Below, piece by piece: positions 1 to 64,000 of a stretch of 64,000 nt of DNA. Every line of letters begins with the position of its first letter. Position 1 is the stretch's first letter. The notes under the pieces were generated by a model that was not told where the DNA came from, did no database searches, and was given only the letters and a program-made list of their open reading frames with translations. The stretch is from Pseudomonas oligotrophica (GTDB taxonomy: Bacteria > Pseudomonadota > Gammaproteobacteria > Pseudomonadales > Pseudomonadaceae): the NCBI RefSeq assembly GCF_021726475.1, contig NZ_JAKJRU010000006.1:248001-312000 (forward strand), read 5' to 3'. A program made the position numbers and the translations under genes.

Positions 1-249
1 ACCCTGCCCGGCCCGGGCACCATCTACCTGGGCCAGACCATGAAGTTCACCCGCCCGGTGAAGCTCGGCGACACCCTGGTGGTGCGCCTGGAGATTCTCG
101 AGAAGCTGCCGAAGAACCGCGTGCGCGTCGCCACCCAGGTCTACAACCAGAACGAGGAGATCGTGGTGGACGGCGAAGCCGAGGTGCTGGCCCCGCGCAA
201 GCAGGAGACGGTGGAGCTCAAGGAACTGCCGCCGATCAGCTTCGGCTGA
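1..249 (+). CDS. phaJ1: (R)-specific enoyl-CoA hydratase PhaJ1, C-terminal part (5' end outside window)
   Basis: The reading frame is open from base 1 to a TGA at 247-249 and gives the last 82 residues of a MaoC-like hotdog-fold hydratase. The family converts trans-2-enoyl-CoA from beta-oxidation into (R)-3-hydroxyacyl-CoA, the monomer for polyhydroxyalkanoate synthase. The segments PGPGTIYLGQ, FTRPVKLGD and LEKLPKNRVR, and the ending ELPPISFG, closely match what I remember of P. aeruginosa PhaJ1 (PA3302). The catalytic Asp/His region lies upstream of the window and cannot be checked. The gene converges on the minus-strand ccoM. Product confidence is high; the exact paralogue is inferred from memory. 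Confidence 0.85.
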   Translation, partial: TLPGPGTIYLGQTMKFTRPVKLGDTLVVRLEILEKLPKNRVRVATQVYNQNEEIVVDGEAEVLAPRKQETVELKELPPISFG

Positions 250-338
250 CAGGCCGACCTGGGGCGCGCTCGTCGCGGGAATGTCCGCGGCGAAGCCCCG
301 GCACCGCGCCCAACCGGCGAAGACAAGAAAAGACGGGC

Positions 339-364
339 AAAAAAAAAGGCGACCTGAGGTCGCC
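339..364 (-). terminator. Rho-independent terminator of ccoM
   Basis: A perfect 7-bp stem (GGCGACC / GGTCGCC, loop TGA) at 348-364 is followed, in minus-strand sense, by nine T residues (339-347). It lies 31 bases beyond the ccoM stop codon. The T run is on the minus strand only, so it serves ccoM and not phaJ1. Confidence 0.85.
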
Positions 365-394
365 CAAATGCCTTGCGTGCTCGGTACAGCGGGA

Positions 395-508
395 TCAGCT
401 GCGCTTCTTTTTCGAATCCCGCCAGATGAACAAAGCGACACCGCCCAGGAAAGCGACCATCAGGCCGACCGTTACCACCCCTGCGAGTACTACGCTATCG
501 ACGAACAT
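395..508 (-). CDS. ccoM: Probable cbb3-type cytochrome c oxidase small subunit CcoM (37 aa)
   Basis: A 37-codon gene, ATG at 508 to TGA at 395-397, preceded by GAGGA seven bases before the start. The product begins MFVDSVVLAG, has one hydrophobic helix at about residues 7-29, and ends in a positively charged tail (RDSKKKRS), as expected for a single-pass inner-membrane protein with the tail in the cytoplasm. Size and sequence resemble CcoM, the 37-residue subunit first found in the P. stutzeri ZoBell cbb3 oxidase, which stabilises that high-affinity oxidase. It is a monocistronic unit with an Anr-like promoter (551-590) and a strong terminator, consistent with induction at low oxygen. The naming rests on remembered similarity; the existence of the gene is supported by start, ribosome site, promoter and terminator together. 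Confidence 0.72.
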   Translation of the reverse strand: MFVDSVVLAGVVTVGLMVAFLGGVALFIWRDSKKKRS

Positions 509-550
509 GAGACCGTCCTCCGAATCCGTTGCGATGTCCGATGGGCTCAA

Positions 551-556
551 GTTAAA
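551..556 (-). promoter_or_regulatory. -10 element of the ccoM promoter
   Basis: TTTAAC on the minus strand. It predicts transcription starting near 544, which puts the centre of the Anr-like box (583.5) at about -40 and gives a leader of roughly 36 bases. This is the geometry of class II FNR/Anr-activated promoters. No consensus -35 is seen, as expected for such a promoter. Confidence 0.5.
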
Positions 557-576
557 CCTGCAACGCCCGGGCAAAA

Positions 577-590
577 TTGACCCCGGTCAA
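577..590 (-). promoter_or_regulatory. Anr/FNR-type box upstream of ccoM
   Basis: The perfect palindrome TTGACCCCGGTCAA (TTGAC-N4-GTCAA) is a common variant of the Anr/FNR consensus TTGAT-N4-ATCAA. It is centred 75 bases upstream of the ccoM start codon and about 40 bases upstream of the inferred transcription start. Anr activates the cbb3 oxidase genes of Pseudomonas when oxygen falls. Confidence 0.65.
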
Positions 591-626
591 TGGCAGCGGA
601 AGGCCGACGGAAAGCTGCTCGGGCGG

Positions 627-640
627 CTGATCTGGATCAA
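627..640 (-). promoter_or_regulatory. Second Anr/FNR-like box, 50 bp upstream of the first
   Basis: On the minus strand this reads TTGATCCAGATCAG, which matches TTGAT-N4-ATCAA at nine of ten defined positions. Its centre is exactly 50 bp from the first box, near -90 relative to the inferred ccoM transcription start. It may be an auxiliary site or a chance match. Confidence 0.45.
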
Positions 641-696
641 GAAAAGCGGGGTGTTCGAGGCGCGGCGAGGGTCGCCGGGGGGCGGGCGATGGCGGT

Positions 697-861
697 TCAG
701 CGCTTCTTCGGCTTTTTCTTCGCCTTCTTGCGGCCGTTGCCCAGCGGCAGGGCCTGCTCGAACGCCTTGCGCATATCGTCCAGGCGGCGATCGTTGAGAT
801 CGTGAATGCGCCGGCTGCGCTCGGCACCGAAGTCGATCAGGTTGTCGTCGTCTTTATTCAT
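697..861 (-). CDS. Small basic conserved hypothetical protein (54 aa)
   Basis: ATG at 861 to TGA at 697-699. The N-terminal half is acidic to neutral (MNKDDDNLIDFGAERSRR). The C-terminal 15 residues are almost all Lys, Arg and Pro, suggesting nucleic-acid or ribosome contact, but I know no function. Its start lies inside the end of the upstream AlkB-like gene (8-base overlap), so the two are likely translationally coupled. It sits where P. aeruginosa has a similar small protein near PA3307. It is the last gene of a three-gene minus-strand cluster. Confidence 0.72.
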   Translation of the reverse strand: MNKDDDNLIDFGAERSRRIHDLNDRRLDDMRKAFEQALPLGNGRKKAKKKPKKR

Positions 862-1456
862 CTGTACGGCTCGTGATGATCTGGCGAAAGGTCAGGTTGA
901 CCCGCGGCTCGTGCACCCGGCTGGTCCGCGCGATCCGGTGCTGCCAATGATGCTGGGTCAGCCCGCCCATGACCAGCAGCGAACCGTGCTCCAGCGCCAG
1001 CGAGTGCGCCATGCGCGTCTGCCCCTTGCGGCGCAGGTCGAAGCGCCGCGTCGCGCCGAGGCTCAGCGAGGCCACCAGCGGATCGGCGCCCAGCTCGGGC
1101 TCGTCGTCGCTGTGCCAGCCCATGGCATCCTGGCCGTCGCGATAGTGGTTGACCAGCACGCCGTTGAACCGCCGGCCGAACTCGGCCTCGAGGCGCTGGC
1201 GGATCGCGCCCAGCAACGGCGTCCAGGGCAGCGGCCGGTTGTCCAGCCCGGAATAGCGGTAGTGCGCCTCGGGATCGCCGAACCAGGCGACCTGCCGCGG
1301 CACGCTGACGGCGCGGCCGAACAGGCGGATCTGCGGCTGCGTCCAGGGCAGCGTGTCGATCAGCTCGCGCAGCCAGCGATCGGCAAGCTCGGCACTGCAC
1401 CAGTGGCGCAGGTAGAGCAGCTCGGCGTCGGCCAGTTCGATCCGTTCGGCCGGCAT
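854..1456 (-). CDS. AlkB-like 2-oxoglutarate/Fe(II) dioxygenase (200 aa)
   Basis: The start at 1456 is chosen because it overlaps the upstream stop (TGATG) and gives the usual family length; longer versions lack support. The double-stranded beta-helix iron site is complete: H115 and D117 in the segment GWHSDDE, distal H173 in WQHRI, and the 2-oxoglutarate-binding arginine pair R185/R191 in RVNLTFR. The NHYRDG segment at 103-108 is typical of AlkB homologues. The family demethylates alkylated bases in nucleic acids, or sometimes proteins, using oxygen and 2-oxoglutarate. No Ada-type regulator is adjacent, so it is probably not the adaptive-response alkB; its substrate is unknown. Confidence 0.85.
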   Translation of the reverse strand: MPAERIELADAELLYLRHWCSAELADRWLRELIDTLPWTQPQIRLFGRAVSVPRQVAWFGDPEAHYRYSGLDNRPLPWTPLLGAIRQRLEAEFGRRFNGVLVNHYRDGQDAMGWHSDDEPELGADPLVASLSLGATRRFDLRRKGQTRMAHSLALEHGSLLVMGGLTQHHWQHRIARTSRVHEPRVNLTFRQIITSRTDE

Positions 1457-1749
1457 CAGACTTCGACGTCGATCCAGCGGCCCTGGCGCGGCAGCTCGTC
1501 GGCGTCTGCCGCGGGCTCGGCGGCATCGGCATCCTCCGCCCCGGCCTGCGGCCTGCCGTCGCGCTGGCGCTGGCGCTGCTCCTCGCGCAGGCGCAGCTGG
1601 GCATCCTGCGGATGGCGGCGCTCCAGGCTCACCGCACTTTCCTGCGCCGAAGCCTGCACCGGCGTCACCGGTGCCACGTCCGGGCGCGGCTTGACCGCGT
1701 CCTGCTGGGCGGTCACCGGAATCACACCGGTCGGAATGGGTGGCAGCAT
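1456..1749 (-). CDS. Hypothetical protein, Pro/Gln/Arg-rich (97 aa)
   Basis: ATG at 1749 (MLPPIPTGVIPV) to TGA at 1456-1458, the stop sharing one base with the AlkB start. A longer version starting at 1827 would run into the rapA promoter region and its extra residues look like noise. The protein is low-complexity, with a charged Gln/Arg region at about 50-70 and an acidic, Ala-rich region at 70-90. No domain is recognised and no membrane segment is seen. It is the first gene of the cluster with the AlkB homologue and is divergent from rapA. Confidence 0.68.
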   Translation of the reverse strand: MLPPIPTGVIPVTAQQDAVKPRPDVAPVTPVQASAQESAVSLERRHPQDAQLRLREEQRQRQRDGRPQAGAEDADAAEPAADADELPRQGRWIDVEV

Positions 1750-1891
1750 CGTCGGTATCCCTCGTATCTGTCGCCGCTGGCGCAGCGACGCCTGAGGCCC
1801 CGCTACACTGAGCGCTAACGGCGGCATCGGCGTCGCTCTCGCCGCGGTGTTCCGCTACCATAGCCGGCTTTTTTCGACAGCGGGAGGCAGC

Positions 1892-4741
1892 ATGGCGCAG
1901 CAGTATCTACCGGGACAACGCTGGATCAGCGACAGCGAAGCGGAACTGGGTCTCGGCACCATCCTCACGCAGGATGGACGCATGCTCACCGTGCTCTACC
2001 CGGCCACCGGCGAAACCCGCCAGTACGCCGTGCGCAGCGCCCCGCTGACGCGCGTGCGCTTCGCCCCCGGCGACGAGATCACCCACTTCGAAGGCTGGAA
2101 GATGACCGTACGCGAGGTCGACGACGTCGACGGCCTGCTGGTCTACCACGGCCTGACCGCGCACAACGAAGCCCGCACCCTGCCGGAAACCCAGCTGTCG
2201 AACTTCATCCAGTTCCGCCTGGCCAGCGACCGCCTGTTCGCCGGCCAGATCGACCCGCTGGCCTGGTTCTCCCTGCGCTACCACACCCTGCAGCACCAGA
2301 GCGCCCAGCTGCAGTCCTCGCTGTGGGGCCTGGGCGGCGCCCGCGCGCAACCCATCGCCCACCAGCTGCACATCGCCCGCGAAGTCGCCGACCGCATCGC
2401 CCCGCGGGTGCTGCTGGCCGACGAAGTGGGCCTGGGCAAGACCATCGAGGCCGGCCTGATCATCCATCGCCAGCTGCTCTCCGGCCGCGCCAGCCGGGTG
2501 CTGATCCTGGTGCCGGAAAACCTCCAGCACCAGTGGCTGGTGGAGATGCGCCGACGTTTCAACCTCGACGTCGCGCTGTTCGACGCCGAGCGTTTCATCG
2601 AGAGCGATGCCAGCAACCCCTTCGAGGACGCCCAGCTGGCGCTGGTCTCGCTGGAATGGCTGAAGGACGACGAGCGCGCCCAGGATGCCGCCTTCGCCGC
2701 CGGCTGGGACCTGCTGGTGGTCGACGAGGCGCATCACCTGGTCTGGCATCCGGAAGGCGCGAGCGCCGAGTACCGCCTGGTCGAGCAGCTGGCCGAGGTG
2801 ATCCCCGGTGTGCTGCTGCTCACCGCGACTCCCGAACAGCTGGGCCTGGACAGCCACTTCGCGCGCCTGCGCCTGCTCGACCCCAACCGCTTCCACGACC
2901 TGGAGGCATTCCGCGCCGAGAGCGGCAAGTACCAGCCGGTGGCCGAGGCGGTGCAGGAGCTGCTCGACGAGGGCCGGCTGTCGATGACCTCGCACCAGAC
3001 CATCCACGAATTCCTCGGCAGCGAAGGCGAAGCGCTGCTCGCCGCGGTCACCGACGGCGACATCGAGGCCAGCAACCGGCTGGTGCGCGAGCTGCTCGAC
3101 CGCCACGGCACCGGCCGCCTGCTGTTCCGCAACACCCGCGCCGCGGTCAAGGGCTTCCCCGAGCGCCAGCTGCATCCCTACCCGCTGCCCTGTCCGGTCG
3201 AATACCTCGAGCTGCCGGTCGGCGAGCACGCCGAGCTGTACCCGGAGGTCGCCTTCCAGAGCCAGCAGGAGCCGGCCGACGAGCAGGGCCGCTGGTGGCA
3301 GTTCGACCCGCGCGTGGAATGGCTGATCGACACCCTGAAGATGCTGAAGAAGTACAAGGTGCTGGTGATCTGCGCCCACGCCGAGACCGCGCTGGACCTG
3401 GAGGACGCCCTGCGCGTGCGCTCCGGCATCCCGGCGACGGTATTCCACGAGGGCATGAGCATCCTCGAGCGCGATCGCGCGGCGGCCTACTTCGCCGACG
3501 AGGAGTTCGGCGCGCAGGTGCTGATCTGCTCGGAGATCGGCTCGGAGGGCCGCAACTTCCAGTTCGCCCATCACCTGGTGCTGTTCGACCTGCCGGCCCA
3601 CCCGGACCTGCTCGAACAGCGCATCGGCCGCCTCGACCGGATCGGCCAGAAGCACACCATCCAGCTGCACGTGCCTTACCTGGAAACCAGCCCGCAGGAA
3701 CGCCTGTTCCGCTGGTACCACCAGGCGCTCAACGCCTTCCTCGCCACCTGCCCGACCGGCAACGCCCTGCAGCACCAGTTCGGCACGCAGCTGCTCGACC
3801 AGCTGGAAGCCAACGACGACGAGGCCTTCGACGCCCTGGTCGAGGCCGCATGCCGCGAGCGCGAGCGCCTCGAGGGCGAGCTGCACAAGGGCCGCGACCG
3901 CCTGCTGGAGCTGAACTCGGCCGGTGGCGACAAGGGTGCCGCGCTGGTCGAGGCCATCGCCGAGCAGGACGACCAGTTCGCCCTGCCCATCTATATGGAA
4001 AAGCTCTTCGACGCCTTTGGCATCGACAGCGAGGACCATTCCGAGAACGCCCTGGTGCTGCGCCCGAGCGAGAAGATGCTCGACGCCAGCTTCCCGCTGG
4101 GCGACGACGAGGCGGTGACCATCACCTACGACCGCCAGCAGGCGCTGGCGCGCGAGGACATGCAGTTCCTCACCTGGGAGCACCCGATGGTGCGCGGCGG
4201 CATGGACCTGGTGCTGGCCGGCTCGATGGGCAATACCGCCGTGGCGCTGATCAAGAACAAGGCGCTCAAGCCCGGCACCGTGCTGCTCGAACTGCTCTAC
4301 GTCAGCGAGGTGGTGGCGCCGCGCGTGCTGCAGCTGTCGCGCTTCCTGCCGCCGATGGCGCTGCGCTGCCTGCTCGATGCCAACGGCAACGACCTGGCGG
4401 CCAAGGTCGCCTTCGACACGCTCAATGACCAGCTGGAAAGCGTGCCGCGCTCGAGCGCCAACAAGTTCGTCCAGGCCCAGCGCGACCAGCTGGCGGCGCA
4501 GATCACCGCCGCCGAGGCCAAGGTTGCGCCGCGCCACGCCGCCCGCGTTGCCGAGGCCCAGCAGCGCCTGGCCGCCGAGCTGGACGAGGAGCTGGCGCGC
4601 CTGGTCGCCCTGCAGGCGGTCAACCCGAGCGTGCGCGACAGCGAGATCGAGGCCCTGCGCCGCCAGCGCGAGGACGGCATGGCGATGCTGGAGAAGGCCG
4701 CCCTGCGCCTGGAGGCCATTCGCGTGCTGGTCGCCGGCTGA
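1892..4741 (+). CDS. rapA: RNA polymerase-associated ATPase RapA (949 aa)
   Basis: A Swi2/Snf2-family ATPase that binds RNA polymerase and promotes its recycling after transcription. The start at 1892 ([10 protein letters not shown]) has GGGAGG just upstream and matches the known RapA N-terminus; an ATG further upstream at 1847 is rejected. The N-terminal Tudor-like region is followed by the helicase domain with Walker A DEVGLGKT near residue 176 and the DEAH box near 277. The second RecA-like lobe contains the GRLDRIGQ motif at about 578, and a C-terminal regulatory part completes the protein. Length equals that of the P. aeruginosa protein within a residue or two. Confidence 0.95.
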
Positions 4742-4748
4742 GTCCGAC

Positions 4749-5651
4749 CTACCCGGCCCGCGCGATCCGCCAGTAGCACCGCCAGCGCGCGACCAGCGCG
4801 CCAGGCTTTTCCGCATAGAGCCGCGCACCGAGGGCGAAGGCTTCGGCCTGCAGCGTGGCGCGGCGCTTGTCGATCAGCCGCTGCAGGCGCTCGCGGGTCG
4901 CCGCCGAGCCGAACAGCTCGGGCTCGGCCTGCAACAGCGCCAACATCATCGCCAGGTCATGGTCGTCGCCCAGCGCATCGGACAGGCGCTTGAGCTGATC
5001 GCTGCGAAATTCGAAGGCGTCTGGCCACAGGGGCGTCAGCAGCTGGCTGTGATACCACTGGTCCTTCACCCGCTTGCGCCACTCGTGCAGGCGCTCGTCG
5101 CTCGGCTCGCGCCGCGCCAGCGCCAGGTCGCGGCGGCCGTCGCGATAGGTGCGCTCAAGGCCGGCCTGGAGCAAGGCGAAGCCCTTGCCCTCCAGCGGCC
5201 AGCGCTCGACCTCGCCGGCCAGCGCCTGCAGCTGCGTGCGCACCTGCTCCAGGTGCTGCTCCCAGGCGTCCGCCTGCCCCGGCGCAGGCTGCGCGCGGGC
5301 CTCGAGCCGGCGGCGCACCTGGCGGAACGGCTCGGTGATGAAGACTGCGCGGTGGCCCTCGGCCAGCGCATCCCAGCTTTCCAGCATCGCCGCCGCGTCG
5401 CGTGACTCGGCCAGGGTCCGCGCCAGGTCGCGGATGCCGATGTTGTCGCGGGCGAACTGCCGGCCCAGCGGCTCGCGCACCAGGCGCAGCAGTGCACGCA
5501 GCTCCTTGAAGCGCTTGCGTGCCTGGTGCACGCCCTCGGCGCGTCGCTCGGCCGGCAGCGCCAGCGCCTGCAGGGCACCGCTGATGCGATCGAGCGCCGC
5601 CTTGCGGACCTGGCGCGACGCCTTGCGTCTGGGGTTGATGCGGTAGGCCAT
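4749..5651 (-). CDS. CHAD domain-containing protein (300 aa)
   Basis: An alpha-helical CHAD domain protein with its two repeated histidine-containing helices: H42 in VHQARKRFKELRALLRLVR, and a second copy near residues 210-230 (LHEWRKRVKDQWYH). Known CHAD proteins bind inorganic polyphosphate through these basic faces and often accompany polyphosphate granules. It lacks the CYTH triphosphatase domain with which CHAD is often fused. It converges on rapA with seven bases between the stops, and lies 55 bases downstream of the Hsp70-like gene in the same direction, so the two may be co-transcribed. Confidence 0.85.
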   Translation of the reverse strand: MAYRINPRRKASRQVRKAALDRISGALQALALPAERRAEGVHQARKRFKELRALLRLVREPLGRQFARDNIGIRDLARTLAESRDAAAMLESWDALAEGHRAVFITEPFRQVRRRLEARAQPAPGQADAWEQHLEQVRTQLQALAGEVERWPLEGKGFALLQAGLERTYRDGRRDLALARREPSDERLHEWRKRVKDQWYHSQLLTPLWPDAFEFRSDQLKRLSDALGDDHDLAMMLALLQAEPELFGSAATRERLQRLIDKRRATLQAEAFALGARLYAEKPGALVARWRCYWRIARAG

Positions 5652-5706
5652 GGCGTTGAACTCCTCCCGAGTGAAGGTGAATCAGACAGCCGGGCGACCC
5701 GGCCGC

Positions 5707-6972
5707 TTAACCGTAGCGCTTGTGCGCCTCGATGGCCAAACCCGCGCCGATGCTGCCGAAGCGGTTGCCTTCGACATGGCGGGCCTCGGGCAAGCGTTTC
5801 GCGACGCAACGCCGCAGCGCCGGCACCGCACTCGAGCCGCCGGTGAAAAACACCGTGTCGACCTCGTCCCGCCCAAGGCCGGCGGCCAGCAGCAACTCGT
5901 CGATACTGCGACCGATGCGCTCGAGCAAGGGTTCGATCGCCGTATCGAAGCCCCCGCGGCTGAGCTCGGCCTGGAGCTGCGGCTCGATGCGGGCAAAGTC
6001 GATGACATGCCGCTCGGCCTCGGTCAGCGCGATCTTGCCCTGCTCGACCTGCATCGCCAGCCAGTGGCCGGCGCGCTGCTCGATCAGGCTGAACAGCCGG
6101 TCGATGCCGGTGGGGTCGAGGATGTCGTAGCGCATGCTCTGCAGCGCACGCTGCGAAGCCGGGGCATAGACCGCGTTGATGGTGTGCCAGGTGGCGAGGT
6201 TGAGGTGCGTGCTGGTGGGCATCGGCGCGTCGCTCTTCATCCGGCTGCCGTAGCCGAACAGCGGCATCACCCCGGCCAGGCTGAGCTGCTTGTCGAAGTC
6301 GGTGCCGCCGATGTGCACGCCGCCGGTGGCGAGGATGTCGGCCTGGCGCTCGGCCAGCGCGCGGCGCGCGGGCGACAGGCGCACCAGCGAGAAGTCGGAG
6401 GTACCGCCGCCGATGTCGACGATCAGCACGCGTTCCTCGCGCTCGATGCGCGACTCGTAGTCGAAGGCCGCGGCGATGGGCTCGTACTGGAAGGAGATGT
6501 CGCGAAAGCCGAGCTTGCGGGCGGCAGCCTCGAGCATCTCGGTCGCCTCGCGGTCGGCCTGCGGGTCGTCGTCGACGAAGAACACCGGGCGGCCCAGCAC
6601 CACCTGCTCGAACGAGCGCCCGGCGGCGGCCTCGGCGCGCGTCTTCAGCGTGCCGAGGAACAGCCCGAGGATGTCGCGGAACGGCATGGCGCTGCCCAGC
6701 ACGGTGGTCTCGCTCTTGAGCAGCCTGGAGCCCAGCAGGCTCTTGAGCGAGCGCATCAGCCGGCCTTCGTAGCCTTCGAGGTATTCGGCCAGCGCCTGGC
6801 GGCCATAGACCGGGCGGCGTTCCTCGAGGTTGAAGAACACCACCGAAGGCAGGGTCGGTTCGTCGCCTTCGAGGGCGATCAGCGGGTCCTGGCCGGGGCG
6901 CCACCAGCCGACGGTGGAATTGGAGGTGCCGAAGTCGATGCCGCAGGCGCGGGCGGGTACTGCTGGCTGCAT
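5707..6972 (-). CDS. yegD: Hsp70-family protein, YegD type (421 aa)
   Basis: An actin-fold ATPase of the short Hsp70 subfamily that ends after the nucleotide-binding domain and has no substrate-binding domain. Phosphate 1 loop GIDFGTSNST is at 11-20, EPIAAAF at 164-170, phosphate 2 motif DIGGGTSDF at 186-194, and the adenosine motif (FFTGGSSAVP) is near 370. Related proteins (YegD) are annotated as putative chaperones without a defined client. It is followed on the same strand by the CHAD gene. Confidence 0.85.
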   Translation of the reverse strand: MQPAVPARACGIDFGTSNSTVGWWRPGQDPLIALEGDEPTLPSVVFFNLEERRPVYGRQALAEYLEGYEGRLMRSLKSLLGSRLLKSETTVLGSAMPFRDILGLFLGTLKTRAEAAAGRSFEQVVLGRPVFFVDDDPQADREATEMLEAAARKLGFRDISFQYEPIAAAFDYESRIEREERVLIVDIGGGTSDFSLVRLSPARRALAERQADILATGGVHIGGTDFDKQLSLAGVMPLFGYGSRMKSDAPMPTSTHLNLATWHTINAVYAPASQRALQSMRYDILDPTGIDRLFSLIEQRAGHWLAMQVEQGKIALTEAERHVIDFARIEPQLQAELSRGGFDTAIEPLLERIGRSIDELLLAAGLGRDEVDTVFFTGGSSAVPALRRCVAKRLPEARHVEGNRFGSIGAGLAIEAHKRYG

Positions 6973-7081
6973 GAACGGGTCCGGATCGAAAGGGCCGCGC
7001 AGTGTACGCGAGGCCCGCCGCCGTTGCAGGCCGAAGCATGCCCACCCGGCGGACGGCAGCGGTGGCCGCCCGCCCCGCCTC

Positions 7082-8437
7082 TCAGGCGGGCACGGCCTGG
7101 CCGGTGGCTTCGGCGTTTCGCTCCGCCATGCCGGCGGTCATCCGGGCGGCATCGCGGCTGAAGCTGCGCGAAGCCATGAACAGGAAGACCATGGTCAGCA
7201 GCAGCGTGGCCGGGATCAGGTACATCGCATCGTGCAGGCCGATGGCGCGGAACGCCTCGCTCATCTGGCCAGCACCGGCCGCCAGCATCGCCGCCTCGGC
7301 GAAGTGATCGGACAGCAGCCCCACCACCACCGTGCCCATGCCGCCGCCGAGCAGGTACAGCCCGGCGAAGAACAGCGCCATGGCGGTGGCCCGCAGGCGC
7401 GGCTCGACCACGTCCTGGATCGCCGTGTAGACGCAGGTATAGAAGTTGTAGGAGAACAGCCAACCGACGCTGAACACCGCGACGAAGACGCCGAGCTCGA
7501 CACGCCCGGCCATCAGCGCATAGCCGGTGGCCAGGGTCGCGACCACCATGCTCGCCGCGGCGAACAGCAACCGGCCGCCGCGGGCGAAACGGCTATGGAT
7601 GCGATCGGCAATCCAGCCGCCGAAGGTCAGCCCGACCAGCCCGGTGAGCCCGACGATCACCCCGGTGGCCACCGAGGCCTGCACCAGCGGCGCGCCGAAG
7701 TAGCGCATCAAAAGCGGCACCATGAAGGCGTTGCAGGCGTAGGTCGCGAAGTTGAACGCCAGCCCGGCGAGCACCAGCCACCAGAAGGTGCGGATCGCCA
7801 GCACCTTGCGCAGCGGGTTCTCCACCGGCGTCTGCGCTACCTTGACGCTTTCCGCCGCGCCGCGCTCGGGCTCGCGGATGAAGAACAGGAACAGCGCCAG
7901 TACCAGCCCGGGCACGGCGGCGATAAAGAACGGCGCGCGCCAGCTGCCGAACGCCTCGACCATCGAGCCGATGGTGAAGAAGGCCAGCAGCAGCCCCAGC
8001 GGCAGCCCGAGCATGAAGATGCCCATGGCGCGGGCGCGCTTGTGCGCCGGGAACAGGTCGCCGATCAGCGAGTTGGCCGCCGGCGCGTAGCTGGCCTCGC
8101 CGACGCCGATGCCCATGCGGACTAGAAGAAAGCTCCAGAAATTCCAGGCCAGCCCGTTGACCGCCGTCAGCCCGCTCCACACCGTAAGGCCCCAGCCCAT
8201 GATCCTGCGCCGCGAACCGCTGTCGGCCATGCGCCCCAGGGGCACGCCGGCGATGGCGTAGACGATGGTGAACGCGGTGCCGATCAGCCCGAGCTGGAGG
8301 TCGTTGAGGTTCCACTCCAGGCGGATCGGCTCGGTGATGATCGCCGGGATGGTGCGATCGAAGAAGTTGAACAGGTTGGCGAGAAACAGCAGGAACAGGA
8401 CGCGCCAGGCGTTCGCGGCTTGGGTCGGAGGCTGCAT
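7082..8437 (-). CDS. MFS transporter, Spinster-like (451 aa)
   Basis: About twelve hydrophobic helices and the MFS loop signature GRMADSGSRRR after helix 2 (about residue 71). The order of motifs, with FDRTIPAIITEPIR in helix 1 and GVGEASYAPAANSLIGD in helix 4, is characteristic of the Spinster (lipid/organic-anion) branch. I prefer the ATG at 8437; a GTG at 8473 would add twelve residues. It is the last gene of a minus-strand group with hyi and glxR, 120 bases after hyi, so the substrate may be a small hydroxy acid, but this is only context. Confidence 0.82.
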   Translation of the reverse strand: MQPPTQAANAWRVLFLLFLANLFNFFDRTIPAIITEPIRLEWNLNDLQLGLIGTAFTIVYAIAGVPLGRMADSGSRRRIMGWGLTVWSGLTAVNGLAWNFWSFLLVRMGIGVGEASYAPAANSLIGDLFPAHKRARAMGIFMLGLPLGLLLAFFTIGSMVEAFGSWRAPFFIAAVPGLVLALFLFFIREPERGAAESVKVAQTPVENPLRKVLAIRTFWWLVLAGLAFNFATYACNAFMVPLLMRYFGAPLVQASVATGVIVGLTGLVGLTFGGWIADRIHSRFARGGRLLFAAASMVVATLATGYALMAGRVELGVFVAVFSVGWLFSYNFYTCVYTAIQDVVEPRLRATAMALFFAGLYLLGGGMGTVVVGLLSDHFAEAAMLAAGAGQMSEAFRAIGLHDAMYLIPATLLLTMVFLFMASRSFSRDAARMTAGMAERNAEATGQAVPA

Positions 8438-8533
8438 GTCGTCGGTCTCGTTGTTGTTATAGGTGCCGGCCACACGCCAGCCGGGACTCGACCTGACTCT
8501 AGAGTCTGCTCCTCGGGTTGTCTGTCACCATCA

Positions 8534-8551
8534 GCCGGGCTTATGCCCGGC
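8534..8551. repeat. Small inverted repeat between hyi and the MFS gene
   Basis: A 7-bp GC stem (GCCGGGC / GCCCGGC) with a TTAT loop, seven bases beyond the hyi stop. It has no T run on either side, so it may act as a 3'-end stabilising hairpin or weak attenuator rather than a true terminator. Confidence 0.45.
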
Positions 8552-8557
8552 AATGCC

Positions 8558-9340
8558 TCAGCGGCTGCGCCAGCGTTCGAGCCAGTCGAGGCTCGCCTCG
8601 GTGCCCGCCTCGCCCGGCCGGTACTCGGCGCCCAGCCAGCCCTGGTAGCCGCTGCTCACCAGCGCTTCGCGCGCGGCGACGAAGTCCAGCGTGCCGCTGC
8701 CCGGCGCGCCGCGCCCGGGGCAATCGGCGAACTGCACATGGCCGATGCGCCCGGCCAGGCGCGCGATGCAGGCCGAGACATCGAGCCCCTGGCGCGCCAT
8801 GTGATAGAAGTCGAGCTGGGCCTGGCAGTTGGGGTGATCGACCCGCTCGAGCAGCTCGGCCAGCTCGTCGGCGGTGCTGATCAGGAAGCCCGGCATGTCC
8901 AGCGGGTTGATCGCTTCGCAGAGCACGCCGATGCCGAGGATGTCGAAGGTCTCGGCGGTCTTCCACAGGTTGCGCTCGAGCGTCGCCAGCGCCGCCTCGC
9001 GCTCGACCCCTTCGGCCAGCCGCCCCGGCAGCACGTTGACGAATGCCGGGCGGACCATCGCCGCATAGGTGGCGGCCACCTGCAGCGCCTGGTCGAACGA
9101 CTCCTGGCGCTCCGGCACCGCGGCCAGGCCGGGGCCGCCGCTCATCAGGTCGCCGGCCGGCAGGTTGATCAGGATCAGCGGCAGGTCGGCGCGGTCGAGC
9201 AGGCCCTTGAGCAGCACCGCCGGCAGCTCGTAGGGGAACTGGATCTCCACGCCGTCGAAGCCGGCGACCCGCGCAGCCAGCACGCGCTCGGCCAGCGGCA
9301 GTTCGGTGAACAGCAGCGACAGGTTGGCTGCGATCTTCAT
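8558..9340 (-). CDS. hyi: Hydroxypyruvate isomerase / OtnI-like sugar isomerase (260 aa)
   Basis: A TIM-barrel xylose-isomerase-like protein of the Hyi/OtnI family. It starts MKIAANLSLLFTE and contains GFDGVEIQFPYE (about 27-38), the metal-site segments ILGIGVLCEAINP and AQLDFYHMAR, and GWLGAEYRP near the end; length is typical. Hyi interconverts hydroxypyruvate and tartronate semialdehyde, while the close relative OtnI isomerises 2-oxo-tetronates; the sequence alone does not separate them. Its start overlaps the glxR stop (ATGA), so the two are coupled. Glyoxylate carboligase (gcl), the usual partner, is absent here. Confidence 0.82.
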   Translation of the reverse strand: MKIAANLSLLFTELPLAERVLAARVAGFDGVEIQFPYELPAVLLKGLLDRADLPLILINLPAGDLMSGGPGLAAVPERQESFDQALQVAATYAAMVRPAFVNVLPGRLAEGVEREAALATLERNLWKTAETFDILGIGVLCEAINPLDMPGFLISTADELAELLERVDHPNCQAQLDFYHMARQGLDVSACIARLAGRIGHVQFADCPGRGAPGSGTLDFVAAREALVSSGYQGWLGAEYRPGEAGTEASLDWLERWRSR

Positions 9341-10224
9341 GCATCAGTCTCCCGGAACAGTTCGACCAGCGTAGCCGGGTCGCGCTCAAGATTGCCCTGG
9401 CTGCCGTGCAGGCGCATCAATTGCGCGGCCAGCCCGCTCATCGGCGTCGACGAGCCCTGCTCGCGCGACAGCTTGACGGCGGTGTCCAGGTCCTTGAGCA
9501 GCGTGCGCACGTGCCACTTCACCGGCTCGAACGCGCTCGCCGCCATCTGCGGGGCGAGGATCTGCAGCGGCTTCGAATCGGCGAAGCCGCCGGCCAGCGC
9601 CGGCGCCAGCAGGCCGGCATCGACCCCGGCGCGCTCGGCCAGCGCCACCACCTCGGCGATCACCAGCGCGTTGCAGGCGACGATCATCTGGTTGCACACC
9701 TTGCTCACCTGCCCGGCGCCGACGCCGCCCATGTGCGTCAGGCGCTGGCCCAGGTGCATCAGCACCGGGCGCACGCGCTCGATGTCCTCGGCGCGCCCGC
9801 CGGCCATGATCGCCAGGCTGCCGGCCTCGGCCCCGGCGGTGCCGCCGGACACCGGCGCATCGACCCAGTGGGTGCCGCAGCGAAACGCCAGTTCGGCGGC
9901 CATCTCGCGCGTGGCGGCCGGCTCCAGGCTGGAATGGTCGACCAGCAGCTGGCCCTGGCGCGCGCCCTCGGCGATGCCCCGCGGGCCGAATACCACCTCG
10001 CGCACCACCCGGGTGTCGGCCAGGCACAGCAGCAGGATGTCGCTGCCGGCGCAGAGTTCGGCCGGCGTATCGACCCGCTCGGCACCCAGCTCGACCAGTG
10101 GTGCGCACTTGTCCGGCGTGCGGTTCCACACCTTCAGCCGATAACCCGCGGCCAGCAGGCGACGACACATCGGCAGGCCCATCAGGCCGATGCCGGCAAA
10201 GCCCAGGGATGGCAGCTCGGACAT
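9337..10224 (-). CDS. glxR: Tartronate-semialdehyde reductase / beta-hydroxyacid dehydrogenase (295 aa)
   Basis: A member of the 3-hydroxyisobutyrate dehydrogenase family. The Rossmann motif GFAGIGLMG is at 8-16, the substrate-binding DAPVSGG at 122-128, and the catalytic lysine is K175 in GQVSKVCNQM. GAGGAG-like ribosome site GAGGAG lies eleven bases before the ATG at 10224, which excludes longer upstream starts. It should reduce tartronate semialdehyde to glycerate with NAD(P)H, using the product of the coupled hyi gene. Substrate assignment comes from the neighbour; the family also contains 2-hydroxy-3-oxopropionate and 3-hydroxyisobutyrate enzymes. Confidence 0.85.
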   Translation of the reverse strand: MSELPSLGFAGIGLMGLPMCRRLLAAGYRLKVWNRTPDKCAPLVELGAERVDTPAELCAGSDILLLCLADTRVVREVVFGPRGIAEGARQGQLLVDHSSLEPAATREMAAELAFRCGTHWVDAPVSGGTAGAEAGSLAIMAGGRAEDIERVRPVLMHLGQRLTHMGGVGAGQVSKVCNQMIVACNALVIAEVVALAERAGVDAGLLAPALAGGFADSKPLQILAPQMAASAFEPVKWHVRTLLKDLDTAVKLSREQGSSTPMSGLAAQLMRLHGSQGNLERDPATLVELFRETDA

Positions 10225-10289
10225 GCTCAGACTCCTCAGATTCGACGGATCGCCGATTCTATGGGCTCCCGGGGCCCGGGCGCGAGCGC

Positions 10290-10640
10290 TCACCAGAGCG
10301 AGCAGAGAAAGGCCAGCCCGACCGCCAGCGCGACGAAGCTGGCGACCAGCACCGCACCGGCGGCGACATCCTTCACCGCACCGACCGCCGGATGACGCGC
10401 CGGGTGCAGGTGGTCGAGCAGGCCCTCCAGCGCGCTGTTGAGCAGCTCGGCGACCAGCACCAGGCCGACGGCGAGCAACAGCAGCGCCCACCAGATCGCC
10501 GCCGGCCGCGTCGCCAGCAGCAACATCAGCACCGCGGCCGTGGCCAGCAGGTGGCTGCGCAGGCTGCGCTCGTGGCGCAGCGCATGCCGCAGGCCGTGGA
10601 GGGCAAAGCCCAATCGCCGGGCGAAGGGCAATCCTTTCAT
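10290..10640 (-). CDS. dgkA: Diacylglycerol kinase, prokaryotic type (116 aa)
   Basis: A small three-helix inner-membrane lipid kinase. The active-site signature is present: E65 and N68 in AELLNSALE, E72, and K90-D91 in KDVAAGAVL. It phosphorylates diacylglycerol released during membrane-derived glucan synthesis (in Gram-positives the family acts on undecaprenol). The N-terminus has the expected basic amphipathic segment. It lies upstream of glxR on the same strand and is divergent from the phosphonate-type ABC operon. Confidence 0.9.
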   Translation of the reverse strand: MKGLPFARRLGFALHGLRHALRHERSLRSHLLATAAVLMLLLATRPAAIWWALLLLAVGLVLVAELLNSALEGLLDHLHPARHPAVGAVKDVAAGAVLVASFVALAVGLAFLCSLW

Positions 10641-10681
10641 GGCCGACTCCTTGAAGCGCTACAACCCGAGTCTAGCGCCGC

Positions 10682-10710
10682 TGGGCAGCGCCGATGGCGC
10701 GGCCTATAAT
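10682..10710 (+). promoter_or_regulatory. Sigma-70-type promoter of the PhnD-type ABC operon
   Basis: A perfect -10 TATAAT at 10705-10710 with a 17-bp spacer to a weaker -35, TGGGCA (four of six). Transcription would begin near 10717, giving a leader of about 30 bases to the ATG at 10747. Confidence 0.55.
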
Positions 10711-10746
10711 CGCGCCGCTTTTTCCGCTATTGAACCGGAGAACCCA

Positions 10747-11598
10747 ATGCTGAAGCGCTCCCTGGCAGCCGTCGCCGGCCTTGCCCTGTCCCTGTCCGTC
10801 ACCGCCATCCAGGCTGCCGAAACCCTGCGGGTTTCCGCGATTCCCGATGAAGCCCCGACCGAACTGATCCGCAAGTTCAAGCCACTGGGCGAATACCTCG
10901 AACACCAACTGGGCATGCCGGTGCAGTTCACCCCGGTCTCCGACTATGCCGCGGTCGTCGAAGCGCTGGCTTCCGACCGGCTGGACATGGCCTGGCTCGG
11001 CGGCTTCACCTTCGTGCAGGCACGCCTGAAGACCGGCAACGCCATCCCGCTGGTACAACGCGAGCAGGACCAGCAGTTCACCAGCACCTTCATCAGCGCC
11101 GACCCCGCGGTGAAGTCGCTCCAGGATCTGGAGGGCAAGACCTTTGCCTTCGGCTCGGTCTCCTCCACCTCCGGCAGCCTGATGCCGCGCTACTTCATGC
11201 TCGAGGACGGCATCGAGCCGGAGAAATTCTTCAAGCGCATCGCCTATTCCGGCGCGCACGACGCCACCGCCGCCTGGGTCGAGGCCGGCAAGGCCGACGG
11301 CGGCGTGCTCAACGCCTCGGTGTGGGACAAGCTGGTCGCCGCCGGCAAGGTCGATACCAGCAAGGTCCGCGTGATCGGTACCACCCCGACCTACTACGAC
11401 TACAACTGGACGGTGCGCGGCAGCCTCGACCCGGCGCTGGCCGAAAAGATCAAGGCGGCCTTCCTCGCGCTCGACCCGGCCAACCCGGAGCACAAGGCGA
11501 TTCTCGACCTGCAGGCCGCCTCGCGCTTCATCGAGACCCGGCCGGAAAACTACGAAGGCATCGAGCAGGCCGCACGCGCGGCCGGCCTGCTCAAGTGA
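10747..11598 (+). CDS. PhnD-type ABC transporter periplasmic binding protein (283 aa)
   Basis: A secreted protein with a Sec signal peptide of about 23 residues ending in IQAA, then a type 2 periplasmic-binding fold of the phosphonate/phosphite/selenate family. Typical segments are AIPDEAPTEL near 31, DYAAVVEALASDRLDMAWLG near 65-85, and YSGAHDATAAWVEAGKADGG near 167-186. The start at 10747 follows GGAG. The family includes PhnD, PtxB and proteins annotated as putative selenate binders; I cannot pick the ligand. It resembles P. aeruginosa PA3313 in place and context. The stop overlaps the GTG of the ATPase gene. Confidence 0.85.
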   Translation: MLKRSLAAVAGLALSLSVTAIQAAETLRVSAIPDEAPTELIRKFKPLGEYLEHQLGMPVQFTPVSDYAAVVEALASDRLDMAWLGGFTFVQARLKTGNAIPLVQREQDQQFTSTFISADPAVKSLQDLEGKTFAFGSVSSTSGSLMPRYFMLEDGIEPEKFFKRIAYSGAHDATAAWVEAGKADGGVLNASVWDKLVAAGKVDTSKVRVIGTTPTYYDYNWTVRGSLDPALAEKIKAAFLALDPANPEHKAILDLQAASRFIETRPENYEGIEQAARAAGLLK

Positions 11599-12398
11599 CC
11601 CTGCGGCTCCGCGGCGTGAGCTATCGCCACGCCGGCGGCCAGGCTGCGCTGCACGACATCGACCTGCAGGTCGCACGGGGCGAGCGGGTGGCCATCATCG
11701 GGCCGTCCGGCGCCGGCAAGACCACCCTGCTGCGCCTGCTCGCCAGCCACCTGCGCCCCGCCGACGGGCACCTCGAACTACTCGGCGAAGCGCCCTGGCG
11801 CCTGCCGGCCGCCGCGCGCCAGAAGCTGCGCGGACGCGTCGGCCTGGTGCACCAGGCGCCGCCGCTGCCAGCACGCCAACGGGTGGTCACCGCGGTGCTG
11901 GCCGGGCGCCTCGGCCAGTGGTCGCTGCCGCGCAGCCTGCTCAGCCTGGTCTACCCGCTGGACGCCGCAGGCGCACGGCAGGTCCTGGCCCGGCTGGACC
12001 TGCAGGACAAGCTCTACCAGCGCTGCGACCAGCTTTCCGGCGGCCAGCTGCAGCGCGTCGGCATCGCCCGGGTGCTGTACCAGGCGCCGGAGCTGATCCT
12101 CGCCGACGAGCCGGTCTCGGCGATGGACCCGGTGCTGGCGGCGCATTCGCTCGAGGTGCTGGCCGACGAGGCCCGGCGCCGCGGCGCCACGCTGCTGGCC
12201 AGCCTGCACGCCGTGGAGCTGGCGCTGGCGCATTTCCCGCGCATCGTCGGCGTGCGCGACGGCCGCGTGTTGTTCGACAAGGCCGCCGGGCAGGTGCGTC
12301 CCGCCGAATTGCAGGCGCTGTACGCCAACGAGCAGCTCGGCACCCGGCCGCCGGCGAGCACACCCGCCATGCGGGTCGTGCACAGCCCGCGATGCTGA
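11595..12398 (+). CDS. PhnC-type ABC transporter ATP-binding protein (267 aa)
   Basis: Starts at a GTG (11595) overlapping the upstream TGA. Walker A GPSGAGKT is at 36-43, Q-loop near 87, the signature LSGGQ at 147-151, and Walker B LILADEP at 167-173. It energises the importer formed with the two permeases that follow. The C-terminal twenty residues beyond the ABC fold (TRPPASTPAMRVV) look unstructured. There are no C-P lyase genes nearby, so uptake is not linked here to phosphonate breakdown. Confidence 0.88.
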   Translation: MTLRLRGVSYRHAGGQAALHDIDLQVARGERVAIIGPSGAGKTTLLRLLASHLRPADGHLELLGEAPWRLPAAARQKLRGRVGLVHQAPPLPARQRVVTAVLAGRLGQWSLPRSLLSLVYPLDAAGARQVLARLDLQDKLYQRCDQLSGGQLQRVGIARVLYQAPELILADEPVSAMDPVLAAHSLEVLADEARRRGATLLASLHAVELALAHFPRIVGVRDGRVLFDKAAGQVRPAELQALYANEQLGTRPPASTPAMRVVHSPRC

Positions 12399-13225
12399 CG
12401 CCCGCCGCGCCCCTGCGCGACCCGGCCGCGCTGCCACGCCTGTTGCTGACGATGGTCGCGGTCGCCCTGCTCTGGCCCGGAGTCTCGCTGAGCGAGCTGG
12501 ACCTCGGCGTGCTGTTCGATGGGCGCAATGCCGAACCCATGGGCAGCTTCCTCTCGGCCTTCTGGCCACCGGCGCACGCCGAGGACTTCCTCGCCCTGCT
12601 GCTGCAGGCAACGCTGGAAACCCTGGCCATCGCCACGGCGGGCCTCAGCCTGGCCTTGCTGGTCGCGCTGCCGGCGGCGCTGCTGGCCAGCCGCGCGCTG
12701 TCGCTCTCGGCGGTCAGCCGCGGCGGCCGCCCGCACTGGCTCGCCAATGCCGTGCGCTGGCCGGTGCGGGCCTTGCTGATCGTGCTGCGCAGCGTGCCGG
12801 AGATCGTCTGGGCGCTGCTCTTCGTCCGCGCCGCCGGGCTCGGCCCGACCGCCGGGGTGCTGGCCATCGCCATCACCTATGCCGGCATGCTCGGCAAGGT
12901 CTACGCGGAAATCTTCGAGTCGGTCGACCCCGGCCCCGCCCGTGCCCTGCTCGGCGCCGGGGCCACGCGGCTGCAGGCGTTCGCCTACGGGGTGCTGCCG
13001 CAGGCGGCGGGCGAGATGCTCTCCTACACGGTGTACCGCTGGGAGTGTGCGATCCGCGCCTCGGTGGTGATGGGCTTCGTCGGCGCCGGCGGGCTGGGGC
13101 AGCAGATGGACCTGTCGATGCGCATGTTCGCCGGTGGCGAGGTGGCGAGCATGCTGCTGACCTTCCTGGCTTTGGTACTGCTGGCCGACCTGCTCAGCCG
13201 CCTGTTGCGTGGGCGCTACGCATGA
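12392..13225 (+). CDS. PhnE-type ABC transporter permease 1 (277 aa)
   Basis: An inner-membrane permease with about six helices. The start at 12392 overlaps the ATPase stop by seven bases. The coupling helix for the ATPase has the PhnE form: EIFESVDPGPARALLGAGATRL near 169-190. The characteristic end, MGFVGAGGLGQQMDLSM, is near 227-243. It forms a heterodimer with the next gene's product, as is usual where two adjacent PhnE-like genes occur. Confidence 0.86.
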   Translation: MLTPAAPLRDPAALPRLLLTMVAVALLWPGVSLSELDLGVLFDGRNAEPMGSFLSAFWPPAHAEDFLALLLQATLETLAIATAGLSLALLVALPAALLASRALSLSAVSRGGRPHWLANAVRWPVRALLIVLRSVPEIVWALLFVRAAGLGPTAGVLAIAITYAGMLGKVYAEIFESVDPGPARALLGAGATRLQAFAYGVLPQAAGEMLSYTVYRWECAIRASVVMGFVGAGGLGQQMDLSMRMFAGGEVASMLLTFLALVLLADLLSRLLRGRYA

Positions 13226-13989
13226 AGGGCCTGTCGCGCCTGCTGCTGCCGCTCGGCCTGCTCGCCGCGGTCATCGCCGCCTTCGCCTTCCTGCAACTGG
13301 ACGCCGCCGCGCTGCTCAGCCGCGACGGGCTGGCGGCGATGGCCGGGTACGCCGCGCGCTTCCTGCAGCCGGATCTCTCCGCGCCGCACTTGCGTGCCAT
13401 CGCCTTCGCCACGCTGGAAACCCTGGCGATGTCGGCCATCGGCACGCTGCTCGCCGCGTTGCTGGGCCTGGGCCTGGCGCTGCCGGGCGCCGGGCGCTTC
13501 GGCCTGCTCGCCCAGGGCGCGGCGCGGCTGCTGCTCAATGCCCTGCGGGCGATCCCCGAGCTGGTCTGGGCGGCCTTGATGGTGCTCGCCGCGGGCCTCG
13601 GCCCCAACGCCGGCACCCTGGCCCTGGCGCTGCACACCGCCGGCGTGCTCGGCCGGCTGTTCGCCGAGGCGCTGGAGAATACCCCGCCGGAGCCGGCCGA
13701 CGCCCTGCGCCTGGCCGGCAGCGGGCGCCTCGCCGCGTTCTGCTACGGCACGCTGCCGGTGCTCTGGCCGCAGCTGGTGGCCTACACGCTCTATCGCTGG
13801 GAGAACAACATCCGCATGGCCAGCGTGCTGGGCTTCGTCGGCGCCGGCGGGCTGGGACAGATGCTCTACCTGAGCCTGAGCCTGTTCCAGGAGGCCCAGG
13901 CGGCCAGCGTCATCCTCGCCATGTTGCTGATGGTGCTGGCGGTCGATGCCCTGAGCGGCTGGATGCGCCTGCGCTGGGTCCGCGCCTAG
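13222..13989 (+). CDS. PhnE-type ABC transporter permease 2 (255 aa)
   Basis: Start ATG at 13222 overlaps the previous stop by four bases. It has the same architecture as permease 1, with the coupling segment EALENTPPEPADALRLAGS near 152-170 and LGFVGAGGLGQMLYLSL near 208-224. The two permeases are related but diverged, consistent with an ancient duplication. This is the last gene of the four-gene importer operon; it converges on the DUF2288 gene with 79 bases between and no clear terminator. Confidence 0.86.
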   Translation: MKGLSRLLLPLGLLAAVIAAFAFLQLDAAALLSRDGLAAMAGYAARFLQPDLSAPHLRAIAFATLETLAMSAIGTLLAALLGLGLALPGAGRFGLLAQGAARLLLNALRAIPELVWAALMVLAAGLGPNAGTLALALHTAGVLGRLFAEALENTPPEPADALRLAGSGRLAAFCYGTLPVLWPQLVAYTLYRWENNIRMASVLGFVGAGGLGQMLYLSLSLFQEAQAASVILAMLLMVLAVDALSGWMRLRWVRA

Positions 13990-14068
13990 GCCACAAGGGC
14001 ACGACCCGCACGGCGCTCGCGACACATTTGGCGCCGTTTCGGCCAGTGCGGCGCGCCCTTGCCTTCTT

Positions 14069-14386
14069 TCAGTGCAGCGCTGCGGGGGCGGCGCGCTCCT
14101 GCACCAGCACCCAGGGCGCGACCACCACGGCCCAGAGGTCGGGCTTGCGCTCGACCCAGTCCTGCGCCTGCTCGGCCGGCATGTTCGCCAGCTCGCCGGC
14201 TACCAGCCAGGCCTCGACCTTGCTGCGATCGTCCAGTGCCACGGCGGCTGCCACGGCCACCAGGTCGACATCACCGGCCACGCGCAACAGCGCGCCGCGG
14301 GCGAAGAAGGGCTCGAGCTCGGTCCAGGTGATCGCTGCCGTTTCGCCCAAAAGCTTGGCATAGAGAGTGCTTGCTTCGTCGTTCAT
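14069..14386 (-). CDS. DUF2288 domain-containing protein (105 aa)
   Basis: A small soluble protein. The segments LYAKLLGETAAITWTELEPFFARGALL (residues 8-34) and AGELANMPAEQAQDWVERKP match DUF2288, a family without a known role that is widespread in gammaproteobacteria and cyanobacteria. It is divergent from braC across a 200-base region containing a 16-bp palindrome. Confidence 0.8.
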   Translation of the reverse strand: MNDEASTLYAKLLGETAAITWTELEPFFARGALLRVAGDVDLVAVAAAVALDDRSKVEAWLVAGELANMPAEQAQDWVERKPDLWAVVVAPWVLVQERAAPAALH

Positions 14387-14485
14387 GGGGGCCTACCCGT
14401 CGCGAAAAGTGGGCAATGATAGCGCCACCCGAGGGCTCGGCAAGCGGGGGCAAACCGGCTGTGCAAACGCAGAAGACATTCCTAC

Positions 14486-14501
14486 ACTGTACCGGTACAG
14501 T
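14486..14501. promoter_or_regulatory. Perfect 16-bp palindrome in the braC upstream region (putative operator)
   Basis: ACTGTACCGGTACAGT is a perfect dyad lying 85 bases before the braC start and 100 bases before the DUF2288 start. Its shape suits a dimeric repressor of TetR or similar type. It is not a LexA box (CTGT-N8-ACAG), since only six bases separate the CTGT and ACAG arms. The regulator is unknown. Confidence 0.5.
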
Positions 14502-14586
14502 TGCCGCACCGTTTCGGGACGTTCGCCCCTTAACGACTCTGCGACACGCAGGATCAAACAATTAAAACGATGCAAGTGGAGCGCAT

Positions 14587-15705
14587 ATGAAGAACAAGCA
14601 GCGTCTGTCCAAGCTATTCCTGGCGATGGCCCTGAGCAGTGCCGCCAGCTACTCGCTCGCCGCAGACCCCATCAAGATCGCCCTGGCCGGCCCGGTGACC
14701 GGTGCCGTCGCCCAGTACGGCGACATGCAGTTCATCGGCGCCGAGATGGCCATCGAGCAGATCAACAAGGCCGGCGGGGTGAACGGCGCGCAACTGCAGG
14801 GCGTGCGCTATGACGACGCCTGCGATCCGAAGCAGGCCGTGGCGGTAGCCAACAAGATCGTCAACGACGGCGTCAGCTTCGTGGTCGGCCATCTCTGCTC
14901 CAGCTCCACCCAGCCGGCGTCCGACATCTACGAGGACGAAGGCATCCTGATGATCACCGCGGCGTCCACCAGCCCGGACATCACCTCGCGCGGCTACGAA
15001 CTGATCTTCCGCACCATCGGCCTGGACAGCCTGCAGGGCCCGACCGCCGGCAACTTCATCGCCGACCACGTCAAGCCGAAGAATGTCGCCGTCATCCACG
15101 ACAAGCAGCAGTACGGCGAGGGCATCGCCACCGCGGTCAAGCAGACCCTCGAGGGCAAGGGCGTCAAGGTCTCGATGTTCGAAGGCATCAACGCCGGCGA
15201 CAAGGACTTCTCCTCGTTGATCGCGCGCCTCAAGCGCGAGGGCGTGGATTTCATCTACTACGGCGGCTACCACCCCGAACTGGGCCTGCTGCTGCGCCAG
15301 TCCAAGGAGAAGGGCCTGAACGTACGCTTCATGGGCCCGGAAGGCGTCGGCAACTCGGAAATTTCCGCCATCGCCGGCCCGGCTTCCGAAGGCATGTACG
15401 TCACCCTGCCCAAGTCCTTCGACCAGGATCCGAAGAACCAGCAGCTGGTCGAGGCCTTCAAGGCCAAGAAGCAGGATCCGAGCGGCCCGTTCGTGTTCCC
15501 CGCCTATGCCGCCGTCCAGGTCATTGCCGAAGGCATCGAGAAAGCCGGCAGCACCGACACCGACAAGGTCGCCGAGGCGCTGCGCAGCAACAGCTTCGAC
15601 ACCCCGACCGGCACGCTGGAGTTCGACGAGAAGGGCGACCTGAAGAACTTCAACTTCGTCGTTTACGAATGGCACCAGGACGGCACCAAGACCGAAGCCA
15701 AGTAA
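14587..15705 (+). CDS. braC: Branched-chain amino acid ABC transporter binding protein BraC (372 aa)
   Basis: A type 1 periplasmic binding protein with a signal peptide ending near residue 25 (SYSLA). The mature start DPIKIALAGPVTGAVAQYG is the classic Leu/Ile/Val-binding protein beginning. C79 and C104 correspond to the disulfide of LivJ-type proteins. It delivers leucine, isoleucine, valine (and often alanine or threonine) to BraDEFG. Ribosome site TGGAG is five bases before ATG. A strong terminator follows, so braC is probably transcribed in excess over the membrane genes located 251 bases downstream. Confidence 0.95.
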   Translation: MKNKQRLSKLFLAMALSSAASYSLAADPIKIALAGPVTGAVAQYGDMQFIGAEMAIEQINKAGGVNGAQLQGVRYDDACDPKQAVAVANKIVNDGVSFVVGHLCSSSTQPASDIYEDEGILMITAASTSPDITSRGYELIFRTIGLDSLQGPTAGNFIADHVKPKNVAVIHDKQQYGEGIATAVKQTLEGKGVKVSMFEGINAGDKDFSSLIARLKREGVDFIYYGGYHPELGLLLRQSKEKGLNVRFMGPEGVGNSEISAIAGPASEGMYVTLPKSFDQDPKNQQLVEAFKAKKQDPSGPFVFPAYAAVQVIAEGIEKAGSTDTDKVAEALRSNSFDTPTGTLEFDEKGDLKNFNFVVYEWHQDGTKTEAK

Positions 15706-15722
15706 GGGACCTTCACCAGTCG

Positions 15723-15755
15723 ACAAAGCCCATGCCCAGGTATGGGCTTTGTTTT
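15723..15755 (+). terminator. Rho-independent terminator after braC
   Basis: An 11-bp stem (ACAAAGCCCAT / ATGGGCTTTGT) with an 8-base loop, followed by TTTT. It begins 17 bases after the braC stop and probably lets only part of the transcripts continue into braDEFG, as expected for a binding protein made in excess. Confidence 0.85.
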
Positions 15756-15956
15756 ACGGGCGGGCCAGCCAAAAGCACCGGAACGCCCTGCCAGACCTAC
15801 GACCCATGCGAGCGGCCCTGACCCGGGCCCGCCTCGAACCGGTGCCGTGCGTGATCCGCGGGGCATCGTACAGCAGTGACGCGGCGCCCGGCGCTGCGTG
15901 TTCGATGCGGGCAGCGCGGCCGCCGCGAGGGTACCCAGGTACTCCGGAGAGCAGTG

Positions 15957-16876
15957 ATGCCTGAGCTTTACCACTACCTACAACAGCTGATCAACGGCCT
16001 GACCGTCGGCAGCACCTATGCCTTGATCGCCATCGGCTACACGATGGTTTACGGCATCATCGGGATGATCAACTTCGCCCACGGCGAGGTGTACATGATC
16101 GGTTCCTATATCGCCTTCATCGCCCTGATCGGCCTGACCGCCATGGGCCTGGATAGCCTGCCGATCCTGATGATCGGCGCCTTCGCCGCCAGCATGATCG
16201 TCACCAGCGCCTACGGCTACAGCATCGAGCGGGTGGCCTACCGGCCGCTGCGCGGCAGCAATCGCCTGATTCCGCTGATCTCGGCGATCGGCATGTCGAT
16301 CTTCCTGCAGAACGTCGTGCTGCTGACCCAGGACTCCAAGGACAAGGCGATCCCCAACCTGTTCCCGGGCAACCTGGTGTTCGGCGAGAGCACCATGAAC
16401 GGCGTGACCGTTTCCTATATGCAGGTGCTGATCTTCATCGTCACCTTCGTCGCCATGTACGGCCTGACCCTGTTCATCTCGCGCTCGCGCCTGGGCCGGG
16501 CCTGCCGCGCCTGCGCCGAGGACATCAAGATGGCCAACCTGCTGGGCATCAACACCAACGGCATCATCGCCCTGACCTTCGTCATCGGCGCCGCGCTGGC
16601 GGCGATCGCCGCGGTGCTGATCAGCATGCAGTACGGCGTGATCAACCCGCATATCGGCTTCCTCGCCGGTATCAAGGCGTTCACCGCCGCGGTGCTTGGC
16701 GGCATCGGCAGCATCCCCGGCGCCATGCTCGGCGGCCTGGTACTGGGCGTGGCCGAGGCCTTCGGCGCCGACATCTTCGGCGACCAGTACAAGGACGTGG
16801 TGGCCTTCAGCCTGCTGGTGCTGGTGCTGCTGTTCCGCCCCACCGGCATCCTCGGCCGTCCGGAGGTTGAAAAGGT

Positions 16877-16880
<4 letters not shown>
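15957..16880 (+). CDS. braD: High-affinity branched-chain amino acid permease BraD/LivH (307 aa)
   Basis: The start at 15957 has GGAGA seven bases upstream and gives exactly the standard LivH N-terminus, [15 protein letters not shown]; a frame extension to 15876 is spurious. Eight or so membrane helices are visible. The family motif [12 protein letters not shown] is near 43-54 and the ATPase-contacting segment with [12 protein letters not shown] is near 191-202. It pairs with BraE to form the membrane channel. Its stop overlaps the braE start. Confidence 0.94.
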
Positions 16881-18129
<1,249 letters not shown>

Positions 18130-18133
<4 letters not shown>

Positions 18134-18897
18134 GTCGCCCGATCCTGGAAGTACGTGGCCTGACCATGCGCTTCGGCGGCCTGCTGGCCGTCAACAACGT
18201 AGCCCTGAACGTGCAGGAAAAGCAGGTGGTCTCGATGATCGGCCCCAACGGCGCCGGCAAGACCACCGTGTTCAACTGCCTGACCGGCTTCTACCAGCCG
18301 ACCGGCGGGGAAATCCTCATCGAGGGCGAGGCCATCCACGGCCTGCCCGGCCACCAGATCGCCCGCAAGGGCGTGGTGCGCACGTTCCAGAACGTGCGGC
18401 TGTTCAAGGACATGACCGCGGTGGAGAACCTGCTGGTCGCCCAGCACCGCCACCTGAACACCAACTTTCTCGCCGGCCTGTTCAAGACCCCGGCGTTCCG
18501 CCAGAGCGAGCGCCAGGCCATGGAGTTCGCCCGCCACTGGCTCGAGCAGGTGGACCTGATCGAGGTGGCCAACCGGCCGGCCGGCACGCTCGCCTATGGC
18601 CAGCAGCGCCGCCTGGAAATCGCCCGCTGCATGATGACGCGCCCGCGCATCCTCATGCTCGACGAGCCGGCGGCGGGCCTCAACCCGCGCGAGACCGAAG
18701 ACCTCAAGGCCCTGATCGGCATGCTGCGCCAGGACCATGGCGTCACGGTGCTGCTGATCGAGCACGACATGAAGCTGGTGATGAGCATTTCCGACCATAT
18801 CTACGTGATCAACCAGGGCACGCCCCTGGCCGATGGCACGCCGGAGCAGATCCGCAGCAATCCGGATGTGATCAAGGCCTATCTGGGGGAGGCGTAA
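18130..18897 (+). CDS. braF: Branched-chain amino acid ABC transporter ATPase BraF/LivG (255 aa)
   Basis: Walker A GPNGAGKT at 38-45, the LivG-type signature LAYGQQ at 154-159 in place of LSGGQ, and Walker B ILMLDEP at 174-180. The C-terminal part (residues 230-255, [20 protein letters not shown]) is the family-specific tail. It works with BraG as the heterodimeric motor of the importer. Confidence 0.94.
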
Positions 18898-18900
18898 GCG

Positions 18901-19602
18901 ATGCTGACATTCGAGAACGTCTCAACCTTCTACGGCAAGATCCAGGCCCTGCACGGGGTGAACGTGCACGTCGAGCGCGGCGAGATCGTCACCCTGATCG
19001 GCGCCAACGGCGCCGGCAAGTCGACCCTGCTGATGACGCTGTGCGGCTCGCCGCAGGCAGCCAGCGGCAGCATCCGCTTCGAGGGCGAGGAACTGGTGGG
19101 GCAGCAGAGCTGCGACATCATGCGCAAGGCCATCGCCGTGGTGCCCGAGGGTCGGCGCATCTTCGCCCGGCTGACGGTGGAGGAAAACCTGGCGATGGGC
19201 GGCTTCTTCACCGAGAAGAACGCCTACCAGGAGCAGCTGGACAAGGTGCTGCAGCTGTTTCCACGGCTGAAGGAGCGCTACAACCAGCGCGGCGGCACCA
19301 TGTCCGGCGGCGAGCAGCAGATGCTCGCCATCGGGCGCGCGTTGATGAGCAAGCCCAAGCTGCTGCTACTGGACGAGCCTTCGCTGGGCCTGGCGCCGCT
19401 GGTCATCCAGCAGATCTTCGAGATCATCGAGCAGTTGCGCGAGGACGGCGTCACGGTGTTCCTGGTCGAGCAGAACGCCAACCAGGCCCTCAAGCTGGCT
19501 GACCGTGGCTATGTGCTGGAGAACGGGCGCATCGTCATGCGGGGCAGCGGCCACGACCTGCTGATCGACCCGAAGGTGCGCGAAGCCTACCTGGGGGCAT
19601 AA
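18901..19602 (+). CDS. braG: Branched-chain amino acid ABC transporter ATPase BraG/LivF (233 aa)
   Basis: Starts three bases after the braF stop. Walker A GANGAGKST is at 34-42, the signature MSGGEQQM near 136-143, and Walker B LLLLDEPSLGLAPL near 158-171. The length and the ending KVREAYLGA are typical of LivF. It closes the operon and is followed by a GC-rich hairpin. Confidence 0.94.
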   Translation: MLTFENVSTFYGKIQALHGVNVHVERGEIVTLIGANGAGKSTLLMTLCGSPQAASGSIRFEGEELVGQQSCDIMRKAIAVVPEGRRIFARLTVEENLAMGGFFTEKNAYQEQLDKVLQLFPRLKERYNQRGGTMSGGEQQMLAIGRALMSKPKLLLLDEPSLGLAPLVIQQIFEIIEQLREDGVTVFLVEQNANQALKLADRGYVLENGRIVMRGSGHDLLIDPKVREAYLGA

Positions 19603-19605
19603 CGG

Positions 19606-19641
19606 CCGCAGGCCGGGATTTCGCGTCCCGGCCTGCGGTTC
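19606..19641 (+). terminator. Hairpin terminator after braG
   Basis: A perfect 13-bp stem (CCGCAGGCCGGGA / TCCCGGCCTGCGG) with a 7-base loop starts three bases after the braG stop. The T-rich tract that follows is short (TTCGTT), so termination may be partial. It also separates the convergent dcd gene. Confidence 0.7.
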
Positions 19642-19681
19642 GTTGCATCGGCTCTCGGCTGAAACGCGAACCGGCGCGCCG

Positions 19682-20248
19682 TCAGGCCTTTGGCAGGGTG
19701 ACGCCGGTCTGCCCCTGGTATTTGCCGCCGCGATCGCGATAGGACACTTCGCAGGCCTCGTCGGACTGCAGGAAGAGCATCTGCGCCACGCCCTCGTTGG
19801 CGTAGATCTTTGCCGGCAGCGTGGTGGTGTTGGAGAACTCCAGCGTCACATGGCCTTCCCATTCGGGCTCCAGCGGCGTGACGTTGACGATGATGCCGCA
19901 ACGGGCATAGGTACTCTTGCCCAGGCAGATAGTCAGCACGTCCCGCGGAATGCGGAAGTATTCCACCGTGCGCGCCAGGGCAAAGGAGTTCGGCGGGATG
20001 ATGCAGACCGGGCCCTTGACGTCGACGAAGCTCTTCTCGTCGAAGTTCTTCGGGTCGACCGTGGCCGAATGGATATTGGTGAAGACCTTGAATTCGTCCG
20101 CGCAGCGCACGTCGTAGCCATAGCTGGAAACGCCGTAGGAGATCAGCCGCTCGCTGCCCTCGGTGCGCACCTGCCGCTCGACGAACGGCTCGATCATGCC
20201 GTGTTCCTGGGCCATGCGGCGAATCCACTTGTCCGATTTGATGCTCAT
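19682..20248 (-). CDS. dcd: dCTP deaminase (188 aa)
   Basis: Deaminates dCTP to dUTP, the precursor of dUMP for thymidylate synthesis. The start [16 protein letters not shown] at 20248 is the conserved N-terminus; an in-frame extension upstream is not supported. The active-site region [13 protein letters not shown] (about 41-53), [11 protein letters not shown] (about 107-117), the catalytic glutamate in [18 protein letters not shown] (about 123-140) and the C-terminal [14 protein letters not shown] are all present. It is divergent from the cold-shock gene. Confidence 0.95.
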
Positions 20249-20415
20249 CGCGCGTCCTGATCTGGCTGGATTGGAAAAAAAGCAAAGGCGCATCTTACCG
20301 GCGCCGCCAAGGCTCTCCAAGCCCGCCAATCGTGGCGTCGGGCCAGCTTTTCCAGCCTCGCCCGGGCGCCCGCGGGATTTCGGAAAATAAAGCTCGCATT
20401 GCTGGAGAAAACGGG

Positions 20416-20543
20416 TATTGTTAGCCCGCTGTTGCTGCAATGTGTCACCGTGAATCGCTCGAACGACTTCCATCTCCTTGCACACAGTGTTGTCCGGGCT
20501 TCGCCCGTGCTTCTCCCCACAACCTTGTCCAAGGAGACATCAG
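20416..20543 (+). promoter_or_regulatory. Putative cold-shock gene promoter and long 5' leader
   Basis: A weak candidate -10 (TATTGT, 20416-20421) would start transcription near 20428 and give a leader of about 115 bases. Long structured leaders are typical of cspA-type genes, whose translation is temperature-controlled. I have not folded the leader and see no clear cold-box. The region 20249-20415 towards dcd shows nothing else I can name. Confidence 0.3.
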
Positions 20544-20753
20544 ATGTCCAATCGCCAAACCGGTACCGTCAAGTGGTTCAACGATGAGAAAGGCTACGGC
20601 TTCATCACCCCCCAGAGCGGTGACGACCTGTTCGTTCACTTCCGCGCTATCCAGGGTGACGGCTTCAAGAGCCTGAAGGAAGGCCAGCAGGTTTCCTTCG
20701 TTGCTACCCGCGGCCAGAAAGGCATGCAGGCCGAGGAAGTCCAGGTTATCTAA
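20544..20753 (+). CDS. Cold-shock protein, CspA family (69 aa)
   Basis: A five-stranded OB-fold RNA chaperone. Its RNA-binding motifs are KGYGFI at 16-21 (RNP1) and LFVHF at 29-33 (RNP2). The start at 20544 has a strong ribosome site, AAGGAGA, seven bases upstream, and gives the classic [14 protein letters not shown] beginning of the P. aeruginosa CspA protein; a longer frame start at 20478 is rejected. Monocistronic, with a terminator just downstream. Confidence 0.95.
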
Positions 20754-20772
20754 CCTGCGCTTCGGCTAGTAG

Positions 20773-20803
20773 AAAGCCCCGCTGATGCGGGGCTTTTTCG
20801 TTT
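20773..20803 (+). terminator. Rho-independent terminator after the cold-shock gene
   Basis: A 10-bp stem (AAAGCCCCGC / GCGGGGCTTT) with a TGAT loop followed by TTCGTTT; the T run faces the plus strand. It lies 20 bases after the stop codon, between convergent genes. Confidence 0.9.
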
Positions 20804-20860
20804 CTGCCGCTGCTGTTTCCAGCGGACCGCCGAGCAGATGCCCGGCGGTCGCGGGCAGGC

Positions 20861-21955
20861 TCAATCGTCGGTGACCACAATGTTGGGCATCGACTGCGCG
20901 ACGATCTGGTTGCCCTGGCTGATACGCGCGCCGACCGTGCGTGCGACCTCCTGGTAGAGCATGGCGATCTGGCTTTCCGGATCGGCGATCACCGTCGGGC
21001 GGCCGGCGTCCGCCTGGCTGCGGATGGCCATCGACAGCGGCAGCGAGGCCAGCAGGTCGACGTTGTACTGCGCCGCCAGCTTCTCACCGCCGCCCTCGCC
21101 GAACAGGTGCTCGGCATGCCCGCAGTTCGAGCAGATGTGGATGGCCATGTTTTCCACCACGCCGAGCACCGGGATGTTCACCTTGCGGAACATCTCCACG
21201 CCCTTCTTCGCGTCCAGCAGCGCCAGGTCCTGCGGCGTGGTGACGATCACCGCCCCGGTCACCGGCACCTTCTGCGCGAGGGTCAGCTGGATATCACCGG
21301 TTCCCGGCGGCATGTCGATCACCAGGTAGTCCAAGTCGCTCCAGGCGGTCTGGGTGATCAGCTGCAGCAGCGCACCGGAGACCATCGGCCCGCGCCAGAC
21401 CACCGGTGTACGGTCGTCGGAGAGGAAGGCCATGGACATCAGCTGCACGCCATGGGCCTCGAGCGGCACGAAGAACTTCTCGTCGCGCACCTGAGGGCGC
21501 GTGCCCTCGGCAATCCCGAACATGATGCCCACGCTGGGCCCGTAGATATCGGCATCCAGCACCCCGACCCGCGCGCCCTCGCGGGCCAGCGCCAGGGCCA
21601 GGTTGGCCGCCGTGGTGGACTTGCCGACCCCGCCCTTGCCGGAGGCCACCGCGATGATGTTCTTCACGCTGGCCAGCGCCGGCACCTGGTCCAGCGCCTT
21701 GTGTGGCTTGATCACGCAGTCGACCTGCACATCGGCACGGCTGACACCGCCCAGCCCTTCGATGGCCATGGCCAGCATCTGCGCCCAGCCACCGCGGAAC
21801 AGTCCGGCCGCGTAGCCCAGCTCGAGCTGGACGCTGACGCGATCGCCCTGAATCTCGATGGAGCGCACGCAACCGGCGCTCACAGGGTCCTGATTCAGAT
21901 GGGGGTCGGTGTACTGGCGCAGTACGGATTCCACAGCTTCGCGGGTGACAGGCAT
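20861..21955 (-). CDS. apbC: Iron-sulfur cluster carrier protein ApbC/Mrp (364 aa)
   Basis: A P-loop ATPase that carries and transfers 4Fe-4S clusters. The N-terminal MIP18-like domain (1-95) is followed by the deviant Walker [11 protein letters not shown] at 105-114. Switch motifs include DADIYGPS near 134, and the cluster-ligating CxxC is C275/C278 in CSNCGH, bridging the dimer. Divergent from metG, the arrangement seen in many gammaproteobacteria. Confidence 0.93.
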
Positions 21956-22132
21956 GGTTTCTCCAGGAAAGACCGAGCAAAACAGACAGGCATCTTACTC
22001 CCTGGGCCGGGATCGGCCCACCGGGGAGATGCTCCTGCTTCGACTTCCCGCCAGGCAAGGCGTGCGGATGAAAAAAAGCCGCCGCAGCTTTATAGTGCCG
22101 AGCTTTCCCCGCAATTCCGACTGCAGAAGCCC

Positions 22133-24175
22133 ATGTCCGAAGCCCGCAAGATCCTCGTCACCAGCGCCCTGCCCTACGCCAACGGTTCGATCCACCTCGG
22201 CCACATGCTCGAGTACATCCAGACCGACATGTGGGTGCGCTTCCAGAAACTGCGCGGCAACCAGTGCATCTATGTCTGCGCCGACGACGCCCATGGCTCG
22301 GCGATCATGCTGCGCGCCGAGAAGGAAGGCATCACTCCCGAGCAGCTGATTGCCAACGTGCAGGCCGAGCACAGCGCCGACTTCGCCGACTTCCTGGTCG
22401 ATTTCGACAACTTTCACTCGACCCATGCCGAGGAAAACCGCGAGCTGGCCGAGCTGATCTACACCCGCCTGCGCGACGCCGGGCACATCGCCACCCGCTC
22501 GGTGACCCAGTACTTCGACCCCGAGAAGGGCATGTTCCTAGCCGACCGCTTCATCAAGGGCACCTGCCCGAAGTGCGGCGCCGAGGACCAGTACGGCGAC
22601 AACTGCGAGAAGTGCGGCGCTACCTACGAGCCCACCGAACTGAAGGACCCGCGCTCGGCGATTTCCGGCGCCACCCCGGTGCTCAAGGATTCCAAGCATT
22701 TCTTCTTCAAGTTGCCCGACTTCGAGGCGATGCTCAAGGAATGGACGCGCAGCGGCAGCCTGCAGGAATCGGTAGCGAACAAGATCGCCGAATGGCTCGA
22801 CGGCGGCCTGCAGGAATGGGACATCTCCCGCGATGCGCCCTACTTCGGCTTCGAGATCCCCGGCGAGCCGGGCAAGTACTTCTATGTCTGGCTGGACGCG
22901 CCGATCGGATACATGGCGAGCTTCCAGAACCTCTGCAAGCGCCGCCCCGAACTCTCCTTCGACGCTTTCTGGAGCAAGGAGTCGAGCGCCGAGCTGTATC
23001 ACTTCATCGGCAAGGACATCATCAACTTCCACACCCTGTTCTGGCCCGCGATGCTCGAAGGCGCCGGCTACCGCAAGCCGACCGCGGTGAACGTGCATGG
23101 CTACCTGACGGTGAACGGGCAGAAGATGTCCAAGTCGCGCGGCACCTTCATCAAGGCGCGCACCTACCTCGAGCACCTCAACCCCGAGTACCTGCGCTAC
23201 TACTATGCGTCCAAGCTCGGCCGCGGCGTCGATGACCTCGATCTGAACCTCGAGGACTTCGTGCAGAAGGTCAATTCCGACCTGGTCGGCAAGGTGGTCA
23301 ACATCGCCAGCCGCTGCGCCGGCTTTATCCACAAGGGCAACGACGGCGTGCTGGTCGAGGCCAACCCCGAGCCGGAACTCTGGGCCGCCTTCCAGGCCGC
23401 CGCGCCGGGCATCGTCGACGCCTACGAGGCGCGCGACTTCGCCCGCGCCATGCGCGAGATCATGCACCTGGCCGACCGCGCCAACGCCTGGATCGCCGAC
23501 AAGGCGCCCTGGGCACTGAACAAGGTCGAGGGCAAGCAGGCCGAGGTACAGGAGATCTGCGCACTGGGCATCAACCTGTTCCGCCAGCTGGTGATCTTCC
23601 TCAAGCCGGTGCTGCCGAATCTCGCCGCCGCCGCCGAGCAGTTCCTCAACGTCGCGCCGCTGAGCTGGGACGACCACACCACGCTGCTAACCAACCACCC
23701 GCTCAACGCCTTCACCCCGCTGCTGACGCGTATCGAGCCGGCGAAGATCGAGGCGATGATCGAGGCCTCCAAGGAAGACCTGGCCGCACAGTCCAGCCAG
23801 CCCGCGCCTGCCGGTAACGGCGAACTGGTCAAGGAACCGCTGGCCGCCGAGATCAACTTCGACGCCTTCGCCGCGGTGGACCTGCGCATCGCGCTGATCG
23901 AGAAGGCCGAGTTCGTCGAGGGCGCCGACAAGCTGCTGCGTCTGACCCTGGACATCGGCGACGCCAAGCGCAACGTATTCTCCGGCATCAAGAGCGCCTA
24001 CCCGGAGCCGAGCAAGCTGGAAGGCCGGCTGACCCTGTACGTCGCCAACCTGGCGCCGCGCAAGATGAAGTTCGGCATGTCCGAGGGCATGGTGCTGGCC
24101 GCAGGCCCCGGCGGCAGCGAGATCTACCTGCTCAGCCCGGATAACGGTGCCAAGCCCGGCCAGCGCGTCATGTGA
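22133..24175 (+). CDS. metG: Methionyl-tRNA synthetase (680 aa)
   Basis: Charges initiator and elongator tRNA-Met. The start at 22133 ([18 protein letters not shown]) is the conserved beginning; the open frame extends far upstream into the apbC region without meaning. The HIGH-type motif HLGH is at about 22-25, the zinc knuckle cysteines (CPKCG and CEKCG) near 144-161, and KMSKS near 331-335. A C-terminal tRNA-binding OB domain (about 575-680, [13 protein letters not shown]) makes the dimer. A TATAGT -10-like hexamer at 22091 may mark the promoter. A strong hairpin follows the stop. Confidence 0.96.
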
Positions 24176-24179
24176 GCCG

Positions 24180-24215
24180 GCTTCGCGTGCCGGCTCCTCG
24201 ACCGGCACGCGAAGC
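24180..24215. repeat. Perfect 14-bp inverted repeat after metG
   Basis: GCTTCGCGTGCCGG / CCGGCACGCGAAGC with an 8-base loop, beginning five bases after the metG stop. No T run follows, so it resembles the GC-rich 3' hairpins or REP-like palindromes of Pseudomonas rather than a canonical terminator. It ends 23 bases before the next gene. Confidence 0.6.
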
Positions 24216-24238
24216 TCGACGTCTCAACGGTAAATGCC

Positions 24239-24445
24239 ATGAGCGAGACTGTAGATCCGTCCCGCTGCCCGCTCTGCGGCCAGCCCAACCAATGCGCCGA
24301 GTGCGATCCGGCTGCGGACCAGCCATGCTGGTGCTTTACCGCCACCCTTCCCCGGGACGCACTCGACGGCATCCCCGCCGCCCTCAGGAACCAGGCCTGC
24401 ATCTGCTCCCGCTGCGCCCGCAGCGAGCCCGCAGCCAAAAGCTGA
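24239..24445 (+). CDS. Cysteine-rich CWC family protein (68 aa)
   Basis: A small soluble protein with nine cysteines in 68 residues: C10, C13, C19, C22, C30, C32 (the CWC triplet), C54, C56 and C59. This spacing matches the Cys_rich_CWC family, probably a zinc- or metal-binding knuckle. No experimental function is known to me. Its stop shares a base with the rsuA start (TGATG), so it is translationally coupled to the rRNA pseudouridine synthase, a pairing common in Pseudomonas. Confidence 0.82.
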   Translation: MSETVDPSRCPLCGQPNQCAECDPAADQPCWCFTATLPRDALDGIPAALRNQACICSRCARSEPAAKS

Positions 24446-25137
24446 TGCGCCTCGATCGTTATCTCGCTAGCCGTGCGCAACTCAGCCGCCAGGATGTCCG
24501 CCGCCTGCTCGTCGACGGTCGCGCGCGGGTGAACGGCGAAGTCACCCGGACCATGGACCGGGAGGTGCGCCTGTTCGACTGCGTGGAACTCGATGGGCAG
24601 GTCCTGCAAGCAGGCAAGGCCGCCCGCTACCTGATGCTGCACAAGCCGGCCGGCTGCGTCAGCGCCACCCGTGACGCCGCGCATCGCACGGTGCTCGACC
24701 TGATCGACGAACCGGACAAGGACGACCTGCACATCGCCGGCCGCCTCGACTTCAACACCACCGGTCTGGTGCTGCTGACCAACGACGGCCAGTGGTCACG
24801 CCGCCTGACCCAGCCGAGCAGCCTGCAGGGCAAGGTCTACCTGGTCGAGACCGAAGACGAGATCGACCCCGCCTGCGTCGAGGCCTTCGCCCGGGGGCTG
24901 TATTTCCGCTTCGAGAACCTCACCACGCTTCCAGCCGAACTGGCGCTGCTCGGCCCGCGCCGCGCCCGCCTGGTCCTGCACGAGGGCCGCTACCACCAGG
25001 TCAAGCGCATGTTCGGCCACTTCCGCAACCGGGTCACCGCCCTGCACCGCGAGCGCATGGGCCTGGTGCAACTGGACCCTGCCCTGGCACCTGGACGCTA
25101 CCGACCGCTGACCGCCGAGGAAATCGCCCAAGTGTAG
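24445..25137 (+). CDS. rsuA: 16S rRNA pseudouridine(516) synthase RsuA (230 aa)
   Basis: An N-terminal S4 RNA-binding domain (about 1-55: MRLDRYLASRAQLSRQDVRR) is followed by the TruA/RsuA-type catalytic domain. The catalytic aspartate is D102 in AGRLDFNTTGL, the same position as in E. coli RsuA. The KPAG segment at 67-70 and the terminal EGRYHQVKRMFG are typical. RsuA makes pseudouridine 516 in the small ribosomal subunit. RluE or RluB are other members, but length and the aligned catalytic residue favour RsuA. Confidence 0.88.
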   Translation: MRLDRYLASRAQLSRQDVRRLLVDGRARVNGEVTRTMDREVRLFDCVELDGQVLQAGKAARYLMLHKPAGCVSATRDAAHRTVLDLIDEPDKDDLHIAGRLDFNTTGLVLLTNDGQWSRRLTQPSSLQGKVYLVETEDEIDPACVEAFARGLYFRFENLTTLPAELALLGPRRARLVLHEGRYHQVKRMFGHFRNRVTALHRERMGLVQLDPALAPGRYRPLTAEEIAQV

Positions 25138-25217
25138 GCCGGCATCGGCCGCCCACCAGAAAAAGCGGCCAGCACCCTTCATTTCGGCCCGGCCTTCTGG
25201 TAAAAAGTCACCCTCAA

Positions 25218-25291
25218 GCGGGCGTCGTATAATGGCATTACCTGAGCTTCCCAAGCTCATGACGAGGGTTCGATTCCCTTCGCCCGCTCCA
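25218..25291 (+). tRNA. tRNA-Gly (anticodon CCC)
   Basis: A 74-base cloverleaf including an encoded CCA. The acceptor arms GCGGGCG (25218-25224) and CGCCCGC (25281-25287) pair fully. The anticodon arm TGAGC/GCTCA encloses the loop TTCCCAA with anticodon CCC at 25250-25252, and the T arm contains GGTTCGATTCC. It reads GGG glycine codons. A terminator follows at once, so it is a single-tRNA transcript or lies at the end of a short one. Confidence 0.95.
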
Positions 25292-25304
25292 GACACCAAA
25301 AGTT

Positions 25305-25335
25305 AAAGCCCTGTTCTTACAGGGCTTTTTCGTTT
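25305..25335 (+). terminator. Rho-independent terminator after tRNA-Gly
   Basis: A 9-bp stem (AAAGCCCTG / CAGGGCTTT) with loop TTCTTA, followed by TTCGTTTCT. The 178 bases from here to the toxin gene hold nothing I can identify. Confidence 0.88.
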
Positions 25336-25513
25336 CTGGCCTTCGCTGGTATCGAAGGCGGATCGAAATGGCGGTCATTCCCTCGCCACCACCCGACAGC
25401 TTGCCGAGCGGGTTTTGGCCAGCACTCTCTCTCAGTCCTGGGCCGGTCGATGAAGGCCAGCGTGTCATGGCAGCTGCGCCGAACGGGCTGCACTGACACC
25501 GCTCTCAATGGCT

Positions 25514-25840
25514 CTACACAGGGTCACCCTGGAACCAAGACGGAATATCACGCATGCCGTGCAGCACCCGCCACACCTCAATGTGGTCTGGCAGCTCAAG
25601 GTAGAACACCACGTAGGGATACCGCTTGAGCGGCCAAGATCGCAGCCCCGGCAGGTCCAGCTCGTGAGCGTAGCGATTGGAGCCAACTTCGGGATGACGG
25701 CCGAGCCGCTTATAGGCCTGCTCGAGCGCGTCAATGAAGCCTAGTGCCGCGTTGGCCGCTTCGTTCTCGAGGTAATAGGCAACCGCCCGATCCACGTCTT
25801 GGCTGGCCAGCGCTCTCGGAATCACCGGCTTCTGCTTCAT
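25514..25840 (-). CDS. ParE-type toxin of a type II toxin-antitoxin pair (108 aa)
   Basis: A RelE/ParE-superfamily protein. A helical N-terminal hairpin with ALASQDVDRAVAYYLENE at about 11-28 is followed by the RelE-like sheet. Family motifs include FIDALEQAYKRLGRHPEVGS at 40-59, PYVVFYLELPDHIEVWRVLHGMRD at 75-98 and a terminal WF. ParE toxins poison DNA gyrase, whereas RelE cuts mRNA; the sequence looks ParE-like. It overlaps its antitoxin gene by four bases. It lies beside tRNA-Gly, a common integration site, and is less GC-rich than its neighbours. Confidence 0.85.
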   Translation of the reverse strand: MKQKPVIPRALASQDVDRAVAYYLENEAANAALGFIDALEQAYKRLGRHPEVGSNRYAHELDLPGLRSWPLKRYPYVVFYLELPDHIEVWRVLHGMRDIPSWFQGDPV

Positions 25841-26073
25841 ACGCGTGCTTTGCGCATCCGGTCCCGCAGGGATTCGAAGTAGTCGGCATCAGCCGGAGCC
25901 GTTGCCGGCGAGGCGGCACCGGTCAGCAGTAAACCGCGCAGGTGCTGGCGATCCTGGTCCCTGCGGATCAGTTCGCGGACGTATTCGCTACTCGTACCGT
26001 AGCCGCGTTGGCTGACTTGTTCATCCACGAAGCTTTTCAGCGTATCGGGCAAGGAGATGTTCATAGTGCTCAT
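25837..26073 (-). CDS. ParD-type antitoxin (78 aa)
   Basis: A ribbon-helix-helix antitoxin: MNISLPDTLKSFVDEQVSQR forms the DNA-binding N-terminus, then GYGTSSEYVRELIRRDQ the dimer helix, and an acidic-to-basic flexible tail that would cover the toxin. I choose ATG 26073 (MSTMNISL) because GGAGCC lies eight bases upstream; 26064 is possible. A start at 26112 adds a stretch with no family match. The ParD-ParE complex normally represses its own promoter, which should lie just upstream (26074-26120). Confidence 0.83.
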   Translation of the reverse strand: MSTMNISLPDTLKSFVDEQVSQRGYGTSSEYVRELIRRDQDRQHLRGLLLTGAASPATAPADADYFESLRDRMRKARV

Positions 26074-26351
26074 TTTCGCGGCTCCGATTTGGCAAAAATT
26101 GGCAAGAACCAATCTAACGTGCAGCTAAACCCCGTGTCGATAGCCTGTCGAAATCACTGTGCTGCACGGCGACGAAACGGGCACAGGGGTAAGCGAAAAT
26201 ACCGCAACGACATGGCTGGCGCCTAAACCAAGCAACCGGAAAAAGGGCTCTGACTCGAGCACGAAACCCCCGCTGTGCTGCACCAGGCGCCCCCCGGTCG
26301 CTCCCAAGCGAACCGAATAGCGCCAAACCGCGTCCCACTGAAGAGGCCGTC

Positions 26352-27191
26352 ATGTCGATGGCCATCGACGGAGGGGCAGGCATGAATGTGACCCGAGGTG
26401 TCGTCTGGCTGGCCCGCAGTGGCTATGCCGCTCGCGGGCTGGTCTATGCGATCGTCGCCTTCTTTGCCGTGCTGGCTGCGCTGGGGGCCGGGCGAACGGT
26501 GGATACCAAGGGCGCGGTCCAGGAACTGCTGACCCAGCCGTTCGGGGCCACCCTGCTCTGGCTGGTGGTGATCGGCCTGCTCGCCCACGTGGCCTGGCGC
26601 GTCACCCAGGCGATCGGCGATACCGACCGCCATGGCAGCGATGCCAAGGGCCTGCTGATCCGCGGCGGGCTGCTCGGCAGCGCGGCGGTGAACCTGCTGC
26701 TCGCGCTGTTCACCCTCGGCCTGATCAGCGGGTTGGACTCGCTGGGCAACGGTGGGGGCTCGGGTGGCGGCCAGGCGGATACCCTGCAGCGCCTGCTCGG
26801 CCTGCAACATTCGAAGTGGCTGATCTATGCGCTGGCGCTGATCCCGCTCGGCGCCGGCATCGCCCATCTGATCAAGGCCTGGCGCGCGCATTTCGAGCGC
26901 TATTTCCAGTGCGACGGGCAGACCATGCGCCTGGTCCGCCCGGTTTCACGCATCGGCCTGGCCGCGCGCGGCTGCGTGTTCCTGGTGATCGCGGCGCTGC
27001 TGTTCACCGGCGGCAGCCGCTACGAGCCCACCGACCCACCCGGCCTGAAGGAAGCCTTCGAGGCGCTGCGCAGCCTGCCGGCAGGCGGCACCTTGCTGCT
27101 GGCCATCGGCGTCGGCCTGCTGGCCTTCGCGCTCTACAGCTTCGCCGAGGCGAAATGGCGGCGCATCGACCTGTCCGAGGTGATGGACTGA
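26352..27191 (+). CDS. DUF1206 family membrane protein (279 aa)
   Basis: About six hydrophobic helices arranged as three repeated two-helix units, each opening with a variant of ARSGYAARGLVYAIVAFFA (residues 20-38; again near 96 and 200, ARGCVFLVIAALL). That triplication is the mark of DUF1206, an inner-membrane family without known function. AGAGG is five bases before the ATG at 26352; M11 is an alternative start. The 278 bases before it, up to parD, contain no recognised feature. Confidence 0.8.
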   Translation: MSMAIDGGAGMNVTRGVVWLARSGYAARGLVYAIVAFFAVLAALGAGRTVDTKGAVQELLTQPFGATLLWLVVIGLLAHVAWRVTQAIGDTDRHGSDAKGLLIRGGLLGSAAVNLLLALFTLGLISGLDSLGNGGGSGGGQADTLQRLLGLQHSKWLIYALALIPLGAGIAHLIKAWRAHFERYFQCDGQTMRLVRPVSRIGLAARGCVFLVIAALLFTGGSRYEPTDPPGLKEAFEALRSLPAGGTLLLAIGVGLLAFALYSFAEAKWRRIDLSEVMD

Positions 27192-27197
27192 GCACGA

Positions 27198-27230
27198 CGG
27201 CAGGCGCCAACCTTTCGGCTGCGCCTGCCG
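27198..27230. repeat. Hairpin between convergent DUF1206 and TonB-receptor genes
   Basis: A perfect 10-bp inverted repeat (CGGCAGGCGC / GCGCCTGCCG) with a 13-base spacer, centred in the 46-base gap between the two stop codons. It could serve as a bidirectional 3' hairpin; there are no flanking T runs. Confidence 0.5.
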
Positions 27231-27237
27231 CCGGCAC

Positions 27238-29256
27238 TCAGAACGTCAGCCGCACGCCCAGGGTCAGGTTGCGCCCGGGCAGCAGCACCTCGTCCTTGAT
27301 GAAGGAGCTGTGCTGGCGGGCCTTCTCGTCGAGCAGGTTGCTGGCCTTTAGGTAGACGAGATAGTCGGCCTGCTCGAGCGATCCGCCATGGCTCAGCCCG
27401 GCGCCGAGCATGTTGTAGCCGCCGGTCTCGGTCTCGTGGTCGGCCAGCCGGTCCTGGCGCTGCACGCGATAGAACTCCAGCTGGCCGTCGAGCGCCATGC
27501 CGAATCGCTGTTCCAGGCGCACCCCGAGCCGGTCGGCGGGGATACGTGGCAGGTCGCCGCCACCGTCGCGCAGCTTGCCGCGCACATGGTCGCCGAACAG
27601 GGTGAAGGCAGTGGCATCGGTGGCCTGGAAGCGCAGCTCGCCCTCGGCGCCGGTGAGCACGGCGTCCTGCTGGCGGTACTCGATCTCGCGATAGCCTTCG
27701 CCGATGTCATGGCCGGTGTCGGCCGCGTAGATGAAGTCAGCCACCTGGTTGCGGAAAAGGCTGAGGCTGAAAGTGGTGCGCCCGGCGAGCTTGCGCAGCG
27801 TCAGCTCGGCGTTATGCGAGGTTTCCTCGCCGAGCGCCAGGTTGCCCAGTTCCACGGTGCGGGTCGCCGCGTGCGGGCCGTTGGCGTAGAGCTCCTCGGC
27901 GGTCGGCAGGCGCTGCGCGCGCGACAGCGAGAAGCCGAGCGAATACTGCGGGGCGAAGCTCCAGACGGCACCGGCGGAGATCGAGGTGCCGCGGTGATCG
28001 GTATCCGCCCGGCCGTCGGCGCCGATATCCTGCCACTCGTGGCGCAGGCCGAGTTCGTAGCGCCAGGCGCCAGCGGTGTATTCCTCGAGCAGGAACAGGC
28101 CGTGGTTGCGGGTCAGCGTGGCCGGTACGTAGGCCTCCTCGCCGAGCGCTGCGAAGTCGCGGCGCAGGGTCTGCCCGCCGATCACACCGCGCCAGCCGAG
28201 CAGCGGCTGGTGGGTGAGTTCCAGGCGCAGGTCGCTGGCATCGTTGCTGAAGCGCGTGCCGACCTCGCCGCCTTCGATCTCCCGATGCCGGTACTGGCTG
28301 TGGCCGGCCCGCAGGCGCGCCCGCTCGAAGCCGGGCAGCGGATCGTCGAGTTCGCCGCGCAGATCCCAGCGCTGCTGGTGCATGTCGATATAGGGTACGC
28401 CGCCGGCTTCGTCCTCGTGATCCTCGCCCTCATCTTCTTCGTCGTGTTCACCACAGTGCCAGTCGCTGCCATCGAGATGGCATTCGGCGTGTTCGTGGCC
28501 GAGCAGGCCGTAGCGGTTGTTCTGCTCGCTGTAGGCCGCACCGAGGTAGCCGCGCTCGCCGATGTAGCTGGCACCCAGGCTGAAGCTGTCGGTGTCGTTG
28601 TAGGCGCCTGGCTGCTCGCCCGGCGCCGCGGGAATCTCGTAGGGCTCGGCCTGGCGCTTGCTGCCCTCGGCGCGGACCGCGAAGTTGCCGCTGCCGGCGG
28701 TGATGCCGAACACGCCGGCCCCCTCCTCGGCGACGCTGTTGGCGCGCAGCTCCAGTTCGCCTTCGTAGCCCTTCTCGGGGACGTAGGTGGGGATCTTGCG
28801 GTCGATCACGTTGACCACCCCGCCGATGGCGCCGCCGCCGTACAGCAACGTCACCGGCCCCTTGAGCACCTCGATGCGCTCGGCCAGCAGCGGCTCGCTG
28901 AGCACCGCATGGTCCGGGCTGATGGTGGACGCGTCGAGCAGCTCCGCGCCATCGCTCAGCACCTTGACCCGTGCGCCATCCAGACCGCGAATCACCGGCC
29001 GAGCGGCGCCGGCGCCGAAACCGCTGGAGCGCACGCCCGGCAGCGACTCCAGCGACTCGCCGAGAGTCGCTTCACGGCGCAGCACCAGCTCATCGCCGGC
29101 GAGCACCTGTGCGGCGGTGGTCATCTCGCTGCTCGCGCTGCCCAGCGCGCTGGCGCTGACCACGTCGGGCGCCAGTTGCAGTGGCTCGCCGGCCAGCGCT
29201 ACGGGCGCTGTCGCCAGGCCGAGGGCCAGGGCCAGGGGGTTCAACTTCGGGTGCAT
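27238..29256 (-). CDS. znuD: TonB-dependent receptor, ZnuD-like zinc receptor (672 aa)
   Basis: An outer-membrane barrel with a signal peptide to about residue 22, a plug domain (about 28-155, with LPGVRSSGFGAGAARPVIRG and ERIEVLKGPVTLLYGGGA) and a barrel ending in the terminal F of LGVRLTF. Residues 254-284, in a predicted external loop, hold six His, two Cys and many Asp/Glu, as in the zinc-capturing loop of Neisseria ZnuD. A Zur-like operator lies 83 bases upstream, which supports zinc uptake. P. aeruginosa PA0781 occupies the same neighbourhood. Energy would come from TonB-ExbB-ExbD encoded elsewhere. Confidence 0.85.
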   Translation of the reverse strand: MHPKLNPLALALGLATAPVALAGEPLQLAPDVVSASALGSASSEMTTAAQVLAGDELVLRREATLGESLESLPGVRSSGFGAGAARPVIRGLDGARVKVLSDGAELLDASTISPDHAVLSEPLLAERIEVLKGPVTLLYGGGAIGGVVNVIDRKIPTYVPEKGYEGELELRANSVAEEGAGVFGITAGSGNFAVRAEGSKRQAEPYEIPAAPGEQPGAYNDTDSFSLGASYIGERGYLGAAYSEQNNRYGLLGHEHAECHLDGSDWHCGEHDEEDEGEDHEDEAGGVPYIDMHQQRWDLRGELDDPLPGFERARLRAGHSQYRHREIEGGEVGTRFSNDASDLRLELTHQPLLGWRGVIGGQTLRRDFAALGEEAYVPATLTRNHGLFLLEEYTAGAWRYELGLRHEWQDIGADGRADTDHRGTSISAGAVWSFAPQYSLGFSLSRAQRLPTAEELYANGPHAATRTVELGNLALGEETSHNAELTLRKLAGRTTFSLSLFRNQVADFIYAADTGHDIGEGYREIEYRQQDAVLTGAEGELRFQATDATAFTLFGDHVRGKLRDGGGDLPRIPADRLGVRLEQRFGMALDGQLEFYRVQRQDRLADHETETGGYNMLGAGLSHGGSLEQADYLVYLKASNLLDEKARQHSSFIKDEVLLPGRNLTLGVRLTF

Positions 29257-29335
29257 GCGACTCTCCTGTTCGTCTCGAAACCACCAGCCGGGGCGGCCAA
29301 GCGAAGCCGCCGGTCGGCAGGGGGCGGAGAATCTA

Positions 29336-29356
29336 GCATGTTATATCGTAACACTT
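29336..29356. promoter_or_regulatory. Zur-like operator in the TonB-receptor / DUF3203 divergent region
   Basis: The core TGTTATATCGTAACA at 29339-29353 is a near-perfect dyad that fits the gammaproteobacterial Zur pattern ATGTTATA..ATAACAT. It lies 83 bases upstream of the receptor start and 88 bases upstream of the DUF3203 start, so it could repress both when zinc is sufficient. Confidence 0.65.
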
Positions 29357-29440
29357 AAGCGCTATTTGCCCGGCTCGACAACCTCTGCCGCCCTGGCTGG
29401 TCCCACCTTCATAGCCGCAACGAAAACAGGAGGCTCAGCC

Positions 29441-29665
29441 ATGGCTGTCGAAATCGATACCACCACCGGGACCTGCGTCATCACCGTCAACGGCCAACCG
29501 CACCGTGGGGCGATCGGCGATGCGCGCATCACCACCGACCCGCAGGCGCGAATGTCCGAGCTGCATCTGGACGGCCACCGGCTGCACCTGCCCGAGGACG
29601 AGGCCGAGCACCTGATTGCCGCCGGCGCGACCGATGACCGTTCCAACCTGATTGCCGACGACTGA
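29441..29665 (+). CDS. DUF3203 family protein (74 aa)
   Basis: A small acidic soluble protein, MAVEIDTTTGTCVITVNGQ at the start, with five His clustered at HLDGHRLHLPEDEAEHL (about 46-62). It resembles the Pseudomonas-specific DUF3203 family, for which I know no role. The start at 29441 has an excellent ribosome site (AGGAGG) eight bases upstream; a much longer open frame reaching back into the receptor gene is spurious. It is divergent from the zinc receptor across the Zur-like box. Confidence 0.75.
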   Translation: MAVEIDTTTGTCVITVNGQPHRGAIGDARITTDPQARMSELHLDGHRLHLPEDEAEHLIAAGATDDRSNLIADD

Positions 29666-29676
29666 GCCCGGCAACG

Positions 29677-29704
29677 AAAAAGCCCCGGCGAACCGGGGCT
29701 TTTT
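29677..29704. terminator. Bidirectional terminator between DUF3203 and putP
   Basis: A 12-bp stem (AAAAAGCCCCGG / CCGGGGCTTTTT) with a CGAA loop. The flanking A and T runs make it a good intrinsic terminator in both directions, and it lies between two convergent stop codons (29665 and 29723). Confidence 0.9.
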
Positions 29705-29722
29705 CGGGTACTGCCGTGGGCG

Positions 29723-31207
29723 TCAGCCGGCGTGATAGTCGGCGTCGGCTTCCTCGAAGCGCTTGACGATGCTCGCGCTCGGCGCCGGGCCCATCTTGCT
29801 GAAGACGAAGATGGCCAGGCTGGCGAGGATGAAGCCCGGGATGATCTCGTACAGGCCCAGGCCGATGAACTCCTTCCACACCACCACGGTGACGGCACCG
29901 ACCAGCATGCCGGCCAGCGCGCCGTTGCGGGTCATGCCCTTCCACAGCAGCGAGATCAGCACTACCGGGCCGAACGCCGCGCCGAAGCCGGCCCAGGCGT
30001 AGGAGACCAGGCCCAGCACCTTGCTCTCGGGATTCGAGGCGATGCCGATGGCGATCAGCGCGATCAGCAGCACCATCGCCCGGCCAACCCAGACCAGCTC
30101 ACGCTGCGAGGCGTTCTTGCGCAGCATGGCCTTGTAGAAGTCCTGGGTCAGGGCGCTGGAGCTGACCAGCAGCTGGGCGCTGAGGGTGCTCATCACCGCT
30201 GCCAGCACGCCGGAGAGGATCAGGCCGGCGATCCAGGGGTTGAAGAGAATCTTGGTCAGCTCGAGGAACACCCGCTCGCCGTTGGCGCTGACCGGGCCGG
30301 CCAGGTCCGGATGATCGGCGAAGTAGGCGATGCCGAAGAAGCCCACCGCCACCGCGCCGGCGAGGGTCAGGATCATCCAGGTCATGCCGATGCGCCGGGC
30401 GTTGGGGATGGTGCGGACCGAGTCGGCCGCCATGAAGCGCACCAGGATGTGCGGCTGGCCGAAGTAGCCCAGGCCCCAGGCCAGCAGCGAGATGATGGCG
30501 ACGAAGCTGAGCCCGCGGAACATGTCGAAGTTGGCCGGATTCTGCGCCTCGATGGTGGCCATCACCGAATCCATGTCGCCGAGCGCCAGGATGACGAACA
30601 GCGGAGTGATCAACAGGGCGAAGATCATCAGCGTGGCCTGCACGGTGTCGGTCCAGCTGACCGCGAGGAAGCCGCCGATGAACACGTAGAGGATGGTCGC
30701 TGCCGCGCCGACCCACAGGGCGGTCGAGTACTCCAGGCCGAAGGTCGATTCGAACAGGCGCGCACCGGCGACCACGCCCGAGGCGCAATAGATGGTGAAG
30801 AACACCAGGATCACCAGCGCCGAGAAGATCCGCAGCATGCGGCTCTCGTCCTCGAACCGGTGGGAGAAGTAGTCCGGCAGGGTCAGCGCGTTGTGGTTGT
30901 GCTCGGTATGCACGCGCAGGCGTCCGGCGACGAACAGCCAGTTGAGCCAGGCACCGGCGATCAGGCCGATGGCGATCCAGCTTTCCGAAAGGCCGGAGAC
31001 GAATACCGCACCGGGCAGGCCCATCAGCAGCCAGCCGCTCATGTCCGAGGCGCCGGCCGACAGCGCGGTGACGAAGCTGCCGAGGCTGCGGCCACCGAGG
31101 ATGTAATCGGAGAAGTTGTTGGTGGCGCGATAGGCCATCAGGCCAATCAGGATCATCGCCGCGATGTAGATCACGAACGTGATCAGGGTGGGTGTTGTGA
31201 CGCTCAT
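29723..31207 (-). CDS. putP: Sodium/proline symporter PutP (494 aa)
   Basis: A sodium:solute symporter with about thirteen helices. The sodium and proline site helix reads GGRSLGSFVTALSAGASDMSGW near 38-59, the SSS signature region lies near 155-200, and helix 9 has SGVLAAVMSTLSAQLLVSSSAL near 330-350. It brings in L-proline for PutA. It lies downstream of putA on the same strand with a 187-base gap, so it may have its own promoter as well as read-through. Confidence 0.94.
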   Translation of the reverse strand: MSVTTPTLITFVIYIAAMILIGLMAYRATNNFSDYILGGRSLGSFVTALSAGASDMSGWLLMGLPGAVFVSGLSESWIAIGLIAGAWLNWLFVAGRLRVHTEHNHNALTLPDYFSHRFEDESRMLRIFSALVILVFFTIYCASGVVAGARLFESTFGLEYSTALWVGAAATILYVFIGGFLAVSWTDTVQATLMIFALLITPLFVILALGDMDSVMATIEAQNPANFDMFRGLSFVAIISLLAWGLGYFGQPHILVRFMAADSVRTIPNARRIGMTWMILTLAGAVAVGFFGIAYFADHPDLAGPVSANGERVFLELTKILFNPWIAGLILSGVLAAVMSTLSAQLLVSSSALTQDFYKAMLRKNASQRELVWVGRAMVLLIALIAIGIASNPESKVLGLVSYAWAGFGAAFGPVVLISLLWKGMTRNGALAGMLVGAVTVVVWKEFIGLGLYEIIPGFILASLAIFVFSKMGPAPSASIVKRFEEADADYHAG

Positions 31208-31394
31208 TTGTTGTCCCTCGTTAGTTGTTGTTCGATGGGAACGACGGTAGATGCCGCTCCCATCTTGGCAGAGGGCGACGGCTAGGACGCCATCACCGGG
31301 GGCAGGTCAACGGAACCTGCCAATGGCGCAAGAGCGTGCGCCAGTGTGCTGTTGTTGTTGTCCGGCCGGCGGTATGGGCCGCCGGCCGATAGCC

Positions 31395-34300
31395 TCAGTC
31401 GTCGCCCAGCGAGAGCAACGAGGCATTGCCTCCCACTGCCGTGGTGTTGGTCGACGTGGTGCGCTCGTTGACGAAACGCAGCAGGTAGCTCGGACCACCG
31501 GCCTTCGGGCCGGTACCGGACAACCCGCAACCGCCGAACGGCTGGACCCCGACCACCGCGCCCACCTGGTTGCGGTTGACGTAGAGGTTGCCGACGCGCG
31601 CCAGGCGCTCGATGCGCTCGGCGGTCTCCTCGTTGCGGCTGTGCACGCCCAGGGTCAGGCCGTAGCCGGTGGCGTTGATCGCCGCGACCACGTTGTCCAA
31701 ATCGGCGGCATCGTAACGCACTACGTGCAGAACCGGGCCGAAATGCTCCTTCTTGAGCTCGGCGATGCCGCCGATCTCGAAGGCCACCGGCGCCACGAAG
31801 TAGCCCTCGTGCTGCGGCAGGCGCGCCTCGGCGATCAGGCGTCCCTGGGCCTTGAGCGATTCGATGTGCGCCAGCAGGCCGTCGCGGGCCTCCTGGTCGA
31901 TCACCGGGCCGACATCGCTTTCGCGCAGGTGCGTCGGGCCGACCTTCAGCTCGGCCATCGCGCCCTTGATCAGCTCGATCACCCGGTCGGCGATGTCGCG
32001 CTGCACGTAGAGCACGCGCAGCGCCGAGCAACGCTGGCCGGCGCTGGTGAAGGCCGAGGCCAGGGCGTCCTTGACCACCTGCTCGGGCAGCGCGGTGGAG
32101 TCGACGATCATCGCGTTCTGCCCGCCGGTCTCGGCGATCAGGGTGGCGATCGGGCCCTCCTTCTCGGCCAGCTGGCGGTTGATGATCCGCGCGGTATCGG
32201 TCGAACCGGTGAAGCACACGCCCGCCACGCGCGGGTCACGGCAGAACACCGCGCCCAGGGTCGCACCGTCGCCCGGCAGCAGGGCGATGACATCCTTCGG
32301 CAGGCCGGCCTCGAACATCAGTTCCAGGGCACGCGCGGCGATCAGGCTGGTCTGTTCGGCGGGCTTGGCCAGCACGGTGTTGCCGGCGACCAGCGCCGCG
32401 GTGATCTGGCCCAGGTAGATGGCCAGCGGGAAGTTCCACGGGCTGACGCAGACGAACACGCCGCGCCCCTCGTGGAACAGCTCGTTGCGCTCGCCGGTCG
32501 GGCCCTTGAGCTCCGCACGACCGAGTTTCAGCCGCGCCTGCTGCGCGTAGTAGCGGCAGAAATCCACCGCTTCGCGCACCTCGTCGATGCCGTCCTGCAG
32601 GGACTTGCCGGCCTCCAGCGTGCACAGCGCCATCAGCTCGGCGCGGTTGGCCTCGAGCAGGTCGCCGATGCGCTCGAGAATCGCCGCGCGCTGCTCAACC
32701 GGTGTGGCATTCCAGCGCGGCCAGGCCGCGGCCAGGCCGTCGAGCGCCTGGCGCGCCTGGTCGGCCGAGGCGAACTGCGCCGTGCCGACGATCTTGCTCA
32801 GTTCGTAGGGGCAACGCACCTGTTGCGGCGTACCGGCCAGGCGCTGGCCGCCAATCACCGGGGCGGCCTGCCACTGGCGGTCGAGGAAGGGGCGGTAGGC
32901 GTCCGCCAGCGAGTCCCACTGTTGCTGGATGTTCATATTGATTCCCTGCGAATTCTTGCGGTCGCCGAACAGCGCCCGGGGCGATGGAATGCGTGGATTG
33001 CCGGGGCTGGCGAACCGGCGCAGCTGGGTGACCGGATGATCGATCAGCGATTCGACCGGCACCCGCGGATCGACCAGCTGATGCACGAAGGATGAGTTGG
33101 CGCCGTTTTCCAGCAGCCGGCGGACCAGGTACGGCAGCAAATCCTTGTGCGCACCGACCGGGGCGTAGATGCGCACGTTCTGCCGGTACTGCTCGAGCAC
33201 CGTGTCGTACAGCGCATCGCCCATGCCATGCAGGCGCTGGAACTCGAACTCGCGCGGCTCGCCGAGCTGCTCGACCATGTCGAGGATGCAGCTGACGGTG
33301 TGCGCGTTGTGGCTGGCGAACTGCGGGTAGATCACCCCGCGGGTGTGCTCGGAGAGCAGGTAGCGCGCGCAGGCCAGGTACGAGGTGTCGGTGCCTTCCT
33401 TGCGGGTGTACACCGGGTAGCCGTCCAGGCCCTGGACCTGGCACTGCTTGATCTCGCTGTCCCAGTAGGCGCCCTTGACCAGGCGCAGCGGGATGCGCGC
33501 ACCGAGTTCGCGGCCGAGCAGCGTCAGCCAGACCAGCACCGGCAGGCAGCGCTTGGAATAGGCCTGCACCACCAGGCCGAACTCGCCCCAGCCGGCGATG
33601 GCCGGGTCGCGCATGAGTTTTTCGAAGAGTTCGAGCGACAGCTCCAGGCGGTCGGCCTCCTCGGCGTCGATGGTGATGCCGACATCCAGGCGGCGGGCCA
33701 GAATGGCCAGGTCGCGCACGCTGGCGAACAGCTCGGTCAGCACGCGCTCGCGCTGGGCGACCTCGTAGCGCGGGTGCAGCGCCGACAGCTTGATCGAGAC
33801 CGACGGGCGCGGGCCCTTGCCGACCTGCGGCTCGGCGCCGACGGTTTCCACCGCCTGGCGGTAGTCGGCCATGTACTTGGCCGCGTCCGCCTCGGTCAGC
33901 GCCGCCTCGCCGAGCATGTCGAACGAGTAGGTGTAGCCCTTCTCGCGCTCGGGGCGGCCGTTCTTCAGCGCCTCGGCGATGCTGCGGCCGAGCACGAACT
34001 GCTTGCCCATCAGCTTCATCGCCTGGTTCATCGCCGCGCGGATGACCGGCTCGCCGGAACGCTTGATCAGCCGGCCGATGACGTTCTTCGGCCGACCGTC
34101 GGTGGCCTGCGGGTCGACCACCTTGCCGGTCATCACCAGGCCCCAGGCGGCGAAGTTGACCAGCACGTTGTCGCTCTGGCCCAGGTGACGCTCCCATTCG
34201 GCGGCACCGAGCTTGTCGCGGATCAGCGCATCGGCGGTGGCCGGGTCCGGCACGCGCAGCAGCGCCTCGGCCAGGCACATCAGCATCAGCCCTTCCTGGG

Positions 34301-34553
34301 TGTCCAGGCTGTACTGGCGCAGCAGCGCATCGAGGGTATCGACTGCATTATCGCGGCTGCGCACGGCCTGGATCAGCGCCCGGGCACGCTCGCGGATACG
34401 TGCCACGCCGGCCTCGCCGGGGTCGGCAAGCTGCAGCAGTTGGTCGAGATAGGCGCCTTCGTCGACGCTGTAGTTGGCGCTGACGAGGGGCAGGAATTCA
34501 GCGGCTTTGAGGCTGGCGAAGCTATCGCCGAGCACCTGACTGGCTTGGAACAT
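31395..34553 (-). CDS. putA: Bifunctional proline dehydrogenase / P5C dehydrogenase PutA (1052 aa)
   Basis: Oxidises proline to glutamate in two steps. The FAD-dependent proline dehydrogenase barrel spans about 150-490 (SIKLSALHPRYE, LRLVKGAYWDSEIK, FASHNAHTV) and the NAD-dependent aldehyde dehydrogenase about 545-1045, with the catalytic cysteine near 843 in SAGQRCSALR and the glutamate in ETGGQNAM. Unlike the ~1,315-residue trifunctional PutA of E. coli or P. putida, it has no N-terminal ribbon-helix-helix domain; the start MFQASQVLG matches the short P. aeruginosa form, so it is not truncated. It cannot be its own repressor; PruR next to it likely controls it. Confidence 0.95.
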   Translation of the reverse strand: MFQASQVLGDSFASLKAAEFLPLVSANYSVDEGAYLDQLLQLADPGEAGVARIRERARALIQAVRSRDNAVDTLDALLRQYSLDTQEGLMLMCLAEALLRVPDPATADALIRDKLGAAEWERHLGQSDNVLVNFAAWGLVMTGKVVDPQATDGRPKNVIGRLIKRSGEPVIRAAMNQAMKLMGKQFVLGRSIAEALKNGRPEREKGYTYSFDMLGEAALTEADAAKYMADYRQAVETVGAEPQVGKGPRPSVSIKLSALHPRYEVAQRERVLTELFASVRDLAILARRLDVGITIDAEEADRLELSLELFEKLMRDPAIAGWGEFGLVVQAYSKRCLPVLVWLTLLGRELGARIPLRLVKGAYWDSEIKQCQVQGLDGYPVYTRKEGTDTSYLACARYLLSEHTRGVIYPQFASHNAHTVSCILDMVEQLGEPREFEFQRLHGMGDALYDTVLEQYRQNVRIYAPVGAHKDLLPYLVRRLLENGANSSFVHQLVDPRVPVESLIDHPVTQLRRFASPGNPRIPSPRALFGDRKNSQGINMNIQQQWDSLADAYRPFLDRQWQAAPVIGGQRLAGTPQQVRCPYELSKIVGTAQFASADQARQALDGLAAAWPRWNATPVEQRAAILERIGDLLEANRAELMALCTLEAGKSLQDGIDEVREAVDFCRYYAQQARLKLGRAELKGPTGERNELFHEGRGVFVCVSPWNFPLAIYLGQITAALVAGNTVLAKPAEQTSLIAARALELMFEAGLPKDVIALLPGDGATLGAVFCRDPRVAGVCFTGSTDTARIINRQLAEKEGPIATLIAETGGQNAMIVDSTALPEQVVKDALASAFTSAGQRCSALRVLYVQRDIADRVIELIKGAMAELKVGPTHLRESDVGPVIDQEARDGLLAHIESLKAQGRLIAEARLPQHEGYFVAPVAFEIGGIAELKKEHFGPVLHVVRYDAADLDNVVAAINATGYGLTLGVHSRNEETAERIERLARVGNLYVNRNQVGAVVGVQPFGGCGLSGTGPKAGGPSYLLRFVNERTTSTNTTAVGGNASLLSLGDD

Positions 34554-34735
34554 CGCGCCGCTCCTCCGTTGGTGGTTGATGTTATTAGGTCTAGCCCAGC
34601 GCGGCGCAGGCGGGATCGCCCTCTGGCCGGCAAGGCGAGCGGTAGCGAAATGTAAAGGCAGGGATGCGCGGCGATCTTGCGTAAAGCTACGGTTTTTTTA
34701 CAGAAGACTCGGGAAGCTCATGGCCCCGTGCGGGC

Positions 34736-35488
34736 TCAGTGGTCGGCCTTGCGCAGGCGTCGGGGTGTCAGGCCCAGGTAGCGGCGGGTCGCGGTGGTCA
34801 GCGCGCTCTGGCTGGAGAAGCCGCACTCCTCGGCGATCCGCGCCAGCGGCAGCGGCGTGGCGCGCAGCAGGTGTGCGGCGCGGTCGAGGCGGCTCTTGAG
34901 CAGGTACTGGTGCGGCGTCAGGCCGACGGCATCCTTGAACTGCACGTGGAAATGGCTCGGGCTCAGGCAGGCCACCTGGGCCAACTCGGCGACGGTGATG
35001 CGCCGGGCCAGGTTGTCGCGGATATGCGCATCCAGGCGCTCGAAGTTCAGCGGGCCGACCGGCCGCTGGCGCTGCTCGCCGAACAGGCGCAGGTGCAATG
35101 CGCGCAGCAGCACGCCCCCCAGGGCGCGGGCCAGCAGCGGGTCGTCGCCGTAGCGGGCGAGTTCCGCCTCGGCGTAGGCCAGCAGGTGCTGGAAGTCGGC
35201 ATCCAGCGCCGGGTAGCGCGGCGCCTCGAACAGGCGGGCCAGCAGTTCGGGATCGTCGAGGTCGTCATGCTCGTCGAGGTCGATGATCAGCATGCGGTTG
35301 TCGCCCACCCCGGCGAAACCGTGGTCCGCGTCGCCCGGCACCACGCAGGCGCGCATGCGGCAGACCTCGCCACCCGAGCCGTTGACCTCGAATTCGGCGC
35401 GCCCGGCGACCGACATCACCAGCTGGTGATAGTCGTGGGCGTGCTTGTGGGCCTGATCGTCCAGGCGAATCAGTCGGGCGTTGAGCAT
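34736..35488 (-). CDS. pruR: AraC-family regulator of proline catabolism, PruR-like (250 aa)
   Basis: An N-terminal cupin-like ligand domain (about 5-80, DQAHKHAHDYHQLVMSVAGRAEF) and a C-terminal pair of helix-turn-helices (about 150-250, with LSPSHFHVQFKDAVGLTPHQYLL). In P. aeruginosa PruR activates putA and putP in response to proline. GAGGTG precedes the ATG at 35488 by seven bases; in-frame starts further upstream would run through the asrA promoter. It precedes putA on the same strand, separated by 182 bases that should hold the putA control region. Confidence 0.87.
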   Translation of the reverse strand: MLNARLIRLDDQAHKHAHDYHQLVMSVAGRAEFEVNGSGGEVCRMRACVVPGDADHGFAGVGDNRMLIIDLDEHDDLDDPELLARLFEAPRYPALDADFQHLLAYAEAELARYGDDPLLARALGGVLLRALHLRLFGEQRQRPVGPLNFERLDAHIRDNLARRITVAELAQVACLSPSHFHVQFKDAVGLTPHQYLLKSRLDRAAHLLRATPLPLARIAEECGFSSQSALTTATRRYLGLTPRRLRKADH

Positions 35489-35555
35489 GGCAAGGCACCT
35501 CGGGCGTCCGGGCACTGTAACGAAACTGCCGGACCGCCGCCATGCCCGGGCGGGA

Positions 35556-35584
35556 TTGAAATCACCGGCCCGACTACCCATCTT
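35556..35584 (+). promoter_or_regulatory. Sigma-32 (RpoH)-like heat-shock promoter of asrA
   Basis: TTGAAA at 35556-35561, a 15-base spacer and CCCATCTT at 35577-35584, compared with the RpoH consensus CTTGAAA-N11-16-CCCCATNT. Transcription would begin near 35591, some 23 bases before the protease start codon. Confidence 0.62.
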
Positions 35585-35613
35585 GATCGGCAAGTCCCCC
35601 TGTCAGGTGCCGC

Positions 35614-37998
35614 ATGAACGACGAAGCGAACCACGCCAACGATCCGGAAATCATTTCGTCCAACGGGCTGGTGCTGCCCGACCAGAACCAGCCGGACAAG
35701 CTCTACGTCATCCCGGTGCACAACCGGCCGTTCTTCCCGGCACAGGTGCTGCCGGTGATCGTCAACGAGGAGCCCTGGGCCGAGACGCTGCAGCGCGTGG
35801 CCAATACGCCGCACCAGCGCCTGGCGCTGTTCTTCGTCGACAGCCCGGTGCCCGATGCCGCCAGCTTCGACCCCGACAGCCTGCCCGAGCACGGCACCAT
35901 GGTGCGCGTGCACCACGCCTCGCAGGAAGGCGGCAAGCTGCAGTTCGTCGCCCAGGGCATGGCCCGCGTGCGCATCCGCGGCTGGCTGCGGCGCAAGCCG
36001 CCGTATCTGGTGGAGGTCGACTATCCGCGCCCCGAGGAAGACCCGCGTGACGAGGTCAAGGCCTACGGCATGGCGCTGATCAACGCAATCAAGGAGCTCT
36101 TGCCGCTCAACCCGCTGTATAGCGAGGAGCTGAAGAACTACCTCAACCGCTTCAGCCCCAACGACCCGTCGCCCTTGACCGATTTTGCCGCCGCGCTGAC
36201 CACCGCGCCGGGGCGCGAGCTGCAGGAGGTACTCGACTGCGTACCGGTCCTCAAACGCATGGAGAAGGTGCTGCCGCTGCTGCGCAAGGAAGTCGAGGTC
36301 GCGCGCCTGCAGAAGGAGCTGACCGGCGAGGTGAACCGCAAGATCGGCGAGCGCCAGCGCGAGTTCTTCCTCAAGGAACAGCTGAAGATCATCCAGCGTG
36401 AGCTGGGCATCACCAAGGACGACAAGAGCGCCGACGCCGACGAGTTCCGCGCGCGCCTGGAAGGCAAGGTGGTGCCACCGGCCGCGCAGAAGCGCATCGA
36501 CGAGGAACTGAACAAGCTGTCGATCCTCGAGACCGGCTCGCCGGAATACGCCGTCACGCGCAACTACCTGGACTGGGCCACCGCCCTGCCCTGGGGCGTG
36601 CACGGCCAGGACAAGCTCGACCTCAAGCGCGCGCGCAAGGTGCTCGACAAGCATCACGCCGGGCTCGACGACATCAAGAACCGCATCCTCGAGTTCCTTG
36701 CCGTCGGCGCCTTCAAGGGCGAGATCGCCGGTTCCATCGTGTTGCTGGTCGGCCCGCCGGGCGTCGGCAAGACCAGCATCGGCAAGTCCATCGCCGAATC
36801 CCTCGGCCGGCCGTTCTACCGCTTCAGCGTCGGCGGCATGCGCGACGAGGCGGAGATCAAGGGCCACCGCCGCACCTACATCGGTGCCCTACCCGGCAAG
36901 CTGGTGCAGGCGCTCAAGGATGTCGAGGTGATGAACCCGGTGATCATGCTCGACGAGATCGACAAGCTCAGCAGCAGCTACCAGGGCGATCCGGCCTCGG
37001 CGCTGCTGGAAACCCTCGATCCCGAGCAGAACGTCGAATTCCTCGACCACTACCTGGACCTGCGCCTGGACCTGTCCAAGGTGCTGTTCGTCTGCACTGC
37101 CAACACGCTGGACTCGATCCCCGGCCCGCTGCTCGACCGCATGGAGGTGATCCGCCTGTCCGGCTACATCGCCGAGGAAAAGCTCGCCATCGCCAAGCGC
37201 CACCTGTGGCCCAAACAGCTGGACAAGGCCGGCGTGCCGAAGGAACGCCTGTCCATCAGCGACAGCGCGCTGAAGGCGGTGATCGAGGGCTATGCCCGCG
37301 AGGCCGGCGTGCGCCAGCTGGAGAAGCAGCTCGGCAAGCTGGTGCGCAAGGCGGTGATCAAGCTGCTCGACGAGCCGGCCGCGACGCTGCGGATCACGCC
37401 GCGGGAGCTGGACGACTACCTCGGCAAGCCGGTATTCCGCACCGAGCAGCTGCTCTCCGGCGTCGGCGTCATCACCGGCCTGGCCTGGACCAGCATGGGC
37501 GGCGCCACCCTGCCGATCGAGGCGACTCGCATCCACACCCACAACCGCGGCTTCAAGCTCACCGGCAAGCTCGGCGAGGTGATGAAGGAATCGGCCGAGA
37601 TCGCCTACAGCTACGTCAGCTCGCACCTGAAGGACTTCAAGGGCGACCCGGCCTTCTTCGACGAGGCCTTCGTGCACCTGCACGTACCGGAAGGGGCGAC
37701 ACCCAAGGACGGCCCCAGCGCCGGCATCACCATGGCCAGCGCGCTGCTCTCGCTGGCGCGCAACCAGCCGCCGAAGAAGGGCGTGGCCATGACTGGCGAG
37801 CTGACGCTGACCGGCCATGTGCTGCCCATCGGCGGTGTACGCGAGAAGGTCATCGCCGCGCGGCGGCAGAAGATCTTCGAGCTGATCCTGCCGGAAGCCA
37901 ATCGCGGCGACTTCGAGGAGCTGCCGGACTACCTGAAGGAAGGCCTGACGGTGCATTTCGCCAAGCGCTTCGCCGACGTCGCCCGGGTGCTGTTCTGA
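35614..37998 (+). CDS. asrA: ATP-dependent Lon-family protease AsrA (794 aa)
   Basis: A second, non-canonical Lon-type protease. The N-terminal substrate domain (about 28-230) is followed by the AAA+ ATPase with Walker A GPPGVGKT at 380-387 (K386) and Walker B MLDEID near 447-452. The protease domain has the Ser-Lys dyad S702 (DGPSAG) and K745 (REKVIAARR). Sequence and place match P. aeruginosa PA0779 (AsrA), which is linked to aminoglycoside and heat stress survival; the heat-shock-like promoter here agrees. It could be annotated simply as Lon. A protease-inhibitor gene follows 110 bases downstream. Confidence 0.92.
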   Translation: MNDEANHANDPEIISSNGLVLPDQNQPDKLYVIPVHNRPFFPAQVLPVIVNEEPWAETLQRVANTPHQRLALFFVDSPVPDAASFDPDSLPEHGTMVRVHHASQEGGKLQFVAQGMARVRIRGWLRRKPPYLVEVDYPRPEEDPRDEVKAYGMALINAIKELLPLNPLYSEELKNYLNRFSPNDPSPLTDFAAALTTAPGRELQEVLDCVPVLKRMEKVLPLLRKEVEVARLQKELTGEVNRKIGERQREFFLKEQLKIIQRELGITKDDKSADADEFRARLEGKVVPPAAQKRIDEELNKLSILETGSPEYAVTRNYLDWATALPWGVHGQDKLDLKRARKVLDKHHAGLDDIKNRILEFLAVGAFKGEIAGSIVLLVGPPGVGKTSIGKSIAESLGRPFYRFSVGGMRDEAEIKGHRRTYIGALPGKLVQALKDVEVMNPVIMLDEIDKLSSSYQGDPASALLETLDPEQNVEFLDHYLDLRLDLSKVLFVCTANTLDSIPGPLLDRMEVIRLSGYIAEEKLAIAKRHLWPKQLDKAGVPKERLSISDSALKAVIEGYAREAGVRQLEKQLGKLVRKAVIKLLDEPAATLRITPRELDDYLGKPVFRTEQLLSGVGVITGLAWTSMGGATLPIEATRIHTHNRGFKLTGKLGEVMKESAEIAYSYVSSHLKDFKGDPAFFDEAFVHLHVPEGATPKDGPSAGITMASALLSLARNQPPKKGVAMTGELTLTGHVLPIGGVREKVIAARRQKIFELILPEANRGDFEELPDYLKEGLTVHFAKRFADVARVLF

Positions 37999-38108
37999 AC
38001 GGCCGTGGCCGGCGGGCGCTCCCGGCAGCCGTCGGCGCCCGCCCCATGGCTGGGAGCGAAGGCCACGAGCGGGCTATCCTTGGCCTACCTTCCCGACCGG
38101 TGCCGCCC

Positions 38109-38513
38109 ATGCTTTCCGTCATCCGCCGCGCGTCCATCCTCGCCGCCGCCCTGCTGCTGGCGGCCTGCGCCCAGCAGGCTCCCAGCACGCTGACCCTGGA
38201 CAACCACGCCCGCCATTGCCAGCCGCTGCAGCTGAGCCCGGGGCAGGAGTTCAACCTGCGCCTGCCGAGCAACCCGACCACCGGCTTTCGCTGGACCTTG
38301 CGCGCCGACGCCGCGCCGCAGCTGAAGCTGCTCGGCCCGGAGGTCTACATCGTGCCCGAGGAAGCCGGCCTGGTCGGTGCGGCGGGCGTTTCCAGCTGGC
38401 GCTTCCGTGCCGTCGCCCGCGGCGAGGCCGCGCTGGGCCTGGACTACGCACGCCCCTGGGAACGCGAGGTGGCGCCCGCCCGGCAGTTCGACTGCCGCAT
38501 CCGCGTCAAGTGA
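38109..38513 (+). CDS. icp: Chagasin-family cysteine protease inhibitor, lipoprotein (134 aa)
   Basis: A secreted lipoprotein with lipobox LAAC at 17-20, so the mature protein is anchored at C20. The three inhibitor loops of the I42 (chagasin/ICP) family are visible: NPTTGF at 55-60, the glycine-rich loop GLVGAAG near 87-93, and RPWE at 115-118. These wedge into papain-type active sites. P. aeruginosa PA0778 (ICP) sits in the same place next to asrA. No bacterial papain-like target is seen in the window; it may act on host or competitor proteases. Confidence 0.88.
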   Translation: MLSVIRRASILAAALLLAACAQQAPSTLTLDNHARHCQPLQLSPGQEFNLRLPSNPTTGFRWTLRADAAPQLKLLGPEVYIVPEEAGLVGAAGVSSWRFRAVARGEAALGLDYARPWEREVAPARQFDCRIRVK

Positions 38514-38602
38514 CCCACCGACGCCCCTGACTCAAGAACGGCAGACCGGACGAAAATCGCCTATACCCAATACAGGGGATTTCAGCAGTCGGGGGAATCG
38601 TC

Positions 38603-39172
38603 ATGGACGGCTTCAGAGCGTGTCTGCTCGGCTACGCGCTGGTACTGCTTGGAGGGTGTGGCAACCTGTTGCCCAGCGAGCGCGCCGAGGTCAGTTCGAC
38701 CTTCCGCGACTATCTCGACGCGGAAACCGCCTTCGCCCGGGCGACACCGGGGCGCACCACACGCAGCGAGCTGTTCACCCTCGGCTTCGATCCGCAGTAC
38801 GGCGGCAACGGTCGCATCCTCTCGTTTCTCGACGTGCGCACGCTGTTCGTGCAGCCGAACATCCCCATCGACTACCTGCCCGACAGCCTGGTCACCTGCC
38901 TGGAGGCCAAGGAGCGCTGCAACGGCTATGCCTTCGAGTTCACCCAGACCGACAGCCAGCGGGTCGGCAGCTTCTGGGCCGATGTGCTCAACTTCCGCAA
39001 GAACCGCCAGATCCAGGGCTGGAACCTGCGCGCGGTGTTCGTCCTGGTCGACGACGTGCTGGTGCACAAGGTCAGCAACGGCGAGCCGCAGATCCGCCGC
39101 TACCAGGTCCAGCGCAACCCGCTGGGGCCGCTGCAGGGCGCCGGCGAGTTTCTCTCCGATCAGTTGAAATGA
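38603..39172 (+). CDS. Hypothetical lipoprotein (189 aa)
   Basis: A lipobox LGGC at 16-19 follows a short hydrophobic signal (ACLLGYALVLLGGC). The mature part contains DYLDAETAFARATPGRTTRSEL, a region reminiscent of small outer-membrane assembly lipoproteins, then a segment with paired cysteines (C98 and C105, in TCLEAKERCNGYAF) that may form a disulfide. It ends with a beta-rich part. I do not recognise the family with certainty. GGGGGAA lies just before the ATG. It is followed by cmoA but has its own spacing (63 bases), so co-transcription is uncertain. Confidence 0.75.
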   Translation: MDGFRACLLGYALVLLGGCGNLLPSERAEVSSTFRDYLDAETAFARATPGRTTRSELFTLGFDPQYGGNGRILSFLDVRTLFVQPNIPIDYLPDSLVTCLEAKERCNGYAFEFTQTDSQRVGSFWADVLNFRKNRQIQGWNLRAVFVLVDDVLVHKVSNGEPQIRRYQVQRNPLGPLQGAGEFLSDQLK

Positions 39173-39235
39173 GCGAACCAGGCCTGTGGTTGCGCGTTAA
39201 AATGCGGGCCTTTTTTCGCTCCACCGGAACCTGCC

Positions 39236-39979
39236 GTGACGCAACTTCCCGACCGCATCTATGCCACGCCCCAGGCGCGGGTCGCCGATTTCGTCTTCAA
39301 CGAGGACGTCGCGCGCGTCTTCCCCGACATGATCAAGCGCTCGGTACCCGGCTACCCGACCATCGTCGAGAACATCGGCGTGCTGGCCGCGCAGTTCGCC
39401 CAGCCGGACACCCGGCTCTATGACCTGGGCTGTTCGCTCGGCGCGGTAAGCCAGGCGCTGCGCCGCCACGTCAGGACACAGGGTTGCCGGGTGGTCGCGG
39501 TGGACAACTCGCCGGCGATGGTCGAGCGCTGCCGCGAATACCTGCACGCGCAGGATTCGATGTTCCAGGAGTTGCTGCCGGCCGAGGTGATCGAGGCCGA
39601 CATCCTGGCCCTGGAATTCCAGCCGAGCTCGCTGGTGGCGCTGAACTTCACCCTGCAGTTCATCCCCCCCGAGCAGCGCTCGGCCCTGCTCGGCCGCATC
39701 CGCCAGGCCCTGCTGCCGGGCGGTGCGCTGATCCTCTCGGAAAAGCTGCGCTTCGAGGACGAAGACGAGCAGCAGTTGCTCACCAGCCTGCACGTCGCCT
39801 TCAAGCGCGCCAACGGCTACAGCGAACTGGAAATCGCCCAGAAGCGCAGCGCCATCGAGAACGTGATGAAGCCCGACAGCCTGGCGACCCATCGCCAGCG
39901 CCTGCTGGACGCCGGTTTCTCCAGCGTCGTGCCCTGGTTCCAGTGCCTGAATTTCGCCTCGCTGATCGCCCTGCCATGA
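39236..39979 (+). CDS. cmoA: Carboxy-S-adenosyl-L-methionine synthase CmoA (247 aa)
   Basis: Uses SAM and prephenate to make carboxy-SAM, the donor for 5-carboxymethoxyuridine in tRNA wobble position 34. The family N-terminus [21 protein letters not shown], the SAM loop [16 protein letters not shown] (about 61-76) and [12 protein letters not shown] (about 136-147) are present. The start is GTG at 39236. The stop overlaps the cmoB start by four bases, so the two pathway enzymes are coupled. Confidence 0.94.
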
Positions 39980-40938
39980 ATCTCGACCTTTCATCCCTGG
40001 CCTGGAAACTGGCCGGCACTCCCCTGGCCGCCTGGGCCAACGGCCTACAGGCGCAGCTCGACGCCAAGCTGGCCATCGGCCACGGCGACCTGCCGCGCTG
40101 GCAGCGTGCCGTGCAGGCACTGCCGCTCCTGCAAGCGGCGCGCGTCGAATTGCGCGAGGGCTTTCGCCTCGATGCCGACTGCGACCTCGACACCCGCGCG
40201 GCCGTGCGCCAGGCGCTGTTCGACCTGTCGCCCTGGCGCAAGGGGCCGTTCGACCTGTTCGGCGTGCACGTCGATACCGAGTGGCGTTCGGACTGGAAGT
40301 GGGCGCGCGTCGCCCCGCACCTGGAGCTGGCCGGCAAGCGGATCCTCGATGTCGGCTGCGGCAACGGCTACTACATGTGGCGGATGCTCGGTGCCGGCGC
40401 CGACAGCGTGGTCGGCGTCGATCCGAACTGGCTGTTCTTCTGCCAGTTCCACGCGATGAAGCGCTACCTGCCGGAGCTGCCGGCCTGGCACCTGCCGTTC
40501 GCCCTGGAGGAGCTGCCGGCCAGGCTCGAAGGCTTCGACACGGTATTCTCCATGGGCGTGCTCTACCATCGCCGCTCGCCCGTCGACCACCTGCTCGACC
40601 TGAAGGACTGCCTGGTGCGTGGCGGCGAGCTGGTCCTCGAGACCCTGGTCGTCGAGGGCGACGAGCACACCGCGCTGGTCCCCGAGGACCGTTATGCGCA
40701 GATGCGCAACGTCTGGTTCCTGCCCTCGGTGCCGGCACTGGAGCGCTGGCTACGCCGCGCCGGTTTCGCCGATGTGCGCTGCGTCGATGTCAGCGTCACC
40801 AGCCTCGACGAACAACGCAGCACCGACTGGATGCGCTACCAGTCGCTGCCCGACTTCCTCGACCCGGCCGACCGCAGCCGGACCATCGAAGGACTACCGG
40901 CACCGACCCGCGCGGTGCTCCTGGCCCGCAAGCCATAG
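39976..40938 (+). CDS. cmoB: tRNA U34 carboxymethyltransferase CmoB (320 aa)
   Basis: Transfers the carboxymethyl group from carboxy-SAM to 5-hydroxyuridine 34. Motifs are [21 protein letters not shown] (about 88-108), the cofactor loop [20 protein letters not shown] (about 119-138), VVGVDP near 142, and [12 protein letters not shown] (about 191-202). The length is standard. It completes the cmoAB pair; the enzyme that first hydroxylates U34 is encoded elsewhere. Confidence 0.94.
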
Positions 40939-40961
40939 GCCACCGCGAGGCTCCGTACCGC

Positions 40962-40991
40962 GGTGGACAATCGCTTCGCAGGTTGTCCACC
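40962..40991. repeat. Intergenic inverted repeat (Pseudomonas dispersed-repeat type)
   Basis: A 9-bp perfect stem (GGTGGACAA / TTGTCCACC) with a 12-base loop containing CGCTTCGC, followed by CTACGGG. Elements of this form recur between genes in many Pseudomonas and Stutzerimonas genomes. It lies in the gap of about 150 bases between the convergent cmoB and pdxJ. I see no second full copy in this window. Confidence 0.5.
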
Positions 40992-41088
40992 CTACGGGCC
41001 GGCCGCCATAACGCCATGCCCGGACCAGCGCCGACCCGATCCGATCTACCGCAGGGTGGGCAACGGCGCAGCCCTGGCGGCCGCGCAA

Positions 41089-41835
41089 TCAGCCGCGCGC
41101 GGCTGCCGCGACGATCAGCTGCTTCATTTCCCTGACCGCCTGCTTGAAGCCGACGAACAGCGCATGGGCGACGATGGCATGGCCGATGTTCAGCTCGTTG
41201 ATCCCGCGGATCGCCGCGATGGCCTCGGCGTTGTGGTAGTGCAGGCCATGCCCGGCATTGACCACCAGGCCATGGCTCAGGCCAGCCTCCACCCCGTCGC
41301 GAATACGCGCCAGCTCGCAGCTGCGCTCGGCAACGCCGTGGGCATCGGCATAGCGCCCGGTATGCAGCTCGATGGCCGGTGCGCCGATGCGCGCCGCCGC
41401 CTCGATCTGGCGCGGGTCGGCATCGATGAACAGCGAGACCTCGGCGCCGCAGAGCGTCAGGCGCTCGACCGCCTCGCGGATGCGCGCCTCCTGCCCGGCC
41501 ACGTCCAGGCCGCCTTCGGTGGTGAGCTCCTGGCGGGTCTCGGGGACCAGGCAGACATGCGCCGGCCGCAGGGACTCGGCAAACGCGAGCATGAACTCGG
41601 TGACGCCCATCTCGAAGTTCATGCGCGTCTGCAACGCGTCCTTCATCAGCAGCACGTCGCGCTCCTGGATGTGCCGACGATCCTCGCGCAGGTGCACGGT
41701 GATGCCGTCGGCGCCAGCCTCCTCGGCATCCAGCGCCGCCTTGACGGGGTCGGGATAACGAGTACCACGGGCCTGGCGCAGGGTGGCCACATGATCGACG
41801 TTCACGCCCAGCAGAATACGGTTGGCCTCAGTCAC
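41089..41835 (-). CDS. pdxJ: Pyridoxine 5'-phosphate synthase PdxJ (248 aa)
   Basis: Condenses deoxyxylulose phosphate with 1-amino-propan-2-one 3-phosphate to form pyridoxine 5'-phosphate. The conserved start [18 protein letters not shown] (8-25), [16 protein letters not shown] (41-56), LHTGRYAD and the C-terminal [15 protein letters not shown] are present. The GTG start at 41835 overlaps the recO stop by eight bases, so translation is coupled. It is the last gene of the lepA-lepB-rnc-era-recO-pdxJ series. Confidence 0.95.
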
Positions 41836-42517
41836 GCGTTACCTCCTTCATGTTCATGAACAGTTCACGGCTGACCAGCGGCCGACCGCCCAGATGCGGC
41901 GCCAGCGCCTGGCGCATCAGGCGCTTGGCCGCCGCCAGCGCCCCGGGCACATGCCAGTCGGCCTCGGCCATGGCCAGCAGCTCGGCACCGTTGAACAGCC
42001 CGGGCTGGAACTGCGCGACCGGCTCGAGGCCGGCGTCCGGCAGCAGACGGTAGAGGCCCCGGGGTTCAATCGGCAAGCCCTGGACGTCATGCTCCAGGGC
42101 GAAGCCGTAGCCAAGCTCGCCGAGCAGTCGCCACTCGAAGGCGCGCAACAGGGGTTCGATCGGGCGTTTCGCGGCGAGCGCCGGCAGGGTCGCGGCGTAG
42201 TGCTCGAACAGCGCCGGCTGGGCATCCTCGACCGGCAGCAGGCGCACCAGCAGCTCGTTCAGGTACAGGCCACTGAACAACGCCTGCCCGTCGAGCCAGA
42301 AGGTCGGGCCGACCTGCTCGAGTCGGGAAATGTTCTTCAGGTCGCTGCGCCCGCGCAGTTCGGTCGCCAGCGAGACGAAGGGCCGCAGCAGGCTGCCGCT
42401 GCGGCCGCGTGCGGCCCGCATCACCGCGCGCTGCCGGCCCTGGGGGGTGAACAGCTCGACCAGCGCGCTGCTCTCCTTGTAGGGCCGGCTGTGCAGGACG
42501 TAAGCGGCAAGCTCCAA
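41828..42517 (-). CDS. recO: DNA repair protein RecO (229 aa)
   Basis: Mediates RecA loading and strand annealing in the RecFOR pathway. The N-terminal OB fold begins [24 protein letters not shown] and is followed by [24 protein letters not shown] (about 38-61) and the helical C-terminal domain. The start is an unusual TTG at 42517 with GAGG eight bases upstream; no better ATG lies nearby in frame. The zinc-binding cysteines seen in some RecO proteins are absent. Confidence 0.9.
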
Positions 42518-42567
42518 GCGGCAGCCTCAGCGAGCCCTGCAGTCGGCGGCGCGCAGCGTACGGCGCA

Positions 42568-43482
42568 TTACTGGTAGCCGAGCGAATGCAGGGCGCGCTC
42601 GTCGTCGGACCAGCCGCCCTTGACCTTGACCCAGAGGTTGAGCATGACCTTGGAGTCGAACAGCACCTCCATGTCCTTGCGCGCCTCCTGGCCGATGCGC
42701 TTGATGCGCTCGCCCTTGTCGCCAATGATGATCTTCTTCTGCCCGTCGCGCTCGACCAGGATCAGCGCATGGATGTGCAGCACGTGGCCTTCCTGCTTGA
42801 AGTCCTCGATCTCCACGGTGATCTGATAGGGCACCTCGGCACCCAGCTGGCGCATGATCTTCTCGCGCACCAGCTCGGCGGCGAGGAAGCGGCTGCTGCG
42901 ATCGGTGATCTGGTCCTCGGGGAAGAAATGCTCGCCCTCGGGCAGGCGCTCGGCCACCAGTTGCTCCAGCGCCTCGAGGTTCTGCCCGTGCTGCGCCGAA
43001 ATCGGCACGATCTCGGCGTTCGGCAGCTGCTCGGCGAGCCAGCGCAGGTGCGGCAGCAGCTCGGCCTTGTCCTCGATGCGGTCGGTCTTGTTGACCGCGA
43101 CGATCAGCGGCCCGCTGACGTACTGCACGCGCTCGAGCACGGCCTGGTCCTCGTCGGTCCAGCGGGTGCGGTCGACGACGAAGATCACCACGTCGACGTC
43201 CTTCAAGGCCGACGCCGCGGTGCGGTTCATGTAGCGGTTGAGCGCAGTCTCGCCGTTCTTGTGCAGCCCGGGCGTGTCGACGTAGACCGCCTGCACGCTG
43301 CCCTCGGTCTTGATGCCGAGCATGTTGTGGCGGGTGGTCTGTGGCTTGCGCGAGGTGATCGCCAGCTTCTGCCCGAGGATGTGGTTGAGCAGCGTCGACT
43401 TGCCGACGTTGGGGCGGCCGACGATGGCGACATAGCCGCAGCGGCTGACGTCGTCGTGCTCGGTATCGAGGTGTTCAGTCAT
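42568..43482 (-). CDS. era: GTPase Era (304 aa)
   Basis: A ribosome small-subunit assembly GTPase. G1 motif GRPNVGKST is at 22-30, DTPG near 68-71, NKTD near 130-133, and the C-terminal KH domain (about 215-290, with [18 protein letters not shown]) binds the 3' end of 16S rRNA. The start at 43482 overlaps the end of rnc by eight bases; an upstream in-frame start at 43563 inside rnc is rejected. Confidence 0.95.
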
Positions 43483-44164
43483 GTCCGTTCTCCACGCCGA
43501 GGGCGATGAGTGCGGCGGCCGCGGCCACCTGTTCGGCGATACGCCGGCTGGCGCCCTGGCCATGGGTCTTGTCGGTCAGCAGGGCGACCTGGCACTCGAC
43601 GAAGAAGGTCCGGCAGTGCGGCTCGCCCTGGATGTCCACCACCTCGTAGCGCGGCAGCTCGCAGGCGCGCGACTGCAGGAACTCCTGCAGGCGCGTCTTG
43701 GGATCCTTGTTGGTGTCGACCAGGGTCAGCCCCTGCAGCTCGCCGGACAGCCAGTCGAGCACGCGCTCGCGCGCGACGTCCATGCCGGCATCCAGGTAGA
43801 TCGCCCCGATCAGCGCCTCGAGCGTATCGGCCAGGATGGATTCGCGGCGGTAGCCACCGCTCTTCAGCTCGCCGGAGCCCAGGCGTAGGTGGTCGCCCAG
43901 CTCGAAGCCACGGGCCAGCACCGCCAGGGTCTCGCCCTTCACCAGGCGCGCGCGCAGGCGCGACAGCTGCCCTTCCTTGGCTTGCGGGAAGTGGTTGAAC
44001 AGGGCTTCGCCGGCGATGAAGTTGAGGATGGCGTCACCGAGGAACTCCAGGCGCTCGTTGTTGCGCCCGGCGTAGCTGCGGTGCGTGAGGGCCAGGAGCA
44101 TCAGCTCCTGGTCCTTGAAGTGGTAACCGAGCTTGCGCTCGAGACGGGCTAGCGAAGTGCTCAC
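43475..44164 (-). CDS. rnc: Ribonuclease III (229 aa)
   Basis: Cleaves double-stranded RNA in rRNA and mRNA processing. The catalytic signature [12 protein letters not shown] is at 36-47 with E40 and D44. A second acidic cluster [16 protein letters not shown] lies near 109-124, and the double-stranded RNA-binding domain spans about 155-225 ([18 protein letters not shown]). The GTG start overlaps the upstream stop by four bases. Confidence 0.95.
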
Positions 44165-44538
44165 GGCATCCTTAGGCGATATTCTTTGTCGAAGTTGGCC
44201 ACCAGATCGAGGTTGCTGATCAGCGGCTCGCGTTTTTCATATTTGAGATGGGCCCGGAACTCGTTTTCCTGGATCTCCACCTTGAGTGCTTCGCGCAGGT
44301 CGAAATCACGAATCCCGTTCACCTGCAGGCCCCTGCTGACGTGATTATAGAACTCGCCGATGCTGCGGATTTCCTGCGCCTTGTCGGTTTCGACCGAGGT
44401 GATGATCTTGTCCAGGGACATGTAGTCCAGGTAGTGCGGCAGCATCTTGAAGGCGGTGCTGGCGAAGAAAGCCACGAAGGCCAGCACTACCAGCCAGCTC
44501 AGCATGGACAACCCTTTCTGCGAACGCGCGAAACTCAT
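44161..44538 (-). CDS. DUF4845 family membrane-anchored protein (125 aa)
   Basis: One N-terminal transmembrane helix (about 9-30, [23 protein letters not shown]), beginning like a type IV pilin-like segment, followed by a periplasmic domain ([16 protein letters not shown]). It matches the DUF4845 proteins found between lepB and rnc in Pseudomonas (PA0769 position). The function is unknown; its invariant place suggests a link to signal peptidase or envelope homeostasis. I start it at 44538 (MSFARSQKG); 44583 adds residues without match. Confidence 0.85.
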
Positions 44539-44628
44539 GTCGACCTCTAGTCGTCTCGATACCCACCCAGCGGGGCCTATCAACTATAGCGAGCCCCGCC
44601 GCTGCGTCATCGGCGGCATTTCACAGCC

Positions 44629-45483
44629 TCAGTGAATCAGGCCCACGCGGGAGAAATTCGGCAGGTTGCTGAACTTCGGATCGGGCCAGCTCATCCACAC
44701 CGCGAACGCCTTGCCGACGATATTGCGGTCCGGGACCATGCCCACCAGCTCTGGCGCGATCGAGTCGTCCTGCCAGTAGCGGCTGTCGTTGGAGTTGTCG
44801 CGGTTGTCGCCCATCATGAAGTAGTGGCCGGCGGGTACCGTCCACTGGCGGCTGGGCTCGATGCGATAGCGCCCCATCTCCTTGCGGATGACGTGCTCGA
44901 CGTCGCCCAGCTTTTCGCGATAGAGCACGGCGCTACCCAGGCTGCCCGGCTCCTCGCCGATCAGCGCCTCGGCCACCGGCTGGTCGTTGACGAACAGCCG
45001 ACGGTCGCTGCTGTAGCGGATCACGTCGCCCGGCAGGCCGACCACGCGCTTGATGTAGTTGATGTTGGGGTCGCTGGGATAGCGGAACACCATCACATCG
45101 CCGCGCTGCGGGTCGCTCACCTCGATGATCTTGGTGTCGATCACCGGCAGGCGAATGCCGTAGGCGAACTTGTTGACGAGGATGAAATCGCCGACCTCGA
45201 GGGTCGGCTTCATCGAGCCGGACGGGATCTGGAACGGCTCGACGAGGAACGAGCGCAGCACCAGCACGATGGCCAGCACCGGGAAGAACGACTTGCCGTA
45301 CTCGATCAGCACCGGCTCGCGACCGAGCGCCTCGAGGGTCTGTGCGTCGGCCTGGCCGGTACGCCCCTGGTAGCTGGCGATGGCGGCACGCCGCCGCGGT
45401 GCGAAGTAGAGCAGGTCGCTCAGTGCCAGGAGCCCCGACACCAGCACGGCGACGACCAGCAGCAGCGGAAAATTGATCGACAT
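44629..45483 (-). CDS. lepB: Signal peptidase I (284 aa)
   Basis: An inner-membrane Ser/Lys protease that removes Sec and Tat signal peptides. Two N-terminal membrane helices (about 3-25 and 66-82) flank a cytoplasmic loop. The catalytic serine is S90 in PSGSMKPTL and the general base K145 in YIKRVVGLPGD, the same numbers as in E. coli. Box E GDNRDNSNDSR is near 234-244. It follows lepA by one base. Confidence 0.95.
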   Translation of the reverse strand: MSINFPLLLVVAVLVSGLLALSDLLYFAPRRRAAIASYQGRTGQADAQTLEALGREPVLIEYGKSFFPVLAIVLVLRSFLVEPFQIPSGSMKPTLEVGDFILVNKFAYGIRLPVIDTKIIEVSDPQRGDVMVFRYPSDPNINYIKRVVGLPGDVIRYSSDRRLFVNDQPVAEALIGEEPGSLGSAVLYREKLGDVEHVIRKEMGRYRIEPSRQWTVPAGHYFMMGDNRDNSNDSRYWQDDSIAPELVGMVPDRNIVGKAFAVWMSWPDPKFSNLPNFSRVGLIH

Positions 45484-45484
45484 A

Positions 45485-47284
45485 TCAGCTATCTACCTTG
45501 AGCACCGCGAGGAAGGCCTCCTGCGGGATTTCAACGCTACCGACCTGTTTCATGCGCTTCTTGCCCGCCTTCTGCTTCTCGAGCAGCTTGCGCTTGCGGC
45601 TGACGTCGCCGCCGTAGCATTTCGCCAGGACGTTCTTGCGCAGCGCCTTGACCGTGGTCCGCGCGACGACCTGCCCGCCGATGGCCGCCTGGATGGCCAC
45701 GTCGAACATCTGCCGGGGGATCAGCTCCTTCATCTTCTCGGTCAGCTGGCGACCTTTGTAGTGCGCGTTGTCGCGGTGCACGATCAGCGCCAGGGCGTCG
45801 ACCTTCTCGCCGTTGATCAGCACGTCGAGCTTGATCAGGTTGGCGGTCTGGAAGCGATCGAAGCTGTAGTCCAGCGAGGCGTAGCCACGGCTCACCGACT
45901 TCAGGCGGTCGAAGAAGTCCAGCACCACCTCGCTCATCGGCAGGTCGTAGCGCACCTGCACCTGCGAGCCGAGGAACTGCATGTCGCGCTGCACGCCGCG
46001 CTTCTCGATGCACAGCGCGATGACGTTGCCCAGGTGATCCTGCGGAACGAGGATGTTGGCCTGCACGATCGGCTCGCGCATCTCGCCGATGGAGGCCAGG
46101 TCCGGCAGCTTGGACGGGTTGTCGACATAGACGGTGTCGCCGTTCTTCAGCACCACCTCGTAGACCACGGTGGGCGCCGTCGTGATCAGGTCCAGGTCGT
46201 ATTCGCGCTCGAGGCGCTCTTGGATGATCTCCATGTGCAGCATGCCGAGGAAGCCGATGCGGAAGCCGAAGCCCAGGGCGTCGGAACTCTCCGGCTCGAA
46301 CTGCAGCGCCGCATCGTTGAGCGTCAGCTTCTGCAGCGCCTCGCGGAAGTCCTCGAAGTCGTCCGAACTGACCGGGAACAGGCCGGCGTAGACCTGCGGC
46401 TTGATGCGCTGGAAACCCGGCAGCATCTCCACGTCCGGGGTGTTGGACAGGGTCAGGGTGTCGCCCACCGGGGCGCCATGGATGTCCTTGATTCCGGCGA
46501 TGATGAAGCCCACTTCGCCGGCCTTCAGGTCCTCGGTCGCGGTGTGCTTGGGAGTGAACACGCCGACGCTGTCGACCTGGTGCAGCTTGCCGGTGGACTT
46601 GACGAGGATCTTGTCGCCCTTCTTCACCCGGCCGTGCTTGACGCGCACCAGCGAGACCACGCCCAGGTAGTTGTCGAACCAGGAGTCGATGATTAGCGCC
46701 TGCAGCGGCGCCTCGATCTCGCCTTCCGGGGCCGGGATGACCCGGACCAGCCGCTCGAGCACATCGACCACGCCCATGCCGCTCTTGGCGCTGCAGGGCA
46801 CCGCGTCGGTAGCGTCGATGCCGATGATGTGCTCGATCTCTTCCTTGACCCGCTCCGGCTCGGCCTGGGGCAGGTCCATCTTGTTCAGCACGGGCATCAC
46901 TTCCAGGCCCTGCTCGATGGCGGTGTAGCAGTTGGCGACCGACTGCGCCTCCACGCCCTGGCCGGCGTCAACCACCAGGATCGCGCCTTCACAGGCGGCC
47001 AGCGAACGGCTGACCTCGTAGGTGAAGTCGACGTGCCCGGGCGTGTCGATGAAGTTGAGCTGGTAGGTGCGGCCGTCCTGCGCGTTGTAGTGCAGGGTCA
47101 CGCTGTGCGCCTTGATGGTGATGCCGCGCTCGCGCTCCAGGTCCATGGAGTCCAGCACCTGCGCTTCCATCTCGCGATCGGAGAGGCCTCCGCAGATCTG
47201 GATGAAGCGGTCGGCCAGGGTCGACTTGCCGTGGTCGATATGGGCGATGATGGAGAAATTGCGGATATGACTCAGGTCACTCAC
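45485..47284 (-). CDS. lepA: Elongation factor 4 LepA (599 aa)
   Basis: A translational GTPase that binds ribosomes and assists initiation or back-translocation. The GTG start gives [22 protein letters not shown], with G1 at about 14-22. DTPGHVDF is near 79-86 and NKMDLP near 133-138, followed by the EF-G-like domains and the LepA-specific C-terminal domain ending in [14 protein letters not shown]. Co-directional with lepB, as in nearly all proteobacteria. Confidence 0.96.
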
Positions 47285-47416
47285 AGCTCAACACTCGATA
47301 GATGTCGCAGGCCGGTAGCCCGCAAAAATAGCCGCGGAGTTTAACCGATCGAGCTATCGAGCGCCACGCGCCTGGGGCGCCCACGACGGGCGACCCTGAC
47401 GCCGCCCGACGGGCGC

Positions 47417-48820
47417 TCAGTCGGCCAGCTTGAAGGTGATGAAGCTGGCGCGCCCCTGGCGCAGCACGCGCATGGACACCGAGCGATTCTTCGGCAGCTG
47501 CCTGGCCACCCGCGCGAACGTACGCACCGAGTCGATCGCCTGGTTGTTGAGATGGGTAATCACGTCGCCGGGGCGCAGCCCGATCATCGCGGCCGGGCCA
47601 TTGAGCACCTCGCTGATCACCACGCCGCCCTGCAGGTCGAGGCTGCGCTTCTGCTCGGCACTCAGCTCGGCGACCTTCGCGCCCAGGCGGTTGTCGCCCT
47701 GCGCCCCGCCATCGCCCGCCACCAGGGCATCGCCTTCTTCCGGCATGGCTCCGATGCGCACCTTCAGCGCCCGGCGCTCACCCTCGCGGACCACTTCCAG
47801 CCGCACCGTCGCGCCCGGTCGGATCGCGCCCACCAGGTGCGGCAGGTCCGCCGACATATTGATCGGCTTGCCGTCGAGGCTGAGGATCACGTCACCTACG
47901 CGCAAGCCGCCCCTGGCAGCCGGCCCGCCATCCAGCACCTGCGCCACGAGGGCGCCGGCAGGTCGCTGCAGGCCGAAGGACTCCGCCAGGTCACGGTTGA
48001 TCTCCTGGATCACCACCCCGAGCCAGCCACGGTTGACCTTGCCATCGCTGCGCAACTGCTCGGCGACATCCATCGCCACGTCGATGGGAATCGCGAACGA
48101 CAAGCCCATGAAGCCACCGGAGCGGGTGAATATCTGCGAGTTGATACCAACCACCTCGCCCGCCAGGTTGAACAACGGGCCGCCCGAATTTCCGGGGTTG
48201 ATCGCAACATCGGTCTGGATGAACGGCACATAGCTCTCGTTGGGCAGGTTGCGCCCGGTGGCACTGACGATGCCGGCCGTCACCGTGTGGTCGAAGCCGA
48301 AGGGCGAGCCGATCGCCAGCACCCATTCGCCGACCTTCAGCTCGCTGGAGCGCCCCAGCCGGACGGTGGGCAGGCGCTCGCCCTGGATCTTGAGCACCGC
48401 CACGTCGGTACGTGGATCGGCGCCGACCAGCCGGGCCTCGAGCTCGCTGCGATCGGGCAGGCGCACGATGATCTCGTCCGCCTCCGCCACGACGTGATTG
48501 TTGGTCAGCACGTAGCCATCGGCGGAAATGATGAAGCCCGAGCCCAGCGACTGGGCCTCGCGCTGCCCATGGGGAGCGGGCGTGCCGGGCAAGCCGCGCT
48601 CGAAGAATTCACGAAAGATTGGAGGCAGCCCTTCGAGTTCGGACAACTGCGCAATCGCGCCCCGGGCGGGAGCCTTCTGCTTGGTACTGATGTTGACCAC
48701 CGCAGGCGAGGCACTTTCAACCAGCGGTGTGAAGTCCGGCAACCGGGCCTGGGCCAGCAGCGCCTGCCCCCACAGCAGCATCGCCGCGAACGCGACGATG
48801 CCGGTTCTACGGCTCGACAT
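47417..48820 (-). CDS. mucD: Periplasmic serine protease MucD (DegP/HtrA family, 467 aa)
   Basis: A secreted HtrA protease: signal peptide to about residue 25, protease domain with the triad His (TNNHVVAEAD, about 108), Asp (DPRTDVAVLKI, about 138) and Ser (NPGNSGGPLFN, about 212). Two PDZ domains follow (about 255-345 and 375-460). In Pseudomonas MucD degrades misfolded envelope proteins and restrains AlgU activity. The algU-mucABCD order is intact. No internal stop or frameshift is seen. Confidence 0.95.
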   Translation of the reverse strand: MSSRRTGIVAFAAMLLWGQALLAQARLPDFTPLVESASPAVVNISTKQKAPARGAIAQLSELEGLPPIFREFFERGLPGTPAPHGQREAQSLGSGFIISADGYVLTNNHVVAEADEIIVRLPDRSELEARLVGADPRTDVAVLKIQGERLPTVRLGRSSELKVGEWVLAIGSPFGFDHTVTAGIVSATGRNLPNESYVPFIQTDVAINPGNSGGPLFNLAGEVVGINSQIFTRSGGFMGLSFAIPIDVAMDVAEQLRSDGKVNRGWLGVVIQEINRDLAESFGLQRPAGALVAQVLDGGPAARGGLRVGDVILSLDGKPINMSADLPHLVGAIRPGATVRLEVVREGERRALKVRIGAMPEEGDALVAGDGGAQGDNRLGAKVAELSAEQKRSLDLQGGVVISEVLNGPAAMIGLRPGDVITHLNNQAIDSVRTFARVARQLPKNRSVSMRVLRQGRASFITFKLAD

Positions 48821-49300
48821 CTAGGGCCTGCCCTCTTCCAGACCAAACTTCACGCAGGTCGACTGGCCGAGCAGAGCCCGCAGGACCACCGGCTGCATGT
48901 CGGCGCTCGCCGCCAGGCGCCGGCCCTGTCGACGCACCCACAACCAGGCGCAGGCGAACCCGGCCAGGCCGCCGAGAATGACGAAGGGCTCGCCGAGGCC
49001 CATTGCCTGAGCCAGCAGCGCGCCGACCAGCAGAAGCAGCAGCGGAAGGAGGTAAACGAGCAGCGTGCTGCGCAGCAGCGCGCTTTCGGAAATGCCGATG
49101 ACCACGCTGTCACCGACCTGCAACTGGAGATCGGTCGCCGCCCGGGTCAGGCCGCGCCGGCCGCTCAGCCCCAGGCCATCCATCAGGCCCTGGCCGCAGC
49201 CGCTTCTGGCCGCACAACCGGAGCAGGTGCCCTGGGGCTGGGTCTGGACCCAGACGGCGCCGCTCTCCAGCCCAACGACGCGCCCCTGCTCTTCGATCAT
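48821..49300 (-). CDS. mucC: AlgU-pathway modulator MucC (RseC family, 159 aa)
   Basis: An inner-membrane protein with a cytoplasmic N-terminal cysteine cluster (CSGCAARSGCGQG, about 26-38), resembling a metal or Fe-S site, and two membrane helices (about 76-97 and 102-121). RseC-family proteins modulate sigma-E and, in some bacteria, SoxR reduction together with Rnf-type complexes; rnf genes occur 11 kb away here. Its start overlaps mucB's stop by four bases, and mucD begins directly after its stop. Confidence 0.9.
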   Translation of the reverse strand: MIEEQGRVVGLESGAVWVQTQPQGTCSGCAARSGCGQGLMDGLGLSGRRGLTRAATDLQLQVGDSVVIGISESALLRSTLLVYLLPLLLLLVGALLAQAMGLGEPFVILGGLAGFACAWLWVRRQGRRLAASADMQPVVLRALLGQSTCVKFGLEEGRP

Positions 49301-50232
49301 TGCCCGGCTTTCTCGGCGTCGTCCCGAACCGAGAGGGCGACCCGCTCGGCGGTGCCCAGGGGCACTTCGCCCACCACCGTCACCATCACGTCACCGCCGG
49401 CGGCACTGATGCGCTTCGAGACGATCACGGTGGGCCCCATCTGGCTGCGCGCGTCATGCACCTGCTCGCCCTGCAGGGGCTCGATGAAGACGGAGAAACG
49501 CGCCAGGCCATCGCCGTAGGAAAGGAAGGTAACCGGTGCCTTCGAATCGCCCGCGGCCAGGCTGGAGTCCAGCAGGCGGAACCCCGGCGGCAGCCAATCG
49601 GCACGCCAGGTGGCGGCCTGCTTCTGCAGCTGCGGCACTTCGAGCGCTTTGCATTCGCCGCGCGGCTGCAGATCGGTCGGCGCGATCGTCCCGACCTCGA
49701 AACTCGTAAACTGCAAGCGCTCGAGCAGCTGCCCCTTCTCGCTGAGCATCAGCGACTTCACCGCAAAGCCGGTCTCGCGATCCAGATGCAGCTCGAAGCT
49801 GTAGCGATGCTGGTCACGTGCCAGCACGGCGATGGCCACCGTGGGACGATCGGCAACGCGCGAGTCGCCGATCAGGCGGTACTCGTACCATTGCGAAAGC
49901 GCCTTGGCATCGAAGTTCGTATCCTGCCAACCGCGACCCTCGGTATCACGAGCGAATGCCTCCGTGGAGCACTCGACGCGGCCGTCGACGCGGAGTACTT
50001 CGACCGCAGGCCCGTCGAGCTGGAGCAGTCGCTCGCGGACGGCCTTCCCTTCTACCCGATGCCACAGCGCATGACTGGAAAAGCTACCGTCCCGTCCATA
50101 GACGAAGGTTCCGGAATAGCTATGACTCTGCCCCGCCTTGGCGAGGTTGTTCATCCAGGTCTCGGCATCTGCAGCGAAGGCCGGCATCGAGAGCCAGCCT
50201 CCGAGTACTACACATAGCGGCAGTGCGCGCAT
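49297..50232 (-). CDS. mucB: Periplasmic sigma-factor regulator MucB (RseB family, 311 aa)
   Basis: A periplasmic protein with signal peptide (to about residue 20, AFAAD) and a two-domain RseB fold: an N-terminal lipoprotein-sensing domain with YSGTFVYGRDGSFSSHALWHR (about 39-59) and a C-terminal domain binding MucA (about 205-305). It protects MucA from cleavage by AlgW until envelope stress or LPS intermediates release it. Co-transcribed with mucA. Confidence 0.94.
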   Translation of the reverse strand: MRALPLCVVLGGWLSMPAFAADAETWMNNLAKAGQSHSYSGTFVYGRDGSFSSHALWHRVEGKAVRERLLQLDGPAVEVLRVDGRVECSTEAFARDTEGRGWQDTNFDAKALSQWYEYRLIGDSRVADRPTVAIAVLARDQHRYSFELHLDRETGFAVKSLMLSEKGQLLERLQFTSFEVGTIAPTDLQPRGECKALEVPQLQKQAATWRADWLPPGFRLLDSSLAAGDSKAPVTFLSYGDGLARFSVFIEPLQGEQVHDARSQMGPTVIVSKRISAAGGDVMVTVVGEVPLGTAERVALSVRDDAEKAGQ

Positions 50233-50240
50233 GTTTCTCC

Positions 50241-50843
50241 CTATTTATGTTCTTCCATGCTGGCCGCGCGGGCGTAAGGCAGAGCACTGTCCGAACCGCT
50301 GCCGAATGCGGCCTGCTGAGCGTGCTGGCGCACATAGGACGGCAGTCGCTCCTCATGCCAGCGCTCGATGGGGGCCGATTCCGCGCCGGCCTGCGCCTGC
50401 ACGTCCTTCTGGCCTTCGCTGTAGCCAGCCAATACGGCCGGGCCCTGGCTGGCCTGCGGCACGGCGATCGACGGCTGCGCTGCCTCCTGGGCGAGCTGAG
50501 GCGCGACGGCATCGTGCTGATTGTACAAACGCACGCCTGCCAGCACAGCCACGGTTACCGAGGCCGCCACCGCCAGGCGTCCCAGGCTGCGCCAGCCGGA
50601 ACCGGCCCGCGCCGGAGCGACCGGTGCCGCCTCTTCGGCAATCGCCGCCGAGACCGCCGCCGAGATATCCAGCTGGGGCACAAGCAGTTCCCTGTGCATC
50701 GCGGCACGGGCGATCTGATAACGGGACCAAGTGGCACGTACGTCTTGGTCGTCGCTTGCGGCTAGCACGCGACGCAATTCCAGTTCGTCCGCTTCGTTAT
50801 CCATCACCGCGGACAGCGATTCATGCAGGGCTTCACGACTCAT
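50241..50843 (-). CDS. mucA: Anti-sigma factor MucA (200 aa)
   Basis: A single-pass inner-membrane protein. The cytoplasmic N-terminus (MSREALHESLSAVMDNEADELEL) holds AlgU inactive, the membrane helix is at about 85-102 (LGRLAVAASVTVAVLAGVRL), and the periplasmic part binds MucB. The frame is intact and about six residues longer than the 194-residue P. aeruginosa protein, so there is no mucoid-type truncation. The start at 50843 is preferred over in-frame upstream codons that enter algU. It follows algU by 31 bases. Confidence 0.94.
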   Translation of the reverse strand: MSREALHESLSAVMDNEADELELRRVLAASDDQDVRATWSRYQIARAAMHRELLVPQLDISAAVSAAIAEEAAPVAPARAGSGWRSLGRLAVAASVTVAVLAGVRLYNQHDAVAPQLAQEAAQPSIAVPQASQGPAVLAGYSEGQKDVQAQAGAESAPIERWHEERLPSYVRQHAQQAAFGSGSDSALPYARAASMEEHK

Positions 50844-50874
50844 GGCGGTTCCTCTCTTGGCTGTCGCCGCTGTC

Positions 50875-51456
50875 TCAGGATTCATGCAACAAGGGTTGCA
50901 ACGACTTATCGATGGCTTCTCGCGCCCGGAAGATCCGGGAGCGCACCGTTCCAACCGGACACTGCATCACGCTTGCAATGTCTTCGTAGCTGAGACCGTC
51001 GAATTCACGCAATGTTAAGGCGGTGCGCAAATCTTCCGGCAACTGCTGAATGGTCCGATGGACGGTGTCTTCAATCTCATCCCTGAGCAGCGACCGTTCC
51101 GGCGACTCGATATCCTTCAGGGCGTGATCACCCTCGTAGAACTCGGCATCCTCGGAACTGACATCACTATCCGGCGGACGCCTGCCACGCGCCACCAGAT
51201 GATTCTTCGCCGTATTGATGGCGATGCGGTACAGCCAGGTGTAGAAAGCACTGTCGCCGCGGAAATTACTCAGCGCGCGATAGGCCTTGATGAACGCTTC
51301 CTGCGCCACATCCTGCGCCTCATGGGAGTCGTGCACGAAGCGCACGATCAACCCGAGGATCTTGTGCTGATACTTCATCACCAGCAGATCGAACGCTCGC
51401 TTGTCACCTTGCTGAACGCGCTCGACCAACTGCTGGTCCTGCTCCTGGGTCAACAT
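50875..51456 (-). CDS. algU: RNA polymerase sigma factor AlgU (193 aa)
   Basis: The extracytoplasmic sigma factor (sigma-22, RpoE) for envelope stress and alginate genes. Region 2 includes HKILGLIVRFVHDSHEAQDVAQEAFIKAYRAL (about 30-61) and FYTWLYRIAINTAKN; region 4 includes GLSYEDIASVMQCPVGTVRSRIFRARE. It is nearly the same as the P. aeruginosa protein. A sigma-E-like promoter about 215 bases upstream suggests autoregulation. First gene of the stress operon. Confidence 0.97.
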   Translation of the reverse strand: MLTQEQDQQLVERVQQGDKRAFDLLVMKYQHKILGLIVRFVHDSHEAQDVAQEAFIKAYRALSNFRGDSAFYTWLYRIAINTAKNHLVARGRRPPDSDVSSEDAEFYEGDHALKDIESPERSLLRDEIEDTVHRTIQQLPEDLRTALTLREFDGLSYEDIASVMQCPVGTVRSRIFRAREAIDKSLQPLLHES

Positions 51457-51667
51457 AGACGCGCCTCCATACCGAGGACGTGTCGCGCCGACCAGCGAAC
51501 CGACCTGCCAGAATAGACCCGGGCTTTACGCAAAAGTTCTCCCCCTTCCTAGCAAGCTTTCCTGCGATACCTTGGCGACAGCTGCGCTATGGTCTTCACC
51601 ATATCCAGGCATGTTTTCTGGCGCCTACTGCAACGCCTCGCATGCTTAGCGAGTGTTCTCAAGCATC

Positions 51668-51696
51668 TATTGATCGCACGCCTGCAAAAAAAGTTC
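51668..51696 (-). promoter_or_regulatory. AlgU-dependent (sigma-E type) promoter of algU
   Basis: On the minus strand, GAACTT (51691-51696) and TCAATA (51668-51673) are separated by 17 bases, close to the AlgU consensus GAACTT-N16/17-TCTGA. It is placed to autoregulate algU-mucABCD with a leader of about 205 bases. Confidence 0.6.
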
Positions 51697-51750
51697 CACG
51701 AAGCCGAAGATTAATCCCACCCCGGGTATTTTGCCGCATGGCGCGCTCTA

Positions 51751-51756
51751 TATACT
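51751..51756 (+). promoter_or_regulatory. Probable -10 element of nadB
   Basis: TATACT, 28 bases before the nadB start codon, predicting a leader of about 22 bases. No good -35 is found at 16-18 bases; TTGCCG at 51731 is only 14 bases away. Confidence 0.35.
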
Positions 51757-51784
51757 ACCGAGCGACTTCTTCGCGGAATCCGAG

Positions 51785-53401
51785 ATGAGCCAGCATTTTC
51801 AATACGACGTACTGGTGATTGGCAGCGGTGCGGCCGGCCTGACCCTCGCCCTCAATCTGCCCGAGTCGCTGCGCATCGCCGTGCTGAGCAAGGGCGACCT
51901 GTCCAACGGCTCGACCTACTGGGCCCAGGGCGGCGTAGCTGCCGTGCTCGATACCACCGACACCGTGGAGTCCCATGTCGCCGACACCCTCATTGCCGGC
52001 GGCGGCCTGTGTCACGAGGATGCCGTGCGCTTCACCGTCGAGCACAGCCGTGACGCGATCGACTGGCTCATCGAGCAGGGCGTGCCCTTCACCCGCGACG
52101 ACGCACCCGACCGCGAGGACGGCGGTTTCGAGTTCCACCTCACCCGCGAAGGCGGCCACAGCCATCGACGCATCATCCACGCCGCCGACGCCACCGGCGC
52201 AGCGATCTTCCGCACGCTGCTGGCACGCGCCCAGGCCCGGCACAATATCGAACTGCTCGAGCAGCGGGTCGCCGTCGACCTGATCACCGAACACAAGCTC
52301 GGCCTGCCCGGCCGGCGCTGCCTGGGCGCCTACGTGCTCGATCGCAGCAGCGGCGAGGTGGACACCTTCCAGGCGCGCTTCGTGGTGCTGGCCACCGGTG
52401 GTGCGGCGAAGGTTTACCTCTATACCAGCAACCCGGACAGCGCCTGCGGCGACGGCATCGCCATGGCCTGGCGCGCCGGCTGCCGGGTCGGCAACCTGGA
52501 GTTCAACCAGTTCCATCCGACCTGCTTGTATCACCCGCAGGCCAAGAGCTTCCTGGTCACCGAAGCCCTGCGCGGCGAAGGCGCCCTGCTCAAGCTGCCG
52601 AATGGCGAACGCTTCATGCCGCGCTTCGATGCCCGCGCCGAACTCGCACCGCGCGACGTGGTGGCCCGCGCCATCGACCACGAGATGAAGCGCCTGGGTA
52701 TCGACTGCGTCTACCTGGACATCAGCCACCAGCCTGCCGACTTCATCAAGAGCCACTTCCCCACCGTCTACGAACGCTGCCTGGCCTTCGGCATCGACAT
52801 CACCCGCCAGGCCATCCCGGTGGTCCCGGCCGCGCACTATACCTGCGGCGGCGTGGTGGTCGACGAAGCTGGCCGCACCGACATTCCGAACCTCTACGCC
52901 ATCGGCGAGACCAGCTTCACCGGCCTGCACGGCGCCAACCGCATGGCCAGCAACTCGCTGCTCGAATGCTTCGTCTACGGCCGCTCGGCGGCCGACGACA
53001 TCCTGCGCAACCTGGCCCAGGTACCGCTGCCCGAAGGGCTGCCGGCCTGGGATGCCAGCCAGGTCACCGACTCGGACGAGGACGTCATCATCGCGCACAA
53101 CTGGGACGAGCTGCGGCGTTTCATGTGGGACTACGTGGGTATCGTGCGCACCAGCAAGCGCCTGATGCGCGCCCAGCACCGGGTGAAGCTGCTGCTCGAC
53201 GAGATCGACGAGTTCTACTCCAACTACAAGGTCAGCCGCGACCTGCTCGAACTGCGCAACCTCGCCCTGGTGGCCGAGCTAATGATCCGTTCGGCGATGC
53301 AGCGCAAGGAAAGCCGCGGGCTGCACTACACGCTGGACTACCCCGAACAGCTGCCCGATGCCGCGGACACTATCCTGGTACCGCCCACCTATGGCGACTG
53401 A
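51785..53401 (+). CDS. nadB: L-aspartate oxidase NadB (538 aa)
   Basis: A flavoprotein that oxidises L-aspartate to iminoaspartate, the first step of NAD synthesis. The dinucleotide-binding loop [13 protein letters not shown] is at 11-23, the second FAD segment [13 protein letters not shown] near 42-54, the active-site capping-domain residues [21 protein letters not shown] near 121-141, and the late FAD motif [26 protein letters not shown] near 370-395. Start 51785 gives the family's length. Its 3' end overlaps the convergent ygfX gene by 32 bases. Confidence 0.95.
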
Positions 53402-53825
53402 ACTTCAGCCTTACCCGCAGCTGCCGGTGGACCTCCTTCGGCAGGCTGTCGGCCGGGATGCACAGGCCGGAAGCAAAGCGCTGGCCAGGCACGCGTACAC
53501 GCAGCACGACCAGCGCCGGTAACGCCAGGCTGTCGGGCAGCAGCTGCACCGCCTGCCAGCCGCGCCGCGGGCTCCACAGCTGCCAGCCATCGGCATCCAG
53601 GCGCAAGCCACGCCAACTGTCGGGATGCACCAGCCACAGCGCGCGCGGCACCACCCACCAAGCGTGCAGCATACAGCCAAGGGTCACGAACCCCTTCAGC
53701 CAGCCCGGCGCGGCGCTGAGCAGCAGGCCCAGCACGGCCAGCCCCCAGGCCAGCGCATAGCACCATGACAGCCGGCGGGATGGCTGCCAGTGGCACTCGA
53801 ACGGGGGATTACTTGGGCTGGACAC
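53370..53825 (-). CDS. ygfX: YgfX family membrane protein (151 aa)
   Basis: Two closely spaced N-terminal helices (about 20-40 and 44-62) and a cytoplasmic beta-rich domain ([28 protein letters not shown]). The family, also called CptA, has been described in E. coli as a membrane toxin inhibiting MreB/FtsZ and elsewhere as a partner of SdhE in flavoprotein maturation. The GTG start overlaps sdhE by 17 bases, and the 3' end is antisense to the last 32 bases of nadB. Confidence 0.83.
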
Positions 53826-54063
53826 GATCGAGGATCATGCGGACCATGCGCCGCAGGTCCTCGTCCTCGGGCTCCTCGCGCTCCATGAACCAACCGAACA
53901 TGTCCTGATCCTCGCATTCGAGGAGCTTGCGATAGCGCCGCTGGTCCTCCGCATCGAGGCTCGGGTAGACCTCCTTGACGAAGGGCACCAGCAGAACGTC
54001 CAGCTCGAGCATACCGCGGCGGCTGTGCCAGAAAAGGCGATTGAGTTCGGTTTGATCGGCCAT
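53809..54063 (-). CDS. sdhE: FAD assembly factor SdhE (84 aa)
   Basis: A small helical protein that promotes covalent flavin attachment to SdhA and FrdA. The invariant RGxxE motif is R16-G17-M18-L19-E20, followed by [16 protein letters not shown] and the acidic [12 protein letters not shown] segment. ATG at 54063. A TATACT -10 at 54091-54096 (minus strand) fits a short leader. Upstream of and coupled to ygfX, the usual arrangement. Confidence 0.93.
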
Positions 54064-54090
54064 GCAACGGCTCCTTGAAAGAAGGCCGCC

Positions 54091-54096
54091 AGTATA
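54091..54096 (-). promoter_or_regulatory. Probable -10 element of sdhE-ygfX
   Basis: TATACT on the minus strand, 27 bases before the sdhE start. No convincing -35 lies at the proper distance. Confidence 0.35.
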
Positions 54097-54204
54097 GCGA
54101 GCGCGTCGGCGCAGCGGCAGGCTCCATACGACGCAGTCCGCTTTGCCACCGTTTTTTCGGCCCGGCTTGCTATGATGGCGGCTCGCATTGAAACGGGACC
54201 GACC

Positions 54205-55149
54205 ATGACCGATGCCGCCTATTTCTGCCCGCTGTCGCATGAGGGCGTGCTTGCCGTGCGCGGCCCCGACGCCGGCAAGTTCCTCCAGGGCCAGCTGACC
54301 TGCAACCTGGACTATCTCGACGAGAGCACCTCCAGCTTGGGCGCGCGCTGCACGCCCAAGGGCCGCATGCAGTCGAGCTTCCGCATCCTGCCGCACGAGG
54401 ACGGCTACCTGCTGGCCATGACGAAGGAGCTGCTGCAACCGCAGCGGGACAACCTCGGCAAGTACGCCGTGTTCTCCAAATCGCGCCTGCTCGACGAAAG
54501 CGCCGCCTGGGCGCGCTTCGGCCTCAACGCGGCGGACGAACTGCTCAACGAGCTCGGCCTGACGCTGCCGCCGGCCGCCGACAGCGTCGCGCGCAGCGAC
54601 TCGCGCCTGGCCATCCGCCTGCCCGACGGCCGCGCCGAACTCTGGGCGCCCACGCCGGACGAGCAGCTGCTGCAACTGCTGCAGGCCCGGCTGCCGCAGG
54701 CGCCGCTCGAGCGCTGGCTGCTCGCCCAGGTCCGTGCCGGCATCGGCCAGGTATTCGGCACCACTGCCGAGCTGTTCATTCCGCAGATGATCAACCTGCA
54801 GGCGCTTGGCGGCGTCAGCTTCAAGAAGGGCTGCTACACCGGCCAGGAGATCGTCGCCCGCATGCAGTACCTGGGCAAGCTCAAGCGCCGCCTCTTCCGG
54901 CTCGCCGCCGAGGCCCCGGCGAGCGACCTGCCGAGCCCTGGCGTGGAGCTGTTCTCGCCGGTCCACGGATCGAGCGTCGGCGAAGTGGTGCTGGCCGCGC
55001 CGGCCGAGGCGGGCATCGAGATGCTGGCGGTGCTGCAGGAAGACGCTGCCGCCGACGGACGCCTCTACCTCGGCTCGCCGGACGGTATTCCGCTCAGCCT
55101 GCTGACGCTTCCCTACAGCCTCAACCCGGACCAGGAAATCAAGCGCTGA
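54205..55149 (+). CDS. ygfZ: Folate-binding Fe-S cluster assembly protein YgfZ (314 aa)
   Basis: A tetrahydrofolate-binding protein of the GcvT-like fold that supports maturation or repair of 4Fe-4S enzymes. The signature KGCYTGQE is complete at 208-215, including the essential C210, followed by [14 protein letters not shown]. Start 54205 ([14 protein letters not shown]) is chosen for its spacing and N-terminal match. A TATGAT -10-like sequence at 54171 may be its promoter, divergent from sdhE. An HDOD gene follows 46 bases later. Confidence 0.9.
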
Positions 55150-55195
55150 AGCCCGCCGGGCCGCCCGCACCAGCCATCACGCCACAAGGAACGAA

Positions 55196-56032
55196 ATGAG
55201 CACCCTCGCCGAGAAAGTCCAGCGCGATCTGCTGCAAGCGATCGAGAACGACGAACTGGTATTGCCGACCCTCCCCGAGGTCGCCCTGCGCGTGCGCGAA
55301 GCCGCGGAAGACCCGGACATCGGCGTCGCCGAGCTGGGCAAGGTGATCGGCAACGATGCCGCGCTCACCGCGCGCATCATCAAGGTGGTCAACAGCCCGC
55401 TGCTGCGCACCAACCGCGAGATCAACGACCTGCAGACGGCCATCGGCCGGCTCGGCATCAACTACACCTGCAACCTGGCCACCGGGCTTGCCATGGAGCA
55501 GATGTTCCAGGCCACCACCGACGTGGTCGACCGCAAGATGCGCGAAGTCTGGAACAAGAGCACCGAGGTGGCCGCCATCAGCCACGTGCTGTGCCGGCAC
55601 TACACCCGCCTGATGCCGGACCAGGCGACGCTGGCCGGCCTGGTGCACCAGATCGGCGTGCTGCCGATCCTCACCTACGCCGAGGAGCACGGCGCGCTGA
55701 TGGCCGACTCCATCAGCCTCAACCACGTCATCGAGAAGATCCACCCGCTGCTGGGCGAGCGCATCCTGCGTGCCTGGGACTTCCGCGAACCGATCGCCGC
55801 GGTCCCCCGCCAGTACTCCGACTTCGCTCGCGACTCGACGACCCTCGACTACGCCGACATCGTCCAGGTGGCCACCCTGCAGAGCTACCTGGGAAGCAAC
55901 CATCCCTATACCCAGCTGGACTGGCAGCAGGTCCGGGCATTCGCCAAGCTGGGCCTCGACCCGAGCACGCTGCTGCACGACGACGAAGACCTTTCGGTCG
56001 CCATGGACGCCGCCATGAGCATGCTGCAGTAG
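55196..56032 (+). CDS. HDOD domain protein (278 aa)
   Basis: A single HDOD domain (about 20-215): LPTLPEVALRVREAAEDPDIGVAELGKVIGNDAALTARIIKVVNSPL at 24-70, then LVHQIGVLPIL near 148-158. HDOD proteins resemble HD phosphohydrolases without a full metal site and usually act in signalling by protein contact, often in c-di-GMP or twitching control. No receiver or GGDEF domain is fused. AAGGAA lies upstream of the ATG. Confidence 0.88.
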   Translation: MSTLAEKVQRDLLQAIENDELVLPTLPEVALRVREAAEDPDIGVAELGKVIGNDAALTARIIKVVNSPLLRTNREINDLQTAIGRLGINYTCNLATGLAMEQMFQATTDVVDRKMREVWNKSTEVAAISHVLCRHYTRLMPDQATLAGLVHQIGVLPILTYAEEHGALMADSISLNHVIEKIHPLLGERILRAWDFREPIAAVPRQYSDFARDSTTLDYADIVQVATLQSYLGSNHPYTQLDWQQVRAFAKLGLDPSTLLHDDEDLSVAMDAAMSMLQ

Positions 56033-56186
56033 GCCGTGCCATTGCGGCCGAACGGTAACGACCGCTCGGCCGCATCCCCTGAACGCACCCCGACCGATCC
56101 AGTCAGACCTGAGGAAGGCTCCTTGCCTGAATCTCCGGCGCCCTGCCAAGCAGCCGGAGCCATCTGGTCAATGCAGGAGAACGTCG

Positions 56187-56702
56187 ATGATTCCTACTTC
56201 GAGAACCTACCGCCGCGCAGCCCTCGCCGTGCTGCTCGGTGTTGCCGCCAACCTGGCCCTCGCCGCACCGGGCGACGACTTCGTCGACCAGGCTTCGGCC
56301 AATGGCATGGCCGAGATCGAAACCGCGCGCATGGCACTGGAAAAGAGCAAGGCCGACGACATCCGTGCGTTCGCCCAGCGCATGCTCGATGACCACAGCA
56401 AGTCCCGCCAGGAACTGGCACAACTGGCCAAGGCGGAGAAGCTGCCGCTGTCGGACGACGTCACCCTGATGAACAAGGCCAAGGCGCTGATCCTGCAACT
56501 GCGCGACGGCGACGACTTCGACGAAGCCTACGCCAACAACCAGGTAGTCGCCCACGAGCAGACCATCGACCTCTACCGCGAGTATCTGGAAGACGGCAAG
56601 AATGCCGGGCTCAAGCAGTTCGCCGACACCCAGCTGCCGACGCTCGAAGCGCACCTGCAGGAAGCCAAGCAACTGCAGGGCAAGTACGCCGACGAGGACT
56701 GA
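56187..56702 (+). CDS. DUF4142 family periplasmic protein (171 aa)
   Basis: A signal peptide to about residue 26 (LGVAANLALAA) and a ferritin-like helical domain: FVDQASANGMAEIETARMALEKSK, then IRAFAQRMLDDHSKSRQEL and a late helix with HEQTIDLYREYLEDGKNAGLKQFA. The family is annotated only as DUF4142, often stress-induced; the conserved His and Glu may bind metal but this is unproven. GGAGA precedes ATG by seven bases. It converges on ung. Confidence 0.85.
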   Translation: MIPTSRTYRRAALAVLLGVAANLALAAPGDDFVDQASANGMAEIETARMALEKSKADDIRAFAQRMLDDHSKSRQELAQLAKAEKLPLSDDVTLMNKAKALILQLRDGDDFDEAYANNQVVAHEQTIDLYREYLEDGKNAGLKQFADTQLPTLEAHLQEAKQLQGKYADED

Positions 56703-56739
56703 GGCCGATCGCGGCCTGCCGCCCTGACCTGCAGGTCGC

Positions 56740-57435
56740 CTAGGCCAGCGGCGGCAGCGCCCAGTCGATCGGCTGCATGCCGTGCTGGCGGAGGAACTGG
56801 TTGGCCCGGCTGAAATGGCCGTTGCCGATGAAGCCCCGGTGGGCCGAGAGCGGCGAGGGGTGCACCGATTTGAGCAACAGGTGCCGGGTCGGGTCGATCA
56901 GCTTCACCTTGCTCTGCGCATGCGCGCCCCAGAGCAGGAACACCAGGTGCGGCCTGCGCTCGGCCACCACCTCGATCACCCGGTCGGTGAAGCGCTGCCA
57001 GCCTGCCTTGGCATGCGAGCCCGCCTGGCCCTGCTCGACCGTCAGCGAGGTATTGAGCAGCAGCACACCCTGCTCGGCCCAGCGCTGCAGGTAGCCGTGC
57101 TGCGGCATCGGCAGGTTCAGATCGCGCTTGAGTTCCTTGAAGATGTTCTGCAACGACGGCGGCGGCGCCACGCCCGGCTGCACCGAAAAGCACAGGCCGT
57201 GCGCCTGGCCCGGTCCGTGATAGGGGTCCTGGCCGAGGATCACCACCTTCACCTGGTCCAGCGGCGTGGAGTTCAGCGCGTTGAAGATCATCGGCCCCGG
57301 TGGGTAGATCACCTTGCCGGCCGCCTTCTCCTGGCGCAGAAAGGCCGACAACTCCTGCATGTAGGGCTGCTCGAATTCCTCGCGCAGCGCTTGCTTCCAG
57401 CTGGGTTCGAGCTTGATGCGGTCGTCCTGCGTCAT
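56740..57435 (-). CDS. ung: Uracil-DNA glycosylase (231 aa)
   Basis: Removes uracil from DNA to begin base excision repair. The water-activating D70 lies in GQDPYHG (69-74), followed by the uracil-binding [20 protein letters not shown] and [10 protein letters not shown], and the minor-groove loop [11 protein letters not shown] (about 194-204) with the catalytic histidine. Family 1 Ung of normal length. The 259-base gap upstream towards the next plus-strand gene shows only a few AT-rich patches. Confidence 0.96.
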
Positions 57436-57694
57436 GGAGTCACCTGGGGCGTGCGGGCCGCAGACCCTAAATAAAGCCGGCGAAGCCTGTCAATGCGAAG
57501 CGCCTGGTGCAACCCGCGCCGGGCTTGCTGCGCAGCAACGAATTGCGGGCCAGGCGCAGGCAAAATGACGCCTCGGTCACATTCGCGAATGGGCGCGATC
57601 CGGGCTGGCTGGATAACAGATGACGCCCGAACGACCGCAGAGTAAAAAACCGTCTGCCAACAACCAATAACAATTAGCACCGCAAGGAACTGCA

Positions 57695-58939
57695 ATGAAA
57701 CGGACTACCCTCCTCGCGCTGACGCTAGGATTCTGTGTCGCTGCCCAGGCCGCCGATCCGATCACCCTGGGCCTCAACTACCCGCGCACTGGCAGCTACA
57801 AGGAAGAAGGGCTCGCCCAGATGCGCGGCGCGCTGATGGCGGTCGACGAGATCAATGCCCGTGGTGGCGTGCTCGGCCGGCCGCTGCAGCTGATCAGCCG
57901 CAATACCGCCTCGCGCCCGGAGAAGGCCGTGGCCAACGTCGACAAGATGGCCGACGACGGTGCCGCCATGCTCTTCGGCGGCGTGTCCAGCGCGGTCGCC
58001 ATCGCCGCCAGCAAGCGCGCCAAGGAGCGCGGCCTGCTCTATTTCGGCACGCTGACCTATTCCAACGACACCACCGGCAAGGACGGCCACCGCTACATGT
58101 TCCGCGAGTGCAACAACGCCTGGATGAGCGCCCGCGTGCTCGGCCAATACCTCAACGAACAGCTGCCGGGCAAGCGCTACTTCTATATCACCAGCGACTA
58201 CACCTGGGGCCACACCAGCGAGAGCTCGCTGCGCCAGGCCACCGGCACCCAGGACCAGGCCAGGCACCCGGGCGTCAAGACGCCCTTCCCCGGCGCGCGC
58301 CTGTCGCAGTACCGCGCGGCGCTGGAAAAGGCCCGCGACAGCGGCGCCGAAGTCCTGGTGCTGGTGCTGTTCGGCGAGGACATGGTGCGCGCCATGCGGA
58401 TTGCCGACCAACTGGGCCTGAACAAGAACCTGCAGATCGCCGTGCCCAACCTGACCCAGAGCATGGTCGAGCTGGCCGGCCCGGACATCATGCGCGGCGT
58501 GCTCGGCACCGAGCCCTGGACCTGGCGCGTGCCGGAGATCGAAGGTTCGGCCGCCGGGCAGGCCTTCGTGAAGAACTTCGACGAACGCTACCAGACCCAC
58601 CCCTCCAGCTCGGCCGCCTCGGCCTACAGCATCGTCTACCAGTGGGCCGACGCCGCCACCCGCGCGCGCAGCATCGCCAGCGAACCGGTGATCGCGGCAC
58701 TGGAAGGCCATCGCTACAGCCTGCTCAAGGGCGAGCAGCAGTGGCGCACCTTCGACCACCAGAACATCCAGACGGTGTACGCGGTGAAGGTCAAGCCGCG
58801 CGAGGAAGTGCTCAAGGACCACTTCAAGCAGGACTACTTCGAAATCGTCCATCGCCTGAGTGGCGAGCTGGCAGCGCCTACACTTGCCGAATGGCAGGAG
58901 GAACGCCGCGCCGGCAACCAGCCGAACAGGCTCCAGTGA
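57695..58939 (+). CDS. ABC transporter periplasmic binding protein, amide/branched-chain type (414 aa)
   Basis: A type 1 periplasmic binding protein with a signal peptide of about 20 residues (AAQAA). Typical segments are LGLNYPRTGSYKEEGLAQMRGALMAVDEINARGG (about 27-60), the repeated effector-fold strand GAAMLFGGVSSAVA (about 89-102), and YFYITSDYTWGHTSES (about 162-177). It belongs with urea/amide and short-chain amide binders rather than with BraC. No permease or ATPase gene is adjacent, so it is an orphan and may serve a remote transporter or a sensor. Confidence 0.85.
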   Translation: MKRTTLLALTLGFCVAAQAADPITLGLNYPRTGSYKEEGLAQMRGALMAVDEINARGGVLGRPLQLISRNTASRPEKAVANVDKMADDGAAMLFGGVSSAVAIAASKRAKERGLLYFGTLTYSNDTTGKDGHRYMFRECNNAWMSARVLGQYLNEQLPGKRYFYITSDYTWGHTSESSLRQATGTQDQARHPGVKTPFPGARLSQYRAALEKARDSGAEVLVLVLFGEDMVRAMRIADQLGLNKNLQIAVPNLTQSMVELAGPDIMRGVLGTEPWTWRVPEIEGSAAGQAFVKNFDERYQTHPSSSAASAYSIVYQWADAATRARSIASEPVIAALEGHRYSLLKGEQQWRTFDHQNIQTVYAVKVKPREEVLKDHFKQDYFEIVHRLSGELAAPTLAEWQEERRAGNQPNRLQ

Positions 58940-59057
58940 CACGGGCCGGGGCGCGCAGCGCGGCTGCCGCCCCGGTCACAGCGGGCACCTCGTCCTCCTG
59001 CGTCTGTCAGACCAACCGGCAAGGCCGCCGTCGGCCTGCGTTGTGGAGAGCCAGCAG

Positions 59058-59876
59058 ATGCGTACAGACCTCGAGCCCTATCAGTCCGGTTTTTTCGATG
59101 TCACCCACAAGCTGACCGTCGAGAAGCACGGCCATACCGCCCTGATCACCATCAACCATCCGCCGGCCAACACCTGGGACCGGGATTCGCTGATCGGCCT
59201 CAAGCAGGTGGTCGAGCACCTCGACCGCGACGATGATATCTATGCGCTGGTCATCACCGGCCAGGGCGAGCGCTTCTTCAGCGCCGGTGCCGACCTCAAC
59301 CTGTTCGCCGACGGCGACCATGCCCGGGCCCAGGAAATGGCGCGGCGCTTCGGCGAGGCCTTCGAGGCGCTGCGCGACTTCCGCGGCGTCTCCATCGCCG
59401 CGATCAACGGCTTCGCCCTCGGCGGCGGGCTGGAATGTGCCCTGGCCTGCGACCTGCGCATCGTCGAAGAGCACGCCGAGCTGGGCCTGCCGGAAGCCGC
59501 GGTCGGCCTGCTACCCTGCGCCGGCGGCACCCAGGCGCTGGCCTGGCTGGTCGGCGAAGGCTGGGCCAAGCGCATGATCCTCTGTGCCGAACGCATCCGC
59601 GCCGATACCGCGCTGCGCATCGGCCTGGTCGAGCAGACCTGCGCCAGCGGCGAATCCCGCGGCCACGCGCTGCTACTGGCGGCCCGCGCCGCGCAGCAAA
59701 GCCCGGTGGCGATACGGGCGATCAAGCCGCTGATCGACGGCGCCCGCAGACGCCTGCCGGACACCTTCCGGGCGGCCGAGCGGGAAGCCTTCCTGCAGCT
59801 GTTCGATGCCGAGGACACCCGCGAGGGCATCCACGCCTTCCTGGAGAAACGCCAGCCACGCTGGCGCAATCGCTAG
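59058..59876 (+). CDS. dspI: Enoyl-CoA hydratase/isomerase family protein, DspI-like (272 aa)
   Basis: A crotonase-fold protein. The oxyanion-hole segments are FFSAGADLNLFADG (73-86) and FALGGGLECALACD (119-132). The two catalytic glutamates of true hydratases are both present, E126 and E146 (in LGLPEAAVG). The 272-residue length and the N-terminal THKLTVEKHGHTALITINHP strongly resemble P. aeruginosa PA0745 (DspI), required for making the dispersion signal cis-2-decenoate. Place near ung also fits. The start at 59058 has GGAG upstream. Function as DspI is inferred; a plain fatty-acid hydratase is the alternative. Confidence 0.82.
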   Translation: MRTDLEPYQSGFFDVTHKLTVEKHGHTALITINHPPANTWDRDSLIGLKQVVEHLDRDDDIYALVITGQGERFFSAGADLNLFADGDHARAQEMARRFGEAFEALRDFRGVSIAAINGFALGGGLECALACDLRIVEEHAELGLPEAAVGLLPCAGGTQALAWLVGEGWAKRMILCAERIRADTALRIGLVEQTCASGESRGHALLLAARAAQQSPVAIRAIKPLIDGARRRLPDTFRAAEREAFLQLFDAEDTREGIHAFLEKRQPRWRNR

Positions 59877-59900
59877 CCCCATGCGTCGCCGCGCCGCGGC

Positions 59901-60323
59901 TCAGCGCCAGTGGCGCGGGTAATGACCACCGCCCTCGTAGCGCCGCTGCAGCGTGCGGTAGTCCCGCACCGGCGGGCGCTGCTGCCAGTGACGCTCGTGC
60001 GGCCGCTCGGGCCGCCACTGCCCGGGCGGCGCCGGGCGGTGCGGCGGGAAGCGCTCGGCATGCCGCCAGTAGCGCTCGTCGCGCCCCGGCATGTGCCGCT
60101 CGTAGTAGCGCGGCGGCAGCCGGCCGTCATAGCGCGGCGGCAGGCCGGGGCGGTAGTCGCGTGGCGGTGGGTAGGGGCTGCGCGGATCGTAGCGATAGTC
60201 CCGCGCACCGTAGGCGAACGGCGCCTGCGGATCGTAGACGAACACGCCGCCGCGCCATTGCGCCTGCGCCATCCCGGCGCCCAGCGCGAGAGACAGCGCC
60301 GCCACCAGCAGGATCGTTTTCAT
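59901..60323 (-). CDS. Hypothetical secreted Pro/Arg/Tyr-rich protein (140 aa)
   Basis: A clear Sec signal peptide (MKTILLVAALSLALGAGMAQA) is followed by a low-complexity mature part rich in Pro, Arg, Tyr, His and Trp (PPPRDYRPGLPPRYDGRLPPRYY). No domain is recognised. The start at 60323 is chosen because it directly opens the signal peptide; an upstream in-frame start at 60362 is unlikely. It converges on dspI (24 bases between stops) and is divergent from rnfA. Codon use is strongly GC-biased like its neighbours. Confidence 0.7.
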   Translation of the reverse strand: MKTILLVAALSLALGAGMAQAQWRGGVFVYDPQAPFAYGARDYRYDPRSPYPPPRDYRPGLPPRYDGRLPPRYYERHMPGRDERYWRHAERFPPHRPAPPGQWRPERPHERHWQQRPPVRDYRTLQRRYEGGGHYPRHWR

Positions 60324-60442
60324 CGGACACCTCCGTGCCGCCGAGGCTGAGGACCGCTTCATATGACCACAGTGCCGCCGGCGGCGAGCGCAGATCGGAC
60401 GACCGGCCGCATGCCGGCTTCGCTGCGGCAGCCGGCCGCGGC

Positions 60443-60471
60443 TTGTACCGCCGGCGGCGCTTCCCGATAAT
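60443..60471 (+). promoter_or_regulatory. Sigma-70-type promoter of the rnf operon
   Basis: TTGTAC (60443-60448), a 17-base spacer and GATAAT (60466-60471): five and four of the six consensus bases at optimal spacing. The predicted start near 60478 leaves a leader of about 41 bases before rnfA. Confidence 0.6.
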
Positions 60472-60518
60472 AGCCGCCCTTTACCCCATGGCTCCTGCCG
60501 ATCGCGACGGAAACCTCG

Positions 60519-61103
60519 ATGACCGAACTCGCCCTGATCATGGTTAGCGCCATTCTGGTCAACAACTTCGTGCTGGTGCAGTTCCTCGGACTGTGCCCCT
60601 TCATGGGCGTGTCGAAGAAGATCGAGACCGCCATCGGCCTGTCGCTGGCCACCACCTTCGTGCTCACCCTGGCGGCGATGTGCAGCTACCTGGTGCAGCG
60701 CTACGTGCTGGCGCCGCTGGAACTCGAATTCCTGCGCACCATCAGCTTCATCCTGGTCATCGCCGTGGTGGTGCAGTTCACCGAGATGGTGGTCAACAAG
60801 ACCAGCCCCCTGCTCTACCGCGTACTCGGCATCTTCCTGCCGCTGATCACCACCAACTGCATCGTCCTCGGCGTGGCCCTGCTCAACGCCAACAAGAGCG
60901 AATTCACCTTCATCACCGCCACTGCCAACGGCTTCGCCGCCGGCCTCGGCTTTTCGCTGGTGCTGGTGCTGTTCGCCGCGATGCGCGAGCGGATCGCCAT
61001 CGCCGACGTGCCGAAGTCCTTCCAGGGCCCGGCCATCGGCATGATCACCGCCGGGCTCATGTCCCTGGCGTTCATGGGCTTCACCGGGCTGATCAAGCTA
61101 TGA
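60519..61103 (+). CDS. rnfA: Electron transport complex subunit RnfA/RsxA (194 aa)
   Basis: A six-helix inner-membrane subunit of the Rnf/Rsx complex, which couples ferredoxin-NADH electron transfer to ion movement and in enterobacteria keeps SoxR reduced. The family motif [22 protein letters not shown] is at about 14-35 and [16 protein letters not shown] at about 109-124; the two cysteines (C26, C113) lie in the membrane and ligate a 2Fe-2S cluster with RnfE. The stop overlaps the rnfB start. Confidence 0.95.
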
Positions 61104-61675
61104 GCCTGGTCCTGGTCGCGGTACTCGCCCTCCTGCTGCTGTGCCTGGCCTGCGGCGCCATCCTCGGCTTTGCCGCGGTGCGCTTCCGGGTCGAGGGCGA
61201 CCCCATCGCCGAACAGGTCAACGCCCTGCTGCCGCAGACCCAGTGCGGCCAGTGCGGCTACCCGGGCTGCAAGCCCTACGCCGAGGCGATCGCCGCCGGC
61301 GACAAGATCAACAAATGCCCACCCGGCGGCGAGGCCACCATCCAGGCGCTGGCCGACCTGCTGGATGTCGAGCCCGAACCGCTGGATGCCGAGGGCGGCG
61401 AGAAGCCGCAGATGGTCGCCTTCATCCGTGAAGCCGAATGCATCGGTTGTACCAAGTGCATCCAGGCCTGCCCGGTGGATGCCATCGTCGGCGCCGCGCG
61501 GCAGATGCACACGGTGATCGTCTCCGAGTGCACCGGCTGCGACCTCTGCGTCGAGCCCTGCCCGGTGGACTGCATCGACATGCTCGAAGTCGGCCGTGAC
61601 CTGCAGAGCTGGAAATGGGACCTGCCGACGCCACCGGTTCGGCTCATCGCCACGGATCGGGAGCAAGCCGCATGA
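61100..61675 (+). CDS. rnfB: Electron transport complex ferredoxin subunit RnfB (191 aa)
   Basis: An N-terminal membrane anchor (about 3-25) is followed by the 4Fe-4S domain with C49, C52, C57 and C73, and two bacterial ferredoxin clusters with C114/C117/C120/C124 and C144/C147/C150/C154. All twelve ligands are present. The standalone RnfB of this length lacks the extra ferredoxin modules seen in anaerobes. ATGA overlaps join it to rnfA and rnfC. Confidence 0.95.
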
Positions 61676-64000
61676 GCGCGTTGAAAGTCTGGGACATCCA
61701 CGGCGGCATCCATCCGCCGGAGCGCAAGGAGCTGTCCAACCGCGGCCCGGTCCAGCAGCCGCCGCTGCCGGCCCGGCTGGTCGTCCCGCTGGCCCAGCAT
61801 CTCGGCGCGCCGGCCGAGCCTTGCGTGAGCGTCGGCCAACGCGTGCTCAAGGGCCAGAAGATCGCCGAGGCGAGCAGTTTCGTCAGCGCGCCGGTGCATG
61901 CCCCGACCTCGGGCGTGGTCGGCTTCATCGGCCCGCAGCCCTACCCGCATCCATCCGGGTTGCCGAACACCGCCATCGTCATCGACAGCGATGGCCTGGA
62001 TGAATGGACCACGCTGCAGCCAACCGCGGACTACCGCGTGCTGGAACCGACCGCCCTGCTCGAACTCATCCGCGAGGCTGGCATCAGCGGGCTCGGCGGC
62101 GCCGGCTTTCCCACCGCGGTGAAGCTCGCCGCGCGGCCGACGCAGCAGATCCGCACGCTGATCATCAACGGCACCGAGTGCGAGCCCTACATCACCGCCG
62201 ACGACCTGCTGATGCGCGAGCGGGCCGCCGCGCTGGTCGCCGGCATCGACATCCTGGCGCACCTGATCGCGCCGAGCGAAGTGCTGATCGGCATCGAGGA
62301 CAACAAGCCCGAGGCCATCGCCGCGGTGCGCCAGGCGCTCGGCGAGCGTCCCTACGTGCTCAAGGTGTTCCCCACCAAGTACCCGTCCGGCGGCGAGAAG
62401 CAACTGATCCAGATCCTCACCGGCGAGGAAGTACCCAGCGGCGGGCTGCCGGCGGACATCGGCATGCTCTGCCAGAACGTCGGCACCTGTGTCGCGGTGC
62501 ATGACGCGGTGCTGCTCGGCCGCCCGCTGATCTCGCGGATCACCACCCTCACCGGCGAAGCCCTGGCCCGGCCGATGAACGTCGAGGCACTGATCGGCAC
62601 GCCGGTGGCCGAGCTGCTGGCCTTCGCCGGCTTGCAGCCGGAACGCCTGGACCGCCTGATCATGGGCGGCCCGATGATGGGCTTCAGCCTGCCGTCGCTC
62701 GAGGTGCCGCTGGTCAAGACCGCCAACTGCCTGCTCGCCGTCACCGCCGCAGAGCTGCCGCCGCCACCGCCGGCGCTGCCCTGCATCCGCTGCGGCGAGT
62801 GTGCCGAAGCCTGCCCGGCCGCGCTGCTGCCGCAGCAGCTGCACTTCTTCGCCCTGGGCCAGGAGCACGACCAGCTGCGCGCCCACAACCTGTTCGACTG
62901 CATCGAATGCGGTGCCTGTGCCTACGTCTGCCCGTCGAGCATCCCGCTGGTGCAGTACTACCGGGCCGCCAAGGCCGAGATCCGCGAGCTGGAGCAGAAG
63001 CAGCAGAAGGCCGAACACTCCCGCCAGCGCTTCGAGACCCGCCAGGAGCGCCTGCGCAAGGCCGAGGAACAGAAGGAAGCCGAGCGCAAGGCACGCGCCG
63101 AGAAGGCCGCCCGCGCCAAGGCGGCCCAGGGCGAGACGAGCACGAGCCCCGGCGACACCGCCGCACCGCAGGCAGCGGGGGCCGGCGCGCTGTCCGACGA
63201 GCAGAAGCGCCTGAAGATCGAGGCGAGCATGGCCCAGGTCGCCCTGAAGAAGGCCGAGAAGCAGCTCGCCAACCATGCCACCGCCGAACTCGAAGCCCAG
63301 GTCGCCCAGTTGCGCGAAGCCGCCGAAGCGGCCCAGCGCGCCCTGGAGGCGGCCACGCCCGCGGCGCCGACTGTCGCGCCGGCCAGCACGCCGGATGCCG
63401 AAAAGAAGGCCAAGATCGAAGCGGCGATGCTCAAGGCACAGCTGCGCAAGCTGGAGAAAATCGAAGCCCCGGACGCCGAGCAGCAGGCCGAGCTGGCGCG
63501 CCTGCGCGAGCAGCTCGCCGCAGCCGAGCGCGACCTGGCCAGCGCGCCGCTGCCGGCGGCCAAGCCTGCCGCCGCTGACGAGGCGCTGAAGAAGGCCAAG
63601 ATCGAGGCCGCCATGCTCAAGGCGCAGCTGCGCAAGCTGGAAAAAATCGAAGCCCCGGACGCCGAGCAGCAGGCCGAGCTGGCGCGCCTGCGCGAGCAGC
63701 TCGCCGCAGCCGAGCGCGACCTGGCCAGCGCGCCGCCGCCAGCGGCCAAGCCTGCCGCCGCTGACGAGGCGCTGAAGAAGGCCAAGATCGAACTGGCCAT
63801 GAAGCGCGCCGAACTGAAGAAAGCGGAAAAGGCCGGGGCCGACGCCGCCGAGCTGGCGCGCCTGGGCGAGGCCCTGGCGGCCGCCGAACAGGCGCTGCAT
63901 GCTGCCGAACAGGCCTCGGCCAAGCCGGCGCCGGAGCTGGTCCGTACCGACAAGCAGCCGGTCGACGAAGCCCTGCGCGCCCTGAAGACCGAGCTCGCCT
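61672..64000 (+). CDS. rnfC: Electron transport complex subunit RnfC (776 residues visible; 3' end outside window)
   Basis: Begins ATG at 61672, overlapping the rnfB stop, and is open to the window edge. The N-terminal barrel-sandwich part ([13 protein letters not shown]) and the NADH/FMN-binding domain ([12 protein letters not shown] near 139) match NuoF-like RnfC. Two ferredoxin-type clusters are at C371/C374/C377/C381 and C410/C413/C416/C420. From about 440 a long Lys/Glu/Ala-rich helical tail follows; it contains 62-residue repeats (580-641, 642-703, 704 onward). Such tails are usual in gammaproteobacterial RnfC, but this one is long. Confidence 0.95.
63409..63780 (+). repeat. Two near-identical 186-bp tandem repeats in rnfC, with a third diverged copy
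   Basis: Unit 1 is 63409-63594 and unit 2 is 63595-63780; by eye they differ at only seven of 186 positions, five of them silent third-base changes. A related third unit starts at 63781 ([17 protein letters not shown]) and an older degenerate copy precedes unit 1. Each unit encodes 62 residues beginning [20 protein letters not shown] and including [19 protein letters not shown]. The period is a multiple of three, so copy-number change keeps the frame. Confidence 0.9.

Follow-up and report, generated by a model that had tools for sequence, protein, structure and literature searches.

The window, by which we mean the whole 64-kb stretch of DNA analysed here, carries on its minus strand a reading frame of 37 codons and a stop, from an ATG at 508-506 to a TGA at 397-395, read directly from the sequence as MFVDSVVLAGVVTVGLMVAFLGGVALFIWRDSKKKRS. 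As judged by a curated protein model and a solved structure, this frame is ccoM. Its product exceeds the cut-off of 40 bits for the NCBIfam equivalog NF041600 (cytochrome c oxidase subunit CcoM), and chain N of PDB entry 5djq aligns with it over residues 1-35 of 36. The PDB labels that chain only 'Putative uncharacterized protein'; we take it to be CcoM, an identity reportedly given in a 2016 mBio paper. The hydrophobic stretch of the product was judged by eye. An earlier note on this DNA had described a 37-codon gene with a ribosome site and a CcoM-like product, and the features collected in Table 1 bear out both points.

Table 1. Features of the ccoM/PhrS locus in window coordinates
Feature	Position	Strand	Basis
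ccoM, 37 codons + stop	395..508	-	NF041600 68.4 bits; 5djq_N E 8e-14; pN<pS in 90/90
PhrS-type RNA, ~205 nt, whole predicted ccoM transcript	338..542	-	RF01673, 136.4 bits
Ribosome binding site GGAGGA	516..521	-	read directly; 7 bases before ATG
Anr/FNR-type box TTGACCGGGGTCAA (palindrome)	577..590	-	centre 583.5 = -41.5 from modelled RNA start 542
-10 hexamer TAACTT (putative)	549..554	-	TANNNT at offset 28-30 from box centre in 92/104 loci
creg seed GCACGCAAGGCA, 3' untranslated region	369..380	-	read from sequence (380-369)
Intrinsic terminator, GGGCGACC/GGTCGCCT stem + T run	339..365	-	terminator scan; same stem in fold

In an excerpt of PMC10433244, CcoM of P. stutzeri figures as an already known oxidase subunit of 36 aa. 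The ORF products of two same-genus genomes (L020 of G012 and L021 of G007) match the 35 displayed residues of 5djq_N, whereas the window protein differs at the end of its helix, GGVALFIWRDSKKKRS. A genome-wide search finds CcoM once. The same genome codes for a cbb3 oxidase: three ccoN genes exceed the cut-off, all on contigs C18 and C19, while the window belongs to contig C17. The distance from the oxidase genes claimed earlier therefore holds for ccoN, the gene that was searched. A relative of the window strain's CcoM is present as a chain in the solved oxidase 5djq, and the protein would probably be assembled into this strain's own cbb3 oxidase.

The Rfam model for PhrS, RF01673, is matched over its full length (model positions 1-212 of 212; gathering score 37, E 4.8e-34) and is, together with one tRNA, the sole Rfam match over the gathering score within the window. 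The predicted ccoM transcription unit is thus a PhrS-type regulatory RNA. The earlier interpretation was largely right as to CcoM and incomplete in that it missed this second identity of the same unit; the transcript, given there as 150 bases, is predicted to extend over the whole Rfam match. Since the model starts at 542, the centre of the Anr-type box falls where a palindrome about 40 bases upstream of the inferred start had been described. The -10, previously placed at 551-556, is better read as TAACTT at 554-549 because of the recurrent TANNNT spacing listed in Table 1. The proposed terminator is confirmed, with a stem at 365-347 and a T run.

The motif TTGAYNNNNRTCAA occurs once in the 64-kb window, against 0.05 expected by shuffling; a simple terminator scan of the window finds 1 against 1.4 expected, not above chance, and a simple promoter scan finds no sigma-70 promoter. 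Of 200 shuffled versions of the full RNA (542-338), 25 fold equally well (z -1.22), so it is no more stable than shuffled sequence. The ORF, box and terminator rise above chance because they are conserved across loci. An Fnr/Anr-type regulator is encoded in the window genome (320.6 bits) and in all 8 genomes tested, and PhrS of P. aeruginosa depends on Anr, according to an excerpt of PMC8395346. By analogy, the predicted RNA is probably transcribed in the window species under the control of Anr.

Two further minus-strand frames lie upstream of the locus. One, at 697-861, encodes a lysine-rich protein of 54 aa with no Pfam match, a relative of which adjoins PhrS in 30 of 30 places in the genus, 30 of 30 further ones in the family and 5 of 6 named loci. 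The other, at 857-1456, encodes an AlkB-like 2OG-Fe(II) oxygenase (PF13532, 145.9 bits).

PhrS and CcoM match together, at overlapping places, in all 37 same-genus genomes of a first draw, the window's own included, and both match in 55 of the 56 of a larger draw, the exception (G110) having neither. In a draw of 298 family genomes, PhrS has a match in 291 (over cut-off in 276) and CcoM in 271 (over cut-off in 270). The weak PhrS matches of G069, G096, G046 and G223 hold the terminator without creg and are no proof of PhrS; those of G069 and G096 are terminator-only false ones. One genome, G279, has two CcoM and two PhrS matches.

Conservation was read from the window and 104 loci matching PhrS or CcoM, with ORF-less loci deliberately excluded; 104 of these 105 bear the ORF, the other (L141) being a misplaced stretch; most are best-scoring or listed places and not a random sample, so that the figures below lean to good matches. 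Within 160 bases before the ATG, TTGAYNNNNRTCAA is perfect in 103 of the 104 ccoM loci and carries one mismatch in the remaining one; the 102 family loci all have it perfect. The box that the earlier note gave to this gene as its own is thus conserved. The centre of the nearest box lies 64-78 bases from the ATG in the 104 loci. In 13 of them (L062 and other family loci), the nearer box is joined by another Anr box some 123-126 bases upstream of the start codon.

Downstream of the stop, the creg 10-mer CACGCAAGGC is found in 92 of 104 loci and its core 8-mer CGCAAGGC in 101 of 102 family loci. The 12 loci that lack the 10-mer are 10 of genus g26 (L142-L151), where the core is kept in 9 of 10 with a changed flank, and 2 outside the family. 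Wherever they were compared (90 of 90), the 10-mer is preceded by G and followed by A, which gives the 12-mer GCACGCAAGGCA. Most bases of the 3' untranslated region upstream of the 12-mer vary. This far greater constancy of creg argues against a locus that makes CcoM alone, as an mRNA whose seed region is a passive 3' end serving stability or termination.

The same is true of loci from which the ORF is gone. In genus g27, which we guess to consist of oxidase-negative pseudomonads, none of 13 genomes has ccoN over cut-off. Ten of the 13 carry a mini-PhrS with a perfect Anr box and a terminator and no CcoM ORF; in these ten, TANNNT stands at offset 28 and creg follows 28-33 bases after the expected start. 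Promoter, creg and terminator thus persist where there is no message to stabilise. The other three are G142, with a broken ORF, and two genomes with a weak CcoM-like ORF. The gene that follows the mini-RNA of G121 shares 62% identity over 449 residues with the gene downstream of PhrS in P. aeruginosa PA7, so that the mini-RNA seems to occupy the orthologous place. In five mini-RNAs that were folded, with ends set by eye, z is below -3 in four and -1.95 in one; all five form a 5' hairpin, the sequence of which varies from one RNA to another.

Further ORF-less copies lie beside the window's 54-aa neighbour in three genomes of genus g36 that have ccoN (G109, G277 and G288, the last with a changed creg). 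G059 resembles them, with an imperfect box and no match to the neighbour. In G083, ccoN is present and the ORF is truncated; in G070 and G067, there is no ccoN, the ORF is absent or truncated and creg is retained. In G067, which has no ccoN over cut-off, a pair of PhrS-type RNAs (L096, L118) stands in tandem at a distance of about 0.7 kb; both have creg, a truncated ORF and a perfect Anr box. The seed RNA occurs without the ORF in genomes lacking the oxidase, and such relatives offer a clean route to the RNA's own role.

Targets of creg were sought in 8 genomes with an exact pattern for its complement that allows wobble pairs, the reversed pattern serving as control. It yields 92 sites, against 66 for the control. 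Seven of the 92 are PhrS itself, and G149 carries a variant creg; 89 were read, leaving out the PhrS self-sites of G305, G036 and G000. In blastp comparisons of the surrounding reading frames, no leader recurs among the sites of the 8 genomes, hence no conserved target emerges from this search. Besides self-sites, blastp returns two within-genome pairs (L183/L214, L202/L236) and five between-genome pairs. Among the latter, the site of L223/L232 lies deep inside a murC-like gene, as judged by eye, the shared frame itself contains those of L237/L244 and L254/L263, and the matches L181/L207 and L207/L192 are weak (37-38%), with frames placed unlike around the site. None of the pairs shows a conserved leader.

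PhrS is reported to lower cyoAB, the genes of another terminal oxidase (excerpt of PMC12101431). CyoA over cut-off is present in 6 of 12 genomes and absent in the window genome; the effect therefore cannot be general, and it cannot apply in the window genome. Pairing of creg with cyoA leaders was also rejected: among 8 CyoA-family matches, the best rank 7 and 9 of 200 shuffles and lie inside the coding start.

The lack of a conserved target is what a mere message would give, and the excerpts of the literature that we examined document regulatory activity for P. aeruginosa alone. Two genomes outside the family, G037 and G041, moreover have CcoM with an Anr-type box (perfect in one, one mismatch in the other) and no creg, so that an mRNA alone is viable. 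Set against the constancy of the seed and the ORF-less RNAs of genus g27, these points leave the message-only explanation unlikely for the window.

The converse explanation, a regulatory RNA whose ORF has little or no translation and is retained for the sake of RNA structure, draws on those same lineages in which the RNA half does without the ORF. Against it speaks the pattern of substitutions. Codon statistics were taken from 91 distinct ORFs, identical ones counted once, with the atypical L092, L093, L094 and L099 excluded, as well as L147, whose tryptophan is shifted. pN is below pS in every comparison with the window (90 of 90) and in 4086 of 4095 pairs. Entropy averages 0.52, 0.26 and 1.14 at codon positions 1, 2 and 3 and is highest at the third. 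The earlier note had named, as one refutation, the lack of an alignment to CcoM together with the lack of a conserved frame in related genomes; both the alignment and the conserved frame are seen. The protein is, in addition, a chain in a solved oxidase.

The frame also follows its oxidase. Counted at E 1e-150, ccoN is present in 271 of 298 family genomes; 262 have both ccoN and CcoM, 9 ccoN only, 9 CcoM only and 18 neither (Fisher p 5e-16, uncorrected for kinship among genomes that are not phylogenetically independent). A second search of seven of the nine CcoM-only genomes turned up ccoN fragments in six; the seventh, G241, has none and is 75% complete. The remaining two, G150 and G163, hold CcoM-like ORFs with weak scores (41.0 bits in G150, against a cut-off of 40). 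Apart from these two, therefore, no near-complete genome among the 298 has CcoM without ccoN. At the default threshold, none of the 16 'neither' genomes searched, out of 18, has ccoN over cut-off; the other two, G106 and G108, are 70% and 77% complete. The creg RNA is kept in 13 of the 18; of the other five, three lack any PhrS match (G085, G106, G108) and two show a terminator only (G069, G096). In five of the nine genomes with ccoN only (G059, G083, G109, G277, G288), the ORF of the PhrS-type locus is missing or cut short, which makes CcoM dispensable there; the other four (G092, G110, G223, G307) have no CcoM and no PhrS match in the family-wide search. Across the family, the ccoM ORF thus appears to follow ccoN.

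Nor does the ORF seem to be needed for the fold around creg. We rejected the idea that it masks the seed: opening the ORF in silico in 92 loci produces no systematic change in creg accessibility (means 0.52 and 0.54), with a rise of more than 0.2 in 6 of the 92. Together with the codon pattern, the solved structure and the link to ccoN, this renders a purely regulatory RNA very improbable. That the ORF arose by chance beside a look-alike promoter, as its shortness and the unremarkable promoter and terminator scans might have suggested, is refuted for all practical purposes by the curated-model, structure, PhrS-model and conservation results.

We therefore favour, with a probability of roughly 0.85, a dual-function RNA: a message for a cbb3 subunit whose 3' end is an independently maintained small RNA. 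The coding identity, the PhrS identity, the promoter geometry and the conservation of the seed are direct observations; Hfq binding and base-pairing activity in the window species are what we infer. At low oxygen, Anr would bind at -41.5 and turn on a separate transcript of about 205 nt, whose 37 codons would be translated into CcoM, a small cbb3 oxidase subunit encoded away from the ccoN genes. With its creg seed and terminator, the 3' portion of this RNA would act as the PhrS regulatory RNA and pair with other RNAs, assisted by Hfq. In P. aeruginosa, where cyoAB is lowered according to the excerpt of PMC12101431, both halves would form one respiratory switch.

ccoM and PhrS are each already known; the interest lies in their link at an otherwise ordinary locus. 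In P. aeruginosa PA7 (NC_009656.1), PhrS is 213 nt long and scores 204.1 bits for RF01673, and the CcoM model NF041600 matches its ORF of 37 aa with 77.6 bits. This strain has a further small RNA, the Pseudomonas sRNA P18 (RF01671; L282:7441-7575), at a distance of about 2.2 kb from PhrS. In the excerpts at hand, PAO1 PhrS is described as a 213-nt RNA with creg at nt 169-182 and an ORF of 37 aa with a role still to be worked out (PMC9308961); the function of the peptide is called elusive (PMC8395346), and it is counted among small proteins of unknown function (PMC8672173). By contrast, an excerpt of PMC5521070 places PhrS with the RNAs whose small protein has been validated by experiment, and leaves that protein unnamed. 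Excerpts likewise state that PhrS is induced at low oxygen and associated with Hfq (PMC8395346 among the sources) and that its CRISPR effect requires creg and dispenses with the ORF (PMC6700203). We found no statement joining PhrS and CcoM in the literature searched, where the two papers that mention both are by their titles unrelated to the matter and the excerpts of one that mentions PhrS and cbb3 do not link them; the primary CcoM, PhrS and interactome papers, which lay outside that search, might state the link. If the PhrS peptide is CcoM, phrS deletions also remove an oxidase subunit, and phenotypes credited to the RNA may therefore be partly respiratory.

As to its origin, G037 and G041, with ORF and box and no creg, suggest from two genomes that the message predates the seed. 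In G041 (L099), another reading frame, MTGEILFVFALLAG..., begins soon after the ccoM stop, and no PhrS-type terminator is seen; a further genome, G043, has CcoM over cut-off and no PhrS match. We give an even chance to the following course of events. PhrS would have begun as an Anr-driven ccoM message and, at the base of the family, acquired a 3' end capable of base-pairing. It would then have been freed from the protein at least twice: upon loss of the cbb3 oxidase or of CcoM, unrelated 5' hairpins would have taken the place of the ORF, with the Anr promoter, creg and the terminator retained. If this were true, both halves would serve one low-oxygen programme, and the ancestral target of the seed would be independent of cbb3 and of the quorum-sensing gene that has made PhrS known.

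The window RNA resembles PhrS of P. aeruginosa in its full-length match, identical creg 12-mer, Anr box and terminator. The P. aeruginosa RNA has pqsR and the CRISPR leader as targets in the excerpts seen. With the dual-function RNAs SgrS/SgrT and VcdRP (excerpts of PMC8672173 and PMC5521070), the window RNA would share the union of a small protein and a regulatory part in one RNA. It differs from them in that its protein is a structural respiratory subunit, and in that a 5' hairpin replaces the ORF in some of its relatives.
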